Positions 1 to 64,000 of a stretch of 64,000 nt of DNA are shown here, in pieces (position 1 is the stretch's first letter; each line of letters starts with the position of its first letter). The translations under genes and the position numbers were made by a program. This stretch comes from Devosia sp. Root413D1 (GTDB taxonomy: Bacteria > Pseudomonadota > Alphaproteobacteria > Rhizobiales > Devosiaceae), in NCBI RefSeq assembly GCF_001425235.1, contig NZ_LMEA01000001.1, positions 347,855-411,854 on the forward strand, read 5' to 3'. The notes beneath the pieces were generated by a model. That model was not told the DNA's origin, made no database searches, and saw only the letters and a list, made by a program, of their open reading frames with translations.

Positions 1-1
1 G

Positions 2-643
2 GCCAGCTCGCTGTCCGAAGTGCAGAGCACGCAGCTTGGGGCGTTCGAGGTAGAGGACGGGGCACAGGATCTCGACCGGCTCTACGATCGGATGACCAGC
101 CGGCTCGGCCCGCTTGCGCTCACCCGCTCGAAATTCGTCAACACCCACATCCCCGAGCGGGCCACCAAGCTCGAGCCGGTGATCGCCCAGACTGAGGATG
201 ATCCGGAAGCGCTGCCCGATCCGGAACTTCGGCGGCCGCTCCGCTTATTGCCCAATCCGGAACCGATCAACGTGATGGCGGAGGTGCCGCATGGCCCGCC
301 GATGCGGATCATCTGGCGGCGGATCGCTTACCGTATCCTCAAGGCCTCGGGGCCGGAGCGGATCGAAGCCGAGTGGTGGCGCTCGGGCAAAAACCTCGAG
401 GTGCTGGAGCGGCCAGAGCGTGGCAGCAAGCGGCGCGACCCGCGCGACGACCCCAAGACCGAAACTCAGAAACCCAAGGAGCCGGAGCATGTTTCCGCAC
501 TCGCGGCGTTCGATCCGCTGACCACCGTGCGCGACTATTACATCATCGAGGATGATGGCGGCCGGCGCTTGTGGATTTTTCGCATCGGGCTCTATGGCGC
601 CGCCGAAGCGCCGCGCTGGTTCCTGCACGGGTTCTTCGCATGA
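2..643 (+). CDS. imuB: ImuB, C-terminal part (5' end outside window)
   Basis: The reading frame is open from the window edge, so only the last 213 residues are visible. ImuB is a Y-family polymerase-like protein without catalytic activity that links the error-prone polymerase DnaE2 to the beta clamp in the SOS mutasome. The visible part shows the family's C-terminal pattern: a Pro/Arg-rich stretch, a region with ERIEAEWW, then a DYYIIEDDGGRRLWIFR block and the end WFLHGFFA. The stop codon overlaps the dnaE2 start (ATGA at 640-643), so the two are translationally coupled. The identification rests on the C-terminal pattern and on the dnaE2 neighbour. imuA would be expected upstream, outside the window. 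Confidence 0.88.
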   Translation, partial: ASSLSEVQSTQLGAFEVEDGAQDLDRLYDRMTSRLGPLALTRSKFVNTHIPERATKLEPVIAQTEDDPEALPDPELRRPLRLLPNPEPINVMAEVPHGPPMRIIWRRIAYRILKASGPERIEAEWWRSGKNLEVLERPERGSKRRDPRDDPKTETQKPKEPEHVSALAAFDPLTTVRDYYIIEDDGGRRLWIFRIGLYGAAEAPRWFLHGFFA

Positions 644-3600
644 GCCGGCCCAGCTATGCCGAACTGATGGTGACGTCGAACTTCTCGTTTCTGCGAAGCG
701 GCTCGCATCCGGAGGAACTGGTCTCGGCAGCGATCGCGCTGGGGATGAGCGGCGTCGGCATCTGCGATCGCAACAGCTTTGCCGGCGTGGTGCGCGGCTA
801 CGTCGCGCATCGCGACCTTAAGCATAAGGCGCCGGACTTCCGCTATGTCGTCGGGGTCCGGCTCTGCTTTGCCGACGATACCCCCGACATCATCGCCTAC
901 CCCTCGGACCGTGAGGCCTATGGCCGGCTCTGCCGCATGCTGAGCCGCGGCAACCTTCGCGAGGAGAGCGAGAAGGGCAAATGCGTGCTGAGCTTCGCCG
1001 ACCTCGAGGACTTTATCGAAGGCCAGCTGCTGATCCTCCACTGCGACGAGACGCGCTGGGAGCATTCCGGCGCCGTGCTCGAACGCCTCGCCAAGCTCAG
1101 CCCGGGCAATGTCTGGCTGGCTGCTGCAACGACCTTCAAGGGCACCGACCGGGCGCGGCTCAACCGGCTGGCTGCGATGGCGGCGGCAGCCAAGGTGCCG
1201 CTGCTGGCGGTCAATGACGTGCTCTACCACGAGCCCAACCGCAAGATCGTCCAGGACGTGGTGACCTGCATCCGCGAGCACCTGACGCTGGAAACCGCCG
1301 GCCGGCGCTTGCAGCAGAACGCCGAGCGGCACCTGAAGCCGGCGAGCGAGATGACCCGGCTGTTCGCCGAACATCCTGATGCAATCGCTGAGACGCAGGT
1401 GCTGCTGGGTCGTATCGGCTTCAGCCTCGACCAGCTGAAATACAACTATCCGACCGAAACCATCGGCAATGGCGAGACGGCGCAGGAGACGCTGGAGCGG
1501 CTGACCTGGGAAGGGGCGCATTGGCGCTATCCCGACGGCATCCCTGACAGCATCAAACAGAGCCTGTGGAGCGAGCTCTGCCTCATCGCCTACAAGGGCT
1601 ACGCTTCCTACTTCCTCACCGTCGAGGATGTGGTGCGCTATGCCCGCCATGAGCTGAAAATCCTCTGCCAGGGGCGCGGCTCGGCCGCCAATTCGGCGGT
1701 CTGCTATTGCCTGGGCGTGACCGAGGTCGACCCCACCAAGGTCACCCTGGTGTTCGGCCGCTTCCTCAGCACCGAGCGCGACGAGCCGCCCGATATCGAC
1801 GTCGATTTCGAGCATGAGCGGCGCGAAGAGGTGATGCAGTATGTCTACGCCAAATACGGTGGTGAGCGGACCGGGCTGACCGCCACGGTCATCTCCTATC
1901 GCTCGAAGAGCGCCATCCGTGAAACCGCCAAGGTGTTCGGGATTTCCGATGACACCATCGGGGCGCTCAACCAGCTGCATTGGGGCTGGGGCAATGCCGC
2001 CGACCTCAAGGGCATCAAGATGCTGGGGCTCGATCCTGACGATCCGACCCTGACGCAGATGTTCAACGTGGTGCCGGTGTTAAAATCCTTCCCCCGCCAC
2101 CTCAGCCAGCATGTCGGTGGCTTCGTCATCACCCGCGATTCGCTCGAGAGCCTGGTGCCGATTTCGAAGACGGCGATGGAGAGCCGCACCATCGTCGAGT
2201 GGGACAAGGACGATATCGACGCGCTCGGCATCCTCAAGGTCGATATCCTGGCGCTCGGCATGCTCACCTGCCTGCGCCGCTCGTTCGAGCTGCTGCACCA
2301 GCACTATGATCGCGATGTGACGCTGCCGCAGCTGATGGCCGAGGAAACCCAGCCTCAGGTGAAAGCCCCGGTCTACCGGATGACGCATCGCGCCGACACT
2401 ATTGGGGTGTTCCAGATCGAGAGCCGGGCGCAGATGTCGATGCTGCCGCGGCTGAAGCCGGTGGAGTTTTACGACCTCGTTATCGAGGTTGCCATCGTCC
2501 GCCCTGGCCCGATCCAGGGCGGCATGGTGCATCCCTATCTGAAGCGCCGGCAGGGACTCGAGAAGATCGAACCCATGCCTCCCGACCTCTATGCGGTGAT
2601 GAAGCGCACCTATGGCGTGCCGCTGTTCCAGGAACAGGCGATGCAGATCGCCATCGTTGCCGCCGGCTTCACTCCGGGCGAAGCCGACAAGCTGCGCCGC
2701 GCCATGGCGACCTTCCGGCGCAACGGCACCATCCATACGCTGAAGGACCGCTTCCTCAGCGGCATGAAGACCAACGGTTATGCCGAGGACTTTGCCCGGC
2801 GCTGCTTCGCCCAGATCGAGGGTTTTGGCGATTACGGTTTTCCGGAAAGCCACGCCGCCTCGTTCGCGCTCCTGGTCTATGCCTCGTGCTGGATGAAGTG
2901 CCACTACCCCGATGTGTTCGCCTGCGCCCTGCTCAACAGCCAGCCGATGGGCTTTTACTCGCCCGCGCAGATCGTCCGCGACGCCGTCGAGCACGGGGTC
3001 GAGATGCGGGTCGCCGACGTCAACCGCTCGGACTGGCTGCATGTGCTGGAAACTGGGGTTCCGGCGCGCGAACGGATTGCCAAACAACATGCCGAAATGC
3101 GCGACGATATCCTGTCGACCAAGGCGATCCGGCTGGGGCTCAGGCAGGTCATCGGGCTGAAGCAGGATCATGCCAACCTGATCGTCGCCCGCCGCGGTGA
3201 TGGCTACGCCTCGATCCGCGACCTTTGGGTGCGGACCGGCATTCCGGTGGCGACGCTGGAAAAGCTGGCCGAGGCCGATGCCTTCGGCTCGCTGGGGCTC
3301 AACCGGCGCGAGGCGCTCTGGGTGGTGCGCGGGCTCAACGGCGTGGCTGGAGCTGAGCAGCTGCCACTGTTTGCGATCTCCAAGAAAGTGTCGAAACCCG
3401 ATGATGCCGAGAGCGACCTGCCGGTGATGGCCCCGGGAGAATCGGTGGTGCACGACTACCGGACGCTATCGCTGTCGCTGAAGGGGCACCCGGTGGGGTT
3501 CCTCCGCCCCGAACTCGAGCGGCGCGGCATCCTGCGCTGCGCCGACCTGATCGACAAACCCAACGGCGCCATCGTCGAAACCGCCGGCCTGGTGCTGGTG

Positions 3601-3978
3601 CGCCAGCAACCGGGGACGGCGAGCGGAGTGATCTTCATGACGCTGGAGGATGAAACCGGCATCGCCAACATCATCGTGTGGAACAAGACCTTCGACAAAA
3701 ATCGCCGCGTCGTGCTCGGTTCACGCCTCCTGGCGGTGCGGGGCCAGCTGCAGCGCGAGGGGCTCGTTACCCATCTGGTTTCCCGCAGCTTCACCGATTT
3801 CACCCCCAGCCTGCTCGACCTGGCGCAAGGCCTCGACATCGGCAACGGGGTTCTGGCGCACGGCGACGAGGGGCGGACCGGCCCGCAACCCGGCCGCGAC
3901 GAGGGCGAGCGCCGCCGCCGCGAACAGCTCGACCGCGAGGCGTACGCTGCGCTGCCGTCTGGGCGGAATTTTCATTAG
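640..3978 (+). CDS. dnaE2: Error-prone DNA polymerase DnaE2 (ImuC)
   Basis: C-family polymerase alpha-subunit paralogue of 1112 residues that carries out SOS-induced translesion synthesis with ImuA and ImuB. The N-terminal PHP domain begins at once (SYAELMVTSNFSFLRSGSHP). The palm carries PDIDVDF near residue 387, which holds the catalytic aspartates. Helix-hairpin-helix and OB-fold regions follow towards the C terminus (IANIIVWNK, VRGQLQREG). I chose ATG 640 because it overlaps the imuB stop; an in-frame start further upstream lies inside imuB. The protein is clearly the DnaE2 type rather than replicative DnaE1, from the imuB linkage and from the short C terminus ending just after the OB fold. 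LexA control is known for such cassettes, but the promoter lies outside the window. Confidence 0.95.
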   Translation: MSRPSYAELMVTSNFSFLRSGSHPEELVSAAIALGMSGVGICDRNSFAGVVRGYVAHRDLKHKAPDFRYVVGVRLCFADDTPDIIAYPSDREAYGRLCRMLSRGNLREESEKGKCVLSFADLEDFIEGQLLILHCDETRWEHSGAVLERLAKLSPGNVWLAAATTFKGTDRARLNRLAAMAAAAKVPLLAVNDVLYHEPNRKIVQDVVTCIREHLTLETAGRRLQQNAERHLKPASEMTRLFAEHPDAIAETQVLLGRIGFSLDQLKYNYPTETIGNGETAQETLERLTWEGAHWRYPDGIPDSIKQSLWSELCLIAYKGYASYFLTVEDVVRYARHELKILCQGRGSAANSAVCYCLGVTEVDPTKVTLVFGRFLSTERDEPPDIDVDFEHERREEVMQYVYAKYGGERTGLTATVISYRSKSAIRETAKVFGISDDTIGALNQLHWGWGNAADLKGIKMLGLDPDDPTLTQMFNVVPVLKSFPRHLSQHVGGFVITRDSLESLVPISKTAMESRTIVEWDKDDIDALGILKVDILALGMLTCLRRSFELLHQHYDRDVTLPQLMAEETQPQVKAPVYRMTHRADTIGVFQIESRAQMSMLPRLKPVEFYDLVIEVAIVRPGPIQGGMVHPYLKRRQGLEKIEPMPPDLYAVMKRTYGVPLFQEQAMQIAIVAAGFTPGEADKLRRAMATFRRNGTIHTLKDRFLSGMKTNGYAEDFARRCFAQIEGFGDYGFPESHAASFALLVYASCWMKCHYPDVFACALLNSQPMGFYSPAQIVRDAVEHGVEMRVADVNRSDWLHVLETGVPARERIAKQHAEMRDDILSTKAIRLGLRQVIGLKQDHANLIVARRGDGYASIRDLWVRTGIPVATLEKLAEADAFGSLGLNRREALWVVRGLNGVAGAEQLPLFAISKKVSKPDDAESDLPVMAPGESVVHDYRTLSLSLKGHPVGFLRPELERRGILRCADLIDKPNGAIVETAGLVLVRQQPGTASGVIFMTLEDETGIANIIVWNKTFDKNRRVVLGSRLLAVRGQLQREGLVTHLVSRSFTDFTPSLLDLAQGLDIGNGVLAHGDEGRTGPQPGRDEGERRRREQLDREAYAALPSGRNFH

Positions 3979-4043
3979 GCGCTCTCCACAAGGGGAGAAG
4001 GCGCTCGCTCCACCGCCGGCGTCTCATCACATCCAAAAGCAAA

Positions 4044-4067
4044 AGGGCCGCCCTCGCGGACGGCCCT
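4044..4067 (-). terminator. Rho-independent terminator of the chemotaxis genes
   Basis: A 7-bp stem (AGGGCCG with CGGCCCT) encloses a 10-nt loop. On the minus strand it is followed by a T-rich run (TTTTGCTTTT). It lies 25 bp past the cheW stop, as expected for the end of the cheA-cheW transcript. Confidence 0.8.
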
Positions 4068-4091
4068 GCAGCTTTCAGCGATGGCTCCGCT

Positions 4092-4577
4092 TCAGCTGTC
4101 CATCTTGGCGCCGGAGACCACCGCGTGCAGGTCGATCAGCCCGACCATGCGGCTTTCGTGCGTCACGATGCCGTTCAGCAGTTCGGTGTCGATCGAGTTG
4201 CCCTCGGGCACGTTGTGGATGTCGGTCTTGGCGACGGTCAGGATGTCGGACACCGCGTCCACCAGGATCCCCACCCACTTCTCGCCGACGCTCATCACCA
4301 CCACGACGTGGTTCTTGGTCGGCGAGGTCTGGCCTTCCCCGAAGCGGGCGCGCAGGTCGAAGATCGGCACGATCGTACCGCGCAGGTTAATCACCCCACG
4401 CACGAATTCGCGGGTGTTGGGCAGCGGCGTCGCGCCGTTCCAGGCGCGGATCTCGCGCACCGTGGTGATTTCCACGCCGTAGGTCTGCTCGCCGATCGAG
4501 AACGCGATCAGCTGCAGCGAGTTGGCGGCAGCCGCGACGCTGCCGGAGATGTCGTCCTTGAATGCGAGGGATTCCAT
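4092..4577 (-). CDS. cheW: Chemotaxis coupling protein CheW
   Basis: Adaptor of 161 residues that joins chemoreceptors to the kinase CheA at the cell pole. One CheW domain covers nearly the whole length. It shows the family pattern IAFSIGEQTYGVEI, then VREIRAW, then FVRGVINLRGTIVPIFDLR (about residues 57-75), then the loop with VGEKWVGILVDAVSDIL. It lies 61 bp downstream of cheA on the same strand and before a terminator, so it ends the operon. No receptor, cheR or cheB gene is nearby, so those must be elsewhere. Confidence 0.93.
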   Translation of the reverse strand: MESLAFKDDISGSVAAAANSLQLIAFSIGEQTYGVEITTVREIRAWNGATPLPNTREFVRGVINLRGTIVPIFDLRARFGEGQTSPTKNHVVVVMSVGEKWVGILVDAVSDILTVAKTDIHNVPEGNSIDTELLNGIVTHESRMVGLIDLHAVVSGAKMDS

Positions 4578-4638
4578 TTGGTCTTCTGCCTTTCCTGCCG
4601 GCCTCCTGGCCGGCGTCAGATCTGTCGTTCAGCGCCTG

Positions 4639-6915
4639 CTACGCGGCGCTCTTGTGAGCCGCGGTGGCGGATTTCAGCCCCTGCACGTCGACGATCAGCG
4701 CTACGTTGCCGTCGCCGAGAATGGTGCCACCGGCGATGCCTTCGATCGACTGGAAGTTCTCTTCCAGCGATTTGATCACCACCTGCTGCTGGCCGATGAT
4801 GTCGTCGACAATCACTGCCACCTTCACCCCGCCTTCGGCCTCGCACAGCACCACGAAGCGGTTGTCGCGCTCGACCTCGGTGGTCATCTCGAAGCGCGAC
4901 GCCAGGTCCACCACCTGCACATATTCGCCGCGTACCTGCAGCACCTGCCCACCCGTGGGCATGCGCGAGAAATTGGCCCGGGCGCACTGGATGGTTTCGA
5001 CGATCGACGACAGCGGGATCACGTAGGGCGAACCCGCCACCTTCACCAGCATCACGTCAAGCACCGCGAGGGTCAGCGGCAGGCGCAGCGTCATCCGCGT
5101 GCCCTTGCCGGTCCAGCTCTTCACGTGCACCGAGCCGCCGATCTTCTTGATGTTCGAAAGCACCACGTCCATGCCGACGCCGCGGCCCGAAATGTCGGAG
5201 ACTTCAGAGGCAGTCGAAAAGCCCGGCGCGAAGATCAACTGGTCGATCTGCTCGTCGCTCAGCGCCTGCTCCGGCCCCACCACGCCGCGGTCGCGCGCCA
5301 CCTGCAGCACGCGCTCGCGGTTGATGCCGCCGCCATCGTCTTCCACCGCGATCAGGATGTTGCCGCCCGCCTGCTCGGCCGAGAGCCGGATCGCCCCGGA
5401 CTCGTTCTTGCCCGCGGCCAACCGCTTTTCTGGACTCTCGATGCCGTGGTCGGCCGAGTTGCGGATCATGTGGGTCAGTGGGTCGGAAAGCTGCTCGATG
5501 ATCGTCTTGTCGATCTCGGTATTCTCGCCAATGGTTTCGAGCCGGATCTTCTTGCCGGTCTTCGTCGCCAGTTCGCGCACCAGCCGTGGCATGCGCGAGA
5601 ACACCGTCTTCACCGGCTGGGCGCGGATCGCCATCACCGAGTCCTGCAGGCCGCGCGTCGTCTGCGCCAGCACTTCGAGACCGCGCACCAGTTCCTGGTA
5701 GCGGGCGCGCAGCGTCTCATCCATCTGCTGGGTGAGCATTGACTGGGTGATCACCAGTTCGCCCACCATGTTGACCACACGGTCGATCTTGTCGAGATCG
5801 ACGCGGATCGACTGCACGCCGTTGCGCCGATCCTCGGCGCCCGAACGGCGGTCGTTCTCGCCTTCGAATTCCTCGGCGGGAGCCGCCTGCTTAAGCGGCG
5901 GCGGCATCAGCGGCGGCGCCGCCTTCAGCGCCGGCTTCAGGCTTTCGGCGAGATCGGCAAAGCTCAACAGCTCGGCCGTCGGGGCGGCTTCGACTTCGGC
6001 AATGGCAGCCACCGGCTCCGTCACATCGGCCATCAACTCGGCAAACGATGGCATCGCCTCGATCTGCGCATCAAGCGCTGCTTCGGCCACCGGCGCTTCG
6101 CGGCGGGTGATCTCGAGATCGCAATTGCCCTCGACGAACTCGAACACCTCGGCGATCGCCGCCTCGGTCACGGTGTCGGAGCTGAGCGTGATCTCCCAGC
6201 TGCAATAGACCCCGAACGGCTCGAAATCGGCCAGCGCCGGAATCTCGTCGAGCACCGCCCGCACCTTGATATCACCCAGCGTTCCGAGCTCGCGCAGCAA
6301 CAGCAGCGGGTCGTTGGCCCGGGCGTAAAGCTCGGAATGCGGGGTGAAACGGATGATCCAGTGCCCGGCTTCCAGCGCCAGCGGCGGCGCCTCGAAGGCA
6401 TCGTCGAGCACCGCAAGGCTCAGCGGCTCCTCGGCCACCACATCGTCGTCCTCGGCGCCGGCGATGGTCACCATGACCGGCACAAAGTCGATGTCGAACT
6501 CTTCCATCGGCTCGCCGGCCATATCCGGGTCGCCCGAGGTCAGCGCGTCGAACTGGTGCTTTTCCTCGGCGCCGTAGCCGGCCTCGAGCTCGGTGCCATC
6601 CTTGGCCGCCGCGACGAAATCGGCGACGATGTCGTTGGCGCGGATGCAGAGCGCCGCCACCGGTTCGCTGAGCTCCACCCGTCCGTCACGGACATGGTCG
6701 AGCAGCGTCTCATAGGCATGCGCGAACCCCACCAGCCCCTGGAAACCAAACGCTCCACCGCCACCCTTGATCGAGTGGATGGCGCGGAACACCGCGTTCA
6801 GCCGGTCGCTCGAGCGGTCGCCCTCTTCGATGGCGGCGAACTGCTCTTCAAGTTCGAGCAGCAGCTCCGAGCACTCGTCGAAATAGGTGGCCTTGAAGTC
6901 GTCGAGGTCGCTCAT
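4639..6915 (-). CDS. cheA: Chemotaxis histidine kinase CheA
   Basis: Hybrid-domain kinase of 758 residues that phosphorylates CheY (and CheB) under receptor control. The P1 Hpt domain at the N terminus carries the phospho-accepting His47 in AIHSIKGGGG. A long acidic, Ala/Glu-rich linker (about 110-360) stands where P2 would be and contains no P2 domain I can recognise. Dimerisation and ATPase regions follow, with the N box HMIRNSADHG (about 480), the G1 box DDGGG (about 525) and the G2 box GRGVGMD (about 578). The CheW-like P5 domain forms the C terminus. It follows cheY by 54 bp in a leftward operon. Confidence 0.95.
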   Translation of the reverse strand: MSDLDDFKATYFDECSELLLELEEQFAAIEEGDRSSDRLNAVFRAIHSIKGGGGAFGFQGLVGFAHAYETLLDHVRDGRVELSEPVAALCIRANDIVADFVAAAKDGTELEAGYGAEEKHQFDALTSGDPDMAGEPMEEFDIDFVPVMVTIAGAEDDDVVAEEPLSLAVLDDAFEAPPLALEAGHWIIRFTPHSELYARANDPLLLLRELGTLGDIKVRAVLDEIPALADFEPFGVYCSWEITLSSDTVTEAAIAEVFEFVEGNCDLEITRREAPVAEAALDAQIEAMPSFAELMADVTEPVAAIAEVEAAPTAELLSFADLAESLKPALKAAPPLMPPPLKQAAPAEEFEGENDRRSGAEDRRNGVQSIRVDLDKIDRVVNMVGELVITQSMLTQQMDETLRARYQELVRGLEVLAQTTRGLQDSVMAIRAQPVKTVFSRMPRLVRELATKTGKKIRLETIGENTEIDKTIIEQLSDPLTHMIRNSADHGIESPEKRLAAGKNESGAIRLSAEQAGGNILIAVEDDGGGINRERVLQVARDRGVVGPEQALSDEQIDQLIFAPGFSTASEVSDISGRGVGMDVVLSNIKKIGGSVHVKSWTGKGTRMTLRLPLTLAVLDVMLVKVAGSPYVIPLSSIVETIQCARANFSRMPTGGQVLQVRGEYVQVVDLASRFEMTTEVERDNRFVVLCEAEGGVKVAVIVDDIIGQQQVVIKSLEENFQSIEGIAGGTILGDGNVALIVDVQGLKSATAAHKSAA

Positions 6916-6969
6916 GGACTAGTCACGAACCCTTCTGGGTTGCCGGGAAGGCGAGAGGCGCGGAAGAAC

Positions 6970-7329
6970 TCAGTGCACCACGCGGTGGATCACCGAGATC
7001 AGTTTCTCCGGGTCGAACGGCTTGACGATCCAGCCGGTGCCGCCGGCAGCGCGGCCCTGGTCGCGCTTGTCCTGGCTGGTTTCGGTGGTGAGGATGAGGA
7101 TCGGCAGCGAATTGTGCATGCCCGAGGCGCGGACGTTCTTGATGAACTCGATCCCGTCCATCACCGGCATGTTGATGTCGGTGATCACCACATCGACGCT
7201 CTCGTTCTTGAGCACGTCGAGGCCCTTCTGGCCGTCCTCGGCCTGCAGCACCTCGAAGCCCGCATTGCTGAGCGTATGGTGCAACATGGCGAGAATGGTT
7301 CGGGAGTCGTCAACCGTCAGTACACGCAT
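6970..7329 (-). CDS. cheY: Single-domain response regulator CheY
   Basis: Receiver domain of 119 residues with no output domain. Visible features are the acidic pair DD at 7-8, the phospho-acceptor Asp51 in VITDINMPVMDG, the conserved Thr in ILTTETS and the Lys in IVKPFDPEKL. It acts downstream of CheA, probably on the flagellar switch. It lies 3 bp after the STAS gene and 54 bp before cheA. With no flagellar genes in the window, the symbol rests on the operon context. Confidence 0.9.
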   Translation of the reverse strand: MRVLTVDDSRTILAMLHHTLSNAGFEVLQAEDGQKGLDVLKNESVDVVITDINMPVMDGIEFIKNVRASGMHNSLPILILTTETSQDKRDQGRAAGGTGWIVKPFDPEKLISVIHRVVH

Positions 7330-7332
7330 GAA

Positions 7333-7623
7333 TTACCCTTCCATGATCGCGGCGAACGGGGCCTGAAGCCCCAGCCGCGAAACAGCCAGCCGGAACGCCT
7401 CGCTGGGCGCGCTGACCGAAAATGCGAAATTGTTGCGACGGGCGGTCTCGGCGGCACTCAGCAGCATGAACAGCGCGTTGGTCGCCACCCGTTCGATCGC
7501 TGCCCCCGAGACCGTAACCGGTCCGGATTCGATAGCGTCGACCAGCTCGTCACGAATAGGATCGAGCGCGTCGAGATCGACGATCGCCGGCAAGGCGATA
7601 GTTTTGCTGCGTGCCTGAGCCAT
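7333..7623 (-). CDS. STAS-domain protein leading the chemotaxis operon
   Basis: A protein of 96 residues with the anti-sigma-factor-antagonist (STAS) layout: an N-terminal strand, DLDALDPIRDELVDAIESGPVTVSGAAIERVATNALFML split by a helix, and a C-terminal AFRLAVSRLGL helix. The residue usually phosphorylated in SpoIIAA-like proteins would sit near ERVATNA, where a Thr is present; whether it is used is unknown. It is the first gene of the cheY-cheA-cheW string and overlaps no other gene. It may be a phospho-binding accessory of the kinase pathway, which is inference from position only. Confidence 0.75.
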   Translation of the reverse strand: MAQARSKTIALPAIVDLDALDPIRDELVDAIESGPVTVSGAAIERVATNALFMLLSAAETARRNNFAFSVSAPSEAFRLAVSRLGLQAPFAAIMEG

Positions 7624-7711
7624 CTACTTGGCTGCCCCCGTGGACTTCTGCCCGGCGCCAGCATCCGATGGAACGGTTTAGGAAGTGCTAAATTCAGGCG
7701 CTTTCGGCGCG

Positions 7712-8728
7712 TCAGGCCGCGCCCACCACTGCCCGGATCGATGACCGGTCGACGCCCGCCAGCGAGTTGGGCCGCCACGCGGGCTTCTGGTCCTTGTCGA
7801 CCAGCACGGCCCGCACCCCCTCGGCGAAATCCGGCAGCCGGCACAACAGACGTGCCAGCCGCAGGTCTGCGGCCAGTACTGCGCCGATATGGCTGAGCCG
7901 CCGCGCCGCGTGGTGGCTTTCGGCAATGGCGATGAGGCTGGTCGGCGAGCGCAGCGCCAGTTGCGCCAATTGCGGTTCGAGCCCGGCAGTGCCGATGATC
8001 GCCGCTTCATCCGTCCAGTCGAGGCCCGCGTGCCGGTCGGCCGCGGCGCACAACGCCGCTTCGCCCACCGGCGCCATCTCGGCCTGCATCAGCGCGCCGA
8101 GCGCTGCGTCGATCCGCGCCGCGCCGGCCGCCGCCGCGATCCCGGCGCGCACCGCATCGCGCCGCGCCGGGTCGATGGCGCAATCGGTCAGCCCCAGCGC
8201 CAGCGCATCGGCAGCGCCCACCGGCACCCCGGTCATCGCGAAAGTCAGCGCCCGGTGCACCGGCGCCTTACTGAGGATGAAGTTCACCCCCACATCGCAG
8301 GTAAAGCCGATCGCCGCCTCCGGCATGGCGAAACGCGCCTCGCTGGTGGTGAAGCGGAAGGCGCAGTGCCCGGCAATGCCGATGCCGCCGCCCATCACGA
8401 TGCCATGCGTCAGCGCCACCAAAGGCTTGGGATAACGCGCGATGATGCCGTTCATCCGGTACTCGGCGGCAAAGAAGGTGTCGGCCTCCTCAGCGTTGCC
8501 GTCGAGCACCGCCTGGCGCACCGCCCGGACGTCGCCGCCCGAGCAGAAGCCGCGCGGGCCGCGGCCCTCGAACAGCACCAGCCGGATCTCCTCGTCATCG
8601 GCCCATTGCTCGAGCGCCCGGGTGATGCCGTCGATCATCTCGAGGTTCAGCGCGTTGATCGCCTCGGGCCGGTTGAGGGCGATGATCCCCAGGTTTGCCT
8701 CGCGAATCACATCGAGCTGGCCGGTCAT
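7712..8728 (-). CDS. Enoyl-CoA hydratase/isomerase family protein (3-hydroxyisobutyryl-CoA hydrolase-like)
   Basis: Crotonase-fold enzyme of 338 residues. The oxyanion-hole segments FCSGGDVRAV (about 60-70) and HGIVMGGGIGIAGHC (about 105-120) are clear. FAMPEAAIGFTCDVGVNF is typical of the 3-hydroxyisobutyryl-CoA hydrolase branch used in valine degradation, as are the length and the extended C-terminal helical part. No other valine-degradation gene is adjacent, so the exact CoA substrate is uncertain. It diverges from the next gene across only 44 bp. Confidence 0.8.
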   Translation of the reverse strand: MTGQLDVIREANLGIIALNRPEAINALNLEMIDGITRALEQWADDEEIRLVLFEGRGPRGFCSGGDVRAVRQAVLDGNAEEADTFFAAEYRMNGIIARYPKPLVALTHGIVMGGGIGIAGHCAFRFTTSEARFAMPEAAIGFTCDVGVNFILSKAPVHRALTFAMTGVPVGAADALALGLTDCAIDPARRDAVRAGIAAAAGAARIDAALGALMQAEMAPVGEAALCAAADRHAGLDWTDEAAIIGTAGLEPQLAQLALRSPTSLIAIAESHHAARRLSHIGAVLAADLRLARLLCRLPDFAEGVRAVLVDKDQKPAWRPNSLAGVDRSSIRAVVGAA

Positions 8729-8772
8729 CTCTCAGGTTCCCATGTGGCGACGCCAGTGGTAGAGCACCGCGC

Positions 8773-10116
8773 ATGAAGGCCATCAACCCCCCGACCCCGC
8801 TCACCAATGTGCATCTGACCGGCATCGCGCGCGACCTCAAGGCGCGGGCCGATTCCGGCAGGCCGATCCGTATCGGCGTCATCGGTTCGGGCGAGATGGG
8901 CACGGACCTGGTGACCCAGGGCGGGCTGATGCGCGGCATCGAAGTGGCAGCCATCGCTACCCGCCGCCCGCACACTGCCCGCGCTGCCATGGCCATTGCC
9001 TATGGCGACGACGCGCACGCCGTCGAGGCCGATACCGAGAGCAAGGTCACTGCCGCCATCGAGGCTGGCAAGATGGCCGTCACCTCGGCCGAAACGCTGG
9101 TCAAGAACCCGCTGATCGACGTGGTGATCGATGCCACCGGCAAACCCGGCGTCGCGGCGGACTATTGTCTGACCGCGATGGAGCACGGCAAGCACCTCGT
9201 GATGATGAACGTCGAAGCCGACGTCACCATCGGCCCCTACCTGAAGCACGAGGCCGACCGCCTCGGCGTCATCTATTCGGTCGGCGCGGGCGACGAGCCC
9301 AGTAGCTGTATGGAGCTGATCGAGTTCGCCTCGGCGCTCGGCTACCGGATCGTCTCGGCCGGCAAGGGCAAGAACAACCCGCTCAATCACGACGCGGTTC
9401 CCGACGACTATCGCGAGGAAGCGATCCGCCGGAACATGAACCCGCGCATGCTGGTCGAGTTCGTCGATGGCAGTAAGACCATGGTCGAGATGGCCTGCAT
9501 CGCCAATGCCACCGGGCTGGTCCCCGATGTGCCGGGCATGCATGGGCCGAAGGCCGACCGCGACGAGATGGTCAAGGTGCTGATCCCCAAGGCGGATGGC
9601 GGCATCCTCAACAAGAAAGGCGTCGTCGATTTCACCATCGGCAAGGGTGTGGCGCCTGGCGTGTTCGTGATCGTCGAAGCCGAGCATCCGCGCATCATCG
9701 AGCGCATGGACGACCTGCATGTCGGCAAGGGTCCGTACTACGCCTTCTTCCGCCCCTACCACCTGACTTCGCTGGAAGTGCCGCTGACCGCGGCCCGCAT
9801 CATGCTCTACGGCAAGCCCGACATGGTGCCGATGCCCAATCCGGTCGCCGAAGTCTGCGCCGTCGCCAAGCGCGATCTGGCGGTCGGCGAGAGCTTCGAT
9901 GCCATCGGCGAGACCTGCTACCGCAGCTTCATTCTGACCGTCGAAGACGCCCGCCGCCAGCATGCCGTGCCGGTCGGCCTGCTCGAAGGCGGCAGGGTCA
10001 CTGCCCCGCTGAAGAAGGGCCAGCTGCTCACCACCGCCAACGCGCTGCCCGACCAGACCACCCGGCTCTACGCCCTGCGCCAGCGCCAGGACCAGATGCT
10101 CGGGCTCACCGCCTAG
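8773..10116 (+). CDS. NAD(P)-dependent oxidoreductase with homoserine-dehydrogenase-like Rossmann fold and SAF domain
   Basis: Protein of 447 residues. The N-terminal Rossmann fold starts with RIGVIGSGEMGTD. A central block (IDVVIDATGKPG, SVGAGDEPSSCMELIEFA) resembles homoserine dehydrogenase, but the whole protein is not a biosynthetic Hom. The C-terminal 100 residues look like a SAF domain (PNPVAEVCAVAKRDL, then VGLLEGGRVTAPLKKGQLLT), which is why such proteins are often mislabelled FlgA. Relatives act on sugar-acid or branched-sugar substrates; I cannot name the substrate. ATG 8773 is chosen because earlier in-frame starts run into the divergent hydratase gene. Confidence 0.75.
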   Translation: MKAINPPTPLTNVHLTGIARDLKARADSGRPIRIGVIGSGEMGTDLVTQGGLMRGIEVAAIATRRPHTARAAMAIAYGDDAHAVEADTESKVTAAIEAGKMAVTSAETLVKNPLIDVVIDATGKPGVAADYCLTAMEHGKHLVMMNVEADVTIGPYLKHEADRLGVIYSVGAGDEPSSCMELIEFASALGYRIVSAGKGKNNPLNHDAVPDDYREEAIRRNMNPRMLVEFVDGSKTMVEMACIANATGLVPDVPGMHGPKADRDEMVKVLIPKADGGILNKKGVVDFTIGKGVAPGVFVIVEAEHPRIIERMDDLHVGKGPYYAFFRPYHLTSLEVPLTAARIMLYGKPDMVPMPNPVAEVCAVAKRDLAVGESFDAIGETCYRSFILTVEDARRQHAVPVGLLEGGRVTAPLKKGQLLTTANALPDQTTRLYALRQRQDQMLGLTA

Positions 10117-10179
10117 CCTCCGTCGCTTCTCGGACTTCCATCTCCGTGCTAGCGTCCCGGTCCGGCAGGAGGGCGCATC

Positions 10180-11142
10180 ATGCCGGTAGTCGATCGTGCA
10201 GTCGTTTCGATTCCCGGCAGCCAGCGTTACGGGCAGACGCCGTTCGGCGCGCCGGTGGTGATACATGCTTCAGCGGCTGACACCGACGGCAGCCTCGGCG
10301 CCTGGGACACCATTACCCCGCCGGGCCGCGGGCCCGCCGGCCACATGCACACCCGCGAAGTCGAGCTCTTCCTGGTCCTGGAGAGCAGCTACCACTTCAT
10401 CTGCGGCAGCGACGAATTCGATGCCCCCACCGGCACCGTCGTCGCCTTGCCGCCGCATGTCCCGCACAAATGGTGGAACATCGGCGAGCAAACCGGCCGC
10501 ATGCTCGGGATCGTCACGCCCGGCGGCTGCGAACAACTGTTTCTTGCGATCGCAGCAGAAAAGCCGGGCACGCAGTCCGACATCGCCCGCATCGAACACC
10601 GCCTCGGCATCGCCAACGAAGACACGGCAGCGCTCGGCTTCACGCTGAGCAGCGAGCCTTCGATGGCGCCGTTCCCGCGCGCCATCGTCTCGTTCCCGAC
10701 CACCCCACCGAACGGCAAGACGGCCCGCGGCGACGACGTGCGGGTGCAGGTCCGCTCCGCCGAGACAGCCGGCCGGATGGGCGCATGGACCGCGGTGATC
10801 GCGCCGGGAACCGGTCCGAGCTGGCACACCCATAGTCGTGAGACGGAACTGTTCTCCGTCATCTCAGGCAGCTTCCGCTTCTGGTGCGGAACCGACAGCT
10901 GGACCGCCGGGCCTGGCTCGGTCATCGTCCTGCCGCCGCATATCCTGCATCAATGGGTCAATATCGGCACCGAACCGGGCGAGCTGTTCGCCATGGTGAC
11001 GCCGGGCGGTTTTGAGCAGATGTTCATCGACTTCCGCACCATCGGCGAGGTCTCCGACGCGGATGTCCTCGCCATCGAAAGTGGCCTCGGCGTCACCGAC
11101 GGCCCGGCGCCGGCAGGCGCTCCGTCTGACCCGACCGGCTAG
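10180..11142 (+). CDS. Bicupin (two tandem cupin domains)
   Basis: Protein of 320 residues with two similar cupin domains (about 10-140 and 170-300). Each has a metal-binding first motif (GHMHTREVELF and SWHTHSRETELF) and a second motif with PPHVPHKWWNIG or PPHILHQWVNIG, so both metal sites look intact. This arrangement is that of quercetin-dioxygenase-like or sugar-isomerase-like bicupins. It follows the SAF-domain oxidoreductase by 63 bp in the same direction and may share its pathway, but no substrate can be assigned. No signal peptide is visible. Confidence 0.8.
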   Translation: MPVVDRAVVSIPGSQRYGQTPFGAPVVIHASAADTDGSLGAWDTITPPGRGPAGHMHTREVELFLVLESSYHFICGSDEFDAPTGTVVALPPHVPHKWWNIGEQTGRMLGIVTPGGCEQLFLAIAAEKPGTQSDIARIEHRLGIANEDTAALGFTLSSEPSMAPFPRAIVSFPTTPPNGKTARGDDVRVQVRSAETAGRMGAWTAVIAPGTGPSWHTHSRETELFSVISGSFRFWCGTDSWTAGPGSVIVLPPHILHQWVNIGTEPGELFAMVTPGGFEQMFIDFRTIGEVSDADVLAIESGLGVTDGPAPAGAPSDPTG

Positions 11143-11151
11143 CTGGGCGCT

Positions 11152-12129
11152 TCAGCTGCCGCGGATCGCGATCTTTCCCTGCCGGCCTTTCTCGTTGCTC
11201 GCTTCGGCGGCTTCCGCGGCCTGCTCGAGCGGAAACACCTCGGCGATCGGCAGCTTCAGCTCTCCGCGCGCTGCCTTGCCGACGAACTCGACGATAGCGC
11301 CGCGGATCTGCTCGGGCGTATGGAAGCTCGAGGGCTTGGCGGCCCAGAACCCCTGCACCACCGCCCGCTTGAACAAGAGGTTATCGGCGCTGATCTGCAT
11401 CGGCCGGCCGCTCAGCGCCCCGAACGAGATCAGCCAGCCTTCTTCGGCGACGAGATCCAGCAGCTCGTCCGACGCCCGGCCCGCTACCGAATCCAGCGCC
11501 CGCCGGATCGGCGCGCCGCCGGTGATCGCCCTGGCCCGATCCTGCCAATCTTCGTGCTCGCTCGAGACCGCATCGCCGATCCCCTCGGCGGCCAGTTCAG
11601 CTACCGCTGCCTCGCGCCGCACGATATTGAGCACCTTGACGCCGCGTTCTGCTGCCAGCTTGGCGATGATCTTGCCCACCGCGCCGTTGGCCGCGTTCTG
11701 CACGATCCACTCGCCCGTCTCGACCTGCAGCTCGCCCAGCAGCCGCCAGGCGCTCAGCGGCATCGACACCAGCTGGCACGCCGTCGCATCGTCGATCCCA
11801 TCGGGCAGTGGCACCAGCGATTGCGCGCCGGCGAGATAGTATTCAGCCCAGGCCGCACTCGCCCCGCCGGTCACCCGTTGCCCCAGCTTGAGGTTGGTCA
11901 CCCCTTCGCCCAGCTTGTCGACCACCCCCAGCGCCTCGGTGCCCGGCACATGCGGCAGCGGCGGCTTGTAGCCATAGTGCCCGGTGACGATCATCAGGTC
12001 GTGGTTGTGGATCGGCGACAGGATGAGCTTTACCCGCACCTGCCCCGGCCCGGGTTCCGGCAGCGGCCGCTCCTCGAGCTTCAGCACTTTACGGGGGCTG
12101 CCGAATTCCTCGAACACCACGGCTTTCAT
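11152..12129 (-). CDS. Zinc-independent alcohol dehydrogenase / quinone oxidoreductase family protein
   Basis: MDR-superfamily reductase of 325 residues. It has the GroES-like N-terminal fold (MKAVVFEEFG, HNHDLMIVTGHYG, PGTEALGVVDKLGEGV) and a Rossmann part with NAANGAVGKIIAKLAAERG for NADPH. Ligands for a structural zinc (a clustered Cys motif) are absent, as in quinone oxidoreductases and enoyl reductases. Start ATG 12129 is preferred over an upstream in-frame start because MKAVVFEEFG is the usual N terminus. It converges with the bicupin gene. Confidence 0.82.
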   Translation of the reverse strand: MKAVVFEEFGSPRKVLKLEERPLPEPGPGQVRVKLILSPIHNHDLMIVTGHYGYKPPLPHVPGTEALGVVDKLGEGVTNLKLGQRVTGGASAAWAEYYLAGAQSLVPLPDGIDDATACQLVSMPLSAWRLLGELQVETGEWIVQNAANGAVGKIIAKLAAERGVKVLNIVRREAAVAELAAEGIGDAVSSEHEDWQDRARAITGGAPIRRALDSVAGRASDELLDLVAEEGWLISFGALSGRPMQISADNLLFKRAVVQGFWAAKPSSFHTPEQIRGAIVEFVGKAARGELKLPIAEVFPLEQAAEAAEASNEKGRQGKIAIRGS

Positions 12130-12180
12130 CGCATCACTCCATCTGACTGCCACGGAGATAAGCAACCTGGCGCCGCGCGG

Positions 12181-13314
12181 CTAGTCCAGCGTCTGGCGAT
12201 ACCTCAGCATGGCGATCCCCGAGATCACCAACAGGATCGCCACCAGCGCCCAGAGCTCGCCGGTCACATCCGCCACCTCGCCGCCCTTCAGCATGACCTT
12301 GCGAACCACCCGCAGGAAATGCGTCGCCGGCACGGCCTGGCCGATGAACTGCGCCCAGCCCGGCATGCCAGCGAACGGGAACATGAAGCCGGAGAGGAGG
12401 ATCGAGGGCAGAATGGTGAAAAAGCTCAGCTGCATCGCCTGCATCTGGCTCTTGGCCGCCGTCGAGATCAAAAAGCCCAGCGCCAGGTTCACCACGATGA
12501 ACAGGTTGAAGCCGAGAAAGAACGCCCAGACGCTGCCCTCGAACGGCACCCCGAAGACGAGGCTAGCCGCGGCAAGGAACACCGCGGTCTGCACATAACC
12601 GACGAACACATAGGGCAGGATCTTGCCCAGCATCACCTCGAGCGGCTTCACCGGCGTCGCGATCAGCATCTCCATGGTGCCGCGCTCGGTCTCCTTGACG
12701 ATCGCCACCGCGGTGATCATCACCATGGTCATCGACAGGATGATGGCCAGCAGCCCCGGCACGATATTGGTCGAGGTCTTGCCTTCCGGGTTGTATTCCC
12801 GGTGCACCACCATCGAAAACGGCGCCGACCCCGCCTGCTGCGCCAGGGGTCCGGTCAGCGTCTCGCCGATCGCCACGTTGACGATCCCCGACAGCGCCGC
12901 CACTGCCCCGCCGGTCGCCGAGGGGTCCGACGCGTCGGCTGCCACCAGAATCTCCGGCTTGTTGCCGCGCACCACGTCGCGCTCGAAATCCTCGGGGATC
13001 ACCACGACGAAGTTGGCTTCACCCCGGCGCAGCGCCTCTTCGCCCTCGCCGATCCCGGAGACCGCGCCTTTGAAGGCGAAGTAGGACGAGTTCTGCATCC
13101 CCGCGATCACCGCCCGGCTCAGCGGCCCGTTATCGCCCATCTCCACCAGCGTCGGCAGGTTGCGCGGGTCGGCGTTGATGGCAAAGCCGAACAGGAACAG
13201 CTGGATGATCGGCAACCCGATCATCATGCCGAAGGTGATGCGGTCGCGCCGCATCTGGATGAATTCCTTGTAGAGCACCGCGCCGAAGCGCTTGAGTGAG
13301 AAGCCGAGGTTCAT
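12181..13314 (-). CDS. ABC-2 type exporter permease (YhhJ/YbhR-like)
   Basis: Membrane protein of 377 residues with one N-terminal transmembrane segment (about 25-45), a long periplasmic domain (about 50-180) and five C-terminal segments from about 185 onward. It contains the typical block ERGTMEMLIATPVKPLEVMLGK. The start overlaps the stop of the ATPase gene (ATGA). It is the last gene of the TetR-membrane protein-HlyD-ATPase-permease operon. By analogy with E. coli YbhGFSR it exports a hydrophobic or toxic compound; the substrate is unknown. Here there is one permease gene, not two. Confidence 0.88.
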   Translation of the reverse strand: MNLGFSLKRFGAVLYKEFIQMRRDRITFGMMIGLPIIQLFLFGFAINADPRNLPTLVEMGDNGPLSRAVIAGMQNSSYFAFKGAVSGIGEGEEALRRGEANFVVVIPEDFERDVVRGNKPEILVAADASDPSATGGAVAALSGIVNVAIGETLTGPLAQQAGSAPFSMVVHREYNPEGKTSTNIVPGLLAIILSMTMVMITAVAIVKETERGTMEMLIATPVKPLEVMLGKILPYVFVGYVQTAVFLAAASLVFGVPFEGSVWAFFLGFNLFIVVNLALGFLISTAAKSQMQAMQLSFFTILPSILLSGFMFPFAGMPGWAQFIGQAVPATHFLRVVRKVMLKGGEVADVTGELWALVAILLVISGIAMLRYRQTLD

Positions 13315-14279
13315 GCCGCGACCTGTCCCGGCTTGCCGGCATCGTCGCTGTCGCCGGCGAAATTGTCCCGCGCCCCGGTCATCAGGTAGATGAACGCCTC
13401 CTCGAGACCCGCCACCTGCAGGCTCCAGCGATGCGTACCCTCGGCCTTCAAGCGCTCGACCGTCGCCTCCAGCGCGGCCTTGTCGGTCCCCGAGACATGC
13501 AGCACCGTGCCGAACCGCGCCACCTGCACCACGCCGGGCTCCTTGAGCAGCCGGTCCTCGAGCCTGGCCAGGTCAGGCCCTTCCACCCGCCACGTCTCGA
13601 GCCCCACCATTTCGGGAATCTTGCTCGAGGGCCCGTCGATCAGCTTCTTGCCGTAGGCGATATAGGTGATGAAATCGCACTGCACCGCCTCGTCCATGTA
13701 GTGGGTCGAGACCAGTACGGTGACGCCCATGGCGGAAAGCCGGCGGATCTCGTCCCAGAAGTCGCGCCGTGCCTTGGGGTCGACGCCGGCGGTGGGTTCA
13801 TCGAGCAGCAGCAGTTTCGGCTCATGCAGCAGGCACGCCGCCAGCGCCAGCCGCTGCTTCCAGCCGCCCGACAGTGAGCCGGCCAATTGCTTCTGCCGGT
13901 CGGCGAGCCCGAGATCGGCCAGCGCATGGTCGACCCGTTGTTTCCGCCGGTCGAGCCGGTACATCCGCGCCACGAAGTCGAGGTTCTCGCGGATGCTGAG
14001 GTCCTCGTAATACGAGAACTTCTGCGTCATGTAGCCGACCTGCTCCTTGATCTGCTCGGCTTGTTTCCGCACATCGAAACCGAGGCAGGTGCCCTCACCC
14101 TCATCCGGCGTCAGCAGCCCGCAGAGCATGCGAATGGTGGTGGTCTTGCCCGAGCCGTTCGGCCCCAGAAACCCGTAGATCGCGCCCTTCGGCACCTGGA
14201 TGTCGAAATGGTCGACCACCCGCTTCGGCCCGAAATTCTTGGTCAGCCCATGCACATCGATGACCAGCGGCTCGCTCAT
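13311..14279 (-). CDS. ABC exporter ATP-binding protein (YbhF-like)
   Basis: ATPase of 322 residues. Walker A is GPNGSGKTTT (about 38-47), the Q loop lies in YMTQKFSYYEDLSIREN, the signature is LSGGWKQRLALA, Walker B is LLLLDEPTAGVDP and the switch His is in STHYMDEA. The C-terminal 80 residues form the extra regulatory domain common in this family. It overlaps hlyD upstream and the permease downstream by 4 bp each, so the three are translated together. Confidence 0.93.
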   Translation of the reverse strand: MSEPLVIDVHGLTKNFGPKRVVDHFDIQVPKGAIYGFLGPNGSGKTTTIRMLCGLLTPDEGEGTCLGFDVRKQAEQIKEQVGYMTQKFSYYEDLSIRENLDFVARMYRLDRRKQRVDHALADLGLADRQKQLAGSLSGGWKQRLALAACLLHEPKLLLLDEPTAGVDPKARRDFWDEIRRLSAMGVTVLVSTHYMDEAVQCDFITYIAYGKKLIDGPSSKIPEMVGLETWRVEGPDLARLEDRLLKEPGVVQVARFGTVLHVSGTDKAALEATVERLKAEGTHRWSLQVAGLEEAFIYLMTGARDNFAGDSDDAGKPGQVAA

Positions 14280-15226
14280 GGCCGCCGCTCCACCGTCACC
14301 GGCTGCCCCGGATGGAGGCTCGCGCCCTCCAGCGTTGCTTCGACCAGGTAGCTCAGCCGCTGCCGCTCATCGCGCGAATAGATCACCGGCGGGGTGAATT
14401 GCGGGTCCGAGGCAAAGTAGCTGACCTTCGCGGTCAGCCCATCAGGGCAGCCGTCGCAGCTCACCGCCAGCTGGTCGCCCAGCGCCAACCCGGCCCGCGC
14501 CGTCTCCGGCACGTAGAACTTCACCTTCAGCGCCCCCTCCGGCAGGATCGAGATCACCGGTGTCCCCGCCGCGACGATCTCACCGGCATCGAAGAACACC
14601 CGCTCGATCCGCCCTGCTGCCGGCGCGGTGATAGTGCGGTCGGCGAGATCGGCATTGGCCTTTTCGGCATCGGCATGCGCTGCCGCCAGGTTGGCTTCCG
14701 CCTGCACCTGCTGCTCGCTGCGCGCCGGCAGCTCGGCCACCTTCAGCTGCGCCTCGAGCTGGCGCACCGCCGCTTCGGCGCTGGCGAGGCTCGCCCGGTC
14801 CTGGTCGAGCTTCGATTGCGGCACCAGGCCTTCCTTGAACAGCTTTTCGCTGCGCGTGGCGCTGTCCTTGGCGAGATTCATGTCGGCTTGCGCCTTTTGC
14901 AGGCTCGCCTGGATGACATCGAGTTCGTCGGCCCGGCTGCCGGTGGTGAGGTTCTTCAGCCCCGCGTCGGCCGCCGCCACCCGCGCCTCGGCGGCCGAGA
15001 GCAGCGCGATCTGCTGCTCCGAGCGCAGCCGGAACAGCAGGTCGCCTTCCAGCACCACATCGCCCTCGCGCACCGAAATCGTCTCGATCGGTCCGGCGGT
15101 GCTCGACGAGGCATAGACGTAGCGCGCTTCGACGTAGCCGTTATAGCCCGGCGCTTCGGTTGCGCCGAACCCGGGGATCACCAGTGCAATGAGGCCGAAC
15201 AACCAGGCCAGAAAACCGTCCATCAT
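14276..15226 (-). CDS. HlyD-family periplasmic adaptor of the ABC exporter
   Basis: Protein of 316 residues anchored by one N-terminal membrane segment (FLAWLFGLIALVIPGFG). It has a lipoyl half (ISVREGDVVLEGDLLF), a long coiled-coil hairpin (about 75-200) and the second lipoyl half with RIERVFFDAGEIVAAGTPV, followed by a beta-barrel domain. ATG 15226 is chosen because it overlaps the stop of the upstream membrane-protein gene (ATGA); longer in-frame extensions run through that gene. It links the inner-membrane exporter to an outer-membrane channel, presumably a TolC-type protein encoded elsewhere. Confidence 0.9.
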   Translation of the reverse strand: MMDGFLAWLFGLIALVIPGFGATEAPGYNGYVEARYVYASSSTAGPIETISVREGDVVLEGDLLFRLRSEQQIALLSAAEARVAAADAGLKNLTTGSRADELDVIQASLQKAQADMNLAKDSATRSEKLFKEGLVPQSKLDQDRASLASAEAAVRQLEAQLKVAELPARSEQQVQAEANLAAAHADAEKANADLADRTITAPAAGRIERVFFDAGEIVAAGTPVISILPEGALKVKFYVPETARAGLALGDQLAVSCDGCPDGLTAKVSYFASDPQFTPPVIYSRDERQRLSYLVEATLEGASLHPGQPVTVERRP

Positions 15227-15708
15227 CGTCTCCGCTTGTCCGGCGCCGAGCGGGCCCCGGCTGCTACCAGTTCGAGCCCAAGAAACAGCGCATGTCCTGA
15301 TGTTGCGACGATCCCCATCGGCACCAGGTCGTAGGCAACGAAGGTTGGCCAGAACAGCAGGTTGGCGCCGCCCAGCAGCAGGTGAATGGCCGCGGCGGCC
15401 CAGTTCCAACCCGCCCCAGCGGTCCGGTGGTTGGCGATCAGCAGCACCGCCGCCAGCATTGCCAGCGCGTGCGCCTCGAAATAGGCGAGGGCGTCGGGGT
15501 TGCCGTGGAGCGCTGCCGCCAGAGGGCCCAGATTGAGGAAGTATCCGGCAAGATCGAAGCTTGCCTGTGCCAGTCCCGTCGCCCCGAGCACCAGGCCGTT
15601 GCCGAGCAGCAGCACCTGGGCCCAATGCCGACGGGCCGGCACCGGATAGGCTTCGATATAGGTCGTCCACACCGCGTTCATCGCTTCCTCGCTCAGCTCG
15701 TTGACCAT
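15223..15708 (-). CDS. Four-helix membrane protein of unknown function
   Basis: Protein of 161 residues with about four hydrophobic segments (around 30-55, 75-92, 97-118 and 125-148). The N terminus is short and cytoplasmic and the C terminus basic. I do not recognise a family. It lies between tetR (16-bp overlap) and hlyD (4-bp overlap), so it is co-expressed with the exporter and may help it, or respond to the same compound. Confidence 0.7.
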   Translation of the reverse strand: MVNELSEEAMNAVWTTYIEAYPVPARRHWAQVLLLGNGLVLGATGLAQASFDLAGYFLNLGPLAAALHGNPDALAYFEAHALAMLAAVLLIANHRTAGAGWNWAAAAIHLLLGGANLLFWPTFVAYDLVPMGIVATSGHALFLGLELVAAGARSAPDKRRR

Positions 15709-16358
15709 TGCTTGGCGCTCGGCGGAGCGCTCAGCCCGTCGAACAGGATGGTGAGGTGGTTCTCGACCAGCTTCTCCATGTGCAGCCCGCCTTCCGGCGT
15801 GATGCCGAAGATCTCGGCCATCGCCACGTGCAGCATCAGCGGTCCGATGATCGAGCGGATGGTGAGGCTGGGGTCGACCTGCCGCAGGTAGCCCTGCTCG
15901 ATGCCGCGCCGCAGCAGCCCCTCGACCGCCGGCAGCACCCGGTCCAGCACCTCGCGCCGGTACATTTCGGCAAGGCCCGGAAAGCCCATCGCCTCGCGGA
16001 AGATCAGCTTGGGCATCGCCATCACCTTGGGGTCGCCGAACCGGCCGGCCAGCATGGTCAGCACCATGCTGAGCACGACGCGCGGATCGCCCTCGTAATC
16101 ATGCAGTGTCATCAGCGCCGAATCGGCGATCGGCAGGATGGCCCGCCGCACCAGCCCTTCGAGCAGCGCCTCCTTGGATGGGAAGTAGAGATAGACCGTG
16201 CCCTTGCTCAGCCCGGCGCGCTTGGCGATGTCCTCGACCCGGGTCGAGGCGAAGCCCGTCTCGATGAACAGCTCCAGCGCCGCATCCAGCACCTCGTCCG
16301 GTCGCGCTTCGGCACGCCGGCGGAACTTCGGTCCGCGCTCTTGATCATTGGTATTCAT
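15693..16358 (-). CDS. TetR/AcrR-family repressor of the exporter operon
   Basis: Regulator of 221 residues. The N-terminal helix-turn-helix is typical (TRVEDIAKRAGLSKGTVYLYFPSKEALL split over about 37-67), with a basic tail before it. The C-terminal ligand-binding helices are variable. It is the first gene of the exporter operon, and two palindromes lie just upstream (16372-16416), so autorepression relieved by an effector is likely. The arrangement resembles E. coli CecR-YbhGFSR. Confidence 0.9.
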   Translation of the reverse strand: MNTNDQERGPKFRRRAEARPDEVLDAALELFIETGFASTRVEDIAKRAGLSKGTVYLYFPSKEALLEGLVRRAILPIADSALMTLHDYEGDPRVVLSMVLTMLAGRFGDPKVMAMPKLIFREAMGFPGLAEMYRREVLDRVLPAVEGLLRRGIEQGYLRQVDPSLTIRSIIGPLMLHVAMAEIFGITPEGGLHMEKLVENHLTILFDGLSAPPSAKQWSTS

Positions 16359-16371
16359 CGGTCGTGTAACC

Positions 16372-16393
16372 TTACTGACTGTCCGGTCAGTAA
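16372..16393. promoter_or_regulatory. Putative TetR operator 1
   Basis: Perfect inverted repeat with 8-bp arms TTACTGAC and GTCAGTAA separated by 6 bp, 14 bp upstream of the tetR start. It shares the ACTGAC / GTCAGT half-sites with the second palindrome 8 bp further upstream. Confidence 0.7.
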
Positions 16394-16400
16394 ACTAATA

Positions 16401-16416
16401 ACTGACTGGTCAGTCA
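16401..16416. promoter_or_regulatory. Putative TetR operator 2
   Basis: Overlapping palindromes built on ACTGAC-TG-GTCAGT and TGACTG-GT-CAGTCA. The half-sites match those of operator 1, which suggests two dimers of the adjacent TetR-family protein bind side by side over the promoter. Confidence 0.65.
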
Positions 16417-16697
16417 TTTGCAAGGGACCTGATCGACCCCTCCGGCGACGTTGGATCGATGCAACTTTCGACTAACCGGTGATGCTCACGTTGACATCAC
16501 GCAGGCCAAACGACGCCTGCTCTAAGGTGTATCTGTCCCCGTGCGGCGGACCCCCCAAGCGCGGCCGGTAGCTGAAACCTCCTCAGCCACCGGCCGCGGC
16601 TGGTCCGCCAAACCGACGGCCCTCTCCGAACGCCCCCGAAAACGGGGAGGGCCCCTTCGGACCTTTCTGTCTTTGATAGATACGTCCCCACCGGCCC

Positions 16698-16724
16698 TCA
16701 TCCCGGCGAATGCCGGGACCCACT
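16698..16724. repeat. Single arm of the REP-like element family
   Basis: The sequence follows the same pattern as the paired elements at 19.7 and 23.0 kb (CATCCC, a short hairpin, GGGACCCA), with the stem CCCGGC-GAAT-GCCGGG. No partner arm is found within the next 100 bp, so this is a solitary or decayed copy. Confidence 0.55.
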
Positions 16725-16870
16725 GCTCGGACGGTTGGTCGGGCCCGAACCGTGCCGGTCCATCACCGGTGCTTGAGGTTAGATCCGGCCACTAACCCGA
16801 GAGGGCGAACGGCGACCGGAGCCTCAGCGCCAAACCGCGCGCCGTCAGCCCTCGCACCACCCCCATCCAG

Positions 16871-16885
16871 TTAGTTCCGGGTTAA
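16871..16885. promoter_or_regulatory. CtrA-box-like site upstream of ftsK
   Basis: TTAG-N7-TTAA differs in one base from the CtrA consensus TTAA-N7-TTAA. It lies 81 bp upstream of the ftsK start, where control by the cell-cycle regulator would make sense. A single near-match can occur by chance. Confidence 0.35.
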
Positions 16886-16966
16886 CCCTAACCGCCTAGG
16901 ATCAGCCTTCGATCGGCGCGCCGTCTGCCGCCGGTTCAGCGTTCCGTTTGTAGAGTGTACCAGACG

Positions 16967-19633
16967 ATGCCGGCACAGCACCTGCTCGAAGACGCCCGTC
17001 GAGAGACCGCCCCCGCCATAGCGATCCGCATCCCCGTCCGCCTGATGGGGGCCATCATCCTGGGGCTGGTGGCGATCGTGCTGCTGTCCCTCGCCACCTG
17101 GCAGGTGGATGATCCGAGCCTTTCCTACGCCTCGGGTGAACCCGCGAGGAACTGGCTCGGCTTCCCGGGCGCCGTCATTGCCGACATGGCGTTCCAGGTC
17201 TTCGGCCTCGGCATTCTCACCCTGCTGGTGCCGCCTGCGCTCTGGGGTTGGGGCCTGATTCGCCACCGCGTCCCCTCGCGCATGGGCCTGCGCCTTCTCG
17301 CCTGGGTCGCCGCGAGCGTCCTGAGCTGCGGTCTGTTTGCTTTCATTGCCGCGCCGGAGAGCTGGCCGCTGCCCACCGGGCTCGGCGGCCTCATCGGCCA
17401 GAGTTTTACCAACCTCGCCGTTCTCGCCACCGGCGCCACGCCGCAGCCGGTGACCGCGATCCTCTTCGCCATCATCATTGCGGCCCCGACCCTGGCGCTG
17501 TTCTGGATCGGCATGGGCCTCGGTAGGGTCACCCTGCCCGAGCTGCCCAAGGGCAAGGGCAAGGCCAAGCCGGCCGGCACGAGGGGCGCTGCCGCCGCTG
17601 CGCCTGTCGATGACGACGAGCCCGAGCGCGATTCGATCTTTGACGTGATCCTCGGCTACGCCGTGCATCTGGGCTTCTCGGCCCGCACCGCCGTCCGCCG
17701 GGCCCGCGCCGGCATCGCCCAGCGCCGGGCTGCCGAGGCGGAAGCCGAAGCCTGGCGCGGCGAAGCGGTCGAGCCGAGCCTCCATGGCCATGCGCCGTCG
17801 GCCCCTGCCGGTCGCGCCGAACCCGCTCTCACCGTCGAGCGCCGCTCGATCGTTGCCGCGCATGACGAGCCGCCATTCGACGACTACCCGCCCGAGCCGG
17901 ATGAAGAAGCCGACATGCCGCGCTGGGAGATGCAGACTCCGCTGCGCGGCCCGATGGCCGCGTCGCGCAGCCCGGCTCCCATGCCGCACGTCCCGGCGGC
18001 CCACCAGGCAGCGCCGGTGGTGTCGCCACGCGTCGCCGCGCCGGCGCCCCGGCCGCAGCCCGGCATGCGCGCCGCCCGCGAAGCCCAGGGCTCGTTCCTC
18101 GACGAGCCGCATGGCTTCGAGCTGCCCGAGCTGAACCTCCTCACGCCGCCCAAGCACAAGGGCGCCAGCCCCGAGCATGCGCCCGAGCGGCTCGAGGCGA
18201 TGGCGAGGAAGCTTGAATCCGTGCTCGCCGATTTCGGCGTCAAGGGCGACATCATCAATGTCCGCCCCGGCCCGGTCGTCACCCTCTATGAGCTCGAGCC
18301 CGCTCCCGGCATCAAGTCGTCGCGCGTCATCTCGCTGGCCGACGATATCGCCCGCTCGATGAGCGCCATCTCGGTGCGCGTCGCCGTGGTCCCCGGCCGC
18401 AACGCCATCGGTATCGAGCTGCCCAACGAGGTGCGCGAGACCGTCTACCTGCGCGAAATGCTGGCCTCGTCCGATTTCGAGAAGATGAAGGGCAAGCTCC
18501 CGATCTGCCTGGGCAAGACCATCGGCGGCGAGCCGATCATCGCCGACCTCGCCCGCATGCCGCATCTGCTGATCGCCGGCACCACCGGCTCGGGCAAGTC
18601 GGTGGGCATCAACACCTTCATTCTCAGCCTGCTCTACCAGATGACCCCGGAGCAGTGCCGCCTGATCATGATCGACCCCAAGATGCTGGAACTCAGTATC
18701 TATGACGGTATCCCGCACCTCCTCACCCCGGTGGTGACGGATCCTTCCAAGGCCGTGGTCGCCCTCAAGTGGGCGGTGCGCGAAATGGAAGACCGCTACC
18801 GCAAGATGAGTAAGATCGGCGTGCGCAACATCGATGGCTTCAACCAGCGTGTTGGCGAATCGAAGGCCAAGGGCGAGGTGATCACTCGCACCGTGCAGAC
18901 CGGCTTTGACCGTGAAACCGGCGAGGCGATCTTCGAGAGCGAAGAGTTCAACCTCGAGCCGCTGCCGTTCATCGTCATCATCATCGACGAAATGGCCGAC
19001 CTGATGATGGTCGCCGGCAAGGAAATCGAAGGCTCGGTGCAGCGCCTCGCACAGATGGCCCGCGCCGCCGGCATCCATGTCATCACTGCCACGCAGCGCC
19101 CGTCGGTCGACGTCATCACCGGCACCATCAAGGCCAACTTCCCCACCCGTATCTCGTTCATGGTGACCTCGAAGATCGACAGCCGCACCATCCTGGGCGA
19201 GCAGGGCGCCGAGCAGCTGCTCGGCAACGGCGACATGCTCTACATGGCCGGCGGCGGCCGCATCCGGCGCCTGCATGGCCCGTTCGTCGCCGACAGCGAA
19301 GTCGAGGCAGTGGTCAACCACTTGAAGTCGCAGGGCGCCCCGGATTATCTCGATGCCATCGTCGCCGATGAGGACGAGATGGATGAAGGCGGCGCGTCGG
19401 GTGGTGACGGTGACGAGTATGGCGGCTCGGGTGACGAGCTCTACGACAAGGCCGTCAACGTCGTGCTGACCGACAAGAAGGTCTCGACCTCCTACATCCA
19501 GCGCCGCCTGGCGGTGGGCTACAACAAGGCCGCCACCCTGATCGAACGCATGGAAAAGGAAGGCGTCATCTCCGCCCCCAACCACGCCGGCAAACGCGAA
19601 ATCCTCGTCGGCAACAATTCCGACGGGTATTGA
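16967..19633 (+). CDS. ftsK: DNA translocase FtsK
   Basis: Protein of 888 residues that couples cell division to chromosome segregation at the septum. Four N-terminal membrane segments (about 25-190) are followed by a Pro/Ala-rich linker and by the motor domain: Walker [11 protein letters not shown] near residue 540, Walker [15 protein letters not shown], and [11 protein letters not shown]. The C-terminal gamma winged helix ([17 protein letters not shown]) binds KOPS sequences. ATG 16967 is preferred; a GTG at 16955 is in frame. In related genomes ftsK precedes lolA and xthA; here an AHSA1-ArsR pair lies between. Confidence 0.95.
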
Positions 19634-19635
19634 GC

Positions 19636-19656
19636 GGGGCCTCTGTTCGAGGCCCC
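19636..19656 (+). terminator. Hairpin terminator after ftsK
   Basis: Perfect 8-bp stem GGGGCCTC / GAGGCCCC with a 5-nt loop, 3 bp past the ftsK stop. The following tract is only TCTC, so it may act as a weak intrinsic terminator or a Rho-assisted stop. Confidence 0.55.
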
Positions 19657-19685
19657 TCTCCGCCGCCAGGCAACGCCCTAAGCTC

Positions 19686-19769
19686 GGTGTCATCCCTGCG
19701 AAAGCAGGGACCCAACTCACAGCCCGCGAAGGTGGATAGATGGGTCCCTGCTTTCGCAGGGATGACACC
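19686..19769. repeat. REP-like inverted-pair element, copy A
   Basis: Two 29-nt arms (19686-19714 and 19741-19769) are exact reverse complements, separated by 26 nt. Each arm itself folds into a small hairpin, CCCTGC-GAAA-GCAGGG. Copy B at 23.0 kb shares the arms, part of the loop (GGTGGAT.GATGGGTCC) and the flanks (CCTAA.CTCGGTGTCAT, GGTGGGTGGG). Copies C and D keep the plan with different stem bases. It lies between ftsK and the AHSA1 gene. Confidence 0.9.
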
Positions 19770-19876
19770 CGGTGGGTGGGGCACGATCGCTGCGCGCGGG
19801 TCGGCCGCCTCGCCCCCCTAGACATAATATTAGTTGCACCTTATATAAGCGTCACCTGATACTGGAGGACGCGACG

Positions 19877-20524
19877 ATGCCTTTCGATCTTACCGCCCAC
19901 GTCAACGCCATGTCCCGCTCGGTGCGCAACCTCGAGCGCGACGGCAAACCCGCCAAGGCGGTGGTCGCCAGCTGCGTCTACGACACCGACGTCGCCGACC
20001 TCTGGGATGCCGTCAGCAACCCCGACCGGCTGCGCCGCTGGTTCTCGCCGGTCAGCGGCGAGCTGAAGCTCGGCGGCCGCTTCCAGGTCGAGAACAATGC
20101 CGGCGGCACCATCACCGAATGCGAACCGCAGCGCCGGATCGCCGCCACCTGGGAATTCGCCGGCGCCATCAGCTGGATCACCATCACGCTCGCGCCCGCC
20201 GCCGACGGCGCCCGGCTCGAACTCGAGCACGTCGCCTTCATCGATCCGCACTGGGACAGGTTCGGGCCCGGCGCCGTCGGGGTCGGCTGGGACCTCGGCT
20301 TCATGGGCCTCGCCCGTCACCTGGCCGAGCCCACCGCCAACCTGCCGCAGGAAGCGGTGGAAGGCTGGCACCTCCTGCCCGAAGCCAAGGCGTTCATACG
20401 CAGCGCCAGCGACGGCTGGGGCACCGCGGCGATCACCGCCGGTGAGAACCGCGAGCAGGCATTGACGGCAGCCGAGGCGACGCGGCAGTTCTACACCGGC
20501 GAGGCCCCGCCCCCGGAGATGTGA
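19877..20524 (+). CDS. SRPBCC / AHSA1-domain protein
   Basis: Protein of 215 residues with one Aha1/START-like fold: ASCVYDTDVADLWDAVSNPDRLRRWF at the start of the domain (split here over about 35-60), GGRFQVENNAGGTI, and the closing long helix with WDLGFMGLARHL. Such small proteins bind hydrophobic ligands and are commonly paired with an ArsR-family regulator, as here (1-bp overlap). ATG 19877 is preceded by a good ribosome binding site (TGGAGGA). An earlier in-frame start lies in the repeat region and is unlikely. Confidence 0.85.
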   Translation: MPFDLTAHVNAMSRSVRNLERDGKPAKAVVASCVYDTDVADLWDAVSNPDRLRRWFSPVSGELKLGGRFQVENNAGGTITECEPQRRIAATWEFAGAISWITITLAPAADGARLELEHVAFIDPHWDRFGPGAVGVGWDLGFMGLARHLAEPTANLPQEAVEGWHLLPEAKAFIRSASDGWGTAAITAGENREQALTAAEATRQFYTGEAPPPEM

Positions 20525-20868
20525 TGCACGCGTTCGACGTTCTCGGCGACCCGGTCCGCCGCCGCATCCTCGAGCTGCTCGCCGAACGCGAGCATGCCTC
20601 GGGCGAGGTGGTCGAGGTCATTGCCGCCGAGTTCGGCATCAGCCAAGCCGGGGTCAGCCAGCATTTGAAGGTGCTCCGCGAGTCGGGCTTCGCCACCGTA
20701 CGTCCCGAAGGCACCCGCCGCGTCTACAGGCTCGATGCCGCGCCGCTGCGCGACATCGACGACTGGCTCGACCGCTTCCGTGGCTTCTGGACTCACAAGC
20801 TCGCCTCGCTCGCCACCGAGATCGCCCGCGGCAAAAAGGATCGCCAAGGGGGCAACAAGGAGCCGTGA
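20524..20868 (+). CDS. ArsR/SmtB-family transcriptional regulator
   Basis: Winged-helix protein of 114 residues. It has MHAFDVLGDPVRRRILELL at the N terminus and the recognition helix region FGISQAGVSQHLKVLRESGF, typical of the non-metal ArsR subgroup that pairs with AHSA1/SRPBCC proteins. No Cys metal site is visible. A GTG codon just before the ATG could also start translation. It probably regulates its own operon with the preceding gene. Confidence 0.87.
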   Translation: MHAFDVLGDPVRRRILELLAEREHASGEVVEVIAAEFGISQAGVSQHLKVLRESGFATVRPEGTRRVYRLDAAPLRDIDDWLDRFRGFWTHKLASLATEIARGKKDRQGGNKEP

Positions 20869-20997
20869 TCCGGAACCTTCCCGCTGTTGCCGCAATTGCT
20901 GTCTAGAGGCATGCTCCACAAATCAAAGACTTGGAGACGGTCAGCGTTTCGACGAAACGGGTGATCGGCTCCAGACCACAAAGGGAACGTCATCAAG

Positions 20998-21627
20998 ATG
21001 ATCCGCCGCAGCTTTCTCGCCTTCGCCGCCCTGCTCGCCGCCTTCCCCGCCCTGGCGCAGGAAGCTCGGACACTGACCGACGCTGAACGCGACCTGATCA
21101 CCCGGATCAACGAGCACAACTCGCTGATCAAGACCATGGTCGGCCGCTTTCTGCAGATCGATACCCGCGGCCAGCGCATCGAGGGCACCTTCTTCCTCGA
21201 GCGGCCGGGCAAGATCCTGTTCCGCTACAATCCCCCCTCCTACGAGCAGATCGTGTCGGTCGGCCGCGGCTTCTACGTCGTCGATCGCAAGGAGAAGACC
21301 CAGTACGCCTATCCGCAGGACAAGGTACCGCTGCGCCAGTTCCTTGATTCGCAGATCGACCTGTTCAAGGCCAACATCGTCGCCGTCGCCCAATCCGACG
21401 ACTATTTCTCGATCACCCTGCAGGACGATACCCCCAAAGGCGTGGTGCGGGTCGCACTGGTGTTCGACACCGAGAGCCTCGACATGAAGCAGTGGACGCT
21501 CACCGAACCGTCGGGCGCCGAGCTGACCTTTTCGCTTTATGATGTCGAAAAGGACGTCGCCATTCCAAAATCCTACTTCTATATCGACCCGACCTTCCGC
21601 TCGAAGGCGGCCCCTCCCGACGCCTGA
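20998..21627 (+). CDS. lolA: LolA-family outer-membrane lipoprotein carrier protein
   Basis: Periplasmic protein of 209 residues. A signal peptide is clear (MIRRSFLAFAALLAAFPALA, cleavage after about residue 20). The mature part has the LolA layout: ALTDAERDLI-type start, TMVGRFLQ, GTFFLERPGKILFRYNPPS, and YPQDKVPLRQFLD. It escorts lipoproteins from LolCDE to the outer membrane. The position between ftsK and xthA agrees with lolA in related genomes. An intrinsic terminator follows at 21679. Confidence 0.88.
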   Translation: MIRRSFLAFAALLAAFPALAQEARTLTDAERDLITRINEHNSLIKTMVGRFLQIDTRGQRIEGTFFLERPGKILFRYNPPSYEQIVSVGRGFYVVDRKEKTQYAYPQDKVPLRQFLDSQIDLFKANIVAVAQSDDYFSITLQDDTPKGVVRVALVFDTESLDMKQWTLTEPSGAELTFSLYDVEKDVAIPKSYFYIDPTFRSKAAPPDA

Positions 21628-21678
21628 GCAATCACGCGGCGTTTCCGGCTTTACGCCCCCTGCCCCGCTCTGCATAAG

Positions 21679-21708
21679 AGGCGCCTCACATTCCTGAGGC
21701 GCCTTTTT
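21679..21708 (+). terminator. Rho-independent terminator of lolA abutting the xthA start
   Basis: Perfect 10-bp stem AGGCGCCTCA / TGAGGCGCCT with a 6-nt loop and a run of five T. The run ends 2 bases before the xthA ATG at 21710, and the right arm contains the only Shine-Dalgarno-like GAGG of xthA. Confidence 0.88.
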
Positions 21709-21709
21709 C

Positions 21710-22528
21710 ATGCCGACGAGCTTTGCCACCTGGAACATCAATTCGGTCCGCCTGCGGCTGCCGATCGTCCTCGATTTCCTGCGCCAGTACGACCCCGACG
21801 TGCTGTGCCTGCAGGAGATCAAATGCCTCAACGACCAGTTCCCGCGTAACGAGTTCACCGCCGCCGGCTACCCGCACCATGCCGTACATGGCCAGAAGGG
21901 CTATCACGGTGTCGCCATCGTCTCGAAGCACCCGCTGACCGACATTTCCTCGCGCGTCTTCTGCGAGATCGAGGAAAGCCGTCACGTCTCGGCGCTGGTC
22001 GATTTCGGCCAGGGCTCTGAGTTCGGCCCGCTCACCGTCCACAATTTCTACATCCCAGCCGGCGGCGATCTCGCCGATCCCGAACTCAACCCCAAGTTCA
22101 AGCACAAGCTCGGCTTCCTCTCGGAGCTCAAGAGCTGGTTCGGCGAGGACCACTTCAAGCAGCGCCAGCTGATCTGCGGCGACTTCAACATCGCCCCGCT
22201 GGAACACGACGTGTGGAGCCACAAGCAGCTGCTCGACGTCGTCAGCCACACGCCGATCGAGACCGAAGCGCTCAACGCGCTGCTGAGCGGCGGTCACGGC
22301 TGGGTCGACGTGGTGCGCAAGTACTTCCCGGCCGAGGAGAAGCTCTATTCCTGGTGGAGCTACCGCGCCAAGGATTGGCAGGCCGCCAACAAGGGCCGCC
22401 GCCTCGACCACATCTGGACCACCGCCGACGTCGCCGCCCACACGGCCGGCGCCGAGATCATCAAGCCGGCGCGCGGCTGGAGCGACAAACCCTCCGACCA
22501 CGTCCCGGTGATCGCCCGCTTCGCGTGA
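21710..22528 (+). CDS. xthA: Exodeoxyribonuclease III
   Basis: AP endonuclease / 3'-5' exonuclease of 272 residues acting in base-excision repair. Endonuclease/exonuclease/phosphatase motifs are complete: ATWNINSVRLR at the N terminus, CLQEIKC with the metal-binding Glu (about residue 37), GDFNIAPLEHDVW, and the C-terminal SDHVPV. The start agrees with the family N terminus, although it lies directly after the lolA terminator. Expression must come from read-through or from a promoter inside the terminator region. Confidence 0.94.
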   Translation: MPTSFATWNINSVRLRLPIVLDFLRQYDPDVLCLQEIKCLNDQFPRNEFTAAGYPHHAVHGQKGYHGVAIVSKHPLTDISSRVFCEIEESRHVSALVDFGQGSEFGPLTVHNFYIPAGGDLADPELNPKFKHKLGFLSELKSWFGEDHFKQRQLICGDFNIAPLEHDVWSHKQLLDVVSHTPIETEALNALLSGGHGWVDVVRKYFPAEEKLYSWWSYRAKDWQAANKGRRLDHIWTTADVAAHTAGAEIIKPARGWSDKPSDHVPVIARFA

Positions 22529-22551
22529 AGCCTGAGCAGAGGAAACCCACC

Positions 22552-22941
22552 ATGTCGCGAAAACTCGTCAGCTCCGGCTCCTACCTCGAACCGGTGATCG
22601 GCTTTTCCCGCGCTGTCCGCGTCGGCAAAATTGTGGCCGTCGGCGGCACCGCTCCGATCAGGCCCGAAGGCGGCACCGCCGCCATCGGCGACGTCTACGG
22701 CCAGACCAGGCGCTGCCTCGAGATCATCGCCAAGGCACTGACCGATGCCGGCTCGAGCCTCGAGCATGTCACCAGGACCCGCATCATCCTCACCGACATC
22801 GCGCTGTGGAAAGACGCTGCCCGCGCCCACGCCGAGGCCTTTGCCACCATCCGTCCGGTGACCACGCTGATGCAGGTCACCGCCTTCGTCGATCCCGACT
22901 GGCTGGTCGAAATCGAAGTCGACGCGGTGATTCCCGACTGA
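22552..22941 (+). CDS. RidA/YjgF-family protein
   Basis: Protein of 129 residues with the RidA fold: VRVGKIVAVGGTAPI, the helix with LEIIAKALTDAGSSLEHV, TRTRIILTDI, and the C-terminal VDPDWLVEIEVDAV. Archetypal RidA deaminates reactive enamines and has a conserved Arg in the R-IFL-D motif; here RTRIILTDI is close to that, so activity is possible. It lies 23 bp after xthA with a ribosome binding site (AGAGGAAA). Its stop codon lies within a parS-like site. Confidence 0.85.
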   Translation: MSRKLVSSGSYLEPVIGFSRAVRVGKIVAVGGTAPIRPEGGTAAIGDVYGQTRRCLEIIAKALTDAGSSLEHVTRTRIILTDIALWKDAARAHAEAFATIRPVTTLMQVTAFVDPDWLVEIEVDAVIPD

Positions 22942-22954
22942 TTCACGTGGAACA
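22939..22954 (-). other. parS-like site 1
   Basis: On the minus strand TGTTCCACGTGAATCA, 15 of 16 positions of the parS consensus TGTTYCACGTGRAACA. It overlaps the stop codon of the RidA-family gene and lies 18 kb left of parAB, the farthest copy on this side. Confidence 0.7.
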
Positions 22955-23020
22955 GCCACCGGTTGTGTGCTCGGGGCACCGACCATGGCGAGTTTGCCAC
23001 GAGGCAGCACCCCTAAACTC

Positions 23021-23103
23021 GGTGTCATCCCTGCGAAAGCAGGGACCCAACTCGCCGCGGCGCAGGTGGATGGATGGGTCCCTGCTTTCGCAGGGATGAC
23101 AGC
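23021..23103. repeat. REP-like inverted-pair element, copy B
   Basis: Arms 23023-23049 and 23075-23101 are perfect 27-nt reverse complements with a 25-nt loop and the same arm sequence as copy A. It stands between the RidA-family gene and the leftward cyclic-nucleotide-binding gene, in a convergent intergenic space. Confidence 0.9.
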
Positions 23104-23185
23104 CGGTGGGTGGGCACGAACATAGCGCCCATGGGCCTTCGCCGGGTGACACCGTGGGTGAGGCAGGTGGCCCAAGCCTATCCAC

Positions 23186-23641
23186 CTACCCCTTGCCGAA
23201 GCGCTCCCGGGAGCCTTCGATCGCGCCGAGATAGCTGGTCAGTTCCCGCCGGATCCGGTCGGCGGCCCGGCCGGCCAGGTCCGGATACTGGTTCGCCAGC
23301 TTCATGAACGCTGTGCGCGGCACGAACAGCGTCTCCACCGCGTCCACCGCCCGGATCGTCACCGGCCGCGGCTTGGGGATGACCAGCGCCATGGCGCCGA
23401 GTACCGCACCGACATCGTGGATCAGGTAGGGGTTGTTCTCGGCGCCATCCTGCGTGCTCGACACCGTGCCCGAGACCAGCACATGCGCGCCTTCCGGCTG
23501 GTCGCCGGAGGCATAGATGACGCTGCCGGGGCGGAACTTCTTCCGTTCCGAGGCGAACGCGAGCAATCGCCGCTGCTCGGCGTCGCAGATTTCGAAGAAA
23601 TCCGCACGTCCCAGTATCGTCGCCGCGTCGTCGAGTTGCAT
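23186..23641 (-). CDS. Cyclic-nucleotide-binding domain protein (Crp/Fnr-like, no DNA-binding domain)
   Basis: Protein of 151 residues made of a single cNMP-binding beta-roll: FFEICDAEQRRLLAFASER, FRPGSVIYASGDQPEGAHVLVSG split over about 36-60, and DVGAVLGAMALV in the phosphate-binding cassette position. No helix-turn-helix follows, so it is not a classical Crp. The canonical cassette Arg is not obvious (IPKPRPVTIRA), so nucleotide binding is uncertain. In Brucella a similar gene stands beside the otpR/cenR response regulator, as here (163 bp downstream of it, same strand). Confidence 0.82.
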   Translation of the reverse strand: MQLDDAATILGRADFFEICDAEQRRLLAFASERKKFRPGSVIYASGDQPEGAHVLVSGTVSSTQDGAENNPYLIHDVGAVLGAMALVIPKPRPVTIRAVDAVETLFVPRTAFMKLANQYPDLAGRAADRIRRELTSYLGAIEGSRERFGKG

Positions 23642-23804
23642 CCCGCCCTATTCCCGGACCGCCGGCAACATACCCGGCGCTTCAGCGCCCGGTTGTGCCG
23701 CGGCCCTCGATATAGAGCATTTCTTGCCGCTGTCAGGAATCCCTTTTGCCGCGTCGGCCCACGCGGCAAAAGTTATGCACTGGCTGGCGCGCAGCCTCGA
23801 CGCC

Positions 23805-24488
23805 TTACGGCACCAGCCGATAGCCGCCGTCTTCCGTTACCAGGAGGCGCGCATTGGATGGGTCCCGCTCGATCTTCTGGCGCAGCCGATAGATGTGCGT
23901 TTCCAGCGTATGCGTGGTGACCCGGTTATTGTAGCCCCACACTTCCTTGAGCAGGATCTCGCGGGTGATGGTCTTGGGACCCTGCCGGTAGAGATACTTG
24001 AGGATCGAGGTTTCCTTGTCGGTCAGCCGCACCTTGGCCCCGTCAGGCGCCTCGAGCAGCTTGGCCGCCGGCTGGAAGCTGTAGGGCCCGATGGTGAACA
24101 CCACGTCCTCGCTCTGGTCGTGCTGGCGCAGCGAGGCGCGGATGCGCGCCAGGAGCACCGAGAAGCGGAACGGCTTGGTCACATAGTCATTGGCGCCCGA
24201 CTCGAGCCCGAGGATCTCGTCGGAATCGCTGTCCTGCGCGGTCAGCATGATGATCGGGCTCTTAAAACCCTCGCGCCTGAGGATCTTCACTGCCTCGCGG
24301 CCGTCCATATCGGGCAGCCCGACATCGAGCAGCATCAGGTCGACATGGGCGCCGCGGACCTTGCCCAGCGCATCCGACGCCGATTCCGCCTCCACCAGAT
24401 CGAACTCGCGATAATGCGTCAGCTGATCGATCAAAGTCTTACGCAGGTCGGCATCGTCGTCGACAATCAGGATGCGCCGTCTGTTCAT
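23805..24488 (-). CDS. cenR: OmpR-family response regulator, CenR/OtpR type
   Basis: Regulator of 227 residues. The receiver domain has DDDAD at 10-14, phospho-acceptor Asp55 in LMLLDVGLPDMDG and the Lys in YVTKPF. The C-terminal winged helix has LTDKETSILKYLYRQ, EVWGYNNRVTTHTLETHIYR and the end TEDGGYRLVP, all close to the CenR/OtpR cell-envelope regulator of Hyphomicrobiales as I remember it. ATG 24488 is chosen because a receiver domain begins there; an upstream in-frame start adds 37 unrelated residues. The partner kinase is not in the window. A triple direct repeat with 11-bp period lies upstream. Confidence 0.85.
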   Translation of the reverse strand: MNRRRILIVDDDADLRKTLIDQLTHYREFDLVEAESASDALGKVRGAHVDLMLLDVGLPDMDGREAVKILRREGFKSPIIMLTAQDSDSDEILGLESGANDYVTKPFRFSVLLARIRASLRQHDQSEDVVFTIGPYSFQPAAKLLEAPDGAKVRLTDKETSILKYLYRQGPKTITREILLKEVWGYNNRVTTHTLETHIYRLRQKIERDPSNARLLVTEDGGYRLVP

Positions 24489-24640
24489 GTGAGGTACCCC
24501 AAGCCATTGGCTTCGAATTGCTGAGTTATTGCCGGACCTTGCGGCCCGCCAATCAAAATGGCGTGAGACCGCCGCGAGATGAGAAACGTGATTTGACACA
24601 GATTGGTTTCACCCTCGATCGCCAGTCTTAGCCACGCGAT

Positions 24641-24668
24641 GCTGACGGGAAGCTGACAATTGGCTGAC
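24641..24668. promoter_or_regulatory. Triple GCTGAC direct repeat upstream of cenR-like gene
   Basis: GCTGAC occurs at 24641, 24652 and 24663, exactly 11 bp apart. Direct repeats with one-turn spacing are the usual target form of OmpR/PhoB-type regulators. The repeats lie 153-180 bp upstream of the regulator's own start, so autoregulation is plausible. Confidence 0.45.
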
Positions 24669-24790
24669 AGCCAACAAGTCGGCGCCGAACCCCCTGACAT
24701 GCTGGCCCGGCGAGCGTGATCGCCCCGCTCTGCGGTCGTGACCACCGGGGTGCGGTTGACAGGCAAACGATCGGGGCATATCACTACGTC

Positions 24791-24806
24791 GGTTTAACGT
24801 AAAACT
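24791..24806. promoter_or_regulatory. Putative LacI-type operator 1
   Basis: GGTTTAACGTAAAACT matches operator 2 in 14 of 16 positions and has the central CG pair usual for LacI-family operators. It lies 115 bp upstream of the lacI-like start. Confidence 0.6.
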
Positions 24807-24866
24807 ACGCCGCTCCCACGCAGATCGATCGAAGCAAGAATCGTCGCGCGGAACCACGGGCCGGCC

Positions 24867-24882
24867 GGTTTAACGCAAAACC
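24867..24882. promoter_or_regulatory. Putative LacI-type operator 2
   Basis: GGTTTAACGCAAAACC is an imperfect palindrome (GGTTT..CG..AAACC) 38 bp upstream of the lacI-like start. With operator 1, 76 bp away, it could allow looping and repression of the sugar operon. Confidence 0.65.
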
Positions 24883-24920
24883 GATGAGCTGCACCCGGCT
24901 CTCAGAGGAGGATCTGCGAC

Positions 24921-25943
24921 TTGGCACGGGCCACGATCAAGGACATTGCGCTCGCCGCGAACGTCTCGCCGATGACCGTTTCCAACGTCATCAACGGCCG
25001 CCGCGCCAAGGCCTCGGAGGAGACCATCGAGCGCATCATGGGGGCGGTGAAGACGCTGGGCTACCGCCCCAACATGAGCGCCCGCAGCCTCGTCTCCAAC
25101 GCCTCGCGCATGGTTGGGGTGATCATCCCGTTCACCGAAAACCAGAACCAGCTGCTGCTCGACAACCCGTTTTATGCCGAGATGATCTCCGGCATCGAAA
25201 GCGCTCTGCGCGCCAACGGCTATTACATGATGCTGTCGGGAGTGGGTGAGAGCAACGCCCAGCTCGACACCCTCTCGCACTGGAACATGGACGCGCTGAT
25301 CGTGCTCGGCGTCTATCGTGAAGCGCTATACGATCGGCTGCGCGAACTCGCCCTGCCGACGCTGTTGATCGACAGCTATATCGACGACCCCAGCTTCTAC
25401 CGCCTCGGCGTCGACGACGAGGCCGCTGCCTACCGCGCCACCAAGTACCTGATCGGCAAGGGCCACTCGGGGGTGGCGCTGGTGACCGGTGTGATCCGCA
25501 CCGACGGCGTCATCGAGCACCGCGTCGACGGCTACAAGCGGGCATTGGCCGAAGCCGGCATCGGCTTTGATCCGGCCCGCATCCTCTCCGGCTCAGTCAC
25601 CTTCGACTGGGGCGCCGAGGCCGCTGCAGGGCTGGTGGCGCTCCGCGACACCACCGCCGCCTTCTGCACCGCCGACCTGATCGCGGCCGGCCTCCTCGCC
25701 GGCCTGCATCGGCTCGGCAAGCGCATCCCCGAGGACTACTCGGTGATGGGTTTCGATAACCTCTCGATCTCGCGCATGGTCTACCCGGCGCTCACCACCG
25801 TCGATCAATCGATCCTCGGCAAGGGCCAACTCGCCGGCCGGCTGATCAGCGCCATCCTCAACAAGACCGACGCCCCGCGCGACAGTTTTGTCGATGTCGC
25901 CATCGTCGAGCGTGACAGCGTCAGCCAGCGAGGGGCGAGATGA
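24921..25943 (+). CDS. LacI-family transcriptional repressor
   Basis: Regulator of 340 residues. The N-terminal helix-turn-helix and hinge are clear (ATIKDIALAANVSPMTVSNV, then YRPNMSARSLVS), followed by the periplasmic-binding-protein-like sensor domain (MVGVIIPF, ALIVLGVYR, CTADLIAAGLL). TTG 24921 starts translation, preceded by a strong ribosome binding site (AGAGGAGGA). It leads the sugar ABC transporter operon (4-bp overlap with the first permease). The inducer is probably a sugar released or imported by this operon. Confidence 0.93.
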   Translation: MARATIKDIALAANVSPMTVSNVINGRRAKASEETIERIMGAVKTLGYRPNMSARSLVSNASRMVGVIIPFTENQNQLLLDNPFYAEMISGIESALRANGYYMMLSGVGESNAQLDTLSHWNMDALIVLGVYREALYDRLRELALPTLLIDSYIDDPSFYRLGVDDEAAAYRATKYLIGKGHSGVALVTGVIRTDGVIEHRVDGYKRALAEAGIGFDPARILSGSVTFDWGAEAAAGLVALRDTTAAFCTADLIAAGLLAGLHRLGKRIPEDYSVMGFDNLSISRMVYPALTTVDQSILGKGQLAGRLISAILNKTDAPRDSFVDVAIVERDSVSQRGAR

Positions 25944-26824
25944 GCCCTGCCGCCGATCGCTCGAAGTATCTCGCGCTGGCCGTGCTGCTGCTACCCAGCC
26001 TTGCCGGCATGGTGGTGTTCCTGATGGCGCCGGTACTGTCCTCGCTGGTGCTCAGCTTTTCCGAATGGGACCTGATCGGCGAGATCAGCTGGGTCGGCAT
26101 CGACAACTACGTCACCGCGCTCGCCGACCCGGCCGTGCTCGGGGCGCTGCGCAACACCCTCACCTTCATCCTCGGCTACCTGCCCTCGGTGGTGATCATC
26201 GCGCTCGGGCTCGCCTTGCTGCTCAACCGCCGCATCCGTGGCCGCGTCGTCTTCCGCGCCATTTACTTCGTGCCGGTGGTCACCTCCTGGGTTGCCGTGT
26301 CGCTGATCTGGAAGTGGCTGCTCAACCCGCAATACGGGCTGGTCAATTTCGCGCTCGGCGCCGTCGGCATCAAAGGGCCGGGCTGGCTGTTCGACCCGGC
26401 CTGGGCAATGACCGGCGTCATCCTCACCTCGGTGTGGAAGGATATCGGCTTCGTCACGGTGATCTATCTGGCCGGCCTGCAGGATATTCCCGAGCCGCTC
26501 TACGAAGCCGCCGCGCTCGATGGCGCGACGCCCTGGCAGCGGTTCTGGTCGATCACCTTCCCGATGCTGGCGCCGACCACGTTCTTCGTCACCACCATCT
26601 CGCTGATCTCGTCGTTCCAGGTGTTCGACCAGGTCTGGATCATGACCCAGGGCGGCCCGGCCGGCGCCACCTCGGTGATGGTCGAGCTGATCTACAAGAA
26701 CGCCTTCAGCTACTACAAGATGGGCTACGCCTCCGCCATCTCCTGGGTGCTGTTCGCTCTGATCTTCGCGGTGACCATCGCGCAGAACCTGTTGCAGAAG
26801 AAGCTGGATCGGTCCGATGGCTGA
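25940..26824 (+). CDS. Sugar ABC transporter permease (MalF-type)
   Basis: Inner-membrane subunit of 294 residues with six transmembrane segments and the EAA loop (EPLYEAAALDGATPWQRFWSI split over about 190-210), which contacts an ATPase. Start overlaps the lacI stop (ATGA). No ATPase gene (MalK/UgpC type) is in the operon, so a shared ATPase encoded elsewhere is expected. Confidence 0.92.
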   Translation: MSPAADRSKYLALAVLLLPSLAGMVVFLMAPVLSSLVLSFSEWDLIGEISWVGIDNYVTALADPAVLGALRNTLTFILGYLPSVVIIALGLALLLNRRIRGRVVFRAIYFVPVVTSWVAVSLIWKWLLNPQYGLVNFALGAVGIKGPGWLFDPAWAMTGVILTSVWKDIGFVTVIYLAGLQDIPEPLYEAAALDGATPWQRFWSITFPMLAPTTFFVTTISLISSFQVFDQVWIMTQGGPAGATSVMVELIYKNAFSYYKMGYASAISWVLFALIFAVTIAQNLLQKKLDRSDG

Positions 26825-26869
26825 GCCGGCGAACCCCACGGTGACGACTGATCTCACCACACCCACCGG

Positions 26870-26954
26870 GTCATTCCCGCGGAAGCGGGAACCTCTGTTG
26901 GCTGAGCGTGCGGCAGACACCGCAAACGGAGGTTCCCGCTTTCGCGGGAATGAC
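26870..26954. repeat. REP-like inverted-pair element, copy C, at the permease gene junction
   Basis: Arms 26870-26895 and 26929-26954 are complementary in 25 of 26 positions, with inner hairpins of type TCCCGC-GNAA-GCGGGA. It occupies the start region of the second permease gene. The frame from ATG 26817 stays open through it and would encode a peptide with SFPRKREP and SRFRGND, motifs that mark repeat-derived sequence. Confidence 0.88.
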
Positions 26955-26981
26955 TCCGTGCTCGAGAGGAAGCGCCGAGGC

Positions 26982-27794
26982 GTGACCCTCCCCGACCTCG
27001 CCACCTACGCCATCCTCATCGCCGGCGCGGTGGTCATGCTGCTGCCCTTCGCCTGGATGGTCTCTACCTCGCTGAAGACCGCCGGCGCCACCTTCGTCAC
27101 CCCGCCTAACTGGCTGCCCGACCCGGCGACATCAGACAACTACGCAAAAGTGTTCGACAGCGCCCCGGTCGGCCAGTTCCTCTTCAACTCGATCTTCGTC
27201 TCGGTCACCTCGACCGTGCTGATGGTGCTGTTCTGCGCCATGTCGGGCTACGCCTTCGCGCGCATCGAATTCCGCGGCCGCACCGTGCTGTTCTACGCCT
27301 ATCTGGCGACGCTGATGATCCCGCAGCAGGTGACCCTCACCCCGCTCTTCATCATCATGAACTGGCTCGGCTGGACCAATTCCTACCAGGCGCTGATCCT
27401 GCCCTCGAGCTTCGGCGCCTTCGGCACGTTCCTGCTCCGGCAGTTCTTCCTGCGGCTGCCCAAGGAGATCGAGGAAGCCGCTTTCATCGATGGCGCCGGC
27501 TATATCCGGATCTTCTTCACCATCGCCATCCACCTGGCGCGCCCGGCGCTCGCCACCCTCGCGGTGTTCGCCTTCATGGCCAGCTGGAACAGCTTTTTGT
27601 GGCCGCTGATCATCACCACCGACCAATCCATGATGACCCTGCCGCTGGGCCTTAGCGCCCTGCAGGGCCGCTGGACCACTGACTGGAACGTGCTGATGGC
27701 CGGCGCAGTAATCGCCACGCTGCCGATCATCGCCGTCTACGTCTTCGCCCAGCGCTTCATCATCAAGGGCCTGTCCCACACCGGGCTCAAGTAA
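26982..27794 (+). CDS. Sugar ABC transporter permease (MalG-type)
   Basis: Inner-membrane subunit of 270 residues from GTG 26982, with six membrane segments and the EAA loop EIEEAAFIDGAGYIRIFFTI (about 165-185). The ORF is open from ATG 26817 (325 residues), but those first 55 residues are mostly translated REP element. GTG 26982 has a Shine-Dalgarno-like GAGAGGA 11 bp upstream, and the resulting length fits the family. I therefore prefer it, while the longer form cannot be excluded. Partner of the MalF-type permease. Confidence 0.85.
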   Translation: MTLPDLATYAILIAGAVVMLLPFAWMVSTSLKTAGATFVTPPNWLPDPATSDNYAKVFDSAPVGQFLFNSIFVSVTSTVLMVLFCAMSGYAFARIEFRGRTVLFYAYLATLMIPQQVTLTPLFIIMNWLGWTNSYQALILPSSFGAFGTFLLRQFFLRLPKEIEEAAFIDGAGYIRIFFTIAIHLARPALATLAVFAFMASWNSFLWPLIITTDQSMMTLPLGLSALQGRWTTDWNVLMAGAVIATLPIIAVYVFAQRFIIKGLSHTGLK

Positions 27795-27838
27795 CGAACC
27801 CAAAGAAACGACCAAGGTCTCAAGGAGGAGAAAAGACC

Positions 27839-29071
27839 ATGCTGCGTAGAACGTTCACCGGGCTGCTGCTCGCCAGCGCCCTCATCACCCCGGCTCTCGC
27901 CGAGGACGTGACCATCAAATACATGACCTTCTCGGCGGCGCCGAATTATCTGAAGGAACTCGACGCCACCATCGCCGCGTTCGAGGCCGAGCATCCGGGC
28001 ATCAAGGTCACCTATGAGACCGCCGCCTGGGACGCCTATTTCACCAAGCTGCAGACCGTCGTTGCTGCAAAGCAAGCGCCCGACGCCTTCGAACTCAACT
28101 TCGAGAATTTCGTCACCTATGCGGAAAAGGGCGCGCTCGCCGACCTCACCCCGCTGATTGCAGCTGATACCGGCTTTTCGACCTCGGTCTACAACCCGAC
28201 CGCGCTCGCCGCCTTCGCTGAGGATGGCAAGCAATATGGCCTCGTCGAAAGCTTCTCCAACGTCGTCCTGTTCTACAACAAGGACCTGTTCGACGCCGCT
28301 GGCGTTGCCTACCCGACTGCCGACTGGACTTGGACCGAAGAGCTCGCCGCGGCGCAGAAGCTGACCAATGCCGGCGCCGGCGTCTGGGGCGATTTCGCCC
28401 CGATCCAGTTCTGGGAATTCTACAAGACCATCGCCCAGAATGGTGGTTCGATCCTCTCGCCCGACAAGAAGACCGTCACCATCGACTCGCCGCAGAATAT
28501 CGAGACGCTCACCTGGATGATCGACAAGGTGTCGACTTACAAGGTCACCCCGTCCGACGTCGAAATGGCCGGCCAGTCCTCGGAGGATCTGTTCAAGGCC
28601 GGCAAGATCGCCATGCTCCGCACCGGCATCTGGCTGCTCGGCGATTTCACCGAGAATGCCAAGTTCAACTGGGATATCGCGCTCGAGCCGGGCAAGACCA
28701 GCAAGGCGCACCACTTCTTCGCCAATGGCGTCGCGGTTTCGGCCAATAGCGCCCACCCGGCCGAAGCCTACCAGTGGATCAAGTTCCTGACCTCGTCGAA
28801 GGCCGCCGTCGACCTCCGCATCGCCGCCGGCTGGGAACTCCCTGCCGTCTCCGATGCCGCCGCGGTGCAGGGCTATCTCGACCAGCCGGTCCCCGAAAGC
28901 CGCGAAGTGGTGTTTCAGGCGCTCGACACCGCGGTGGTGCCGCCGGTGATCGGCAACTGGAACCAGCTGACCGACGCGGTGGGCAAGGAACTCGAAGCCG
29001 CCAAACTCGGCCAGAAGACGCCGGAGCAGGCGCTGAAGGACGCCAAGGCGGCGATCGAGGGGTTGCTCTAA
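27839..29071 (+). CDS. Extracellular sugar-binding protein of the ABC transporter
   Basis: Periplasmic protein of 410 residues with a Sec signal peptide (LRRTFTGLLLASALITPALA, cleavage near residue 21). The family 1 solute-binding pattern follows: TIAAFEAEHPGIKVTYE, KLQTVVAAKQAPDAFEL, LFYNKDLFDAAGV and the C-terminal AEAYQWIKFLTSSKAA. A strong ribosome binding site (AAGGAGGAG) precedes the start, consistent with the high amounts such proteins need. It is followed by the GH31 enzyme, so an alpha-glucoside or xyloside is a reasonable substrate guess. Confidence 0.93.
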   Translation: MLRRTFTGLLLASALITPALAEDVTIKYMTFSAAPNYLKELDATIAAFEAEHPGIKVTYETAAWDAYFTKLQTVVAAKQAPDAFELNFENFVTYAEKGALADLTPLIAADTGFSTSVYNPTALAAFAEDGKQYGLVESFSNVVLFYNKDLFDAAGVAYPTADWTWTEELAAAQKLTNAGAGVWGDFAPIQFWEFYKTIAQNGGSILSPDKKTVTIDSPQNIETLTWMIDKVSTYKVTPSDVEMAGQSSEDLFKAGKIAMLRTGIWLLGDFTENAKFNWDIALEPGKTSKAHHFFANGVAVSANSAHPAEAYQWIKFLTSSKAAVDLRIAAGWELPAVSDAAAVQGYLDQPVPESREVVFQALDTAVVPPVIGNWNQLTDAVGKELEAAKLGQKTPEQALKDAKAAIEGLL

Positions 29072-29105
29072 GCGCATGGAGTTCCGGGCCACCCCCACCC
29101 TCATT

Positions 29106-29181
29106 CCCTCCCCACAAGGGGGAGGGAGGCGATAGCTGGACGGCCTCGGTTCTTACGTCTCCCTCCCCCTTGTGGGGAGGG
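29106..29181. repeat. Perfect inverted repeat between binding protein and GH31 genes
   Basis: Arms 29106-29127 and 29160-29181 are exact 22-nt reverse complements around a 32-nt loop (arm core CCCTCCCCACAAGGGGGAGG). It differs in sequence from the REP-like family above. It could partly terminate or stabilise the transcript of the binding-protein gene; there is no T run. Confidence 0.85.
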
Positions 29182-29292
29182 ATCAAGGGTGGGGGTGGCC
29201 GCAGACACCGGCACCCGCCCCATCACAGTTTGCCTCCCAAAGGGCAAGGCCGGGAGTCCCCGGGCTCTCGGCCACTCACACCGGAACCAGCC

Positions 29293-32200
29293 ATGACCAC
29301 CGACGCTCGCGAACCCGCCCTTGCCACCCGCCACCCCTGGTTCTTCGCGCTCTATGCCGAGCTGCTGCGTGACCCGGCCCCGGTCGCCCCGCAGATCGCC
29401 GCGCGCCTCACCGACGCCGATCCCACCGATCCGGTCGAAGCCGCGCTCGCCCTCTACCTCGCCGCCCTCACCGGCAACCTGACGCTGCTTCGCTCCGCCA
29501 AGGCCACGGCACTGCGCACCTCCATCACTGCGCGCCTCGAGCGCGAACTCTCGCCCAACCAGAACCATTTCACCGACACCTGGGTCGTGGCGCTGTGGGC
29601 CGCCGCCCTGCGCGAGACCAACCACCTGTCGCGTGACGAGAGCACCACGCGCCTCGTCGGCCGGGTGAAGAACCACGTCTATGCCAACCATGTGCGCCTC
29701 GGCGCGCTGATGTCGTCCTCCGACAAGACAACGCTCGAGTTCGACGTCCTCCTCGCCGCCGTGCCCTTCGGCCTGTTCGACTGCGAGGACCTGGTGCTGG
29801 TCGACGCGGTCCGCGCCCTCACGGCACCCGATCGCCTGGCGAGCGCCACACCGGCCGACCGCCAGCTCCTCGCCTGGTACTATGCCGAGCAGGGCAGCTA
29901 CGCCAAAAGCCGAAAGCTGCTCGCCGCGACGCCGGCGCCCATCGTCGCCCAGCGCCTCAAGACCCTCGGCCAGCTCGAGGCCCGCTTCATCCGCCACGCC
30001 CCGGACGGCAATGGCAACCGCTACGAGCCGCTGCTCGAAGAGCGTTTCCCCAAACTGATCACCGATACCGACGAGGTGATCGTCCGCGCCCAGGCCTCGC
30101 CGCTATCGGCGGACGAGCCGCTCGAGCTCGTTGTCGGCGCAACTGCTATTGCCGGCAGCTTCAAGGGCGATTGCTGGGAGTTCATCCTCCCTCGCACACC
30201 TCAGGGATCGCTGGTCGAATACCGTATCCGCTTCACCGAGCATCCGGAGGTCATCCAGGGACCGTTCGTCTACGAGACGCTTCGGCGCCGGCAGCAGGGC
30301 AGCGCCCCGGTGCGCGTCACCGTCATTGACGGCCGCATCGACATCACCCCAAGTGCCGGCGACACGACGCTCCCGCTGCAACTGGGCGCCGTCGCCCTCA
30401 CCGATATCTCCTGGCTCGAGGCCCGCGACGGCACCATCCGTGAGATTTCCGCCACCCTCACCCACCCGCCCTGCGGCTGGTACGGTTTCGGTGAGCGCTA
30501 CAACGCGCTGAACCAGGCGGGCAACCGCGTCGACCAGTTCGTCTACAACCAGTACAAGGAACAGGGCTTACGGACCTATATGCCGATGCCGGTCGGCTAT
30601 ACCGACGCCGGCTTCGGCCTCCATCTCGCCACCGATTCCTATTCCTGGTTCGACCTCGGCATAGCAGGGGAAACCCGCTTCGGGGTCGAAGCCGCCCACC
30701 TCGCCATCGACCTCCTGACCGGCTCCGTCACCGCGCAGGTCAGCCAGTTCATGGCGCTCACCGGCGACCCCGCACCTGTTCCCGTCTGGGCGCTCGGCCC
30801 CTGGATGTCCTCGAACAACTGGGACAGCGAGGCCGAGGTACGAAAGCAGGTGGCGCTCACCCTCGAGCACGAGATCCCGGCCACGGTCCTCGTCATCGAA
30901 GCCTGGTCGGACGAAGCGACCTTCTACATCTTCAACGACGCCCAATACGCCGAAAAGCCAGGCGCCGAGGCCTTCACCTATGGTGATTTCAGCTTCCCCG
31001 AATGGGGTCGCTGGCCCGACCCCAAAGGCCTCGCCGCGCATCTCCACGATAACGACCTGCGGCTGATCCTGTGGCAAATCCCGATCATCAAGCAGTCCCC
31101 GGCGCTGAAGCACCTGCAGAAGCGCAATGACGAAAGCCATTTCTTCGCCGAAGGGTTTGGCGTGAAACATCCCGACGCCACGCCGCTGCGGTTGCCCGAA
31201 GGCTGGTTCAAGGACAGCCTGCTGATGGATTTCACCAACCCCGCCGGCCGCGATTGGTGGTTCTCGAAGCGCCAGTATCTGATCGACGAGCTCGGCGTCG
31301 ATGGTTTCAAGACCGACGGCGGCGAGATGGTCTGGGGCAAGGACCTCGCCTTCGCCGACGGCCGTACCGGGCTCGAGCACCGCAACGCTTACCCGCGCGA
31401 CTACATCTCGGCCTATTACCGCTTCGCCCAGCAGAATGGCGGGATCTGCTTTTCGCGCGCCGGCTATACGGGAGCGCAGACCTTCCCGGCCCATTGGGCC
31501 GGCGATGAACGCTCGACCTGGGATGCGTTCAAACGCTCGATCCTCGCCGGCCTCTCAGCCGGCATGTCGGGGGTGATCTTCTGGGGCTGGGACCTTGGCG
31601 GCTTCTCCGGCGAAGTGCCGAGCGCCGAGCTTTACGTGCGCTCGGCCGCCATGGCGTGTTTCTCCCCCATCATGCAGTACCACGCCGAGAGCAAGGCCGA
31701 ATTCAACCAGGACCGTACCCCCTGGAACATCGCCGAACGCTCCGGCGACGCGCGGGCGCTCAGCGGCTACCGCTTTTTCGCCAACCTCCGCATGTCGCTG
31801 CTGCCTTATCTCCAGCGCGAGACCGCCTGGTGCGTCGCCGAAAAGCAGCCGCTGCTGCGCGCCATGCTGCTGGATTTCGAGGGCGATCGCCGTGCGGCCG
31901 GGCTGTGGGACCAGTACATGTTTGGCCGCGACCTGCTGGTCGCCCCGATCATTGGGGAGGGCGATACCGCCCGCGAAGTCTACCTGCCCGAGGGCCGCTG
32001 GTGGCACCTGTTCCAGAACCGCTGGTATGACGGCGGGCAAACCCACCAGGTCGCGGCTCCGCTCGAAGAGATCCCGGTCTTCCTCCGTGAAGGCGCCGCC
32101 CTCCCCCTGGCCTTCCAGCACGAAGCCCGCCTCGGCGCCAGGATGCCCTCCGACCTCGATGCCGCCGGGACCTCGGTCCTCCTCGTCGCCGGCCTCGAGC

Positions 32201-32403
32201 ACAGAACCACGCTCCAGCACCACGGCTTCCAAATCGCGGTATCCGATGACGCCGTGCGCGTCATCTCCAAGGGCTCTCGCCCGATCAAGCTGGCCTTCAC
32301 CGACCCGCCGGCCCGGCTCGAACTGAACGGCATCGCCCAGCCCCCGGCGACCCTCGCGTTGTCCGGTGCTGAGCTGACGATGTTCGAGCTGCAGGCAGTT
32401 TGA
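29293..32403 (+). CDS. GH31 alpha-glycosidase with a long N-terminal extension
   Basis: Protein of 1036 residues without a signal peptide, so probably cytoplasmic. The catalytic barrel shows the nucleophile Asp675 in FKTDGGEMVWG and the acid/base Asp738 in HWAGDERSTWD, with FWGWDLGGF after it; these fit the alpha-glucosidase/alpha-xylosidase family. The galactose-mutarotase-like domain precedes the barrel (CGWYGFGERYNALNQ near 395). The first roughly 240 residues are helical and not part of a usual GH31 protein; I do not recognise them. It would cleave the oligosaccharide imported by the preceding transporter. Confidence 0.9.
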   Translation: MTTDAREPALATRHPWFFALYAELLRDPAPVAPQIAARLTDADPTDPVEAALALYLAALTGNLTLLRSAKATALRTSITARLERELSPNQNHFTDTWVVALWAAALRETNHLSRDESTTRLVGRVKNHVYANHVRLGALMSSSDKTTLEFDVLLAAVPFGLFDCEDLVLVDAVRALTAPDRLASATPADRQLLAWYYAEQGSYAKSRKLLAATPAPIVAQRLKTLGQLEARFIRHAPDGNGNRYEPLLEERFPKLITDTDEVIVRAQASPLSADEPLELVVGATAIAGSFKGDCWEFILPRTPQGSLVEYRIRFTEHPEVIQGPFVYETLRRRQQGSAPVRVTVIDGRIDITPSAGDTTLPLQLGAVALTDISWLEARDGTIREISATLTHPPCGWYGFGERYNALNQAGNRVDQFVYNQYKEQGLRTYMPMPVGYTDAGFGLHLATDSYSWFDLGIAGETRFGVEAAHLAIDLLTGSVTAQVSQFMALTGDPAPVPVWALGPWMSSNNWDSEAEVRKQVALTLEHEIPATVLVIEAWSDEATFYIFNDAQYAEKPGAEAFTYGDFSFPEWGRWPDPKGLAAHLHDNDLRLILWQIPIIKQSPALKHLQKRNDESHFFAEGFGVKHPDATPLRLPEGWFKDSLLMDFTNPAGRDWWFSKRQYLIDELGVDGFKTDGGEMVWGKDLAFADGRTGLEHRNAYPRDYISAYYRFAQQNGGICFSRAGYTGAQTFPAHWAGDERSTWDAFKRSILAGLSAGMSGVIFWGWDLGGFSGEVPSAELYVRSAAMACFSPIMQYHAESKAEFNQDRTPWNIAERSGDARALSGYRFFANLRMSLLPYLQRETAWCVAEKQPLLRAMLLDFEGDRRAAGLWDQYMFGRDLLVAPIIGEGDTAREVYLPEGRWWHLFQNRWYDGGQTHQVAAPLEEIPVFLREGAALPLAFQHEARLGARMPSDLDAAGTSVLLVAGLEHRTTLQHHGFQIAVSDDAVRVISKGSRPIKLAFTDPPARLELNGIAQPPATLALSGAELTMFELQAV

Positions 32404-32432
32404 TCGACACAGCAGCCGCAACCTGAGGGTCT

Positions 32433-32444
32433 TATGACGCCATA
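32433..32444. repeat. TATGACGCCATA palindrome, copy 1
   Basis: Core TATGACGCCATA of a repeated palindrome, in the convergent gap between the GH31 and DUF2000 genes. The left arm is less complete here (TTATG instead of CTATG). Confidence 0.6.
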
Positions 32445-32463
32445 GGAGTGCGGCCGGGCCGCG

Positions 32464-32871
32464 TCAGGGGTGCATCCTTGCTCCCTTGGCCACCTTGTCG
32501 ACGATCTTCCGCTCGGCCCGCAGCCCGATGCCGACGACCCTTGCATCCTCCGGTGCGAACCGCGCGAACACTTCGCGGTTGGCCGCATCATGGCCGGTCG
32601 AGAACATTTCCTCGATATAGGCCGAGGTCACGATGCCGCGCTCCAGGGCGCGCCGATGGATGCTTCGCATCGCTTCGGCATCCGCCGCGAGGACGATCAC
32701 CGGCTGCACCGACAGCGAACTGAAGCGGTTGCCGGCGCCATCGATATAGGGCTCGCCGATAATTTCGGGGTGCTGAGCCGTAATTCCGGCGGCAAGAAAT
32801 GCGGTAACATTGAGCGCTTGCCACGGTGCGAGATCCTCGCGCAGAACGATGGCGATCTTGGTGTCGAACAT
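32464..32871 (-). CDS. DUF2000 family protein
   Basis: Protein of 135 residues matching the DUF2000 pattern: KIAIVLREDLAPWQALNV at the N terminus, PVIVLAADAEAMRSIHRRA, and FSTGHDAANREVFARFAPED near the end. The function is unknown; relatives are often found beside AraC regulators, as here. It diverges from the araC-like gene across 28 bp, so that regulator may control it. Confidence 0.82.
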   Translation of the reverse strand: MFDTKIAIVLREDLAPWQALNVTAFLAAGITAQHPEIIGEPYIDGAGNRFSSLSVQPVIVLAADAEAMRSIHRRALERGIVTSAYIEEMFSTGHDAANREVFARFAPEDARVVGIGLRAERKIVDKVAKGARMHP

Positions 32872-32899
32872 GGTGGAAACCCGGAACAGAGGTGCTGAC

Positions 32900-33754
32900 G
32901 TGCCGCCGGTCCTAGGCGCAGAGACCGGTATCGGTCTTGAACGTTTGTGCAGCGCGGCCGCCGACGTCGTGCGCTCCGCGCCCGGCTATCCGGGCATGGA
33001 GCGGATCGAGGCGCGGTTCCTCGGCAATGCCTATGCCCGACACCGGCACGATACCTATGCGCTCGGCGTGACCCTGCGCGGGGTGCAGAGCTTCTGGTAC
33101 CGCGGCGAAGTCCGGGCCTCGCTGCCCGGCCAGGTCATCATCCTCCACCCCGACGAGATCCACGACGGCGGCGCCGGCACCGAACAGGGCCTCACCTACC
33201 GCATGCTCTACCTCGACCCGGCGCTGGTGCAGGCCGGATTGCAGAATGCCGGCCTGCCCTTCGTTGCCGCCCCTGTGGTCGACGACATGGCGCTCCGTTC
33301 GGCGCTGCTCGAAGCTTTTGGCGACATGGACAACACCCTCGAGCCCCTGCTGGCCGACCAGGTGGTGGCCGAGCTCGCCGAAGGCCTCTTGCGTCGTGCC
33401 GACGCGCCGGCGAAGCGAGCATCGCTGCTCGACCTGGTGGCGCTGGCGCGGGTGGCGGAGCTCCTCAACCATGCCGGACTGCAGTCGATCCGCTCCGATG
33501 AGCTCGAAGCGGTCTCCGGCCTCGATCGCTTCACGCTCTCGCGCCAGTTCCGGGCCCGCTTCGGCACCAGTCCGCACCGCTACCTGACCATGCGTCGGGT
33601 CACCGAAGGCCGACGCCTGCTTGCGGCAGGCCAGTCCATAGCCGCTGTCGCCGCCGAGACTGGCTTCGCCGACCAGAGCCACTTCCACCGCCACTTCCTC
33701 AAGGCTTTCGGCATGACCCCCGGCCGCTGGCAGCGCCTGGTCATTGCGGCCTGA
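32900..33754 (+). CDS. AraC-family transcriptional regulator
   Basis: Regulator of 284 residues. The N-terminal cupin-like sensor (RHRHDTYALGVTLRGVQSFWYRG split over about 45-68) has the His typical of AraC-like ligand domains. The C-terminal double helix-turn-helix ends with AAETGFADQSHFHRHFLKAFG. GTG 32900 has AGAGG 7 bp upstream; longer in-frame starts overlap the divergent DUF2000 gene and are less likely. It probably regulates the DUF2000 gene and itself. Confidence 0.88.
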   Translation: MPPVLGAETGIGLERLCSAAADVVRSAPGYPGMERIEARFLGNAYARHRHDTYALGVTLRGVQSFWYRGEVRASLPGQVIILHPDEIHDGGAGTEQGLTYRMLYLDPALVQAGLQNAGLPFVAAPVVDDMALRSALLEAFGDMDNTLEPLLADQVVAELAEGLLRRADAPAKRASLLDLVALARVAELLNHAGLQSIRSDELEAVSGLDRFTLSRQFRARFGTSPHRYLTMRRVTEGRRLLAAGQSIAAVAAETGFADQSHFHRHFLKAFGMTPGRWQRLVIAA

Positions 33755-33779
33755 AGCCGGTTCGGCATGCCGGACGGAC

Positions 33780-33795
33780 GCTATGACGCCATAGC
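33780..33795. repeat. GCTATGACGCCATAGC palindrome, copy 2
   Basis: Perfect 6-bp arms GCTATG / CATAGC around ACGC, in the 54-bp convergent gap between the araC-like and phospholipase-D-like genes. Confidence 0.75.
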
Positions 33796-33808
33796 ATCCG
33801 CCTCACGC

Positions 33809-35515
33809 CTAGGAGAACATCAGGCGATCCTTGATCCGGCGCACGTCGGTATAGTCACGCAGCCACCAGGGGTCCTGTCCCGCGGCGGCGGGCGGAAACT
33901 TCAGCTGCAGCTTGGTGCCGGCGGCCTTGGCCTCCTGCTGGGCGATGCGGAAGTGATAGTGGTCGAACATCCGCAACGCCTCGACCATGTAGGACACCGC
34001 GATCCGCCGATCGCGCGCCAGGATCAGGTTCTCGCCATTGGTGTCGTCTGCAGCTTTCGAGAAATTGTAGGAGCCGAGATAGACCCGGGCCGTCGGCTTG
34101 TCGAAATCGATCACCACGAACTTGTGGTGCATGCGGTTGCCACTGCCGCCCACCGGCTCTGCCTTGAACGGCGCCGGGGTCCTGCCCTTCAGCAGCGCGG
34201 TGGGAAACACCGCGGGCGGGTTGCCGTCCGGCTTCTGCACATCGAGCCCACCGACTTTCTTGTCGGAAATGCCGTAGACGAACCGCTGGTTGTTGTCGCG
34301 CACCCGCCCTACGGCGTCCCGAATGACCCCGGGCGTCTGCCAGAGGAAAGCCAGCGAGAACAGCAGGCTCGACTTGGCGCTGTCGATATCGGCGGCGATC
34401 TTCTTGAGCTGCGCATTGGCTGGCGCATGCGGCGAGAACGTCGCCTTGACGTCGACCCCGGCGATCCCCAGGTCCCGCCACAGGGCCGAGCGGCTGGTGG
34501 CAAAACCGGCCTCGGTCCAGAAATCCTCGAACGCCTCGCGAAACACCGTGACCGGCGCCGCGCCGGTGAAGATCATGGCGTTGTTCGACTGCACATAGAA
34601 GCCGCGCCAGCTGAAATTGGTGGAGCCGCCGATGGCCTTCTTCACCTGGGCGCCGTCGACCACGATCATCTTGTTGTGCTGCAGCCTGCCCATATTCTGG
34701 CGCTTGACGTTGGCCGCCCCCGCCGAAGCGATGAGCAGGTCAGCCGACTGGGTTTCCCCCGAATGCGCGTCGCCGTGGTCGCCCTCATCGTCGATGATGA
34801 TCCGCAGTCGCGGCCCCAATTGCCGCAGCTTATCGACAAAGCCCTTCTCGCTGAGGTCGTAGGCGACGACGAATACCTTGGCGCCCGGGTCGGCGATCGC
34901 TTCGTCGAGGGTCTCGTAGATCGCGTGGCGCCCTTCGAACCCCATCCAGGTGAGCGCCTCCTCGGTCTTGGGATGGGTCGGCGTGAAGGTCAGCCCGTCA
35001 TCGGCACTCGCGGGCAGCAGCGTCGAGATCGACCCATGCTTCTCGTACCGATCGACGAAGGCCTGCGAGGAGACGAAGCCGCGTGTATAGGCAATGTTGA
35101 TCGCCCCCGGATAGGTCTCTCGCCTGAGCTCGATATCGGCCAGCTGCGGCTCGCCGTAGCTGAGTTGCCCATCGTCGGCCATGAACACCGGCGTCACCAT
35201 GTAGGTGTACTCGCCCGGAATCTCGGCATTGAAGGGGAAGTGCACCCAACGAAACTTCTGGATCGGCGAGAGCCGTGACGACAGCTTGTTGGGATTGACC
35301 GCACCGCCCGGCCCCGGGAAGGCGATCCGGTTATGCACGGCGAGGAAGCGCGTGCCGCCGGGCACCCGGTACTCGATGGCAAAGCCGACAAAATCCTCAG
35401 GTGGCTTGCCGTTGCGCCAATTCATGGCCAGCAGCGCCATGCCGTCACCGCGGTGCACCTTCAACGTAAACAGTGCCGCGGCATTCTTCCCCGTAACCTG
35501 AAACTCGCCAGCCAT
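33809..35515 (-). CDS. Phospholipase-D-fold protein with two HKD motifs
   Basis: Protein of 568 residues. Two catalytic HxK(x)4D motifs are intact: HNKMIVVD near residue 279, followed by GGSTNFS, and HHKFVVID near 462, followed by LGSYNFS. This is the complete active site of the PLD superfamily (phospholipases, cardiolipin synthases, nucleases). The N-terminal 190 residues are a beta-rich domain I do not recognise (VHRGDGMALLAMNWRNGK, FAIEYRVPGG). No signal peptide or membrane segment is visible. ATG 35515 follows a GGGAG site. The substrate, lipid or nucleic acid, cannot be decided. Confidence 0.85.
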   Translation of the reverse strand: MAGEFQVTGKNAAALFTLKVHRGDGMALLAMNWRNGKPPEDFVGFAIEYRVPGGTRFLAVHNRIAFPGPGGAVNPNKLSSRLSPIQKFRWVHFPFNAEIPGEYTYMVTPVFMADDGQLSYGEPQLADIELRRETYPGAINIAYTRGFVSSQAFVDRYEKHGSISTLLPASADDGLTFTPTHPKTEEALTWMGFEGRHAIYETLDEAIADPGAKVFVVAYDLSEKGFVDKLRQLGPRLRIIIDDEGDHGDAHSGETQSADLLIASAGAANVKRQNMGRLQHNKMIVVDGAQVKKAIGGSTNFSWRGFYVQSNNAMIFTGAAPVTVFREAFEDFWTEAGFATSRSALWRDLGIAGVDVKATFSPHAPANAQLKKIAADIDSAKSSLLFSLAFLWQTPGVIRDAVGRVRDNNQRFVYGISDKKVGGLDVQKPDGNPPAVFPTALLKGRTPAPFKAEPVGGSGNRMHHKFVVIDFDKPTARVYLGSYNFSKAADDTNGENLILARDRRIAVSYMVEALRMFDHYHFRIAQQEAKAAGTKLQLKFPPAAAGQDPWWLRDYTDVRRIKDRLMFS

Positions 35516-35737
35516 TCCGCTGCTCCCGAAAGCACAAGCGGCGCCTTGCCACCATGGCAGGCACTCACCTCGGACAGAGACATGTGGATCGTAAGTATCG
35601 GCAGAGACGCGGACGCTATCACGACCCGACGACAACGAAAAGCAGTGTCATGTAAGCTTCACACTCCGAATATCGACGCCGACATACGAAGTAACCCTGC
35701 GTGAAGTATTGCTTTCCAGAAGGGTCGCAGTGCGGTT

Positions 35738-35752
35738 CTATGGCGTCATAGC
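35738..35752. repeat. CTATGGCGTCATAGC palindrome, copy 3 (inverted orientation)
   Basis: Same palindrome read on the other strand, 16 bp past the stop of the HD-domain gene and upstream of the phospholipase-D-like gene. The rest of the 253-bp gap (35516-35768) shows no other feature. Confidence 0.7.
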
Positions 35753-35768
35753 AGCTCGGGGACCGCGG

Positions 35769-36296
35769 CTAGCCCTGCCTTGGCAACCCCGTCAGCAGCC
35801 GCCCGAGCCTGGCCAGTTCCACGCCGCGCCTCGCCGCGTTGCCGGCGATGATCTCGATCAGAAACCGGCGGTGGCCGACGATATCGGCGATGGATCCGCC
35901 AGCCAGCGCGGCAAGCGTGCGATCCCGGCCGGCATCCTCATCCAGCACGGCAAGACCGTCCGCCAACCTGAGGCACTCGGCGATCGGTGCTGCGCTCTCC
36001 AGCCCGGTGCGATGGTCGTGCGCCGCGATCGCCATCAGCGCCTCATCCGGCAGCCGCCCCTTCAGCCACTCCGCCGCCAGCACGCCATGCCGGCGCCAGT
36101 CGCCGTCGACGGCAAAATAGTCGAGATCGTGCGCCAGCCCGACGATCCGCCACAGCCCGGCATCGGCGCCGAGTTCGGTTGCCAGACACTGCATCAGGAG
36201 GCCAACGAAGCGCGAATGTGCAGCTCTTGGGCTCGCGCCCAGCCGCTCGGCCACCAGTTGCTCCGCCTCGGCGAGGCCGAGCCGGCCGGCACTCAT
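35769..36296 (-). CDS. HD-domain protein (putative metal-dependent phosphohydrolase)
   Basis: Protein of 175 residues with a single HD domain. The metal-binding HD pair is in IVGLAHDLDYF, with the downstream His in WRRHGVLAAEWL and a further AAHDHRTG. Such proteins hydrolyse phosphate esters of nucleotides or similar compounds. Start ATG 36296 overlaps the yggS stop (ATGA), so the two are co-translated. The true substrate is unknown. Confidence 0.78.
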   Translation of the reverse strand: MSAGRLGLAEAEQLVAERLGASPRAAHSRFVGLLMQCLATELGADAGLWRIVGLAHDLDYFAVDGDWRRHGVLAAEWLKGRLPDEALMAIAAHDHRTGLESAAPIAECLRLADGLAVLDEDAGRDRTLAALAGGSIADIVGHRRFLIEIIAGNAARRGVELARLGRLLTGLPRQG

Positions 36297-36958
36297 CCCC
36301 GATGCCCGAACAGCGCGCTGCCGACCCGCACATGCGTCGCGCCCATGGCGATCGCCGTCTCGAAATCGCTGCTCATCCCCATCGACAGCTTCTCGACCCC
36401 AGCGTCGCGCGCCAGCGACGCCAGGTGCGCGAAATACGGCCCGGCCGGATCGGCCTCGGGCGGAATGCACATCAGCCCGATCACATCGAGGCCATGCAGA
36501 TCCTTGCAACGGCCGACGAACGCCGCGGCGTCGGAAGGCGCGATCCCGGCCTTCTGCTCCTCGAGCCCGATATTGACCTGCACGAAAACCGGCAGGCGCC
36601 GGCTCGCCCGCTTCATCTCCTCCGCCAGCACACCCGCCAGCTTGTCGCGGTCGACGGTCTGGATCACGTCGAACAGCGCCACCGCTTCGCGCGCCTTGTT
36701 GGTCTGCAGCGGGCCGATCAGATGCAATTCTATGCCGTCATAGGAAGCCCGCAGCTCCGGCCACTTTTCCTTGGCCTCCTGCACGCGGTTCTCCCCGAAC
36801 ACCCGCTGCCCAGCGTCAAGAAACGGCCGGATTGCTGCGGCATCGAAGGTTTTGGAGACAGCGACCAGCTCCACCCGATCCGGCGGCGGGCCGAAGCGCT
36901 GGTGCGCCCGCTCGATCCGGGCGCGGATGATTTCGAGACTTTCCGGGGCGTTCTGCAT
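36293..36958 (-). CDS. yggS: YggS-family pyridoxal phosphate homeostasis protein
   Basis: PLP-binding alanine-racemase-fold protein of 221 residues that buffers the vitamin B6 pool. Family marks are VELVAVSKTF with the PLP-binding Lys, FGENRVQEAKEKW, HLIGPLQTNK, VQVNIGLEEQKAG and GMSSDFETAIAMGATHVRVGSALFG split over the C terminus. It is the first gene of a two-gene leftward unit with the HD-domain gene, and it diverges from leuS across 100 bp. Confidence 0.93.
   Translation of the reverse strand: MQNAPESLEIIRARIERAHQRFGPPPDRVELVAVSKTFDAAAIRPFLDAGQRVFGENRVQEAKEKWPELRASYDGIELHLIGPLQTNKAREAVALFDVIQTVDRDKLAGVLAEEMKRASRRLPVFVQVNIGLEEQKAGIAPSDAAAFVGRCKDLHGLDVIGLMCIPPEADPAGPYFAHLASLARDAGVEKLSMGMSSDFETAIAMGATHVRVGSALFGHRG
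36730..36743. repeat. CTATGCCGTCATAG palindrome inside yggS, copy 4
   Basis: Differs from copy 3 in one base of the central four. It lies within the yggS coding sequence (codons for SYDGIE), so the match could be fortuitous, but it stands only 1 kb from copy 3. Confidence 0.4.
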
Positions 36959-37058
36959 GGCCCTCTCTGTTGACCGGTTAACGGAATTCTGATGAAGGTC
37001 CGGTAGCCAAAAACCCCCAATAACGCAACGTAATCTGCGGCTTTAAGGACTTCCCGAA

Positions 37059-39692
37059 GTGACTGGTAGAACGACCGAGCGCTACAATCCGCGTGTCGAA
37101 GAGCCACGCTGGCAGAAGGCCTGGGAGGACGGCAAGTCCTTCGAGGTCAAACACGATGATAGCCGCAAGCCCTACTACGTGCTCGAGATGTTCCCCTACC
37201 CCTCGGGGCGCATCCACATGGGGCACGTGCGCAACTATACCATGGGCGACGTTTTAGCGCGCTATATGCGCGCCATGGGCCGCAATGTGCTGCACCCGAT
37301 GGGCTGGGACGCCTTCGGCCTGCCGGCCGAGAACGCCGCCATGCAGAACAAGGTCCACCCCAAGAGCTGGACCTATGCCAACATCGCCGCGATGCGCAAA
37401 CAGCTGAAGTCGATTGGTCTCGGCATCGACTGGAGCCGCGAGTTCGCCACCTGCGACGTCGAGTACTATTCCAAGCAGCAGAAACTGTTCCTCGATTTCC
37501 TGCGCGAGGGGCTCGTCACCCGCAAGAAATCCAAGGTCAATTGGGACCCGGTCGATATGACCGTGCTCGCCAACGAGCAGGTCGTCGATGGCCGCGGCTG
37601 GCGCTCCGGTGCGGTTGTGGAACAGCGCGAACTCAACCAGTGGGCCTTCAAGGTCTCCGATTTCGCCGAAGATCTGCTGGAAGCGCTCGATACCCTCGAC
37701 CACTGGCCCGAAAAGGTGCGCGTCATGCAGCGCAACTGGATCGGCAAATCCGAGGGCCTGCGCCTGCTGTTCGAGCTGACCGAGCAATGGCAGAAATTCA
37801 GCTCGATCGAGGTGTTCACCACTCGCCCCGACACTATCTTCGGCGCCTCCTTCATCGCCATCTCGGCTGATCATCCGCTGGCCCAGAGCCTCGCGGGCAA
37901 CCCTGAGGTCGCGGCCTTCATCGCCGAGACCCGCCGCCACGGCACGGCCACCGAGACCATCGACAAGGCGGAAAAGCTCGGCATCTTCACCGGGTTGCAC
38001 GTGAAGCACCCGGTCAAGCCCGGCGCTACGCTGCCGGTCTACATCGCCAACTTCGTGCTGATGGATTACGGCACCGGCGCCATTTTCGGCTGCCCGGCGC
38101 ATGACCAGCGCGACCTCGATTTCGCCCGTCGCTACGACCTGCCGGTGCTCCCGGTGGTGCTGCCAGAGGGCGCTGACCCAGCAACTTTCGAAGTCGATTC
38201 AGAGGCTTACAACGGCCCAGGCCGCATCTACCACTCCGAGTTCCTTGACGGGCTCGAGATCGATGCCGCCAAGAAAGCCATTGCCGCGCACTTCGCCGAG
38301 CGCACCGTCGACAACCTGCCGCAGGGCAAGGTCGAGGTGAACTATCGCCTGCGCGACTGGGGCGTCTCGCGCCAGCGCTACTGGGGCTGTCCGATCCCGG
38401 TGATCCACTGCGAGAATTGCGGCGCCGTGCCGGTGCCCGACAAGGACCTGCCGGTGGTCCTGCCTGAGGACGTGAGCTTCGACCGCCCCGGCAACCCGCT
38501 CGACCACCACCCGAGCTGGAAGCATGTCGCCTGCCCGAAATGCGCGGGACCGGCGACGCGCGAAACCGACACCATGGACACCTTCGTCGACAGTTCCTGG
38601 TACTTTGCCCGCTTCACCGCGCCGCATGCCGACACGCCGACGATTCCGGGGATCGCCAACACCTGGCTGCCGGTCGACCAGTATATTGGCGGCGTCGAGC
38701 ACGCGATCCTGCACCTGCTCTATTCGCGCTTCTTCACCCGCGCCATGAAGCAGACCGGCCACCTCAATCTGGATGAGCCGTTCAAGGGGCTGTTCACCCA
38801 GGGCATGGTGGTGCATGAGACCTACCAGCTCGGCACCGGTCCGAATGGCGAATGGGTTTCGCCGGCCGACATCCGGATCGAACAGGTCGATGGCGAACGC
38901 CGCGCCAGCATGCGGCAAACCGGCGAAGCCGTTGCCATCGGCTCCATCGAAAAGATGAGCAAATCCAAGAAGAACGTCGTCGACCCCGACGAGATCGTTT
39001 CGACTTACGGCGCCGATACCGCCCGCTGGTTCATGCTCTCCGACTCGCCGCCGGAGCGCGACGTGCAGTGGACCGAGGCCGGCATCGAAGGCGCCAGCCG
39101 CTTCCTGCAGCGCGTCTGGAAGCTGGTCGGCGATTTCCTCGACCTCGAGGACGACATCGCGGCCCGCCTCAAGGGCGATAGCGACGCCGGCGTGCTTGAG
39201 CTCCGCAAGGTGGTACACCGCGCCGTTGCCAATGTCGGCGGCGAGATCGAAGGCCTGCGCTTCAACCGCGCCGTCGCCCAGATCTACGAGCTGTCCAATG
39301 CCATCGCCAAGTTCTCGCAGTCGGTCGCCTCAAGCGTCTCCCCGGCGCAGCGTGACGCCTTCCGCGAAGCGGTGGAGCGCCTGGTGCAACTCGTCGCCCC
39401 GATGATGCCGCACCTCGCCGAAACCTGCTGGGCGGCGCTCGGCAAGACTGGTCTCGTGGTCGACGCCCCCTGGCCGGTCGCCGACCAGTCGCTGCTGGTC
39501 GACAGCACTGTCGTGCTGCCGGTGCAGGTCAACGGCAAGCGCCGCGGCGAGATCACCGTGCCGGTCGGCGCCGCCAAGGAGCTGGTCGAGAAAGAGGTCT
39601 TGTCACTCGAAGCGGTTGCCCGCATGCTGGAAGGCAAGCCGCCCAAGAAGCTGGTGATCGTCCCCGACAGGATCGTCAATGTGGTCATCTAA
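37059..39692 (+). CDS. leuS: Leucyl-tRNA synthetase
   Basis: Class I synthetase of 877 residues that charges tRNA-Leu. The HIGH-type motif is in [14 protein letters not shown] (about 48-61) and KMSKSKKN (about 633) is intact. The CP1 editing domain ([28 protein letters not shown]) is complete. GTG 37059 starts translation, with AAGGA 9 bp upstream. The next gene, lptE, overlaps the end by 14 bp, starting the leuS-lptE-holA operon that is typical of Hyphomicrobiales. Confidence 0.96.
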
Positions 39693-40191
39693 GCTGTTGC
39701 TTCGTAATGCGGTTTTCGCGCTGAGCCTGCTTGGCGCGACGGCCCTTGCCGGTTGCACCGGGCTGACTCCGGTCTATGGTGAACGCGGCATCGGCACCGA
39801 GCGGCATCCGCTCAACTACGCCAAGCCCAACAGCCGGGCCGAGCAGATCATCTATCAGGAGCTGGCGCTCCGCTTCGGCAAAGCCGCTGACGCCGCAAGC
39901 CCGACGGTTCGCATCACCACCTCGAACGCCGGCCGCAAGCTCACCCGCTCCAGCGTGGTTCGTCCGTCCGAACAGCGGGAAATGGTGGTCACCGCGCAGA
40001 TCGAGCTGATCGGCACGGACGGCTCGGTCATCCTCTCGACCAGCCGCTCGGCCGCCGCGCTCTACACCACGGACAGTCAGGCCCTCGCCGCCAGCGAGGC
40101 CGAGCGCGAGGCCACCGAACGTGCAGCGCGCGAGCTGGCCGAGACGGTGCGACTGACCCTGCTCGGCGCCCTCGCCCAATCGGCCAGCTGA
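39679..40191 (+). CDS. lptE: LPS-assembly lipoprotein LptE
   Basis: Outer-membrane lipoprotein of 170 residues. The lipobox LAGC follows a hydrophobic signal ([15 protein letters not shown], Cys near 26), then the family start GLTPVYG. It plugs the LptD barrel in lipopolysaccharide export. The body is poorly conserved, so the call rests on signal, length and the conserved leuS-lptE-holA order. The gene overlaps leuS by 14 bp and holA by 1 bp. Confidence 0.85.
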
Positions 40192-41210
40192 TGGGGGCGC
40201 TGAAGGCGCACGAGGTTTCCCGCTTCGTCGATCGCCCCGATCTCGAAGCCGGCATTATTCTCGCTTACGGCCCCGATACCGGCCTCGTCCGCGAAACCGC
40301 CCAGCGCCTCGCCCGTCGCTACGCCGGCAACGATGCCGACAGCATGAACCTGGTCGTGCTCGACGGCGCCGAACTCGATGCCGATCCGTCGCGTCTCGCC
40401 GTGGAGGCCAAGACCACCTCGCTGTTCGGCGATCGCCGGGTGATTCGGGTGCGTGGCGCCGGCAAGTCCCTGGTGATGCCGCTGACCGAACTGCGAGACG
40501 ATCCAGGTTCCATCATCATCCTCGAGGCCGGCAACCTTACCCCGAAGGACCCGCTGCGCGCCCTGGTGGAAGCGGCAAAGCTCGGCCGGGCCCTGCCCTG
40601 CTACCCGGATAACGACGAATCGCTGGGGCGCCTGATCTCGGAAACCTTCTCCAAAGCCGGCATCCGCGCCGACCAGGACACCGTCGCAGCGATCCGCGAC
40701 AGCCTGGGCAACGACCGCGAAATCACCCGCCGTGAGCTGGAAAAGCTGGTGCTGTTTGCCGCCGATACCAAGCTCCTCACCCGCGAGGACGTGCTGACGC
40801 TCTGCGCCGACAACGCCGCCCTGGTGCTCGATGAAGTTGTCGACGCCACCGGGACGGGTCACGCTGCCAACCTCGATACCGCGCTCGAGCGGGCAATCGC
40901 CCAGAGCGTCAACGCCCAGCAGATTCTCGCCAGCGCCATGGGTCATTTCACCACCCTGCGCCGCTGGCGCGTCGAGGTCGACGGCGGCGAGTCGCCCGGG
41001 GCCGTGCTCGACAATGCCCGACCAAAGCCGCACTTCTCGCGCCGCTCCGCCATCGAGCGCCAGCTGAGGCTGTGGAGTGACGACGCGCTGAGCGCCGCAC
41101 TCGATCGCCTGCAACTCGCCGTCGCCGACAGCCGCAAGCGCTATGGCCTTGCCGACACCATCAGCCGCCGCGCGCTGTTGGCGATTTGTACAATGGCTGC
41201 AGAACGTTAG
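40191..41210 (+). CDS. holA: DNA polymerase III delta subunit HolA
   Basis: Clamp-loader subunit of 339 residues that opens the beta clamp. It shows the family layout: IILAYGPDTGLVRETAQRLA at the N terminus, FGDRRVIRVR, DPGSIIILEAGNLTPKDPLR, and the C-terminal collar region with RRSAIERQLRLWSDDALSAA. The start overlaps the lptE stop by one base. It ends the operon and converges on parB across a gap with two parS-like sites. Confidence 0.92.
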   Translation: MGALKAHEVSRFVDRPDLEAGIILAYGPDTGLVRETAQRLARRYAGNDADSMNLVVLDGAELDADPSRLAVEAKTTSLFGDRRVIRVRGAGKSLVMPLTELRDDPGSIIILEAGNLTPKDPLRALVEAAKLGRALPCYPDNDESLGRLISETFSKAGIRADQDTVAAIRDSLGNDREITRRELEKLVLFAADTKLLTREDVLTLCADNAALVLDEVVDATGTGHAANLDTALERAIAQSVNAQQILASAMGHFTTLRRWRVEVDGGESPGAVLDNARPKPHFSRRSAIERQLRLWSDDALSAALDRLQLAVADSRKRYGLADTISRRALLAICTMAAER

Positions 41211-41216
41211 CCCCAG

Positions 41217-41232
41217 CGTTCCACGTGAAACA
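41217..41232 (+). other. parS-like site 2
   Basis: CGTTCCACGTGAAACA, 15 of 16 positions of the parS consensus, 6 bp past the holA stop in the holA-parB gap. Confidence 0.85.
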
Positions 41233-41256
41233 CTCCGAACCGGCCGCGCCAGCGGC

Positions 41257-41281
41257 GAAATCGCTCCAGTGGAGCGATTTC
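41257..41281. terminator. Hairpin between convergent holA and parB
   Basis: Perfect 11-bp stem GAAATCGCTCC / GGAGCGATTTC around a 3-nt loop. There are short A and T tracts inside the stem but no clear T run after it. It may stop transcription from both sides. Confidence 0.45.
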
Positions 41282-41441
41282 AGGTGAGGAGGCCATGAGA
41301 GCTACGCTCGAATGGCAACGATGCTGGAAGTGGGCACCCCATTTCCTGGCGCCAGCAGTGTGGCTCCGCCCGTTTGTCTCGCGTCCCCTCGCCCCTCTGG
41401 GGAGAGAGGGCGGTGTGGCGCGCTCCCCAGCCTATCGCCCA

Positions 41442-41457
41442 TGCTCCACGTGAAACA
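41442..41457 (+). other. parS-like site 3
   Basis: TGCTCCACGTGAAACA, 15 of 16 positions of the parS consensus, 11 bp past the parB stop. Confidence 0.85.
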
Positions 41458-41468
41458 CGCGGCGGCGT

Positions 41469-42341
41469 CTACACCCCGTACCCGGTGAGCTTCATGCAGA
41501 TGCCGTCGAGCTGCTCCAGCGTCCGGTAGCGGATCTCGAGCCGGCCACCCTGGTCTTTGTGATCGATCGCCACATGCAGCCCCAGCACGTCCGAGAGCCG
41601 CTTCTCGAGCGCTGCCGTATCGGCATCCTTCTGCTCGGGCGCTGCCGGCTTCTTCTTGGGCGCGTTGATCTCGCGCTGCGTCAGCACCTCGGCTTCGCGC
41701 ACCGACAGGCCACCGCCAACGATGCGCTTCGCCAACGCCACCGGATCGTCCGCCGTGATCAGCGTGCGCGCGTGGCCAGCCGTCAGTTCGCCGCTCGCCA
41801 GCATGCCGCGCACGTCGTCGGGCAGCTTTAGGAGCCGCAGCGTATTGGCGACATGCGAGCGGGATTTGCCGATCACCTGCGCCAGGTCGTTCTGGGTGTA
41901 CTCAAACTGCTCGATTAGCTGACCGTAACCCATTGCTTCTTCGAGCGGATTGAGGTCGACACGCTGCACGTTCTCGATGATCGCGAGCTCAAGCGCTTCC
42001 TTGTCGTCGACATCGCGGATGATCACCGGAACATCGTTCAGCCCGGCGCGCTGCGAAGCGCGCCAGCGGCGCTCGCCGGCAATGATCTCGAACTGGTTCG
42101 GATCATTGGTCGGCCGCACCAGCAGCGGCTGCATCACGCCCTTCTCGCGGATCGAGCTGGTCAGCTCTTCCAGCTGAGCCGGGTCGAAGTCGCGCCGCGG
42201 GTTGGCGCGGTTGGCGATCAGGAAGTCGACCGGCAGGCGCTTGGAGCTGCTGCCGTCGGCCAGCCGCGCTCCCTCCATCGTCGCCATGTCGCCGATCAGC
42301 GCCGCGAGGCCACGCCCGAGCCGTGATGGTTTCTCGTTCAT
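41469..42341 (-). CDS. parB: Chromosome-partitioning protein ParB
   Basis: CTP-dependent parS-binding clamp of 290 residues. The N terminus is typical (SRLGRGLAALIGD), the CTP-binding motif is GERRWRAS with ENVQRVDLNPLEEA, and the central helix-turn-helix follows (TQNDLAQVIGKSRSHVANTLR split). The C-terminal dimer domain ends the protein. ATG 42341 is chosen for its AAGGAAG site and family N terminus. It follows parA by 10 bp. Its targets, parS-like sites, surround the gene. Confidence 0.96.
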   Translation of the reverse strand: MNEKPSRLGRGLAALIGDMATMEGARLADGSSSKRLPVDFLIANRANPRRDFDPAQLEELTSSIREKGVMQPLLVRPTNDPNQFEIIAGERRWRASQRAGLNDVPVIIRDVDDKEALELAIIENVQRVDLNPLEEAMGYGQLIEQFEYTQNDLAQVIGKSRSHVANTLRLLKLPDDVRGMLASGELTAGHARTLITADDPVALAKRIVGGGLSVREAEVLTQREINAPKKKPAAPEQKDADTAALEKRLSDVLGLHVAIDHKDQGGRLEIRYRTLEQLDGICMKLTGYGV

Positions 42342-42351
42342 TCCAACTTCC

Positions 42352-43152
42352 TTATGCGGCCATGAGCTGGCGCTCACGCCGGATCACTTCGGTAGCCAGA
42401 CGCAGATAGGCCTGGCTGCCGGCACATTTGAGGTCATAGAGCAGCGCCGGCTTGCCGTAGGACGGGGCCTCCGACAGCCGAACATTGCGAGGTATCACCG
42501 TATCATAGACCAGCGACCCCATCTCCGAGCGCACATCGGCCAGCACCTGTTCGCTGAGGTTGTTGCGGCGATCGAACATGGTCATCACAACACCCTGTAT
42601 CGACAGGCGCGGGTTCAGGGTCGTGCGAATTTGCTCAATAGTTTGAAGCAGTTGGCTCATACCCTCGAGCGCGAAGAATTCGCACTGCAGCGGCACCAGC
42701 ACGGCATCGGCGGCGACCAGCGCATTTATGGTGAGGAGGTTGAGCGACGGCGGGCAGTCGATCAGCACATAGCTGACCGCCTGGCCATTGATGGTCAGGT
42801 CGCTCATCGCCCGGAAGGCATCGCGCAGCCGGAAAGCGCGGTCCGCCTGCTGGGCAATAGTGAGCTCGACGCCGAGCAGATCGAGGGTCGACGGCACGAT
42901 AGCCACGTTCGGCACGCTGGTCATCACCGCGGCCGCCGCCACTTTGGCGTCGCCCATCAGCAGATCATAGCTCGAGACGTCACGGTCGACGCGCGAGATG
43001 CCGAGGCCCGTCGAGGCGTTGCCCTGCGGGTCGAGATCGACGATCAGCACACGCTCGCCAATCGCCGCGAGCGCCGTGGCCAGGTTGATTGCGGTAGTGG
43101 TCTTGCCGACCCCACCCTTCTGATTGGCGAGGGTCAGGATTCGAGGAGCCAA
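42352..43152 (-). CDS. parA: Chromosome-partitioning ATPase ParA
   Basis: Deviant Walker ATPase of 266 residues that moves ParB-bound origins. The Walker A-type P loop KGGVGKTTT is at 12-20, the signature VLIVDLDPQGNAS follows and YVLIDCPPSL is the Walker B segment. Translation starts at TTG 43152, with GGAGG 7 bp upstream. It lies 23 bp after rsmG and 10 bp before parB. Confidence 0.96.
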   Translation of the reverse strand: MAPRILTLANQKGGVGKTTTAINLATALAAIGERVLIVDLDPQGNASTGLGISRVDRDVSSYDLLMGDAKVAAAAVMTSVPNVAIVPSTLDLLGVELTIAQQADRAFRLRDAFRAMSDLTINGQAVSYVLIDCPPSLNLLTINALVAADAVLVPLQCEFFALEGMSQLLQTIEQIRTTLNPRLSIQGVVMTMFDRRNNLSEQVLADVRSEMGSLVYDTVIPRNVRLSEAPSYGKPALLYDLKCAGSQAYLRLATEVIRRERQLMAA

Positions 43153-43175
43153 GGCACGGCCTCCGAGCGTTTCCG

Positions 43176-43826
43176 CTAACTATTTGATTTCCGTCGCAAA
43201 TTGCTGATCTCCAGCAACACGCCGGCCTCGTCGGTGGCGCTCTTGATTACTACCACGTCGAACTCCCACGCCAAACGACTTTCCTCAACCTCCACAGCAT
43301 GATCCTTGCCCTTATGCAGGATCGCGCGGGTTTCCGGCCCAAAGAAGGGGTGGATAAGTTCCAGCAACAGCGGGAGCGCCGCCAGCGCTCGTGAAGTGAT
43401 CACATCGAAGCCGGAGCGGTCGCCGAGTGTTTCACGTGAATCAAAGCTGTCGGTCCGTCCGGCATGCACCGCTGCGGCCAGACCAAGCTCCCGGATCACC
43501 TGCCTGAGGAAGGCGACCTTCTTGCCGATCGGCTCGACCAGCGTGAAGCTTGCCGGGCCGCCCTTGAGGGCGATTGCCAGGGGCAGCGCCGGCAGGCCAC
43601 CACCTGAGCCAACGTCCAGGAAGAGCTGATCTCCGGGTCGAAGCAATGGCAGAACCTGCAGCGAATCGACGACGTGTCGCGTCCACAGGGCATTCTCTGT
43701 TTCACGTGAAACAAGATTCTGCACGGCGTTCCATTTCTTCAGCAGCGCAGCAAACGATTCCAGATCCCGACGCACCGCGGCTTGGGGGCGAGCAAGCGCA
43801 CCGGAATAGGGCGTAAGATCGTCCAT
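43176..43826 (-). CDS. rsmG: 16S rRNA m7G527 methyltransferase RsmG (GidB)
   Basis: SAM-dependent methyltransferase of 216 residues acting on 16S rRNA G527. Marks are NLVSRET near residue 40, WTRHVVDSLQVLPLL, and the SAM-binding FLDVGSGGGLPALPLAIAL split over about 70-90. ATG 43826 overlaps the mnmG stop (ATGA). Two parS-like sites lie within the gene; both fall on codons for SRET. Confidence 0.94.
   Translation of the reverse strand: MDDLTPYSGALARPQAAVRRDLESFAALLKKWNAVQNLVSRETENALWTRHVVDSLQVLPLLRPGDQLFLDVGSGGGLPALPLAIALKGGPASFTLVEPIGKKVAFLRQVIRELGLAAAVHAGRTDSFDSRETLGDRSGFDVITSRALAALPLLLELIHPFFGPETRAILHKGKDHAVEVEESRLAWEFDVVVIKSATDEAGVLLEISNLRRKSNS
43428..43443 (+). other. parS-like site 4 (inside rsmG)
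   Basis: TGTTTCACGTGAATCA, 15 of 16 positions of the parS consensus. On the rsmG strand it encodes DSRET. Confidence 0.85.
43698..43713. other. parS site 5 (inside rsmG), perfect palindrome
   Basis: TGTTTCACGTGAAACA is a full 16-bp palindrome identical to the classic parS form. It encodes part of the conserved LVSRET segment of RsmG. Confidence 0.93.
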
Positions 43827-45688
43827 CAACTCGCCTGGCGCAGACTGCCGCGCCGGACCACTGACAGAATCAGGGTGATCGCCGCAGGGGTGACACCATC
43901 AATCGCCTGCGCCTGGGCAATCGTTGCGGGCCGTTGCTGCCCGAGCTTCTGCCGCATCTCCATCGAGAGCCCCGGCAGCGCCGCGTAGTCCAGCCAATCC
44001 GGGATCTCGCGGCTTTCATCGCGCTTCACTGCAGCGATATCGGCCTCCTGGCGCTGCAGGTAGACGGCGTACTGAGCGTCGACCGTCAGCTGATCGAGGA
44101 TCCCAGGCGCGATCTCGGCGATCTCAGGCCACAGCGGCACCAGGTTGGACGCCTCAACATTGGGATAGGACAGCAACTCGAACGCGCTGCGTTCGTGCCC
44201 ATCGGCGTTCACCGCCAGGCCGACCTTGCGCGCCGCCGTTGGCGTGGTCCGCAGCCGATCGAGCGTCGCCCGTCCCTCAGTCAGGGCCGCCGAACGAGCC
44301 TCGAAATGCTGCTGCCGCGCCCCGCCGACGAGACCGACGGAAGCAGCGATCCGGGTCAACCGCTGGTCGGCATTATCGCTACGCAGATGCAGGCGGAACT
44401 CGGCCCGCGAGGTGAACATCCGATAAGGTTCGCTGACCCCCCGCGTCACCAGGTCGTCGACCATCACCCCCAGATAGCTCTCGGTCCGCGATAGCTGCAA
44501 GGTCCCAGCGCCCTTCGCGGCAAGGCCGGCATTGGCGCCGGCATAAAGGCCCTGCGCTGCCGCCTCTTCATAGCCGGTAGTGCCGTTGATCTGGCCGGCC
44601 AGATAGAGACCCGGCAGTCGCCGCAGTTCCAGCGTCGGGCGGAGTTCGCGAGGATCGACATAGTCATACTCGATCGCGTAGCCCGGGCGGATGATCCGGA
44701 CATTCTCCAGCCCAGGCATGGACTTGAGGAAAGCCTCCTGCACCTCAGCCGGCAGGGAGGTCGACAATCCGTTCGGATAGATCGTGTTGTCATCAAGCCC
44801 TTCGGGCTCGAGGAAGATCTGGTGGCTGTCCCGGTCGGCGAAGCGGACCACCTTGTCCTCGATCGAGGGACAATAGCGCGGGCCGCGGCTCTTGATCCGG
44901 CCGGAATACATCGCCGAACGATGCAGGTTGTCCGAGATGATGCGGTGCGTGTCGGCCGTGGTTCGAGTGATATAGCAACTGATCTGCGGCGTGGTGATCG
45001 CCGTGGTGAGGGCAGAGAAGGGCTCCGGCGGGTCGTCGCCGCGCTGCTCCTCAAGCCCAGAGAAGTCGATGGAGGTGGCATCCAGCCGGGCCGGCGTGCC
45101 GGTCTTCAGCCGCCCGAGCGTCAGCCCCAGCGCCTCGAGCCGCGTCGACAGCCCAAGCACCGGCTTCTCGCCGACGCGACCGGCCGGGACCGTCTCCTCG
45201 CCGCGGTGGATCAGGCCACGGAGGAAGGTTCCGGTGGTCAGCACCACCGCCTTTGCCGCGAAGCGACGCCCATCGAGCAGCACCGCGCCGGCGATCCGAC
45301 CATTGGTGACGATCAGGTCATCGACCTCGCCTTCGATCACGGTGAGGTTGGGCTGCGCGAGGATCGCCGCCTGCATCGCCTGCCGGTAAAGCTTGCGATC
45401 AGCCTGGGCGCGGGGACCACGCACCGCAGCGCCCTTCCGCCGGTTCAGCACCCGGAACTGAATGCCGGCCGCGTCGGCCACCCGGCCCATCAGGCCATCC
45501 ATGGCGTCGATCTCGCGGACCAGATGGCCTTTACCCAGGCCGCCGATGGCCGGGTTGCAGCTCATCTCGCCGATGGTCGCGAACCTGTGGGTAATCAGCG
45601 CCGTCGGCACGCCAAGCCGCGCCGCGGCCGCAGCTGCCTCGCTGCCTGCATGCCCGCCACCAACAACAATGACGCCGAAGTCGCTCAT
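43826..45688 (-). CDS. mnmG: tRNA modification GTPase partner MnmG (GidA)
   Basis: FAD-dependent enzyme of 620 residues that, with MnmE, installs the carboxymethylaminomethyl group on wobble uridine of tRNAs. The FAD-binding motif [14 protein letters not shown] starts the protein, [20 protein letters not shown] and the C-terminal helical domain with [13 protein letters not shown] follow. It follows mnmE by 85 bp containing two parS-like sites, and overlaps rsmG by 4 bp or less. Confidence 0.96.
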
Positions 45689-45723
45689 TTCAGGAAATCC
45701 TTTGGAGCGCGGGTCTAGTCCAA

Positions 45724-45739
45724 TGTTTCACGTGAATCA
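45724..45739 (+). other. parS-like site 6
   Basis: TGTTTCACGTGAATCA, 15 of 16 positions of the parS consensus, in the mnmE-mnmG gap. Confidence 0.88.
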
Positions 45740-45760
45740 ACGTCCGGCCGCCGCCGGCAA

Positions 45761-45776
45761 TGTTCCACGTGAATCA
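45761..45776 (+). other. parS-like site 7 (overlaps mnmE stop)
   Basis: TGTTCCACGTGAATCA, 15 of 16 positions of the parS consensus. Its last three bases are the mnmE stop codon. It lies 22 bp from site 6. Confidence 0.88.
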
Positions 45777-47096
45777 TTTCCCGATGCAGAAGGCACTGAA
45801 CAGCCGATCCAGCACCGATTCGGCATCCATCCGACCGAGTAGCCGCTCCAGGGCGAACGACGCCTGGCGCAAGTCTTCCGCCGCAAGCTCCGAACTCTCG
45901 AGGTGACCTGCCACCTGGTGCAGACTGATCACCGCCGCCAGCAGGGCTTCACGGTCTCGTTCATGGCTGACCAGCAACTCCGATGCCTGCACGGACCCAG
46001 CACCCGAGGCCTCGTAGAGCCGGTCGAGCAGGGAGGCGATGCCAACGCCGGTGTTGACGGACACGGCAAGGTCGGCGCCGGGCACCGAACCAAGATCGCT
46101 CTTGGTGCCGATTATGGCGACCGGCGGCTTGGGGCCTGGCTCCCCGGCGAACTCAGGTTCCTGAACGTCATCAGCGGCCACGTCCGGCGCTCGCAACCAC
46201 AGCACCTGATCGGCGCTGAGCATGGCTTGCCTCGCCCGTTCAACGCCGATCGCCTCGGCCTTCGATGTGGTGTCGCGGATCCCTGCGCTATCAATCAGGA
46301 TGATCAACTGCCCCCTGACGTCCAGCGGCACTTCCTTCAGATCGCGCGTGGTGCCGGCTTCGTCCGAAACGATCGCGACGTCGGAGCGCGACAGCGCGTT
46401 CAGCAGGCTCGATTTGCCGGCGTTGGGCGGTCCGGCCAGCACGACGCGGAAGCCGCTGCGGAGAATCCGGCCCTGACCGCGAGTTGCCAGCACGTCGCCG
46501 ATGGCGTCACGCAAGGCCTCGACCTCGGCGCCAAAACTTTCCGGCAGCGCACCGACGTCGCCTTCGTCGGAAAAGTCGATCTGCGCTTCGATCTCGGCTC
46601 GGAGGTCCAGCAGCTGTTCGCGCCAGCCTTCGACCTGTCGGGTCAGCCCGCCTTCCAGCCGCGCATAGGCAAGGGCCCGCTGGTTCTCGGTTTCGGCTTC
46701 GATCAGATCGCCGAGCCCCTGAGCCTCCACCAGGTCGAGCTTGCCGTTCTCGAAAGCGCGACGAGTAAACTCGCCAGCCTCGGCGAGCCGGATACCCGGT
46801 TGTGAACTGAGCTTGCGGAGCAGGGCCCGCACCACGGCCGGCGAGCCATGCACCTGCAGCTCGGCACAATCCTCGCCGGTAAAACTCTGCGGCCCCGGCA
46901 TCCAGGCGACGAGACCGCGATCCAGCGTTTCCTCGCCGATCCGGATATCCGCCAGCTTCAGCTGCCGGGGTGCCGGCAGGGCGCCGAGCATGTCGCTCAG
47001 CACACCTCCCGCCCGCGGGCCGGACAGCCGAATGACTGCCACTCCAGAGGGAACGGCGCCGGAGGAGAGGGCGACGATAGTATCGTCGTCGCGCAT
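45774..47096 (-). CDS. mnmE: tRNA modification GTPase MnmE (TrmE)
   Basis: GTPase of 440 residues, partner of MnmG. The N-terminal tetrahydrofolate-binding domain opens with DTIVALSSGAVPSGVAVIRL split; the inserted G domain has G1 GPPNAGKSSLL (about 222), DEAGTTRD and the DSAGIRDT block. The protein ends with the catalytic C-terminal CIGK. It follows rho by 12 bp, so rho and mnmE may share a transcript. Confidence 0.95.
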   Translation of the reverse strand: MRDDDTIVALSSGAVPSGVAVIRLSGPRAGGVLSDMLGALPAPRQLKLADIRIGEETLDRGLVAWMPGPQSFTGEDCAELQVHGSPAVVRALLRKLSSQPGIRLAEAGEFTRRAFENGKLDLVEAQGLGDLIEAETENQRALAYARLEGGLTRQVEGWREQLLDLRAEIEAQIDFSDEGDVGALPESFGAEVEALRDAIGDVLATRGQGRILRSGFRVVLAGPPNAGKSSLLNALSRSDVAIVSDEAGTTRDLKEVPLDVRGQLIILIDSAGIRDTTSKAEAIGVERARQAMLSADQVLWLRAPDVAADDVQEPEFAGEPGPKPPVAIIGTKSDLGSVPGADLAVSVNTGVGIASLLDRLYEASGAGSVQASELLVSHERDREALLAAVISLHQVAGHLESSELAAEDLRQASFALERLLGRMDAESVLDRLFSAFCIGK

Positions 47097-47108
47097 CGAC
47101 GCCCTGGC

Positions 47109-48374
47109 TTAGGTGTTCATCGAGTCGAAGAAGTCGGAGTTCGTCTTGGTCTGGCGGATCTTGTCCATCAGGAACTCCATCGCGTCGACCGTGCCCATCG
47201 GGTTGAGGATGCGGCGCAGCACGTACATCTTCCTGAGGATATCCGGCTCGACCAGCAGCTCTTCCTTGCGGGTGCCGGACTTGGTGACATCCATCGCGGG
47301 GAATACGCGCTTGTCCGAGACCTTGCGGTCGAGGACGATTTCCGAGTTACCGGTGCCCTTGAACTCTTCGAAGATCACTTCGTCCATGCGCGAGCCGGTA
47401 TCGATCAGCGCCGTCGAAATGATGGTCAGCGAGCCGCCATCTTCGATGTTGCGGGCAGCACCGAAGAAGCGCTTGGGGCGCTGCAGCGCATTGGCGTCCA
47501 CACCGCCAGTCAGCACCTTGCCCGAGCTCGGCACCACGGTGTTGTACGCGCGGCCGAGACGGGTGATCGAATCGAGCAGGATCACCACGTCGCGCTTGTG
47601 TTCGACGAGGCGCTTGGCCTTCTCGATCACCATTTCAGCGACCTGGACGTGACGCGACGCCGGCTCGTCGAAGGTCGAGGAGATGACCTCGCCGCGCACC
47701 GAGCGCTGCATGTCGGTGACTTCCTCAGGCCGCTCGTCGATGAGCAGCACGATGAGGTAGCACTCGGGGTGATTGATGGCGATCGACTGTGCAATATTCT
47801 GCAACAATACGGTCTTACCAGTCCGCGGCGGCGCTACAATCAGCGCGCGCTGGCCTTTGCCGAGCGGCGCCACCAGATCCATGATCCGGGCGCTCTTGTC
47901 CTTGACCGTCGGGTCCGGCAGCTCGAGGCGGAGCCGTTCATCAGGGTAGAGCGGCGTCAGGTTGTCGAAGTTGATCTTATGACGGACCTTTTCCGGGTCC
48001 TCGAAATTGATGGTGTTGACCTTGAGCAGCGCGAAGTAGCGCTCGCCTTCCTTGGGAGACCGGATCTGGCCTTCGACCGTGTCGCCGGTCCGGAGCGAAA
48101 AGCGGCGGATCTGCGAAGGGGAGACGTAGATATCGTCGGGGCCGGGCAGGTAGTTCGCGTCCGGCGAGCGCAGGAACCCGAAACCGTCGGGCAAGACTTC
48201 CACCACGCCTTCGCCGGTGATGTCGACTTCACGCGCCGCCAGTTCCTTGAGGATGGCGAACATCAGTTCCTGCTTACGCATCGTCGAGGCGTTCTCGACC
48301 TCGTAAGTCTCGGCGAATTCAAGCAATTCAGCAGGCGTCTTGGCCTTGAGCTCGCTGAGCTTCATATTTTCCAT
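47109..48374 (-). CDS. rho: Transcription termination factor Rho
   Basis: Hexameric RNA helicase of 421 residues. The N-terminal [19 protein letters not shown] helix precedes the RNA-binding cold-shock-like domain ([22 protein letters not shown] split). Walker A is [11 protein letters not shown] (about 178) and Walker B with [15 protein letters not shown] follows. ATG 48374 is used; ATG 48365 is also in frame. The 177-bp upstream gap holds its promoter and a parS-like site. Confidence 0.97.
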
Positions 48375-48515
48375 TGCGCGGAAGACCCTTGGGCAATCGT
48401 GAGTGGCGGGAATGTACGGAGAGGGGGGTTCGCCCGGAAAGCGCCGGGGAGGCGCCCATCGATCAGGCAGTGCGCTTCAGATAGCTAAAAGCTTCGCCAC
48501 ATTCAAGCGGAATGC

Positions 48516-48531
48516 GGATTCACGTGGAACA
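48516..48531 (-). other. parS-like site 8
   Basis: On the minus strand TGTTCCACGTGAATCC, 14 of 16 positions of the consensus, in the gap between hemJ and rho. Confidence 0.75.
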
Positions 48532-48551
48532 ACGGCTGCTCACGGCGCGCT

Positions 48552-48977
48552 TCAGAACGGCTTCACCACCACCGAGATCACGATGACGATGGCGATGACG
48601 AACGGCACCTCGTTGATCATGCGGAAGAACTTCGCCGGCCTGGTGTTCCGGTCGTTGGCGAAGTCGCGCAGCACCCGGCCATAAAAGCCGTGAATACCGC
48701 TCAACAGGATCACCATCAGGGCCTTGAGCCACATCCAGCCCTGGCTGAAATCGACGATGCCGAAGCCGAAGGCCAGCCACAGCCCGAACACCCAGGTAGC
48801 GATCATCGCCGGGGTGGTAATTCCCCGATAGAGCCGACGCTCCATCACCTTGAACGTCTCCGATTGCACCGACCCCTTCTCGGCATCGGCGTGATAGACG
48901 AACAGCCGGGGCAGGTAGAGCATCCCGGCCATCCAGGCGATGACCGACAGGATATGCAGCGCCTTGACCCATTCCAT
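48552..48977 (-). CDS. hemJ: Protoporphyrinogen oxidase HemJ
   Basis: Membrane protein of 141 residues with four hydrophobic segments. Family marks are WVKALHILSVIAWMAGMLYL with the conserved His8, RLFVYH, and WLKALMVILLSGIHG with the conserved Lys. It oxidises protoporphyrinogen IX in haem synthesis in bacteria lacking HemG/HemY. It starts 3 bp after hemE, with which it shares the pathway. Confidence 0.93.
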   Translation of the reverse strand: MEWVKALHILSVIAWMAGMLYLPRLFVYHADAEKGSVQSETFKVMERRLYRGITTPAMIATWVFGLWLAFGFGIVDFSQGWMWLKALMVILLSGIHGFYGRVLRDFANDRNTRPAKFFRMINEVPFVIAIVIVISVVVKPF

Positions 48978-48980
48978 CCC

Positions 48981-50015
48981 TCAAGCTCCTCGCGCCACTG
49001 CAATCAGCCGCTCGACATGGCCGATCGGCGTTTCCGGCACGATGCCGTGCCCCAGGTTGAAGATATGCGGACGGCCGCGGAATGCCGCAACGATCTGGCG
49101 CACGCGATCATCCATCTGCTCGCCGCCGGCCAATAGCCGCAACGGATCGAGATTGCCTTGCACCCCGAGCCCTGCCGGCAACTCGGCGGCAAAGCCAAGC
49201 GGCGTCGCATAGTCGAGCCCGAGCACGTTCACGCCGGTCGCCTTGGCATAGGCCGGCAGATTGCCCGCGGCACCACGCGGAAAGCCGATCACCGGCGCCC
49301 CCGGAACAAGCTTCCTAAGCCCTTCGACGATCCTCCGGTTCGGTTCGATCACCCAGTTGCGGAACGCCACCTCATCCAGGTTCAGCGCCCAGCTCTCGAA
49401 CAGCTGCACCACATCGGCGCCGGCGCCGAGCTGCGCCGCCAGGTAGTCGATGCTGGTTTCGACCAGAATATCGATCAGCTTCGCAAAAGCCTCAGGCTGC
49501 GTCAGGGCGAACACTCGCGCCGCCGTCTGATCCGACGAGCCACGTCCGCCGATCATGTAAGTCGCAACCGTCCAGGGCGAGCCACAGAAGCCAATCAGGG
49601 TCTTATCGGCACTGAGGCCAGCTCGAACCCGTCGAACGGTCTCGATGATGGGGCTGAGCTTCTCCAAAGCCCCTTTGGGATCGAGCCGCGGGATCGACTC
49701 TGTCGTCAAGGGCTCGAGCAGTGGTCCCTCGCCGGCTTCGAAACGGACATACTGGCCGAGTGCATCGGGGATCACCAGGATGTCGGAAAAGAGGATCGCC
49801 GCATCGAGATCAAAGCGCCGCAATGGCTGCAGCGTCACTTCGGCAGCCAGTTCCGGGTTGTAGCAGAGATCGAGGAAGCTGCCGGCCTTGGCCCTGAGCT
49901 CCCGATACTCCGGCAAGTAGCGTCCAGCCTGGCGCATGATCCAGATCGGCAACCGCTCCTGGCGCTGCCCGAGCACTGTCTCAAGCAGCGGTTTCAGCAC
50001 CGGCGTCGCGGTCAT
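48981..50015 (-). CDS. hemE: Uroporphyrinogen decarboxylase
   Basis: Cytoplasmic haem-synthesis enzyme of 344 residues that converts uroporphyrinogen III to coproporphyrinogen III. The N-terminal signature PIWIMRQAGRYLPEY (about 24-38) and the central GFCGSPWTVATYMIGG are complete. It is the last leftward gene before the putative oriC; hemE flanks the origin in several Hyphomicrobiales and in Caulobacter. Confidence 0.96.
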   Translation of the reverse strand: MTATPVLKPLLETVLGQRQERLPIWIMRQAGRYLPEYRELRAKAGSFLDLCYNPELAAEVTLQPLRRFDLDAAILFSDILVIPDALGQYVRFEAGEGPLLEPLTTESIPRLDPKGALEKLSPIIETVRRVRAGLSADKTLIGFCGSPWTVATYMIGGRGSSDQTAARVFALTQPEAFAKLIDILVETSIDYLAAQLGAGADVVQLFESWALNLDEVAFRNWVIEPNRRIVEGLRKLVPGAPVIGFPRGAAGNLPAYAKATGVNVLGLDYATPLGFAAELPAGLGVQGNLDPLRLLAGGEQMDDRVRQIVAAFRGRPHIFNLGHGIVPETPIGHVERLIAVARGA

Positions 50016-50223
50016 CGCCCAACCAACCCAAAAGACTCTAGATTCTTAATCATCATTATCATGGCGGTGTTTTGCAGGAATTCCGCTTTGCCCACAACGC
50101 GCATGGCGGCGACAGAAGCGCGCGGCGCGGGGGCTAAGCCGAGGCTGTGAATCGTCGTCTGTAGACAAAGCCGGGCGTCCCCGGAGTCGTCCGGCTTACT
50201 AAGTCTTAACCATGTCACAATCG

Positions 50224-50238
50224 CTAACGAACCGTTAA
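50224..50238. promoter_or_regulatory. CtrA-box-like site in oriC
   Basis: CTAA-N7-TTAA, one base from the CtrA consensus TTAA-N7-TTAA, 69 bp from the perfect box. Confidence 0.5.
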
Positions 50239-50292
50239 CGAGCCTGTGGATGATGGCGTGCCAGACGCAAGCGGTTATCCCCGTAGCTCACA

Positions 50293-50307
50293 TTAAGCCT
50301 TCGTTAA
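50293..50307. promoter_or_regulatory. Perfect CtrA box in oriC
   Basis: TTAA-GCCTTCG-TTAA fits the CtrA consensus exactly. It lies 10 bp from a DnaA-box-like nonamer, as in the Caulobacter origin, where CtrA blocks initiation. Confidence 0.7.
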
Positions 50308-50437
50308 CTCTCCCCGGGGGCCGGGCTGTTGAAGGATTTCGTCCCAGCGGGGAGAACTCGGCCGGTCACCGGCCTCGCCGGCTTTTCCACCGCCGGTGGA
50401 CTTGAGCGAACAAGGACAGTGTGGAAAACCCCTGACC

Positions 50438-51031
50438 ATGCTGATCCTCGCTTCGAAGAGCCCAACGCGAAAAGCCCTGCTGGCGGGAGCCGGCTTGCGA
50501 TTCGAGACGAGTCCAGCGCCAATCGACGAACGAGCGCTCGAAGCCGATGTGCTGGGGAAAGGCGGAGCTGCGCCGCAGGTGGCGCGCCGCCTCGCCGAAG
50601 CCAAGGCACTTGCCGTTTCCGGCTCCCGTCCGGGCATCGTCATCGGTGCCGATCAGGTGCTGGCGCTGGACGGCGAGCTGCTGCACAAGCCGGAAAGCCT
50701 CGCCGCGGCGGCAGCGCAGCTCGATCGGCTGGCTGGTCGAACGCACCATCTGCACGCCGGTGTGGCGCTCGCCGCCAATGGCAGTCTGCTGTGGTCGAGC
50801 ACGGAAACCGCCGCGCTGACCATGCGCCGCTTCGATGCGGCGGAGCGCGACCTGGTGCTTGCGCTGGAGGGGGTCGATGTTCTCGGCTCGGTCGGCGCCT
50901 ACCGGCTCGAAGGTCCCTCGATCCGGTTGTTCGAGCGGATCGAGGGCGACTATTTCACCATTCTGGGGCTGCCGCTGTTGCCTCTTCTCCAGGCCTTGCG
51001 TCAGCATGCGCCGGAAACCCTGAGCCAGTGA
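50438..51031 (+). CDS. maf: Maf-family nucleoside triphosphate pyrophosphatase
   Basis: House-cleaning enzyme of 197 residues that hydrolyses non-canonical nucleotides. The N-terminal SKSPTRKALL and the central VIGADQVLALDG and EGDYFTILGLPL are the Maf signatures. ATG 50438 gives the family N terminus (MLILASKSP); longer in-frame starts lie in the origin region. It is the first rightward gene from the origin, and its stop overlaps aroE. In many alphaproteobacteria a ppsR-type gene stands between the origin and maf; none is present here. Confidence 0.92.
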   Translation: MLILASKSPTRKALLAGAGLRFETSPAPIDERALEADVLGKGGAAPQVARRLAEAKALAVSGSRPGIVIGADQVLALDGELLHKPESLAAAAAQLDRLAGRTHHLHAGVALAANGSLLWSSTETAALTMRRFDAAERDLVLALEGVDVLGSVGAYRLEGPSIRLFERIEGDYFTILGLPLLPLLQALRQHAPETLSQ

Positions 51032-51861
51032 TTCACGTGAAAAAAGCCTTCGTCATCGGCCATCCGATCAAGCACTCCCGCTCGCCGCTGATCCACGGTA
51101 CGTGGCTGGCCGAGTATGGCATCGATGGCAGCTACGAGGCGATCGACGTCGCGCCGGAGGATCTGCCGGCCTTTGTCGAGCGGCTGCGCCAAGGCGAGTT
51201 TGTCGGCGGCAACGTCACCATCCCGCACAAGGAAGCGGTGTTCGCGCTCTGCGACAGCGTCGATCCGCTGGCCAGGACCATCGGCGCGGCCAACACTCTG
51301 GTGCGTCAGCCCGATGGCCGGATCCACGGGTTCAATACCGACTATATGGGCTTTCTCGGCAATCTCGATCAGAACGCCGCCGGCTGGGCTCAGGGGCTCG
51401 AGCGCGCCATCGTGTTCGGCGCCGGCGGAGCAGCCCGCGCCATCCTCGTGGCGCTGCGGGAGCAGGGCGTGCCCGAAATCGTGCTGCTCAACCGCACGCC
51501 GGAAAAGGCCGCGGCATTGGCGACGGAAATCTCTGGGCCATTCGTTCCGGGCGCGCTCGCCGACTATGCCCGTTACGCTCCCGGCGCCGGCCTCGTGGTC
51601 AACACCACCTCGATCGGCATGCACGACACCCGCTTCGAGGATCTCGACTTAACGCTGCTGCCACGGACCGCGCTCGTCACCGATATCGTCTACGTGCCGT
51701 TGGTGACCCCGCTGCTCGCCGATGCCAAAGCCCTGGGGCTCCGCACCGTCGATGGCCTCGGCATGCTGCTGCATCAGGCGGTTCCGGGCTTTGCCGCTTG
51801 GTTCGGCGTGCGCCCGGTGGTGACGCCGGCGCTGCGGGCAAGGATCGAGGCGACGCTCTGA
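51028..51861 (+). CDS. aroE: Shikimate dehydrogenase
   Basis: NADPH-dependent enzyme of 277 residues in aromatic amino-acid synthesis. Substrate site HPIKHSRSPLIHG (about 13-25), GGNVTIPHKEAV with the catalytic Lys, and the NADP motif GAGGAARAIL are intact. GTG 51028 overlaps the maf stop (GTGA); GTG 51037 is a possible alternative. A weak parS-like site covers this start region. Confidence 0.95.
   Translation: MIHVKKAFVIGHPIKHSRSPLIHGTWLAEYGIDGSYEAIDVAPEDLPAFVERLRQGEFVGGNVTIPHKEAVFALCDSVDPLARTIGAANTLVRQPDGRIHGFNTDYMGFLGNLDQNAAGWAQGLERAIVFGAGGAARAILVALREQGVPEIVLLNRTPEKAAALATEISGPFVPGALADYARYAPGAGLVVNTTSIGMHDTRFEDLDLTLLPRTALVTDIVYVPLVTPLLADAKALGLRTVDGLGMLLHQAVPGFAAWFGVRPVVTPALRARIEATL
51029..51044 (+). 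other. Weak parS-like site 9 (aroE start)
   Basis: TGATTCACGTGAAAAA, 14 of 16 positions. It spans the maf stop and the first codons of aroE (IHVKK). Confidence 0.5.
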
Positions 51862-52457
51862 TGCTGAAGCTCGGCCTTACCGGTTCGATCGCCACGGGCA
51901 AGTCCACTGCTCTCAAGGCTTTCGCCGATCTGGGGGTGCCGACCTTTTCGTCCGACGAGGCGGTGCACGAGCTCTATCGTGGGGCGGCAGTGGCCCCGGT
52001 CGAAGCGGCCTTCCCCGGGGTCAGCGTCGATGGCGTCATCGATCGTGAAAGACTCAGCCGGCAGCTGATCGGTCATCCCCAGCGGTTGCAGGAGCTCGAG
52101 GCCATCGTTCATCCGCTGGTGCGGGCGCGGATCAGGTCGTTTCTTTCCGATGCCGCGGCACGCGGCGAAGCAATTGCGGTGGTCGATATCCCGCTGCTGT
52201 TCGAGAACGGCGTCGACTGGGGCCTCGATGCGGTGATCGTCACGGTAGTCGACGAAGCCGAGCAGCGCCGGCGGGCTCTGGCCCGGCCGGGGATGACGGT
52301 GGAAAAGCTCGAGGCCATCCTTGCCCGACAGCTGCCGCAGGCTGAAAAGGTGAAACGCGCCACCTACATAATCGACACCTCCGATACCATCGATGCGACC
52401 CGAGAGAGGGTTGCCGAACTGGTGCAGAGGCTGCGTCAAGAAGCTCAGGCCAGATGA
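51861..52457 (+). CDS. coaE: Dephospho-CoA kinase
   Basis: Enzyme of 198 residues that makes coenzyme A in its last step. The P loop [17 protein letters not shown] split at the start (GSIATGKST), the [11 protein letters not shown] lid region and [11 protein letters not shown] are the CoaE marks. It overlaps aroE by one base and dnaQ by 4 bp, so aroE-coaE-dnaQ is one tight operon. Confidence 0.94.
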
Positions 52458-53164
52458 CCCGCGAGATCGTCCTCGATACCGAAACCACCGGCCTGTCTCC
52501 GGTGACCGGCGACCGCATCGTCGAGATCGGCTGCGTCGAGCTGATCAACCACATCCCGACCGGGCGGCACTTCCACATCTACCTCAATCCCGAGCGCGAC
52601 GTGCCGGACGAGGCGTTCCGGGTGCACGGGCTGTCGACCGAGTTCCTGCGCGACAAGCCGCTGTTCCGGGCCGAGGTGGACCGCTTCCTCGAGTTCATCA
52701 CCGATGCGACGCTGGTCATCCACAACGCGCCGTTCGATATGGGGTTTCTCAACTACGAGCTCGAAAAGCTCGGCCGCCCCAGTCTCACCAACGAGGTGAT
52801 CGATACCGTGATGGTGGCGCGCGAGCGTCATCCGGGTGCCCGGGTCAGCCTCGATGCGCTCTGCAAGCACTATGGCATCGACAATTCGAAGCGCGTGCTG
52901 CACGGCGCGCTGCTCGACAGCGAGATCCTCGCCGATGTCTATCTGGAGCTGATCGGTGGCCGGCAGGTGGCGCTGGCGCTGGTGGCCGAAACGCATGTCG
53001 AGCCCGGCATTGCTGTCACCATCGTGCCGGCGCGGCAGCGACCGGTGCCGCTGCCGTCCCGTCTCAGCGATAGCGAGTTCGCCGCGCATCTGAAACTTCT
53101 GGGCACGCTGGGCGCCGACGCGTTGTGGAGCAATTATCCCACCGAGCAGGTGGCAGCCGAATAG
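52454..53164 (+). CDS. dnaQ: DNA polymerase III epsilon subunit (3'-5' proofreading exonuclease)
   Basis: Proofreader of 236 residues. DEDDh residues are visible: [12 protein letters not shown] (Asp and Glu, near 6-8), [10 protein letters not shown], and the third motif with [17 protein letters not shown] containing His and Asp. The C-terminal tail likely contacts the beta clamp and DnaE. It ends the maf-aroE-coaE-dnaQ run that leaves the putative origin. Confidence 0.95.
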
Positions 53165-53220
53165 GCTTGGGCCCAGGCAAACGCCCATACGTCCTAAGCT
53201 ATGGCCGTGCCCCAGCCACC

Positions 53221-53308
53221 GGGTCATTCCCGCGAAAGCGGTAAGCTCTGTCTTCTTGCTTGCGGCACCATCTCAAATGGAGGTCCCCGCTTTCGCGGGG
53301 ATGACACC
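53221..53308. repeat. REP-like inverted-pair element, copy D (diverged)
   Basis: Arms about 53222-53248 and 53280-53306 are imperfect reverse complements, with hairpins CCCGC-GAAA-GCGG and CCCCGC-TTTC-GCGGGG. The flank GGTGGGTGGGG-type sequence matches copy A. It lies between dnaQ and the convergent secB. Confidence 0.8.
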
Positions 53309-53377
53309 GTGGGTGGGGCAAGAACTGTGCGTACCGCGCAGCGCCACCAACCCACTGGCTGCTGGCCTCCAGCCAGA

Positions 53378-53875
53378 CTAGTTCGGCTGCGTGTTGGCGG
53401 CCTGCTGGGCCTGCAGGTTGCGGACGTTCTGGATGTAGAGCGCCTGAAAATCCACCGGCTCCATCATCAGCGGCGGGAAGCCGCCGAGCTGGACGATGGT
53501 GGCCAGCACATGGCGGGCGAACGGGAAGATCATCCGCGGGCATTCGACCATCAACAGGGCCGGCAGCTGCTGCTCGGGCACGTTCTTGACCCGGAACACC
53601 CCGCCATAGACCAGCTCGACATTGAACAGCACGGTCTTGTCGCGCTCGGCCTTGGCGTTGAGGCTGATTTCGACCGCATAGAGGTCGTCGGCCTGCTTCT
53701 TGACGCCGACATTGATGCCGACGGTGAAGTTGGGGTTGGTGCCGCCGAGCATCACCGAGCCGGGTGCGCCCGGGTTCTCGAAACTCAGGTCGCGGGTGTA
53801 CTGCCCAACGAGGCTGTAGCTGGGCGCCGTGCCGGCGTTCGCGGGTGCGGCTTCGGGCGGGGTCTGGTCAGCCAT
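53378..53875 (-). CDS. secB: Protein-export chaperone SecB
   Basis: Cytosolic tetrameric chaperone of 165 residues that delivers precursors to SecA. Family marks are YTRDLSFENPGAP, ISLNAKAERDKTVLFNVEL split, VECPRMIFPFARHVLA and GGFPPLMMEPVDFQALY. It converges with dnaQ across 213 bp containing a REP-like element. fxsA is 73 bp upstream on the same strand. Confidence 0.95.
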   Translation of the reverse strand: MADQTPPEAAPANAGTAPSYSLVGQYTRDLSFENPGAPGSVMLGGTNPNFTVGINVGVKKQADDLYAVEISLNAKAERDKTVLFNVELVYGGVFRVKNVPEQQLPALLMVECPRMIFPFARHVLATIVQLGGFPPLMMEPVDFQALYIQNVRNLQAQQAANTQPN

Positions 53876-53948
53876 AGTCGAAAATTCCTCGAGCTTTCGG
53901 TGGCCGGCTGGCTAGCACCTTTGGCCCCGAGCCACAAGCATTCCGGCC

Positions 53949-54398
53949 TCAGCGCGGCCGCCACTCATCGGAATCGAGGTCGATCGTGCCGTCGTCGACA
54001 CGCCGCTGGGTAAAGCCAGGGCCGGCCCCGGTGGTCGTCGTTACCACGGTGACCCGCGACTTGAGGAACGCGTAGATTGCCGAACGCACCGGCGGGATCA
54101 GCAAGAGGATGCCGACGAGGTCGGAAAAGTAGCCGGGCAACAGCAGCAAGAGGCCCGCGAAGCCGATCATCATCGCATCGGCCAGGGCGCGGGCCGGCAA
54201 CTGGCCGCGCCCGACGGTCGAGCGCATCTCGTTGAGCAGCGACAGCCCCTGCATGCGGATCACCAGCGAGCCGATCAGCGCCGTCAGCACCACGCCGGCC
54301 AGCGTCGGCCATAGCCCGATGGCATTGCCGATCACCACGAAGAACGCGATCTCGATCAACGGCACCACGAGGAAGAACAGGAACAACAGGCGGCCCAA
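53949..54398 (-). CDS. fxsA: FxsA-family membrane protein
   Basis: Membrane protein of 149 residues. The N terminus has two or three hydrophobic segments (LFLFFLVVPLIEIAFFVVIG, then TLAGVVLTALIGSLVIR) and the central LLLPGYFSDLVGILLLIPP is the family signature. The C-terminal tail is soluble and acidic. In E. coli FxsA affects exclusion of phage T7; the physiological role is unknown. It diverges from the Tim44-like gene. Confidence 0.9.
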   Translation of the reverse strand: MGRLLFLFFLVVPLIEIAFFVVIGNAIGLWPTLAGVVLTALIGSLVIRMQGLSLLNEMRSTVGRGQLPARALADAMMIGFAGLLLLLPGYFSDLVGILLLIPPVRSAIYAFLKSRVTVVTTTTGAGPGFTQRRVDDGTIDLDSDEWRPR

Positions 54399-54557
54399 TG
54401 GGGTAACCCTTTCGAAAGCGCTGCGTCATAAAGGCCTCAGCGGGCCCCTCAGCCAAACGTGAACTGGTTTCCGGCTGAGCGTTTCCCTATATATAGGGCA
54501 CATTCCTGGCTCCGCGAGCCGGGCGCCCCCCTTTCTCTGGCGCGAGTAGCACGTCCG

Positions 54558-55265
54558 ATGGATGAATTCTTCGATATCCCCACGCTCATCGTCATTGGTC
54601 TGGCGATCGTCGTGCTGTTCCGCCTGCGTCAGGTGCTTGGCACCCGCACGGGCCGCGAGCGGACGCCGCAGCGCGAGGCCGCGCCGGCAAAAGCCGGGGA
54701 AGAGAACGTCGTGCAGATGCGGCCGCGCCCGGCGCCCGAGACCGATGAGGATCAGGCGCGTGCTGCCCGCAAGCTCGAGGCCGAGGTTACTCAGTTCGCG
54801 CATGGCGACGAGAAGGTAGCGGCCGGGCTCAAGGCGGTTGCCGACGCCGACCCGAGCTTTTCGCCCAAGAGCTTCATGGAAGGCGCCAAATCCGCTTACG
54901 AGATGATCGTTACGGCCTTCGCCGCCGGTGACCGCCAGACGCTGAAGAACCTGCTCGAAAAGGACGTTTATGACGGCTTCGAGCGGGTGATCAAGGACCG
55001 TGAGACCGCTGGCCATAAGGTCGACTTCACTTTCGTCGGCCTGCCCAAGGTCGAGATCTCGGACGCCGAGCTCGACAAGCGCGCCGCCAATGTCACCATC
55101 CGCTTCCACGCCGAGGTGGTTTCCGCCACCCGCGACAAGGACGGCAACCTGCTCGAGGGCAATGCCGACCAGGTCACCAACATCGCCGACGAATGGACCT
55201 TTGCGCGCAACCCCAAGTCGCGCGATCCGAACTGGAAGCTCGTCGCCACCAGCCAGCTCGAATAG
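54558..55265 (+). CDS. Tim44-like (TimA) protein
   Basis: Protein of 235 residues with one N-terminal membrane segment (FFDIPTLIVIGLAIVVLFRL), a charged linker (about 30-90) and a C-terminal Tim44-like domain (FMEGAKSAYEMIVTAFAAGD, FVGLPKVEISDAELD). Similar alphaproteobacterial proteins are membrane-associated and of uncertain function. ATG 54558 is used, as the residues before it are not conserved in character. In relatives a mltA gene often follows; here smr follows at once. Confidence 0.85.
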   Translation: MDEFFDIPTLIVIGLAIVVLFRLRQVLGTRTGRERTPQREAAPAKAGEENVVQMRPRPAPETDEDQARAARKLEAEVTQFAHGDEKVAAGLKAVADADPSFSPKSFMEGAKSAYEMIVTAFAAGDRQTLKNLLEKDVYDGFERVIKDRETAGHKVDFTFVGLPKVEISDAELDKRAANVTIRFHAEVVSATRDKDGNLLEGNADQVTNIADEWTFARNPKSRDPNWKLVATSQLE

Positions 55266-55289
55266 CAGGCCGCGCTCGGGGGCGATGCG

Positions 55290-55871
55290 ATGGCCAAGCG
55301 CCGGTCGGATGGAAAGGGCCAGCTCCCCGACTGGCACCTTTGGCTCGAAGTGTCGCAGACGGTGTCGCCGCTGCGCCCACCACGCCCCATAGTCAATCTC
55401 GAATCCGAGCCGCTGCCGATTCCGGCGCCGCCGGTGCCCAAACGGCACCGGTTGTTGCCTGCTATGGCGCCATATCAATCCGATGGCCGGCCGGGCAAGA
55501 AGGCCCCGCGGCCGGGGATCGAGCCCAATCTGAAGCAGCGCCTGCAGCGCGGCCGCGAGGAGATCGATGGCACGATTGACCTGCACGGCATGCGCCAGGT
55601 CGAAGCCCATGCGGCGCTGACCCGCTTCATCCATGCCCGCTCGGCGCGCGGCGATCGCACCCTCCTGGTGATCACCGGCAAGGGGCTGAAAAAGCTCGGC
55701 GACGATGCGGCGGTGATTGTCGAGCGCGGTGTGCTGCGCGCCATGCTGCCGGTCTGGCTGTCCGAGCCCAACCTCGCCCCGCTGGTTGCCGGCTGGGATA
55801 CCGCGGCCCAGGGGCATGGCGGTGATGGCGCCTTCTATGTTCGCTTGCGGCGAGAGCGGGATTACCGATGA
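55290..55871 (+). CDS. Smr-domain protein
   Basis: Protein of 193 residues. A Pro/Arg-rich N terminus precedes the Smr domain (about 92-190) with TIDLHGMRQVEAHAAL, LLVITGKGLKK and GGDGAFYVRLRR. Such domains cut branched DNA or RNA; the DLHG motif is intact. Its stop overlaps the XRE gene start (4 bp), and it lies 24 bp after the Tim44-like gene. Confidence 0.9.
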   Translation: MAKRRSDGKGQLPDWHLWLEVSQTVSPLRPPRPIVNLESEPLPIPAPPVPKRHRLLPAMAPYQSDGRPGKKAPRPGIEPNLKQRLQRGREEIDGTIDLHGMRQVEAHAALTRFIHARSARGDRTLLVITGKGLKKLGDDAAVIVERGVLRAMLPVWLSEPNLAPLVAGWDTAAQGHGGDGAFYVRLRRERDYR

Positions 55872-56227
55872 CACCACTGGGCCTCAAACTGCGCGCCATG
55901 CGCGAAGAACGTGGGCTGACCCTCAAGGACATGGCCAAGGCGCTGCGGGTCTCGAGCGCCTATCTTAGTGCGCTCGAGCATGGCCGCCGCGGCAAGCCGA
56001 CCTTTGCGCTGCTGCAGAAGATCATCGCCTATTTCAACGTCATCTGGGACGACGCCGAGGAATTGCAGCGCCTCGCCGAAATGAGCGATCCGAAAATCAC
56101 CATCGACACCGCCGGCATGTCGCCGGAAGCCACCGAGCTCGCCAACCGCCTCGCCCGCGATATCGGCCGGCTCGCGCCCGATGACTTGAGCTTTCTCAGC
56201 AATGAAGTGGCCCGCCGGCTGAAATAG
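55868..56227 (+). CDS. XRE-family helix-turn-helix protein
   Basis: Protein of 119 residues with an N-terminal Cro/C1-type domain (LRAMREERGLTLKDMAKALR and SSAYLSALEHGRRGKPTFAL) and a C-terminal helical extension of about 50 residues. It overlaps smr and is probably co-transcribed. Two palindromes of type CGTAC-N6-GTACG lie just downstream. Its targets are unknown. Confidence 0.88.
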   Translation: MTPLGLKLRAMREERGLTLKDMAKALRVSSAYLSALEHGRRGKPTFALLQKIIAYFNVIWDDAEELQRLAEMSDPKITIDTAGMSPEATELANRLARDIGRLAPDDLSFLSNEVARRLK

Positions 56228-56238
56228 TTGCCGCCATT

Positions 56239-56310
56239 GCGTACCGCCAAGTACGCATCGTTAGCTGTTGTTGCATAAATGTCTCGCAACTGCCGTACCG
56301 CAAGTTACGT
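56239..56310. promoter_or_regulatory. Two CGTAC-type palindromes after the XRE gene
   Basis: GCGTAC-CGCCAA-GTACGC at 56239-56256 and the related CGTAC-CGCAAG-TTACG at about 56294-56309 flank a short AT-richer stretch with TTGC / GCAA repeats. The form is that of operators around a promoter; no gene start follows within 700 bp apart from tRNA-like sequences. Confidence 0.4.
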
Positions 56311-56463
56311 AAGAAATTGCTGCTTGCCCCCCTCCAGCAACAGGCCTAAACGCCCGCTCCCGGCGACGTGCCGGTGACTGGCAAAGGGTCGAGCTCGTGA
56401 GCTCTCGCCTGGCGCGGATGGCCTTGCCTCCCCGTGTACCGCCGGCCACCGGAAACCGGGATT

Positions 56464-56537
56464 GCGCATGTAGCTCAGCCTGGCAGAGCGCCGGAGCGAT
56501 CCGGAGGTCGCGGGTTCGATTCCCGTCATGTGCTCCA
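56464..56537 (+). pseudogene. tRNA-like sequence with shortened anticodon loop
   Basis: All arms of a tRNA are present: acceptor GCGCATG / CATGTGC with one G-T pair, D arm GCTC / GAGC, T arm GCGGG / CCCGT with loop TTCGATT, and an encoded CCA. The anticodon arm is CCGGA-GCGA-TCCGG, so the loop has 4 nt instead of 7 and no anticodon can be read. The total of 74 nt is 3 less than a tRNA of this form. It is probably a pseudo-tRNA or a tRNA-like element. Confidence 0.6.
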
Positions 56538-56609
56538 AGATGTAGCTCATTTGGGTAGAGCATCAGACTTGTAATCTGACGGTAGAGGGTTCGATTCCCT
56601 CCATCACGG
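56536..56609 (+). tRNA. tRNA-Thr(TGT)-like, degenerate acceptor
   Basis: D arm GCTC / GAGC, anticodon arm TCAGA-CTTGTAA-TCTGA (anticodon TGT, Thr) and T arm GAGGG / CCCTC with TTCGATT are intact. The acceptor stem pairs only in 5 of 7 positions, its first bases overlap the CCA of the preceding tRNA-like unit, and no CCA follows (GTCC). It may be a non-functional copy or an unusual gene; boundaries are tentative. Confidence 0.5.
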
Positions 56610-57057
56610 TCCTTCAAAAGGGCCGCCAGCTTAGGGTGCTGGTTATTGAGACTAAGGGTTCTGGGGCCGGTCCTGCGGGGGCGGTCGCGGCAGCAGAGGC
56701 GAAAGCCCGCGCTGCCAAAAGCCGGAACCGCCCTTCGAGGGGTGCTCCGGCGCCGGCTGAAGGATGAACATGGTTCTGGCCCGGCCCGCGCACTCGTTTG
56801 CGCCATGGCTTCGCCGTTCCCATCGACATCCCGCTCGCCGGCCTGCCCGCACCCCTGGTCGGTCGGCCGCCCCGGAACCTGAATTTGAGTGGTCGCGCTT
56901 TCGAACCGGAAAAGTCTCTCAACTTTTCCTGAAAACGCTCCGCTGCCATTCGACCGGTCCCGCAGGGTGCGAGCCGGCGAACCACCGGGCCAGCTGGCCC
57001 AAACCAGTGAGGGACGAGCTCAGGGCATGACCTAGAGACGTTACAAGGAGGACGACC
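56610..57057. other. Gene-free stretch between tRNA-like sequences and the slipin gene
   Basis: About 450 bp of GC-rich sequence. The small reading frames in it have no ribosome binding site or family features. The slipin promoter should lie in the right end. I see no repeat or clear structure. Confidence 0.6.
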
Positions 57058-58206
57058 ATGGTGATCGAAATTCTGGATCGGGTGCGCGGTGTGCAGCGTC
57101 TGATCGTCAAGGAAAACCAGCGCGTCATTACGCTGTACAAGGGCAAGTTCCGTGGGGTCCTCACCCCGGGCGAGCACGTGCTGCGGGCTGACCGCGGCCG
57201 GTTGGAGATCGAATGGCACGATCTCGCACGTCCGGAGTTCGTCTCGATCTTCGACAAGGCGCTGTTCCGCGACCACGCTGAGGTGGCGGAAGAGTACCTG
57301 ACTGAGATCCGCGCCGGCGCCGACGAGGTGGTCGTGGTGTCTCGCGACCAGCGCCTCCATGCCGTGCTGAAGCCGGAGGAGCGTGCGGTCTACTGGACCG
57401 AAGCTGGTCCCTGGACCACCGAGCGCTTCGATGTCGCGGGTGATCTCGCCGTGCCGGACAAGGTGCAGAAGCGCCTGACCGCTGTGGCGAGGCTCACCCT
57501 GGTCACTTCGGTCGATGTCGCCGAGGGCCATGTCGGCCTGCTGTTCGTCGACGGCAAGTTCGTCCGCGAGCTCGAGGCGGGCGCGCACATGTTCTGGGCG
57601 GTGACCCGCAAGGTTGCGGTGAAGGTCATCGATCTGCGCCGCCAGTCGCTCGACGTGACCGGCCAGGAAATCCTGACGCGTGACCGTGTCACGCTCCGGG
57701 TGAACCTCGCCGCCGAGTACCAGGTGGTGGATGCGGTGAAGGCCGCGACCACCGTCAAGGATTTTGCCGACGCGCTCTACCGCGCCCTGCAGTTTGCGTT
57801 CCGCAAGTCGCTGGGTTTGAAGAGCCTCGACGAGATCCTTGCCGACAAGGTGACGGCCGAGGCCGAGGCGATTGCCGAGGTGCGGACGCAGATGGCGGCG
57901 ATTGGTCTCTCGGTCGGTGAGATCGCGGTCAAGGACGTGATCCTGCCCGGTGAGATGCGCGACATCCTCAACAAGGTTGTCGCGGCCGAGAAGGAAGCCG
58001 AGGCGAACATCATCCGCCGGCGCGAGGAGACGAACGCCACCCGTTCGCTGCTCAACACCGCGCGGGTGATGGCCGAGAACCCGGTAATGCTGCGGCTCAA
58101 GGAGCTCGAGGCGCTGTCGGAAATCGCCGGCAAGGTCGAGCGCCTGACCATCCACAACGGTACGGCAGGCCTGATGAACGACCTCGTCAAGCTCCGCGAC
58201 GAGTAA
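57058..58206 (+). CDS. Slipin-like SPFH (band 7) protein
   Basis: Protein of 382 residues. The SPFH domain (about 150-300) has LRRQSLDVTGQEILTRDRV, RVNLAAEYQVVD and the LADKVTAEAEAIAEVRTQMA coiled coil, as in slipins and stomatins. It lacks the usual N-terminal membrane segment. It carries two related segments, VKENQRVITLYKGKFRGVLTPGEH (split, about 17-40) and VAEGHVGLLFVDGKFVRELEAGAH (split, about 155-180), suggesting an internal duplication. Ribosome binding site AAGGAGG. Slipins usually pair with a NfeD protease partner; none is adjacent. Confidence 0.85.
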   Translation: MVIEILDRVRGVQRLIVKENQRVITLYKGKFRGVLTPGEHVLRADRGRLEIEWHDLARPEFVSIFDKALFRDHAEVAEEYLTEIRAGADEVVVVSRDQRLHAVLKPEERAVYWTEAGPWTTERFDVAGDLAVPDKVQKRLTAVARLTLVTSVDVAEGHVGLLFVDGKFVRELEAGAHMFWAVTRKVAVKVIDLRRQSLDVTGQEILTRDRVTLRVNLAAEYQVVDAVKAATTVKDFADALYRALQFAFRKSLGLKSLDEILADKVTAEAEAIAEVRTQMAAIGLSVGEIAVKDVILPGEMRDILNKVVAAEKEAEANIIRRREETNATRSLLNTARVMAENPVMLRLKELEALSEIAGKVERLTIHNGTAGLMNDLVKLRDE

Positions 58207-58212
58207 CACTGA

Positions 58213-58238
58213 GGCCGCCGGGGGTAACTCCGGCGGCC
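58213..58238 (+). terminator. Hairpin after the slipin gene
   Basis: Perfect 9-bp stem GGCCGCCGG / CCGGCGGCC with an 8-nt loop, 7 bp past the stop. There is no T run, so it is a possible rather than a clear terminator. Confidence 0.4.
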
Positions 58239-58288
58239 AAACCGATGCATTCCACGCCGGCCCGGGTTGACCTTTTGCTGGTGGTTCG

Positions 58289-58990
58289 ATGCTCGTCGTG
58301 CTGCTGCACGGCATCGCCCGGACCAGCCGCAGCATGCGGCCGATCAAGGCCGCTATCCGCGGCGCCGGCTATTGCACGCTGAACCTCGACTACCCGTCCC
58401 GACGTCATGACCTTGCCGGGCTGGCCGACATCGTTGGGCAGCAGCTTGCCGCCGCGGGCGCCTGGGATGCGCCGAAACTGCATTTCGTCACTCATTCGAT
58501 GGGCGGACTGGTTGCGAGACAGCTGCTGCTTGGTGATCGCCCGACCCACGCCAGGATCGGCCGGGTGGTGATGCTGGCGCCGCCCAGTGCCGGCAGCGAG
58601 GTCGCGGACTTTCTCGCGCCATTGCCGCCCTACCGCTGGCTCTATGGTCCGGCCGGCCAACAGTTGACCACCAGCCACCGCAGCGGCATCTGGCGAACGA
58701 GCCCCGACTTCGAGCTGGGCATCATCGCCGGTGCGACAGGTTGGCCGTACCTGCTCGGCAACCTGCTGCTGCCGCGGCCGCACGACGGCCGCGTTTCGGT
58801 CGAACGCACGCGAGTCGACGGCATGCGAGACCATCTTGTCGTCCCGGCAACCCACAGCTTCATCATGCGCGTGCCCGAGGTCCAGCGGCAGGTGCTGCAT
58901 TTCATTCGGCACGGTGGCTTCGCCCACCGGGTGGACGGTCCGGCTGAACCGAGGGCGGCCACCGGGCCGGCGACGGATATTCAGCAGTGA
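58289..58990 (+). CDS. Alpha/beta-hydrolase, lipase-like
   Basis: Protein of 233 residues without signal peptide. The nucleophile elbow THSMGGL (Ser near 73) and the oxyanion motif VVLLHGIARTS at the N terminus are intact, and a His in the C-terminal part (VPATHSF) completes a triad. It resembles small esterases of the PGAP1/triacylglycerol-lipase group. It overlaps the phosphatase gene start by 4 bp. Its substrate is unknown. Confidence 0.82.
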   Translation: MLVVLLHGIARTSRSMRPIKAAIRGAGYCTLNLDYPSRRHDLAGLADIVGQQLAAAGAWDAPKLHFVTHSMGGLVARQLLLGDRPTHARIGRVVMLAPPSAGSEVADFLAPLPPYRWLYGPAGQQLTTSHRSGIWRTSPDFELGIIAGATGWPYLLGNLLLPRPHDGRVSVERTRVDGMRDHLVVPATHSFIMRVPEVQRQVLHFIRHGGFAHRVDGPAEPRAATGPATDIQQ

Positions 58991-59310
58991 AGAACGCCCT
59001 TTTCATCTGCAGCGGCAATCGCCTGCGCAGCCCGACCGCAGAGGCGGTCTTCGCGATCTGGCCGAACGTAGAAACCGACTCCGCGGGTCTCGACAACGAT
59101 GCAATCGTTCGGCTGTCGCCCGAACAGATCGAATGGGCCGACCTCATCTTTGTGATGGAGGCGTCGCATCGCAACAAGCTCGGCAAGCAGTTTCGCCAAC
59201 ATTTGAAAGGCAAACGCGTCATCGTCCTCGGTATTCCCGACGACTACGCCTTCATGGCGCCCGAGCTGGTGGCGCTGCTCAACAGCAAGGTCGGTCGCTA
59301 TCTCCGCTGA
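58987..59310 (+). CDS. Low-molecular-weight protein tyrosine phosphatase-like protein
   Basis: Protein of 107 residues with the CX5R loop at the N terminus (FICSGNRLRSPTAE, Cys8 and Arg14) and a C-terminal GIPDDYAFM region with candidate acid Asp residues. It matches a compact bacterial LMW-PTP relative rather than an arsenate reductase, since the loop has Asn and Arg before Ser. GTG 58987 overlaps the hydrolase stop. A 227-bp gap to the FIST gene follows with no supported feature. Confidence 0.83.
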   Translation: MKNALFICSGNRLRSPTAEAVFAIWPNVETDSAGLDNDAIVRLSPEQIEWADLIFVMEASHRNKLGKQFRQHLKGKRVIVLGIPDDYAFMAPELVALLNSKVGRYLR

Positions 59311-59537
59311 ACCGCTTGGCTTGCGTCGTAAACTCGGGCTTACCCAGCAACGAGGCGATAAGCGGCCTAAGAGACCCGTGCGCCATCCACGTCCAGCGCA
59401 ATGGTACATGGCAGGTTTGCGCCCTCGGTAGTTGTTGGTAGTTGCGCCATACAAGCAAAGCAAGTTCGACAAGTCGTCGAAGTGTTAAGGTTTACTGCGG
59501 ACAATCGGTCGCCTCGCTGCTGTTGGGAGAAAGCGAT

Positions 59538-60689
59538 ATGCGGGCCTCGCAACTGTTTTGGCATGATGCTTCGCGCTGGTCGGAGAGCCCGGGCGGCCTC
59601 GAGCGGGCGGGGCTGGTGTTTTACTTCGGCACCCGGCAGATGCTCGCCGATGGCGCGCTCTACGACAGCCTGCGCCAGCGCTTCCCCGAGGCACATGTCC
59701 TGGGGTGCTCGACCGGCGGCCAGCTTGCCGGCACCGATGTCAGCGACGATATGGCCTGTGCCCTGGCGCTCGATTTCGACGCCACCACGCTGCGCGTCAT
59801 GCGCGCCGATATCGCCGGAGCCGCCGACTCGCGCGCCACCGGCCAGGCAATCGGCGCCGGCCTCAAGGGCGACGGTCTTGCCGGGGTGTTCGTCCTGTCC
59901 GATGGGCTGCACGTCAATGGCAGCGCGCTGGTCGAGGGTATCGTCGATGCGGTAGGCCGTGGCGTACCGGTGAGCGGCGGCCTCGCCGGCGACGGCGCCG
60001 ACTTTGTCGAGACCCTCGTCGGCTGCGATGGCCCGCCGATGCCCAATGCGATCGCCGCGGTCGGCTTCTATGGCGATGCGATCCGCATCGGCCATGGCAG
60101 TGCCGGCGGCTGGGATGTGTTCGGGCCGATGCGGCGGATCACCCGCGCCGACGGCAATGTGCTGCACGAGGTCGACGGCAAGCCGGCGCTCGACCTCTAC
60201 AAGCTGTATCTCGGTCCCGAGGAGAGCCAGAACCTGCCGGGCTCGGCGCTGCTCTTCCCGCTGCGCATCTTCGACCCGCGGCATCCCGAGCGTAGTGTGG
60301 TCCGGACCATTCTTTCGGTCGATCAGGAGGCCGGGTCCATGACCTTTGCCGGCGATATGCCGACCGGCTGGTCAGCCCAGCTGATGCGCGGCAATTTCCA
60401 TCGGCTTTGCGCCGGGGCGGCCGAAGCCACCCAGCGGGCGGTGCTGGACGCCGGGTCGGCCCCCGATACCCAGAGCGCCGCGATCTTCGTGAGCTGCATC
60501 GGGCGACGCCTGCTGATGGGCCAGCGGATCGACGAGGAGATCGAGGCAGCGACAGCCGAGTTGTCGGAACACTGTCTGCCGGTCGGATTCTATTCCTACG
60601 GCGAGATTTCCCCCGACGAAGAGTCCGGCTTCTGTCAGCTGCACAACCAGACCATGACGGTGACCGTGTTGAGCGAAGAGGCGGCCTGA
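59538..60689 (+). CDS. FIST-domain sensory protein (NosP-like)
   Basis: Protein of 383 residues with FIST N (about 20-210: VLGCSTGGQLAG, GVFVLSDGLHVNG, SGGLAGDGADF) and FIST C (about 225-370: ALDLYKLYLGPE, FVSCIGRRLLMGQR, VGFYSYGEISP). Some FIST proteins are haem-based nitric-oxide sensors (NosP) that act on a neighbouring signalling enzyme. A GGDEF-EAL protein follows 3 bp later, which fits. Whether haem is bound cannot be told here. ATG 59538 has GGGAGA 7 bp upstream. Confidence 0.9.
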   Translation: MRASQLFWHDASRWSESPGGLERAGLVFYFGTRQMLADGALYDSLRQRFPEAHVLGCSTGGQLAGTDVSDDMACALALDFDATTLRVMRADIAGAADSRATGQAIGAGLKGDGLAGVFVLSDGLHVNGSALVEGIVDAVGRGVPVSGGLAGDGADFVETLVGCDGPPMPNAIAAVGFYGDAIRIGHGSAGGWDVFGPMRRITRADGNVLHEVDGKPALDLYKLYLGPEESQNLPGSALLFPLRIFDPRHPERSVVRTILSVDQEAGSMTFAGDMPTGWSAQLMRGNFHRLCAGAAEATQRAVLDAGSAPDTQSAAIFVSCIGRRLLMGQRIDEEIEAATAELSEHCLPVGFYSYGEISPDEESGFCQLHNQTMTVTVLSEEAA

Positions 60690-60692
60690 CCA

Positions 60693-62651
60693 TTGCGCAA
60701 GCTGTTTGACCGGCAGCTCGAGAAAGCGACGGACGCCGCCGGTCAGCTCGACCTGGTGGCGCTCGAAAGGCTGGTCACGGCAGCCTACGAGGAAGCCGAG
60801 CTGGACCGCAGCCGCACCGACCGCTCGATGGAGCTGATGATCGGCGAGCTGACGGCGTTCCAGGTCGGGCTCGAAGCCGAGATCGAGACGCGTACCGCGC
60901 AGCTGACGCGGAGCCGGCAGAAGCTCAGGACCCAGAACTTGCGCTTTCTCACCGCGCTCGAGAACATGTCGCAGGGCCTTGCCATGTTCGATGCGCGCCA
61001 GCGGCTGGTGGTCTGCAACCATCAGTATCTCGAGATGTACAACCTGCCGCGCCACCTGGGACGGGTCGGCACGCATCTGGTCACCATCCTCAAGGCGCGC
61101 ATCGCCGCCGGCACCTCCGGCGGTGACGATCCGGTGGCCTATGTGCGCGAGCGGCTGCTCGTGGCGACGGAAGGGGTGAGTTCGTCGGCGGTCCACCAGC
61201 TCGCCAACGGCCGGGTGATGTCTGTCGCCCACAAGGCGATGGCCGATGGCGGCTGGGTGACCATGCACAAGGACATCACCGAGCTGCACAGCATGCAGGC
61301 CGAGCTCGCTCACCAAGCCTACCACGATGCGCTCACCGGACTGCCGAACCGCAACTTCTTCTACCAGCGGCTGGGGCAGGCGTTCGAGACGCTCGGCTCT
61401 GGCGCTGGCTTTGCGGTGCTTTGCCTCGATCTCGACGGGTTCAAGGCGATCAACGATTCGATGGGTCATGCCAGCGGTGACAAGCTGCTGCGGCAGGTTG
61501 CGGCGCGCCTTTCCGATTGCACCGCCGGGGCAGGTGTCGTTGGGCGCATGGGCGGCGACGAATTCGCCGTGCTGCTTCCCGGTGGAACGCGGGACAGCGC
61601 ACTCGTTTTGGCCCGCACCATCCTCGATGCGATCCGGCGGCCTTTCGATATCGACGACCACGCCGTGCTGGTGGGCGTGAGTATCGGCATCGCTCTGGCG
61701 CCCGAGGACGGTGCAGGGGCCGACGCGCTGCTCAAGAGCGGCGACCTGGCGCTGTACTCGATCAAGCGGGGACGCCGCGGCGGCTACAGTTTCTTCGAGC
61801 CTGGCCTGGCGCAGACGCTGAGTGCCCGCTCCAGCATGGAGCACGACCTGCGGCGCGCCCTCGCCAACGGGGAGTTAGAGCTGTTCTACCAGCCGGTGCT
61901 CAACCTCGCGGCCCAGAAGATCGTCGGCTTCGAGGCTCTGCTGCGTTGGCGCCATCCGACCGAGGGTCTGATTCTGCCAGGCGATTTCGTACCCCTGGCC
62001 GAGGAGCTCGGCCTGATCATGCCGATCGGCGAGTGGGTGATCCGCGAGGCCTTTACCGAAGCTGCCAGATGGCCGGCATCGATGCGGATCGCGGTGAACG
62101 TCTCGACGGTGCAGTTCGAACGGGGCAGCCTCATCGACGTGCTGAGCAATGCACTGGCCGCAAGCGGCCTGGCGGCGAATCGGGTCGAGGTCGAGATCAC
62201 CGAGACGCTGTTCCTCGAGCAGAGCGAGACGAACCTCGATATCCTGCACCAACTGCACGCGCTCGGGCTCAAGGTGGCGCTCGACGATTTCGGCACTGGC
62301 TTCTCGGCGCTCAACTACCTGCTGGCGTTTCCCTTCGACAAGATCAAGATCGATGGTTCGTTCGTTCGCGCTCTGGACAACACGGCGGGGGCTCACATCA
62401 TCCTGGGGGCGGTCGCGAGCATCGGGCGGCGCATGGGAATTGTGACCACCGCCGAGGGCATCGAGACAGCGGAGCAGCTGAGAAACGTGCGCGCGCTGGA
62501 TTACACCGAGGCCCAGGGCTTCCTGATCGCGAGGCCGATGAGCCGGGATGCGGTCCGCCAGCTGCTCGATCTGGCGAGCGATCCCAGGCTCGTGGGACCC
62601 ATGGCGGTGGAACCGAAGACCGTCACCGCCACCGGTACTGGCGGGGCGTAG
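60693..62651 (+). CDS. PAS-GGDEF-EAL protein (c-di-GMP turnover)
   Basis: Protein of 652 residues from TTG 60693. An N-terminal coiled coil (about 20-90) and a PAS domain (ALENMSQGLAMFDARQRLVV) precede the GGDEF domain with an intact active site (MGGDEFAVLLP near 287) and the EAL domain (GFEALLRWRHP near 413, DDFGTGFSAL, QGFLIARP). Both domains look active, so it could make or break cyclic di-GMP, with the FIST protein as likely sensor partner. It follows the FIST gene by 3 bp, so they share a transcript. Confidence 0.93.
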   Translation: MRKLFDRQLEKATDAAGQLDLVALERLVTAAYEEAELDRSRTDRSMELMIGELTAFQVGLEAEIETRTAQLTRSRQKLRTQNLRFLTALENMSQGLAMFDARQRLVVCNHQYLEMYNLPRHLGRVGTHLVTILKARIAAGTSGGDDPVAYVRERLLVATEGVSSSAVHQLANGRVMSVAHKAMADGGWVTMHKDITELHSMQAELAHQAYHDALTGLPNRNFFYQRLGQAFETLGSGAGFAVLCLDLDGFKAINDSMGHASGDKLLRQVAARLSDCTAGAGVVGRMGGDEFAVLLPGGTRDSALVLARTILDAIRRPFDIDDHAVLVGVSIGIALAPEDGAGADALLKSGDLALYSIKRGRRGGYSFFEPGLAQTLSARSSMEHDLRRALANGELELFYQPVLNLAAQKIVGFEALLRWRHPTEGLILPGDFVPLAEELGLIMPIGEWVIREAFTEAARWPASMRIAVNVSTVQFERGSLIDVLSNALAASGLAANRVEVEITETLFLEQSETNLDILHQLHALGLKVALDDFGTGFSALNYLLAFPFDKIKIDGSFVRALDNTAGAHIILGAVASIGRRMGIVTTAEGIETAEQLRNVRALDYTEAQGFLIARPMSRDAVRQLLDLASDPRLVGPMAVEPKTVTATGTGGA

Positions 62652-62677
62652 TCTCCCCCGGCTGCCAGGCATCCCGT

Positions 62678-62693
62678 GGATTCACGTGGAACA
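62678..62693 (-). other. parS-like site 10
   Basis: On the minus strand TGTTCCACGTGAATCC, 14 of 16 positions and identical to site 8. It lies 12.3 kb right of the putative origin, between the GGDEF-EAL and ABC exporter genes. Confidence 0.7.
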
Positions 62694-62769
62694 TCCCGCC
62701 CGAGTGGACAGCCCGGCTGAACCGGCCTATGCGCTACCCCCTATATTCTGAGTTCTGCGGACAAGTTTC

Positions 62770-64000
62770 ATGCTGCGCCGGTTCTTTGCCTATTACGCCC
62801 CCTACAAGCACCTGTTCTTTCTCGATTTCGGCTGTGCCGTGCTCGCCGGTGTCCTCGAGCTCGGCTTTCCGCTGGCGGTAAAACTGTTCGTCGACGACCT
62901 GCTGCCGGGGCAGAACTGGGGGCTGATCGCCGCAACGGCAGCGCTGCTGCTCGGGGTGTTCGCGCTCAACACCGTGCTCTCGGCCATCGTCAACTACTGG
63001 GGGCACGCGCTCGGCATCTCGATCGAGACCGATATGCGCCGGCAGGCTTTCGACCACATCCAGAAGCTGAGCTTTCGCTATTTCGACAACAACAAGACCG
63101 GCCAGCTGATCACCCACGTCACCAAGGATCTCGAAGAGGTGGGGGAGGTGGCCCATCACGGCCCCGAGGACCTGTTCATTGCGGTGATGACTTTCATCGG
63201 CGCGTTCCTTCTGATGTTCACCGTGCACTGGCAACTGGCGCTGCTCACCACCATCATCGTGCCGCTGATGACCTGGCTGGTGAGCCGCTACGGGGCGCGG
63301 ATGACCACCACCTGGCAGCAGCTGTTCCGCCAGGTCGGCGATTTCAACACCCGCGTCCAGGAGAGCGTCGGTGGCATCCGCGTGGTGAAGGCGTTCGCCA
63401 ATGAGGATTATGAGCGCGGGCTGTTCGCCAAGAACAACGAAGGCTATCGCGCCACCAAGCTCAGCGCCTATGCCATCATGACGGCGTCGATTGCGCTGAG
63501 CTATTTCAGCACCCGCTTCGTGCAGCTGGTGGTGATGGTCGCCGGGACCTGGTTCGTCATCGCCGGCGAGCTCAGCTATGGCGGCTTCGTCAGCTTCCTT
63601 CTCCTGGTCAACGTGTTCTTCCGGCCAATCGACAAGATCACCTCGGTGCTCGAGAGCTACCCCAAGGGTATTGCCGGCTTCCGCCGCTTCACCACGCTGA
63701 TCGATACCGAGCCCGACACTGCCGACCGGCCGGGCGCCAGGGCGGTCGAGGGCCTCAAGGGCGATATCGTCTACAAGGATGTGAGCTTTGCCTATTCGGG
63801 CGATCCGGCTTCGAAGGACAAGGTGCTCGATGGGCTGACCCTCACTATCGCGGCCGGTGAGACCGTCGCCTTCGTGGGCCCGTCCGGCGCCGGCAAGACC
63901 ACCATCTGCTCGCTGTTGCCGCGCTTCTATGACGTCACGGCTGGTGGCATCACCGTCGACGGCGTCGATATCCGCGACATGACGCAGGCCTCGCTGCGCA
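62770..64000 (+). CDS. MsbA-like ABC exporter, 5' part (cut by window end)
   Basis: The frame is open from ATG 62770 to the window end (410 residues). The six-helix membrane domain starts at once (MLRRFFAYYAPYKHLFFLD) and has the typical RYFDNNKTGQLITHV and ESVGGIRVVKAFANE. The nucleotide-binding domain begins near residue 335 with Walker A GPSGAGKTT (about 371). Half-size lipid or drug exporters of this type act as homo- or heterodimers. The 3' end and therefore the signature motif are outside the window. Confidence 0.9.
   Translation, partial: MLRRFFAYYAPYKHLFFLDFGCAVLAGVLELGFPLAVKLFVDDLLPGQNWGLIAATAALLLGVFALNTVLSAIVNYWGHALGISIETDMRRQAFDHIQKLSFRYFDNNKTGQLITHVTKDLEEVGEVAHHGPEDLFIAVMTFIGAFLLMFTVHWQLALLTTIIVPLMTWLVSRYGARMTTTWQQLFRQVGDFNTRVQESVGGIRVVKAFANEDYERGLFAKNNEGYRATKLSAYAIMTASIALSYFSTRFVQLVVMVAGTWFVIAGELSYGGFVSFLLLVNVFFRPIDKITSVLESYPKGIAGFRRFTTLIDTEPDTADRPGARAVEGLKGDIVYKDVSFAYSGDPASKDKVLDGLTLTIAAGETVAFVGPSGAGKTTICSLLPRFYDVTAGGITVDGVDIRDMTQASLR

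Follow-up and report, generated by a model that had tools for sequence, protein, structure and literature searches.

Where does the main chromosome of Devosia sp. Root413D1 begin its replication? The question is raised by a gap without genes between the divergent genes hemE and maf, located in the 64,000-nucleotide stretch of DNA analysed here (the window), which corresponds to positions 347855-411854 of the 875-kb contig C1 in a genome of 5.85 Mb and 14 contigs. An original prediction had placed oriC in this gap, given as 422 bp long and flanked by a leftward block of eight genes and a rightward block. The length holds between hemE and the conserved ATG of maf, and both blocks were recovered by HMM searches, namely parB, parA, rsmG, mnmG, mnmE, rho, hemJ and hemE to the left and maf, aroE, coaE and dnaQ to the right. 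The hemE gene has 89% identity to its best match among named genomes, that of a Devosia MAG, and 71-76% to other Devosia loci, which places the DNA in Devosiaceae, and its match to TIGR01464 indicates that the hemE flank of a Cori-type origin is present. That the gap is the oriC of the main chromosome is very probable, the reading being supported by a flip of KOPS polarity at the gap, parS sites nearby and a length and motifs that are conserved across the family. Judged from the sequence, two replichores meet at the gap, centromere-like sites adjoin it and it carries a conserved array of weak DnaA boxes, CtrA sites, GANTC sites and AT-rich DNA (Table 1). The origin call is in itself expected; what is added here is the KOPS evidence, the conserved CtrA boxes, an element on the hemE side and a lost flanking gene. 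No paper titled on a Devosia origin was found in the open-licence PMC literature (Devosia with oriC).

Table 1. Features of the candidate origin and its surroundings, in window positions (contig C1 positions in brackets where given).
Feature	Position	Strand	Remarks
Candidate oriC, divergent hemE-maf intergenic gap	50016..50437 (C1:397870-398291)	.	KOPS break, parS, motif density, conservation
hemE, left neighbour	48981..50015	-	TIGR01464, 390 bits, over cut-off
maf, right neighbour	50438..51031	+	PF02545, 147 bits, over cut-off; NF002690, 211.6 bits, below its 269
parB and parA, chromosomal type	41469..43152	-	TIGR00180 over cut-off
parS, 1 mismatch, inside rsmG	43428..43443 (C1:391282-391297)	.	
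parS, perfect TGTTTCACGTGAAACA, inside rsmG	43698..43713 (C1:391552-391567)	.	
parS, 1 mismatch, between mnmG and mnmE	45724..45739 (C1:393578-393593)	.	
GANTC (CcrM-type) site 1	50034..50038	.	
GANTC site 2	50041..50045	.	
AT-rich three-base-periodic tract AAT CAT CAT TAT CAT, proposed unwinding start	50048..50062	+	T at third positions
Devosiaceae element GGCGGTGTTTTGCAGGAATTC = GGCGGTGTTTTG-N4-AATTC	50063..50083	+	Family alignment
DnaA-like box TTGCCCACA, 2 mismatches	50088..50096	+	CCACAA core 50092-50097
DnaA-like nonamer CGATTCACA, 2 mismatches to TTATNCACA	50146..50154	-	
GANTC site 3	50149..50153	.	
DnaA-like nonamer TTGTCTACA, 2 mismatches	50160..50168	-	
GANTC site 4	50184..50188	.	
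CtrA-like site CTTACTAAGTCTTAA, 2 mismatches	50195..50209	+	Decayed copy, class a position
CtrA-like site CTAACGAACCGTTAA, 1 mismatch	50224..50238	+	
DnaA box TCATCCACA, 1 mismatch	50245..50253	-	
DnaA-like box TTATCCCCG, 2 mismatches	50275..50283	+	In the family often TTATCCCCA or TTTTCCCCA
Perfect CtrA box TTAAGCCTTCGTTAA, class b	50293..50307	+	
DnaA-like nonamer TTTTCCACC, 2 mismatches	50383..50391	+	
DnaA box TTTTCCACA, 1 mismatch	50420..50428	-	Nearly invariant across family

Octamers were ranked by strand asymmetry about hemE in C1 and in G057, a complete chromosome from the same genus (one contig of 5,032,994 bases), and GGGCAGGG came first with 255 leading against 23 lagging copies. 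This octamer is presumably a form of the FtsK-orienting KOPS word, the E. coli consensus of which is GGGNAGGG. As it was picked on the hemE split of these two sequences, only the position of the break and a further genome, G080, are freer tests. In C1, forward and reverse copies of the word (on FtsK and KOPS, see PMC2680272) number 2:28 on the hemE side and 22:7 on the maf side (Fisher p 3e-8, for a split that was not blind), and the freely fitted break falls at 388,445-420,026 with the gap inside it. The change point of forward words in G057 lies at 2.213 Mb (2-log-unit range 2.182-2.223 Mb) and the gap at 2.2168 Mb; this rests on 72 forward places among the matches listed, which include every one of the 33 forward words that the sampled stretches contain below 3 Mb. 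The break is thus resolved to ~30 kb in C1 and ~40 kb in G057. The arms of the G057 sample contain 91:6 and 8:118 words, and the terminus is placed at ~4.65 Mb with the antipode of hemE at 4.73 Mb, while the sampled fit begins the right arm at 2.30 Mb, tied with a start at 2.00 Mb.

Genome G080 belongs to another genus (g15) and was outside the octamer ranking. Viewed for reverse words only, it has at least 12 at 29-148 kb, at least 21 at 319 kb-2.05 Mb and, from 2.235 Mb onwards, a dense run; hemE of this genome lies at 218.7 kb, to which the addition of half of the ~4.0-Mb (rounded) chromosome gives ~2.2 Mb. This genome, the only one of g15 examined, agrees with a polarity switch at the hemE gap.

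In genus g16, words running the wrong way were observed in two genomes. The hemE of G056 is at 115 kb on the + strand, so an origin there predicts reverse words at 28-109 kb on the maf side, yet 11 of the 12 listed words in this region (C1:27915-109445 of that genome) are forward and point towards the gap. G062, viewed for reverse words only, has at least 25 of them at 15-321 kb (C1:14983-320587 of that genome), where forward words are expected. G056 retains the whole gap and its motifs, followed by maf, aroE, coaE and dnaQ in order, and an inversion beside the origin is therefore as likely as an origin that has moved.

GC skew gives a more ambiguous picture. The minimum of cumulative skew, expected at the gap in the original prediction, is found at 787 kb on C1, 389 kb away, which taken at face value is the refuting outcome named in that prediction, although a sharp step does occur at the gap: skew is -0.063 to its left and -0.006 to its right, the curve bends there, and the split is also present at third codon positions and in intergenic DNA. 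The displaced minimum is attributed to the maf-side arm (C1:398000-874870), which has almost zero skew, and the skew minimum as sole locator of the origin was rejected. In G057, a free two-breakpoint fit to 100 sampled stretches (80 of 20 kb and 20 of 5 kb) placed the origin at 2.25 Mb and the terminus at 4.70 Mb, hemE itself being at 2.216 Mb and the point opposite it at 4.73 Mb. The fitted origin is therefore within one 50-kb sampling step of the gap and the terminus nearly opposite, in a fit that explains 18% of the variance only (R2 0.18). The sampled G057 stretches also depart unusually far from strand parity, their net skew on one strand being about -0.023; unidirectional replication, suggested by this mean, was rejected as the KOPS arms are two-sided.

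As to the weak skew of the maf side, recent inversions near the origin were not supported as its source, the G057 stretches sampled over ~200 kb there being collinear with C1; older or recurrent inversions are possible. The dnaA gene lies on the maf side, 0.1-0.5 Mb from hemE, in all 21 genomes; its orientation agrees with fork movement in 12 and opposes it in 9 (chromosome lengths being rounded for 18 of the 21). These flips of strand indicate that the neighbourhood of dnaA has been inverted repeatedly, which may explain the weak skew of this arm. Comparison of G000 with G057 shows a block containing dnaA in opposite orientations.

Three parS sites occur in the window, 4-7 kb from the gap. 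Sites with at most one mismatch number 2-4 per genome and are found near hemE in 21 of 21 genomes, within ~7 kb of it except for one in G106 (8.7 kb) and one in G079 (~35 kb). A plasmid or chromid with repABC had been named as the context that would speak against a chromosomal origin, and no such cassette was found at the locus with the RepA and RepB equivalog profiles: ParB scored 57 of the 201.5 bits for RepB and ParA 94.5 of the 348.45 for RepA, both far below cut-off.

An origin near dnaA (745.8 kb on C1, ~348 kb from hemE), as in many bacteria, with the hemE-maf gap only a divergent promoter region, is scarcely credible: the cumulative skew minimum does lie 41 kb from dnaA and two of the next KOPS words past it are reverse (766,024 and 786,302), but those around it are all forward (736,795, 745,316 and 763,113), giving no flip in the right sense, words from 420 kb up to dnaA are mostly forward, the 800 bp scanned, which end where the matched DnaA domain begins, contain no DnaA box with one mismatch or fewer, G080 has at least 12 reverse words between dnaA and hemE, and it is at hemE and not at dnaA that parS lies in the 21 genomes.

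Within the gap, the predicted AT-rich end beside hemE was confirmed, the first two 50-bp windows having a G+C content of 0.42-0.44; the rest ranges over 0.56-0.74, save one dip to 0.42 at 50196. DnaA-like nonamers are present as predicted, the count being six rather than five near the strict word TTATCCACA (counted by eye), and seven when two mismatches to TTATNCACA are allowed, of which two have one mismatch or fewer. The perfect box TTATNCACA is absent from the gap and from the whole of the 875-kb C1, for which ~5 copies are predicted from base composition. The perfect CtrA box is where it had been seen, while GANTC sites number four and not three. The right half of the decayed CtrA-like site runs on as TTAACCAT (50206-50213). 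For IHF, only matches with two mismatches to the single consensus tried were found in the gap.

These sites are much denser than in 94 other C1 intergenic gaps of at least 300 bp, delimited with a simple purpose-made gene finder. The gap has 4.74 DnaA boxes per kb at one mismatch or fewer (0.14 in other intergenic DNA) and 16.6 at two or fewer (2.6), as well as 9.5 GANTC (1.65) and 11.9 TTAA (0.77) per kb, and it exceeds all 94 for near DnaA boxes, GANTC and TTAA. With coding DNA included, two other 450-bp windows of C1 also have two DnaA boxes with at most one mismatch and two have five GANTC, and the gap is still highest in C1 for TTAA density only.

Such motifs could also be promoter elements of hemE and maf, with CtrA and DnaA acting here on transcription and the origin lying a few kb off, near parS for instance. 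Two promoters must indeed fit in the gap, the Caulobacter DnaA and CtrA are described as regulating transcription too (PMC4468827, PMC4433202), and the polarity break is no finer than the tens of kb given above. Nevertheless, this is very unlikely, as none of the 94 gaps equals the density of this one for any type of site, the place beside hemE is that of the Caulobacter origin located by experiment according to PMC1914354, and the gap length and site spacing are conserved over Devosiaceae.

With regard to this conservation, the gap measures 408-458 bp in 37 of 41 extracted loci (three duplicates counted). The alignment was drawn from 42 gap records, these being the 41 loci and the window, and has 37 rows including the window, which are related to each other and not independent. 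Left out were the duplicates L137, L158 and L165 together with L019 and L025, which have no maf match; L143, with a maf match from residue 81, was trimmed to 405 bases, and L017 is outside the set as its match coordinates are the same as those of L142. For comparison with other loci, L017-L028 were taken as Devosiaceae, comprising eight titled Devosia, one Pelagibacterium (a genus which we assume to belong to the family) and L018, L019 and L027, the gaps of which equal those of family genomes.

At the hemE end, the 37 rows read YWT triplets, GGCGGTGTTTTG, N4, AATTC, N8 and CCACAA, and most positions within these words are at least 90% conserved. In the triplet tract, the third base is T in 97-100% of rows for four of the five triplets and in 62% for the other. 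The CCACAA core is nearly invariant and its spacing from AATTC is fixed. Other conserved blocks of the gap are TTWTCCCCA, TGTTAA and CTTGAG..TGTGGAAAAC. Allowing up to three mismatches, GGCGGTGTTTTGC was found in 12 of 12 Devosiaceae loci (L017-L028) and in 6 of 68 others, against a shuffle rate of 9%. On this alignment, the element beside hemE is invariant and family-specific, and there is about an even chance that it serves in unwinding.

The idea that GGCGGTGTTTTGC is a general signature of Hyphomicrobiales was rejected, 6 of 68 being about the shuffle rate, although Bauldia (L029), one of the six, carries its match at the corresponding place. The idea that in other Hyphomicrobiales the hemE-side element holds an ancestral DnaA box is kept as a lead only, such a box having been found in just 15 of the 63 non-Devosiaceae loci (of 68) covered by that test.

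Like the basal unwinding system, the AT-rich edge of the gap has an uninterrupted run of five NAN triplets on one strand. However, these depart from the 3'-GAT-5' consensus given in PMC8287927, and the arrangement is outside the DnaA-trio rule of that source (at least three NAN triplets no more than 16 bp from a box with two mismatches or fewer), the triplets lying at 50048-50062 and the nearest box beginning at 50088.

TTAA-N7-TTAA, the form of the CtrA box, is present in 35 of 37 Devosiaceae gaps and in 7 of 68 other hemE loci (five of the 68 being without the usual neighbours). Three of these seven are Cohaesibacter, and both retention and regain of the box are therefore possible. Pairs of TTAA in the 37 gaps occur 48 times at spacing 7 and 14 times at spacing 25, with no more than five at each other spacing of 0-24; random placement gave a mean of 1.6 gaps with the box and a maximum of 7 in 2000 runs. 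By position, the 48 sites fall into class a (29), class b (11) and class c (7), with one other; class a is the commonest in the family, and the window keeps a decayed a and a perfect b. The whole of C1 has six TTAA-N7-TTAA, one of which is TTAAGCCTTCGTTAA, and the next commonest spacing (0-25) has two pairs. Spacing 7 is commonest across C1 too, as would follow from a use of such sites by CtrA at other loci. Contig C10 encodes a CtrA orthologue (425 bits, cut-off 350).

The boxes are somewhat more probably than otherwise a means of direct CtrA control of replication. It is also quite possible that the gap is oriC while its CtrA boxes function in transcription and replication is without direct CtrA control; the candidate sites could serve the hemE or maf promoters. 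PMC4433202 describes the S. meliloti origin as not bound by CtrA, B. abortus CtrA is said in PMC2877005 not to bind its own origin, and loss of the CtrA sites from the Caulobacter origin is reported to perturb replication only mildly in culture (PMC4468827). Against this, the 48 sites turn over among three positional classes and do not keep to one promoter position, and they are interspersed with DnaA boxes.

Two further organisms help to place the Devosiaceae gap, namely S. meliloti, the origin of which is presumably also beside hemE, and Hyphomonas neptunium, which we take to stand outside Hyphomicrobiales. The former belongs to the same order as Devosia, and PMC4433202 describes its origin as lacking a CtrA motif as well as binding, unlike nearly all of the 37 Devosiaceae gaps. 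Brucella, also of Hyphomicrobiales, differs similarly, the Devosiaceae gaps having candidate boxes and B. abortus CtrA being said not to bind its origin (PMC2877005). In H. neptunium, CtrA binds beside the origin by ChIP-seq (PMC7200025), a likeness at the level of description, and CtrA boxes are predicted at origins of the Wolbachia group (PMC1914354). With CtrA bound or predicted to bind at these origins and absent from that of S. meliloti, the Devosiaceae gap is regarded as a variant within its order and not a new kind.

The gap also resembles Cori of Caulobacter crescentus, compared here by features. Both have hemE on one side, an AT-rich region, weak DnaA boxes, CtrA boxes and parS within 8 kb (PMC1914354, PMC4468827), and the position beside hemE assumed in the original prediction is confirmed by experiment for Caulobacter in PMC1914354. 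In Cori, low-affinity G- and W-boxes adjoin CtrA sites, and exclusion of DnaA is the presumed effect of CtrA there (PMC4468827). The Devosiaceae gap differs in having its own hemE-side element, no clear IHF site, and maf in place of the COG1806 (PF03618, ppsR) flank of a Cori-type origin.

This flank gene, ppsR, encodes a kinase/pyrophosphorylase, and a profile search of whole genomes with PF03618 found it in none of 21 Devosiaceae genomes; among 14 control genomes the profile matched three, namely Caulobacter, E. coli and B. subtilis. The gene sits between hemE and maf in a Sphingomonas (L070) and in one Mesorhizobium (L080, in the order hemE-ppsR-maf), the two loci outside the family that were checked. 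In most other Hyphomicrobiales loci among the matches listed, the hemE-maf distance is ~1.3 kb, which leaves room for ppsR. Wolbachia origins are likewise described as without the COG1806 flank (PMC1914354), and the flank is therefore not treated as defining the Cori type.

It should be mentioned that a hemE match is absent in 8 of 121 family genomes. In genus g10 (genomes of ~2 Mb) a close hemE is absent from the five drawn, four having none and one a 33% match, which suggests altered haem synthesis. In G094:C118, G077:C233 and G119:C1, hemE is split or has in-frame stops, these being pseudogenes or assembly errors.

If the gap operates as its sites suggest, DnaA would assemble cooperatively on weak boxes, no perfect box existing, and the AT-rich triplet tract on the hemE side, which adjoins GGCGGTGTTTTG-N4-AATTC and the CCACAA box, would melt; helicase would then be loaded and forks would depart in both directions. 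CtrA~P bound at the TTAA-N7-TTAA sites that lie amid the boxes at 50245-50283 would keep DnaA off until CtrA itself had been removed, and methylation of GANTC would mark replicated origins. Taken jointly, we tentatively propose a CtrA-gated origin in an order which is without one in S. meliloti and Brucella, with boxes kept or regained at three positions, the unwinding module on the hemE side replaced by the invariant non-box element GGCGGTGTTTTG-N4-AATTC-N8-CCACAA with a YWT tract, and ppsR lost; this combination is somewhat less likely than not.

The analysis locates the origin, with the strength given above, for a bacterial family in which GC skew alone would mislead. Should these CtrA boxes prove to act on replication, Devosiaceae would offer a further test case, in an order other than that of Caulobacter, of the gain or retention of a cell-cycle brake at an origin, and relatives from the same order that lack this brake could then be compared directly.
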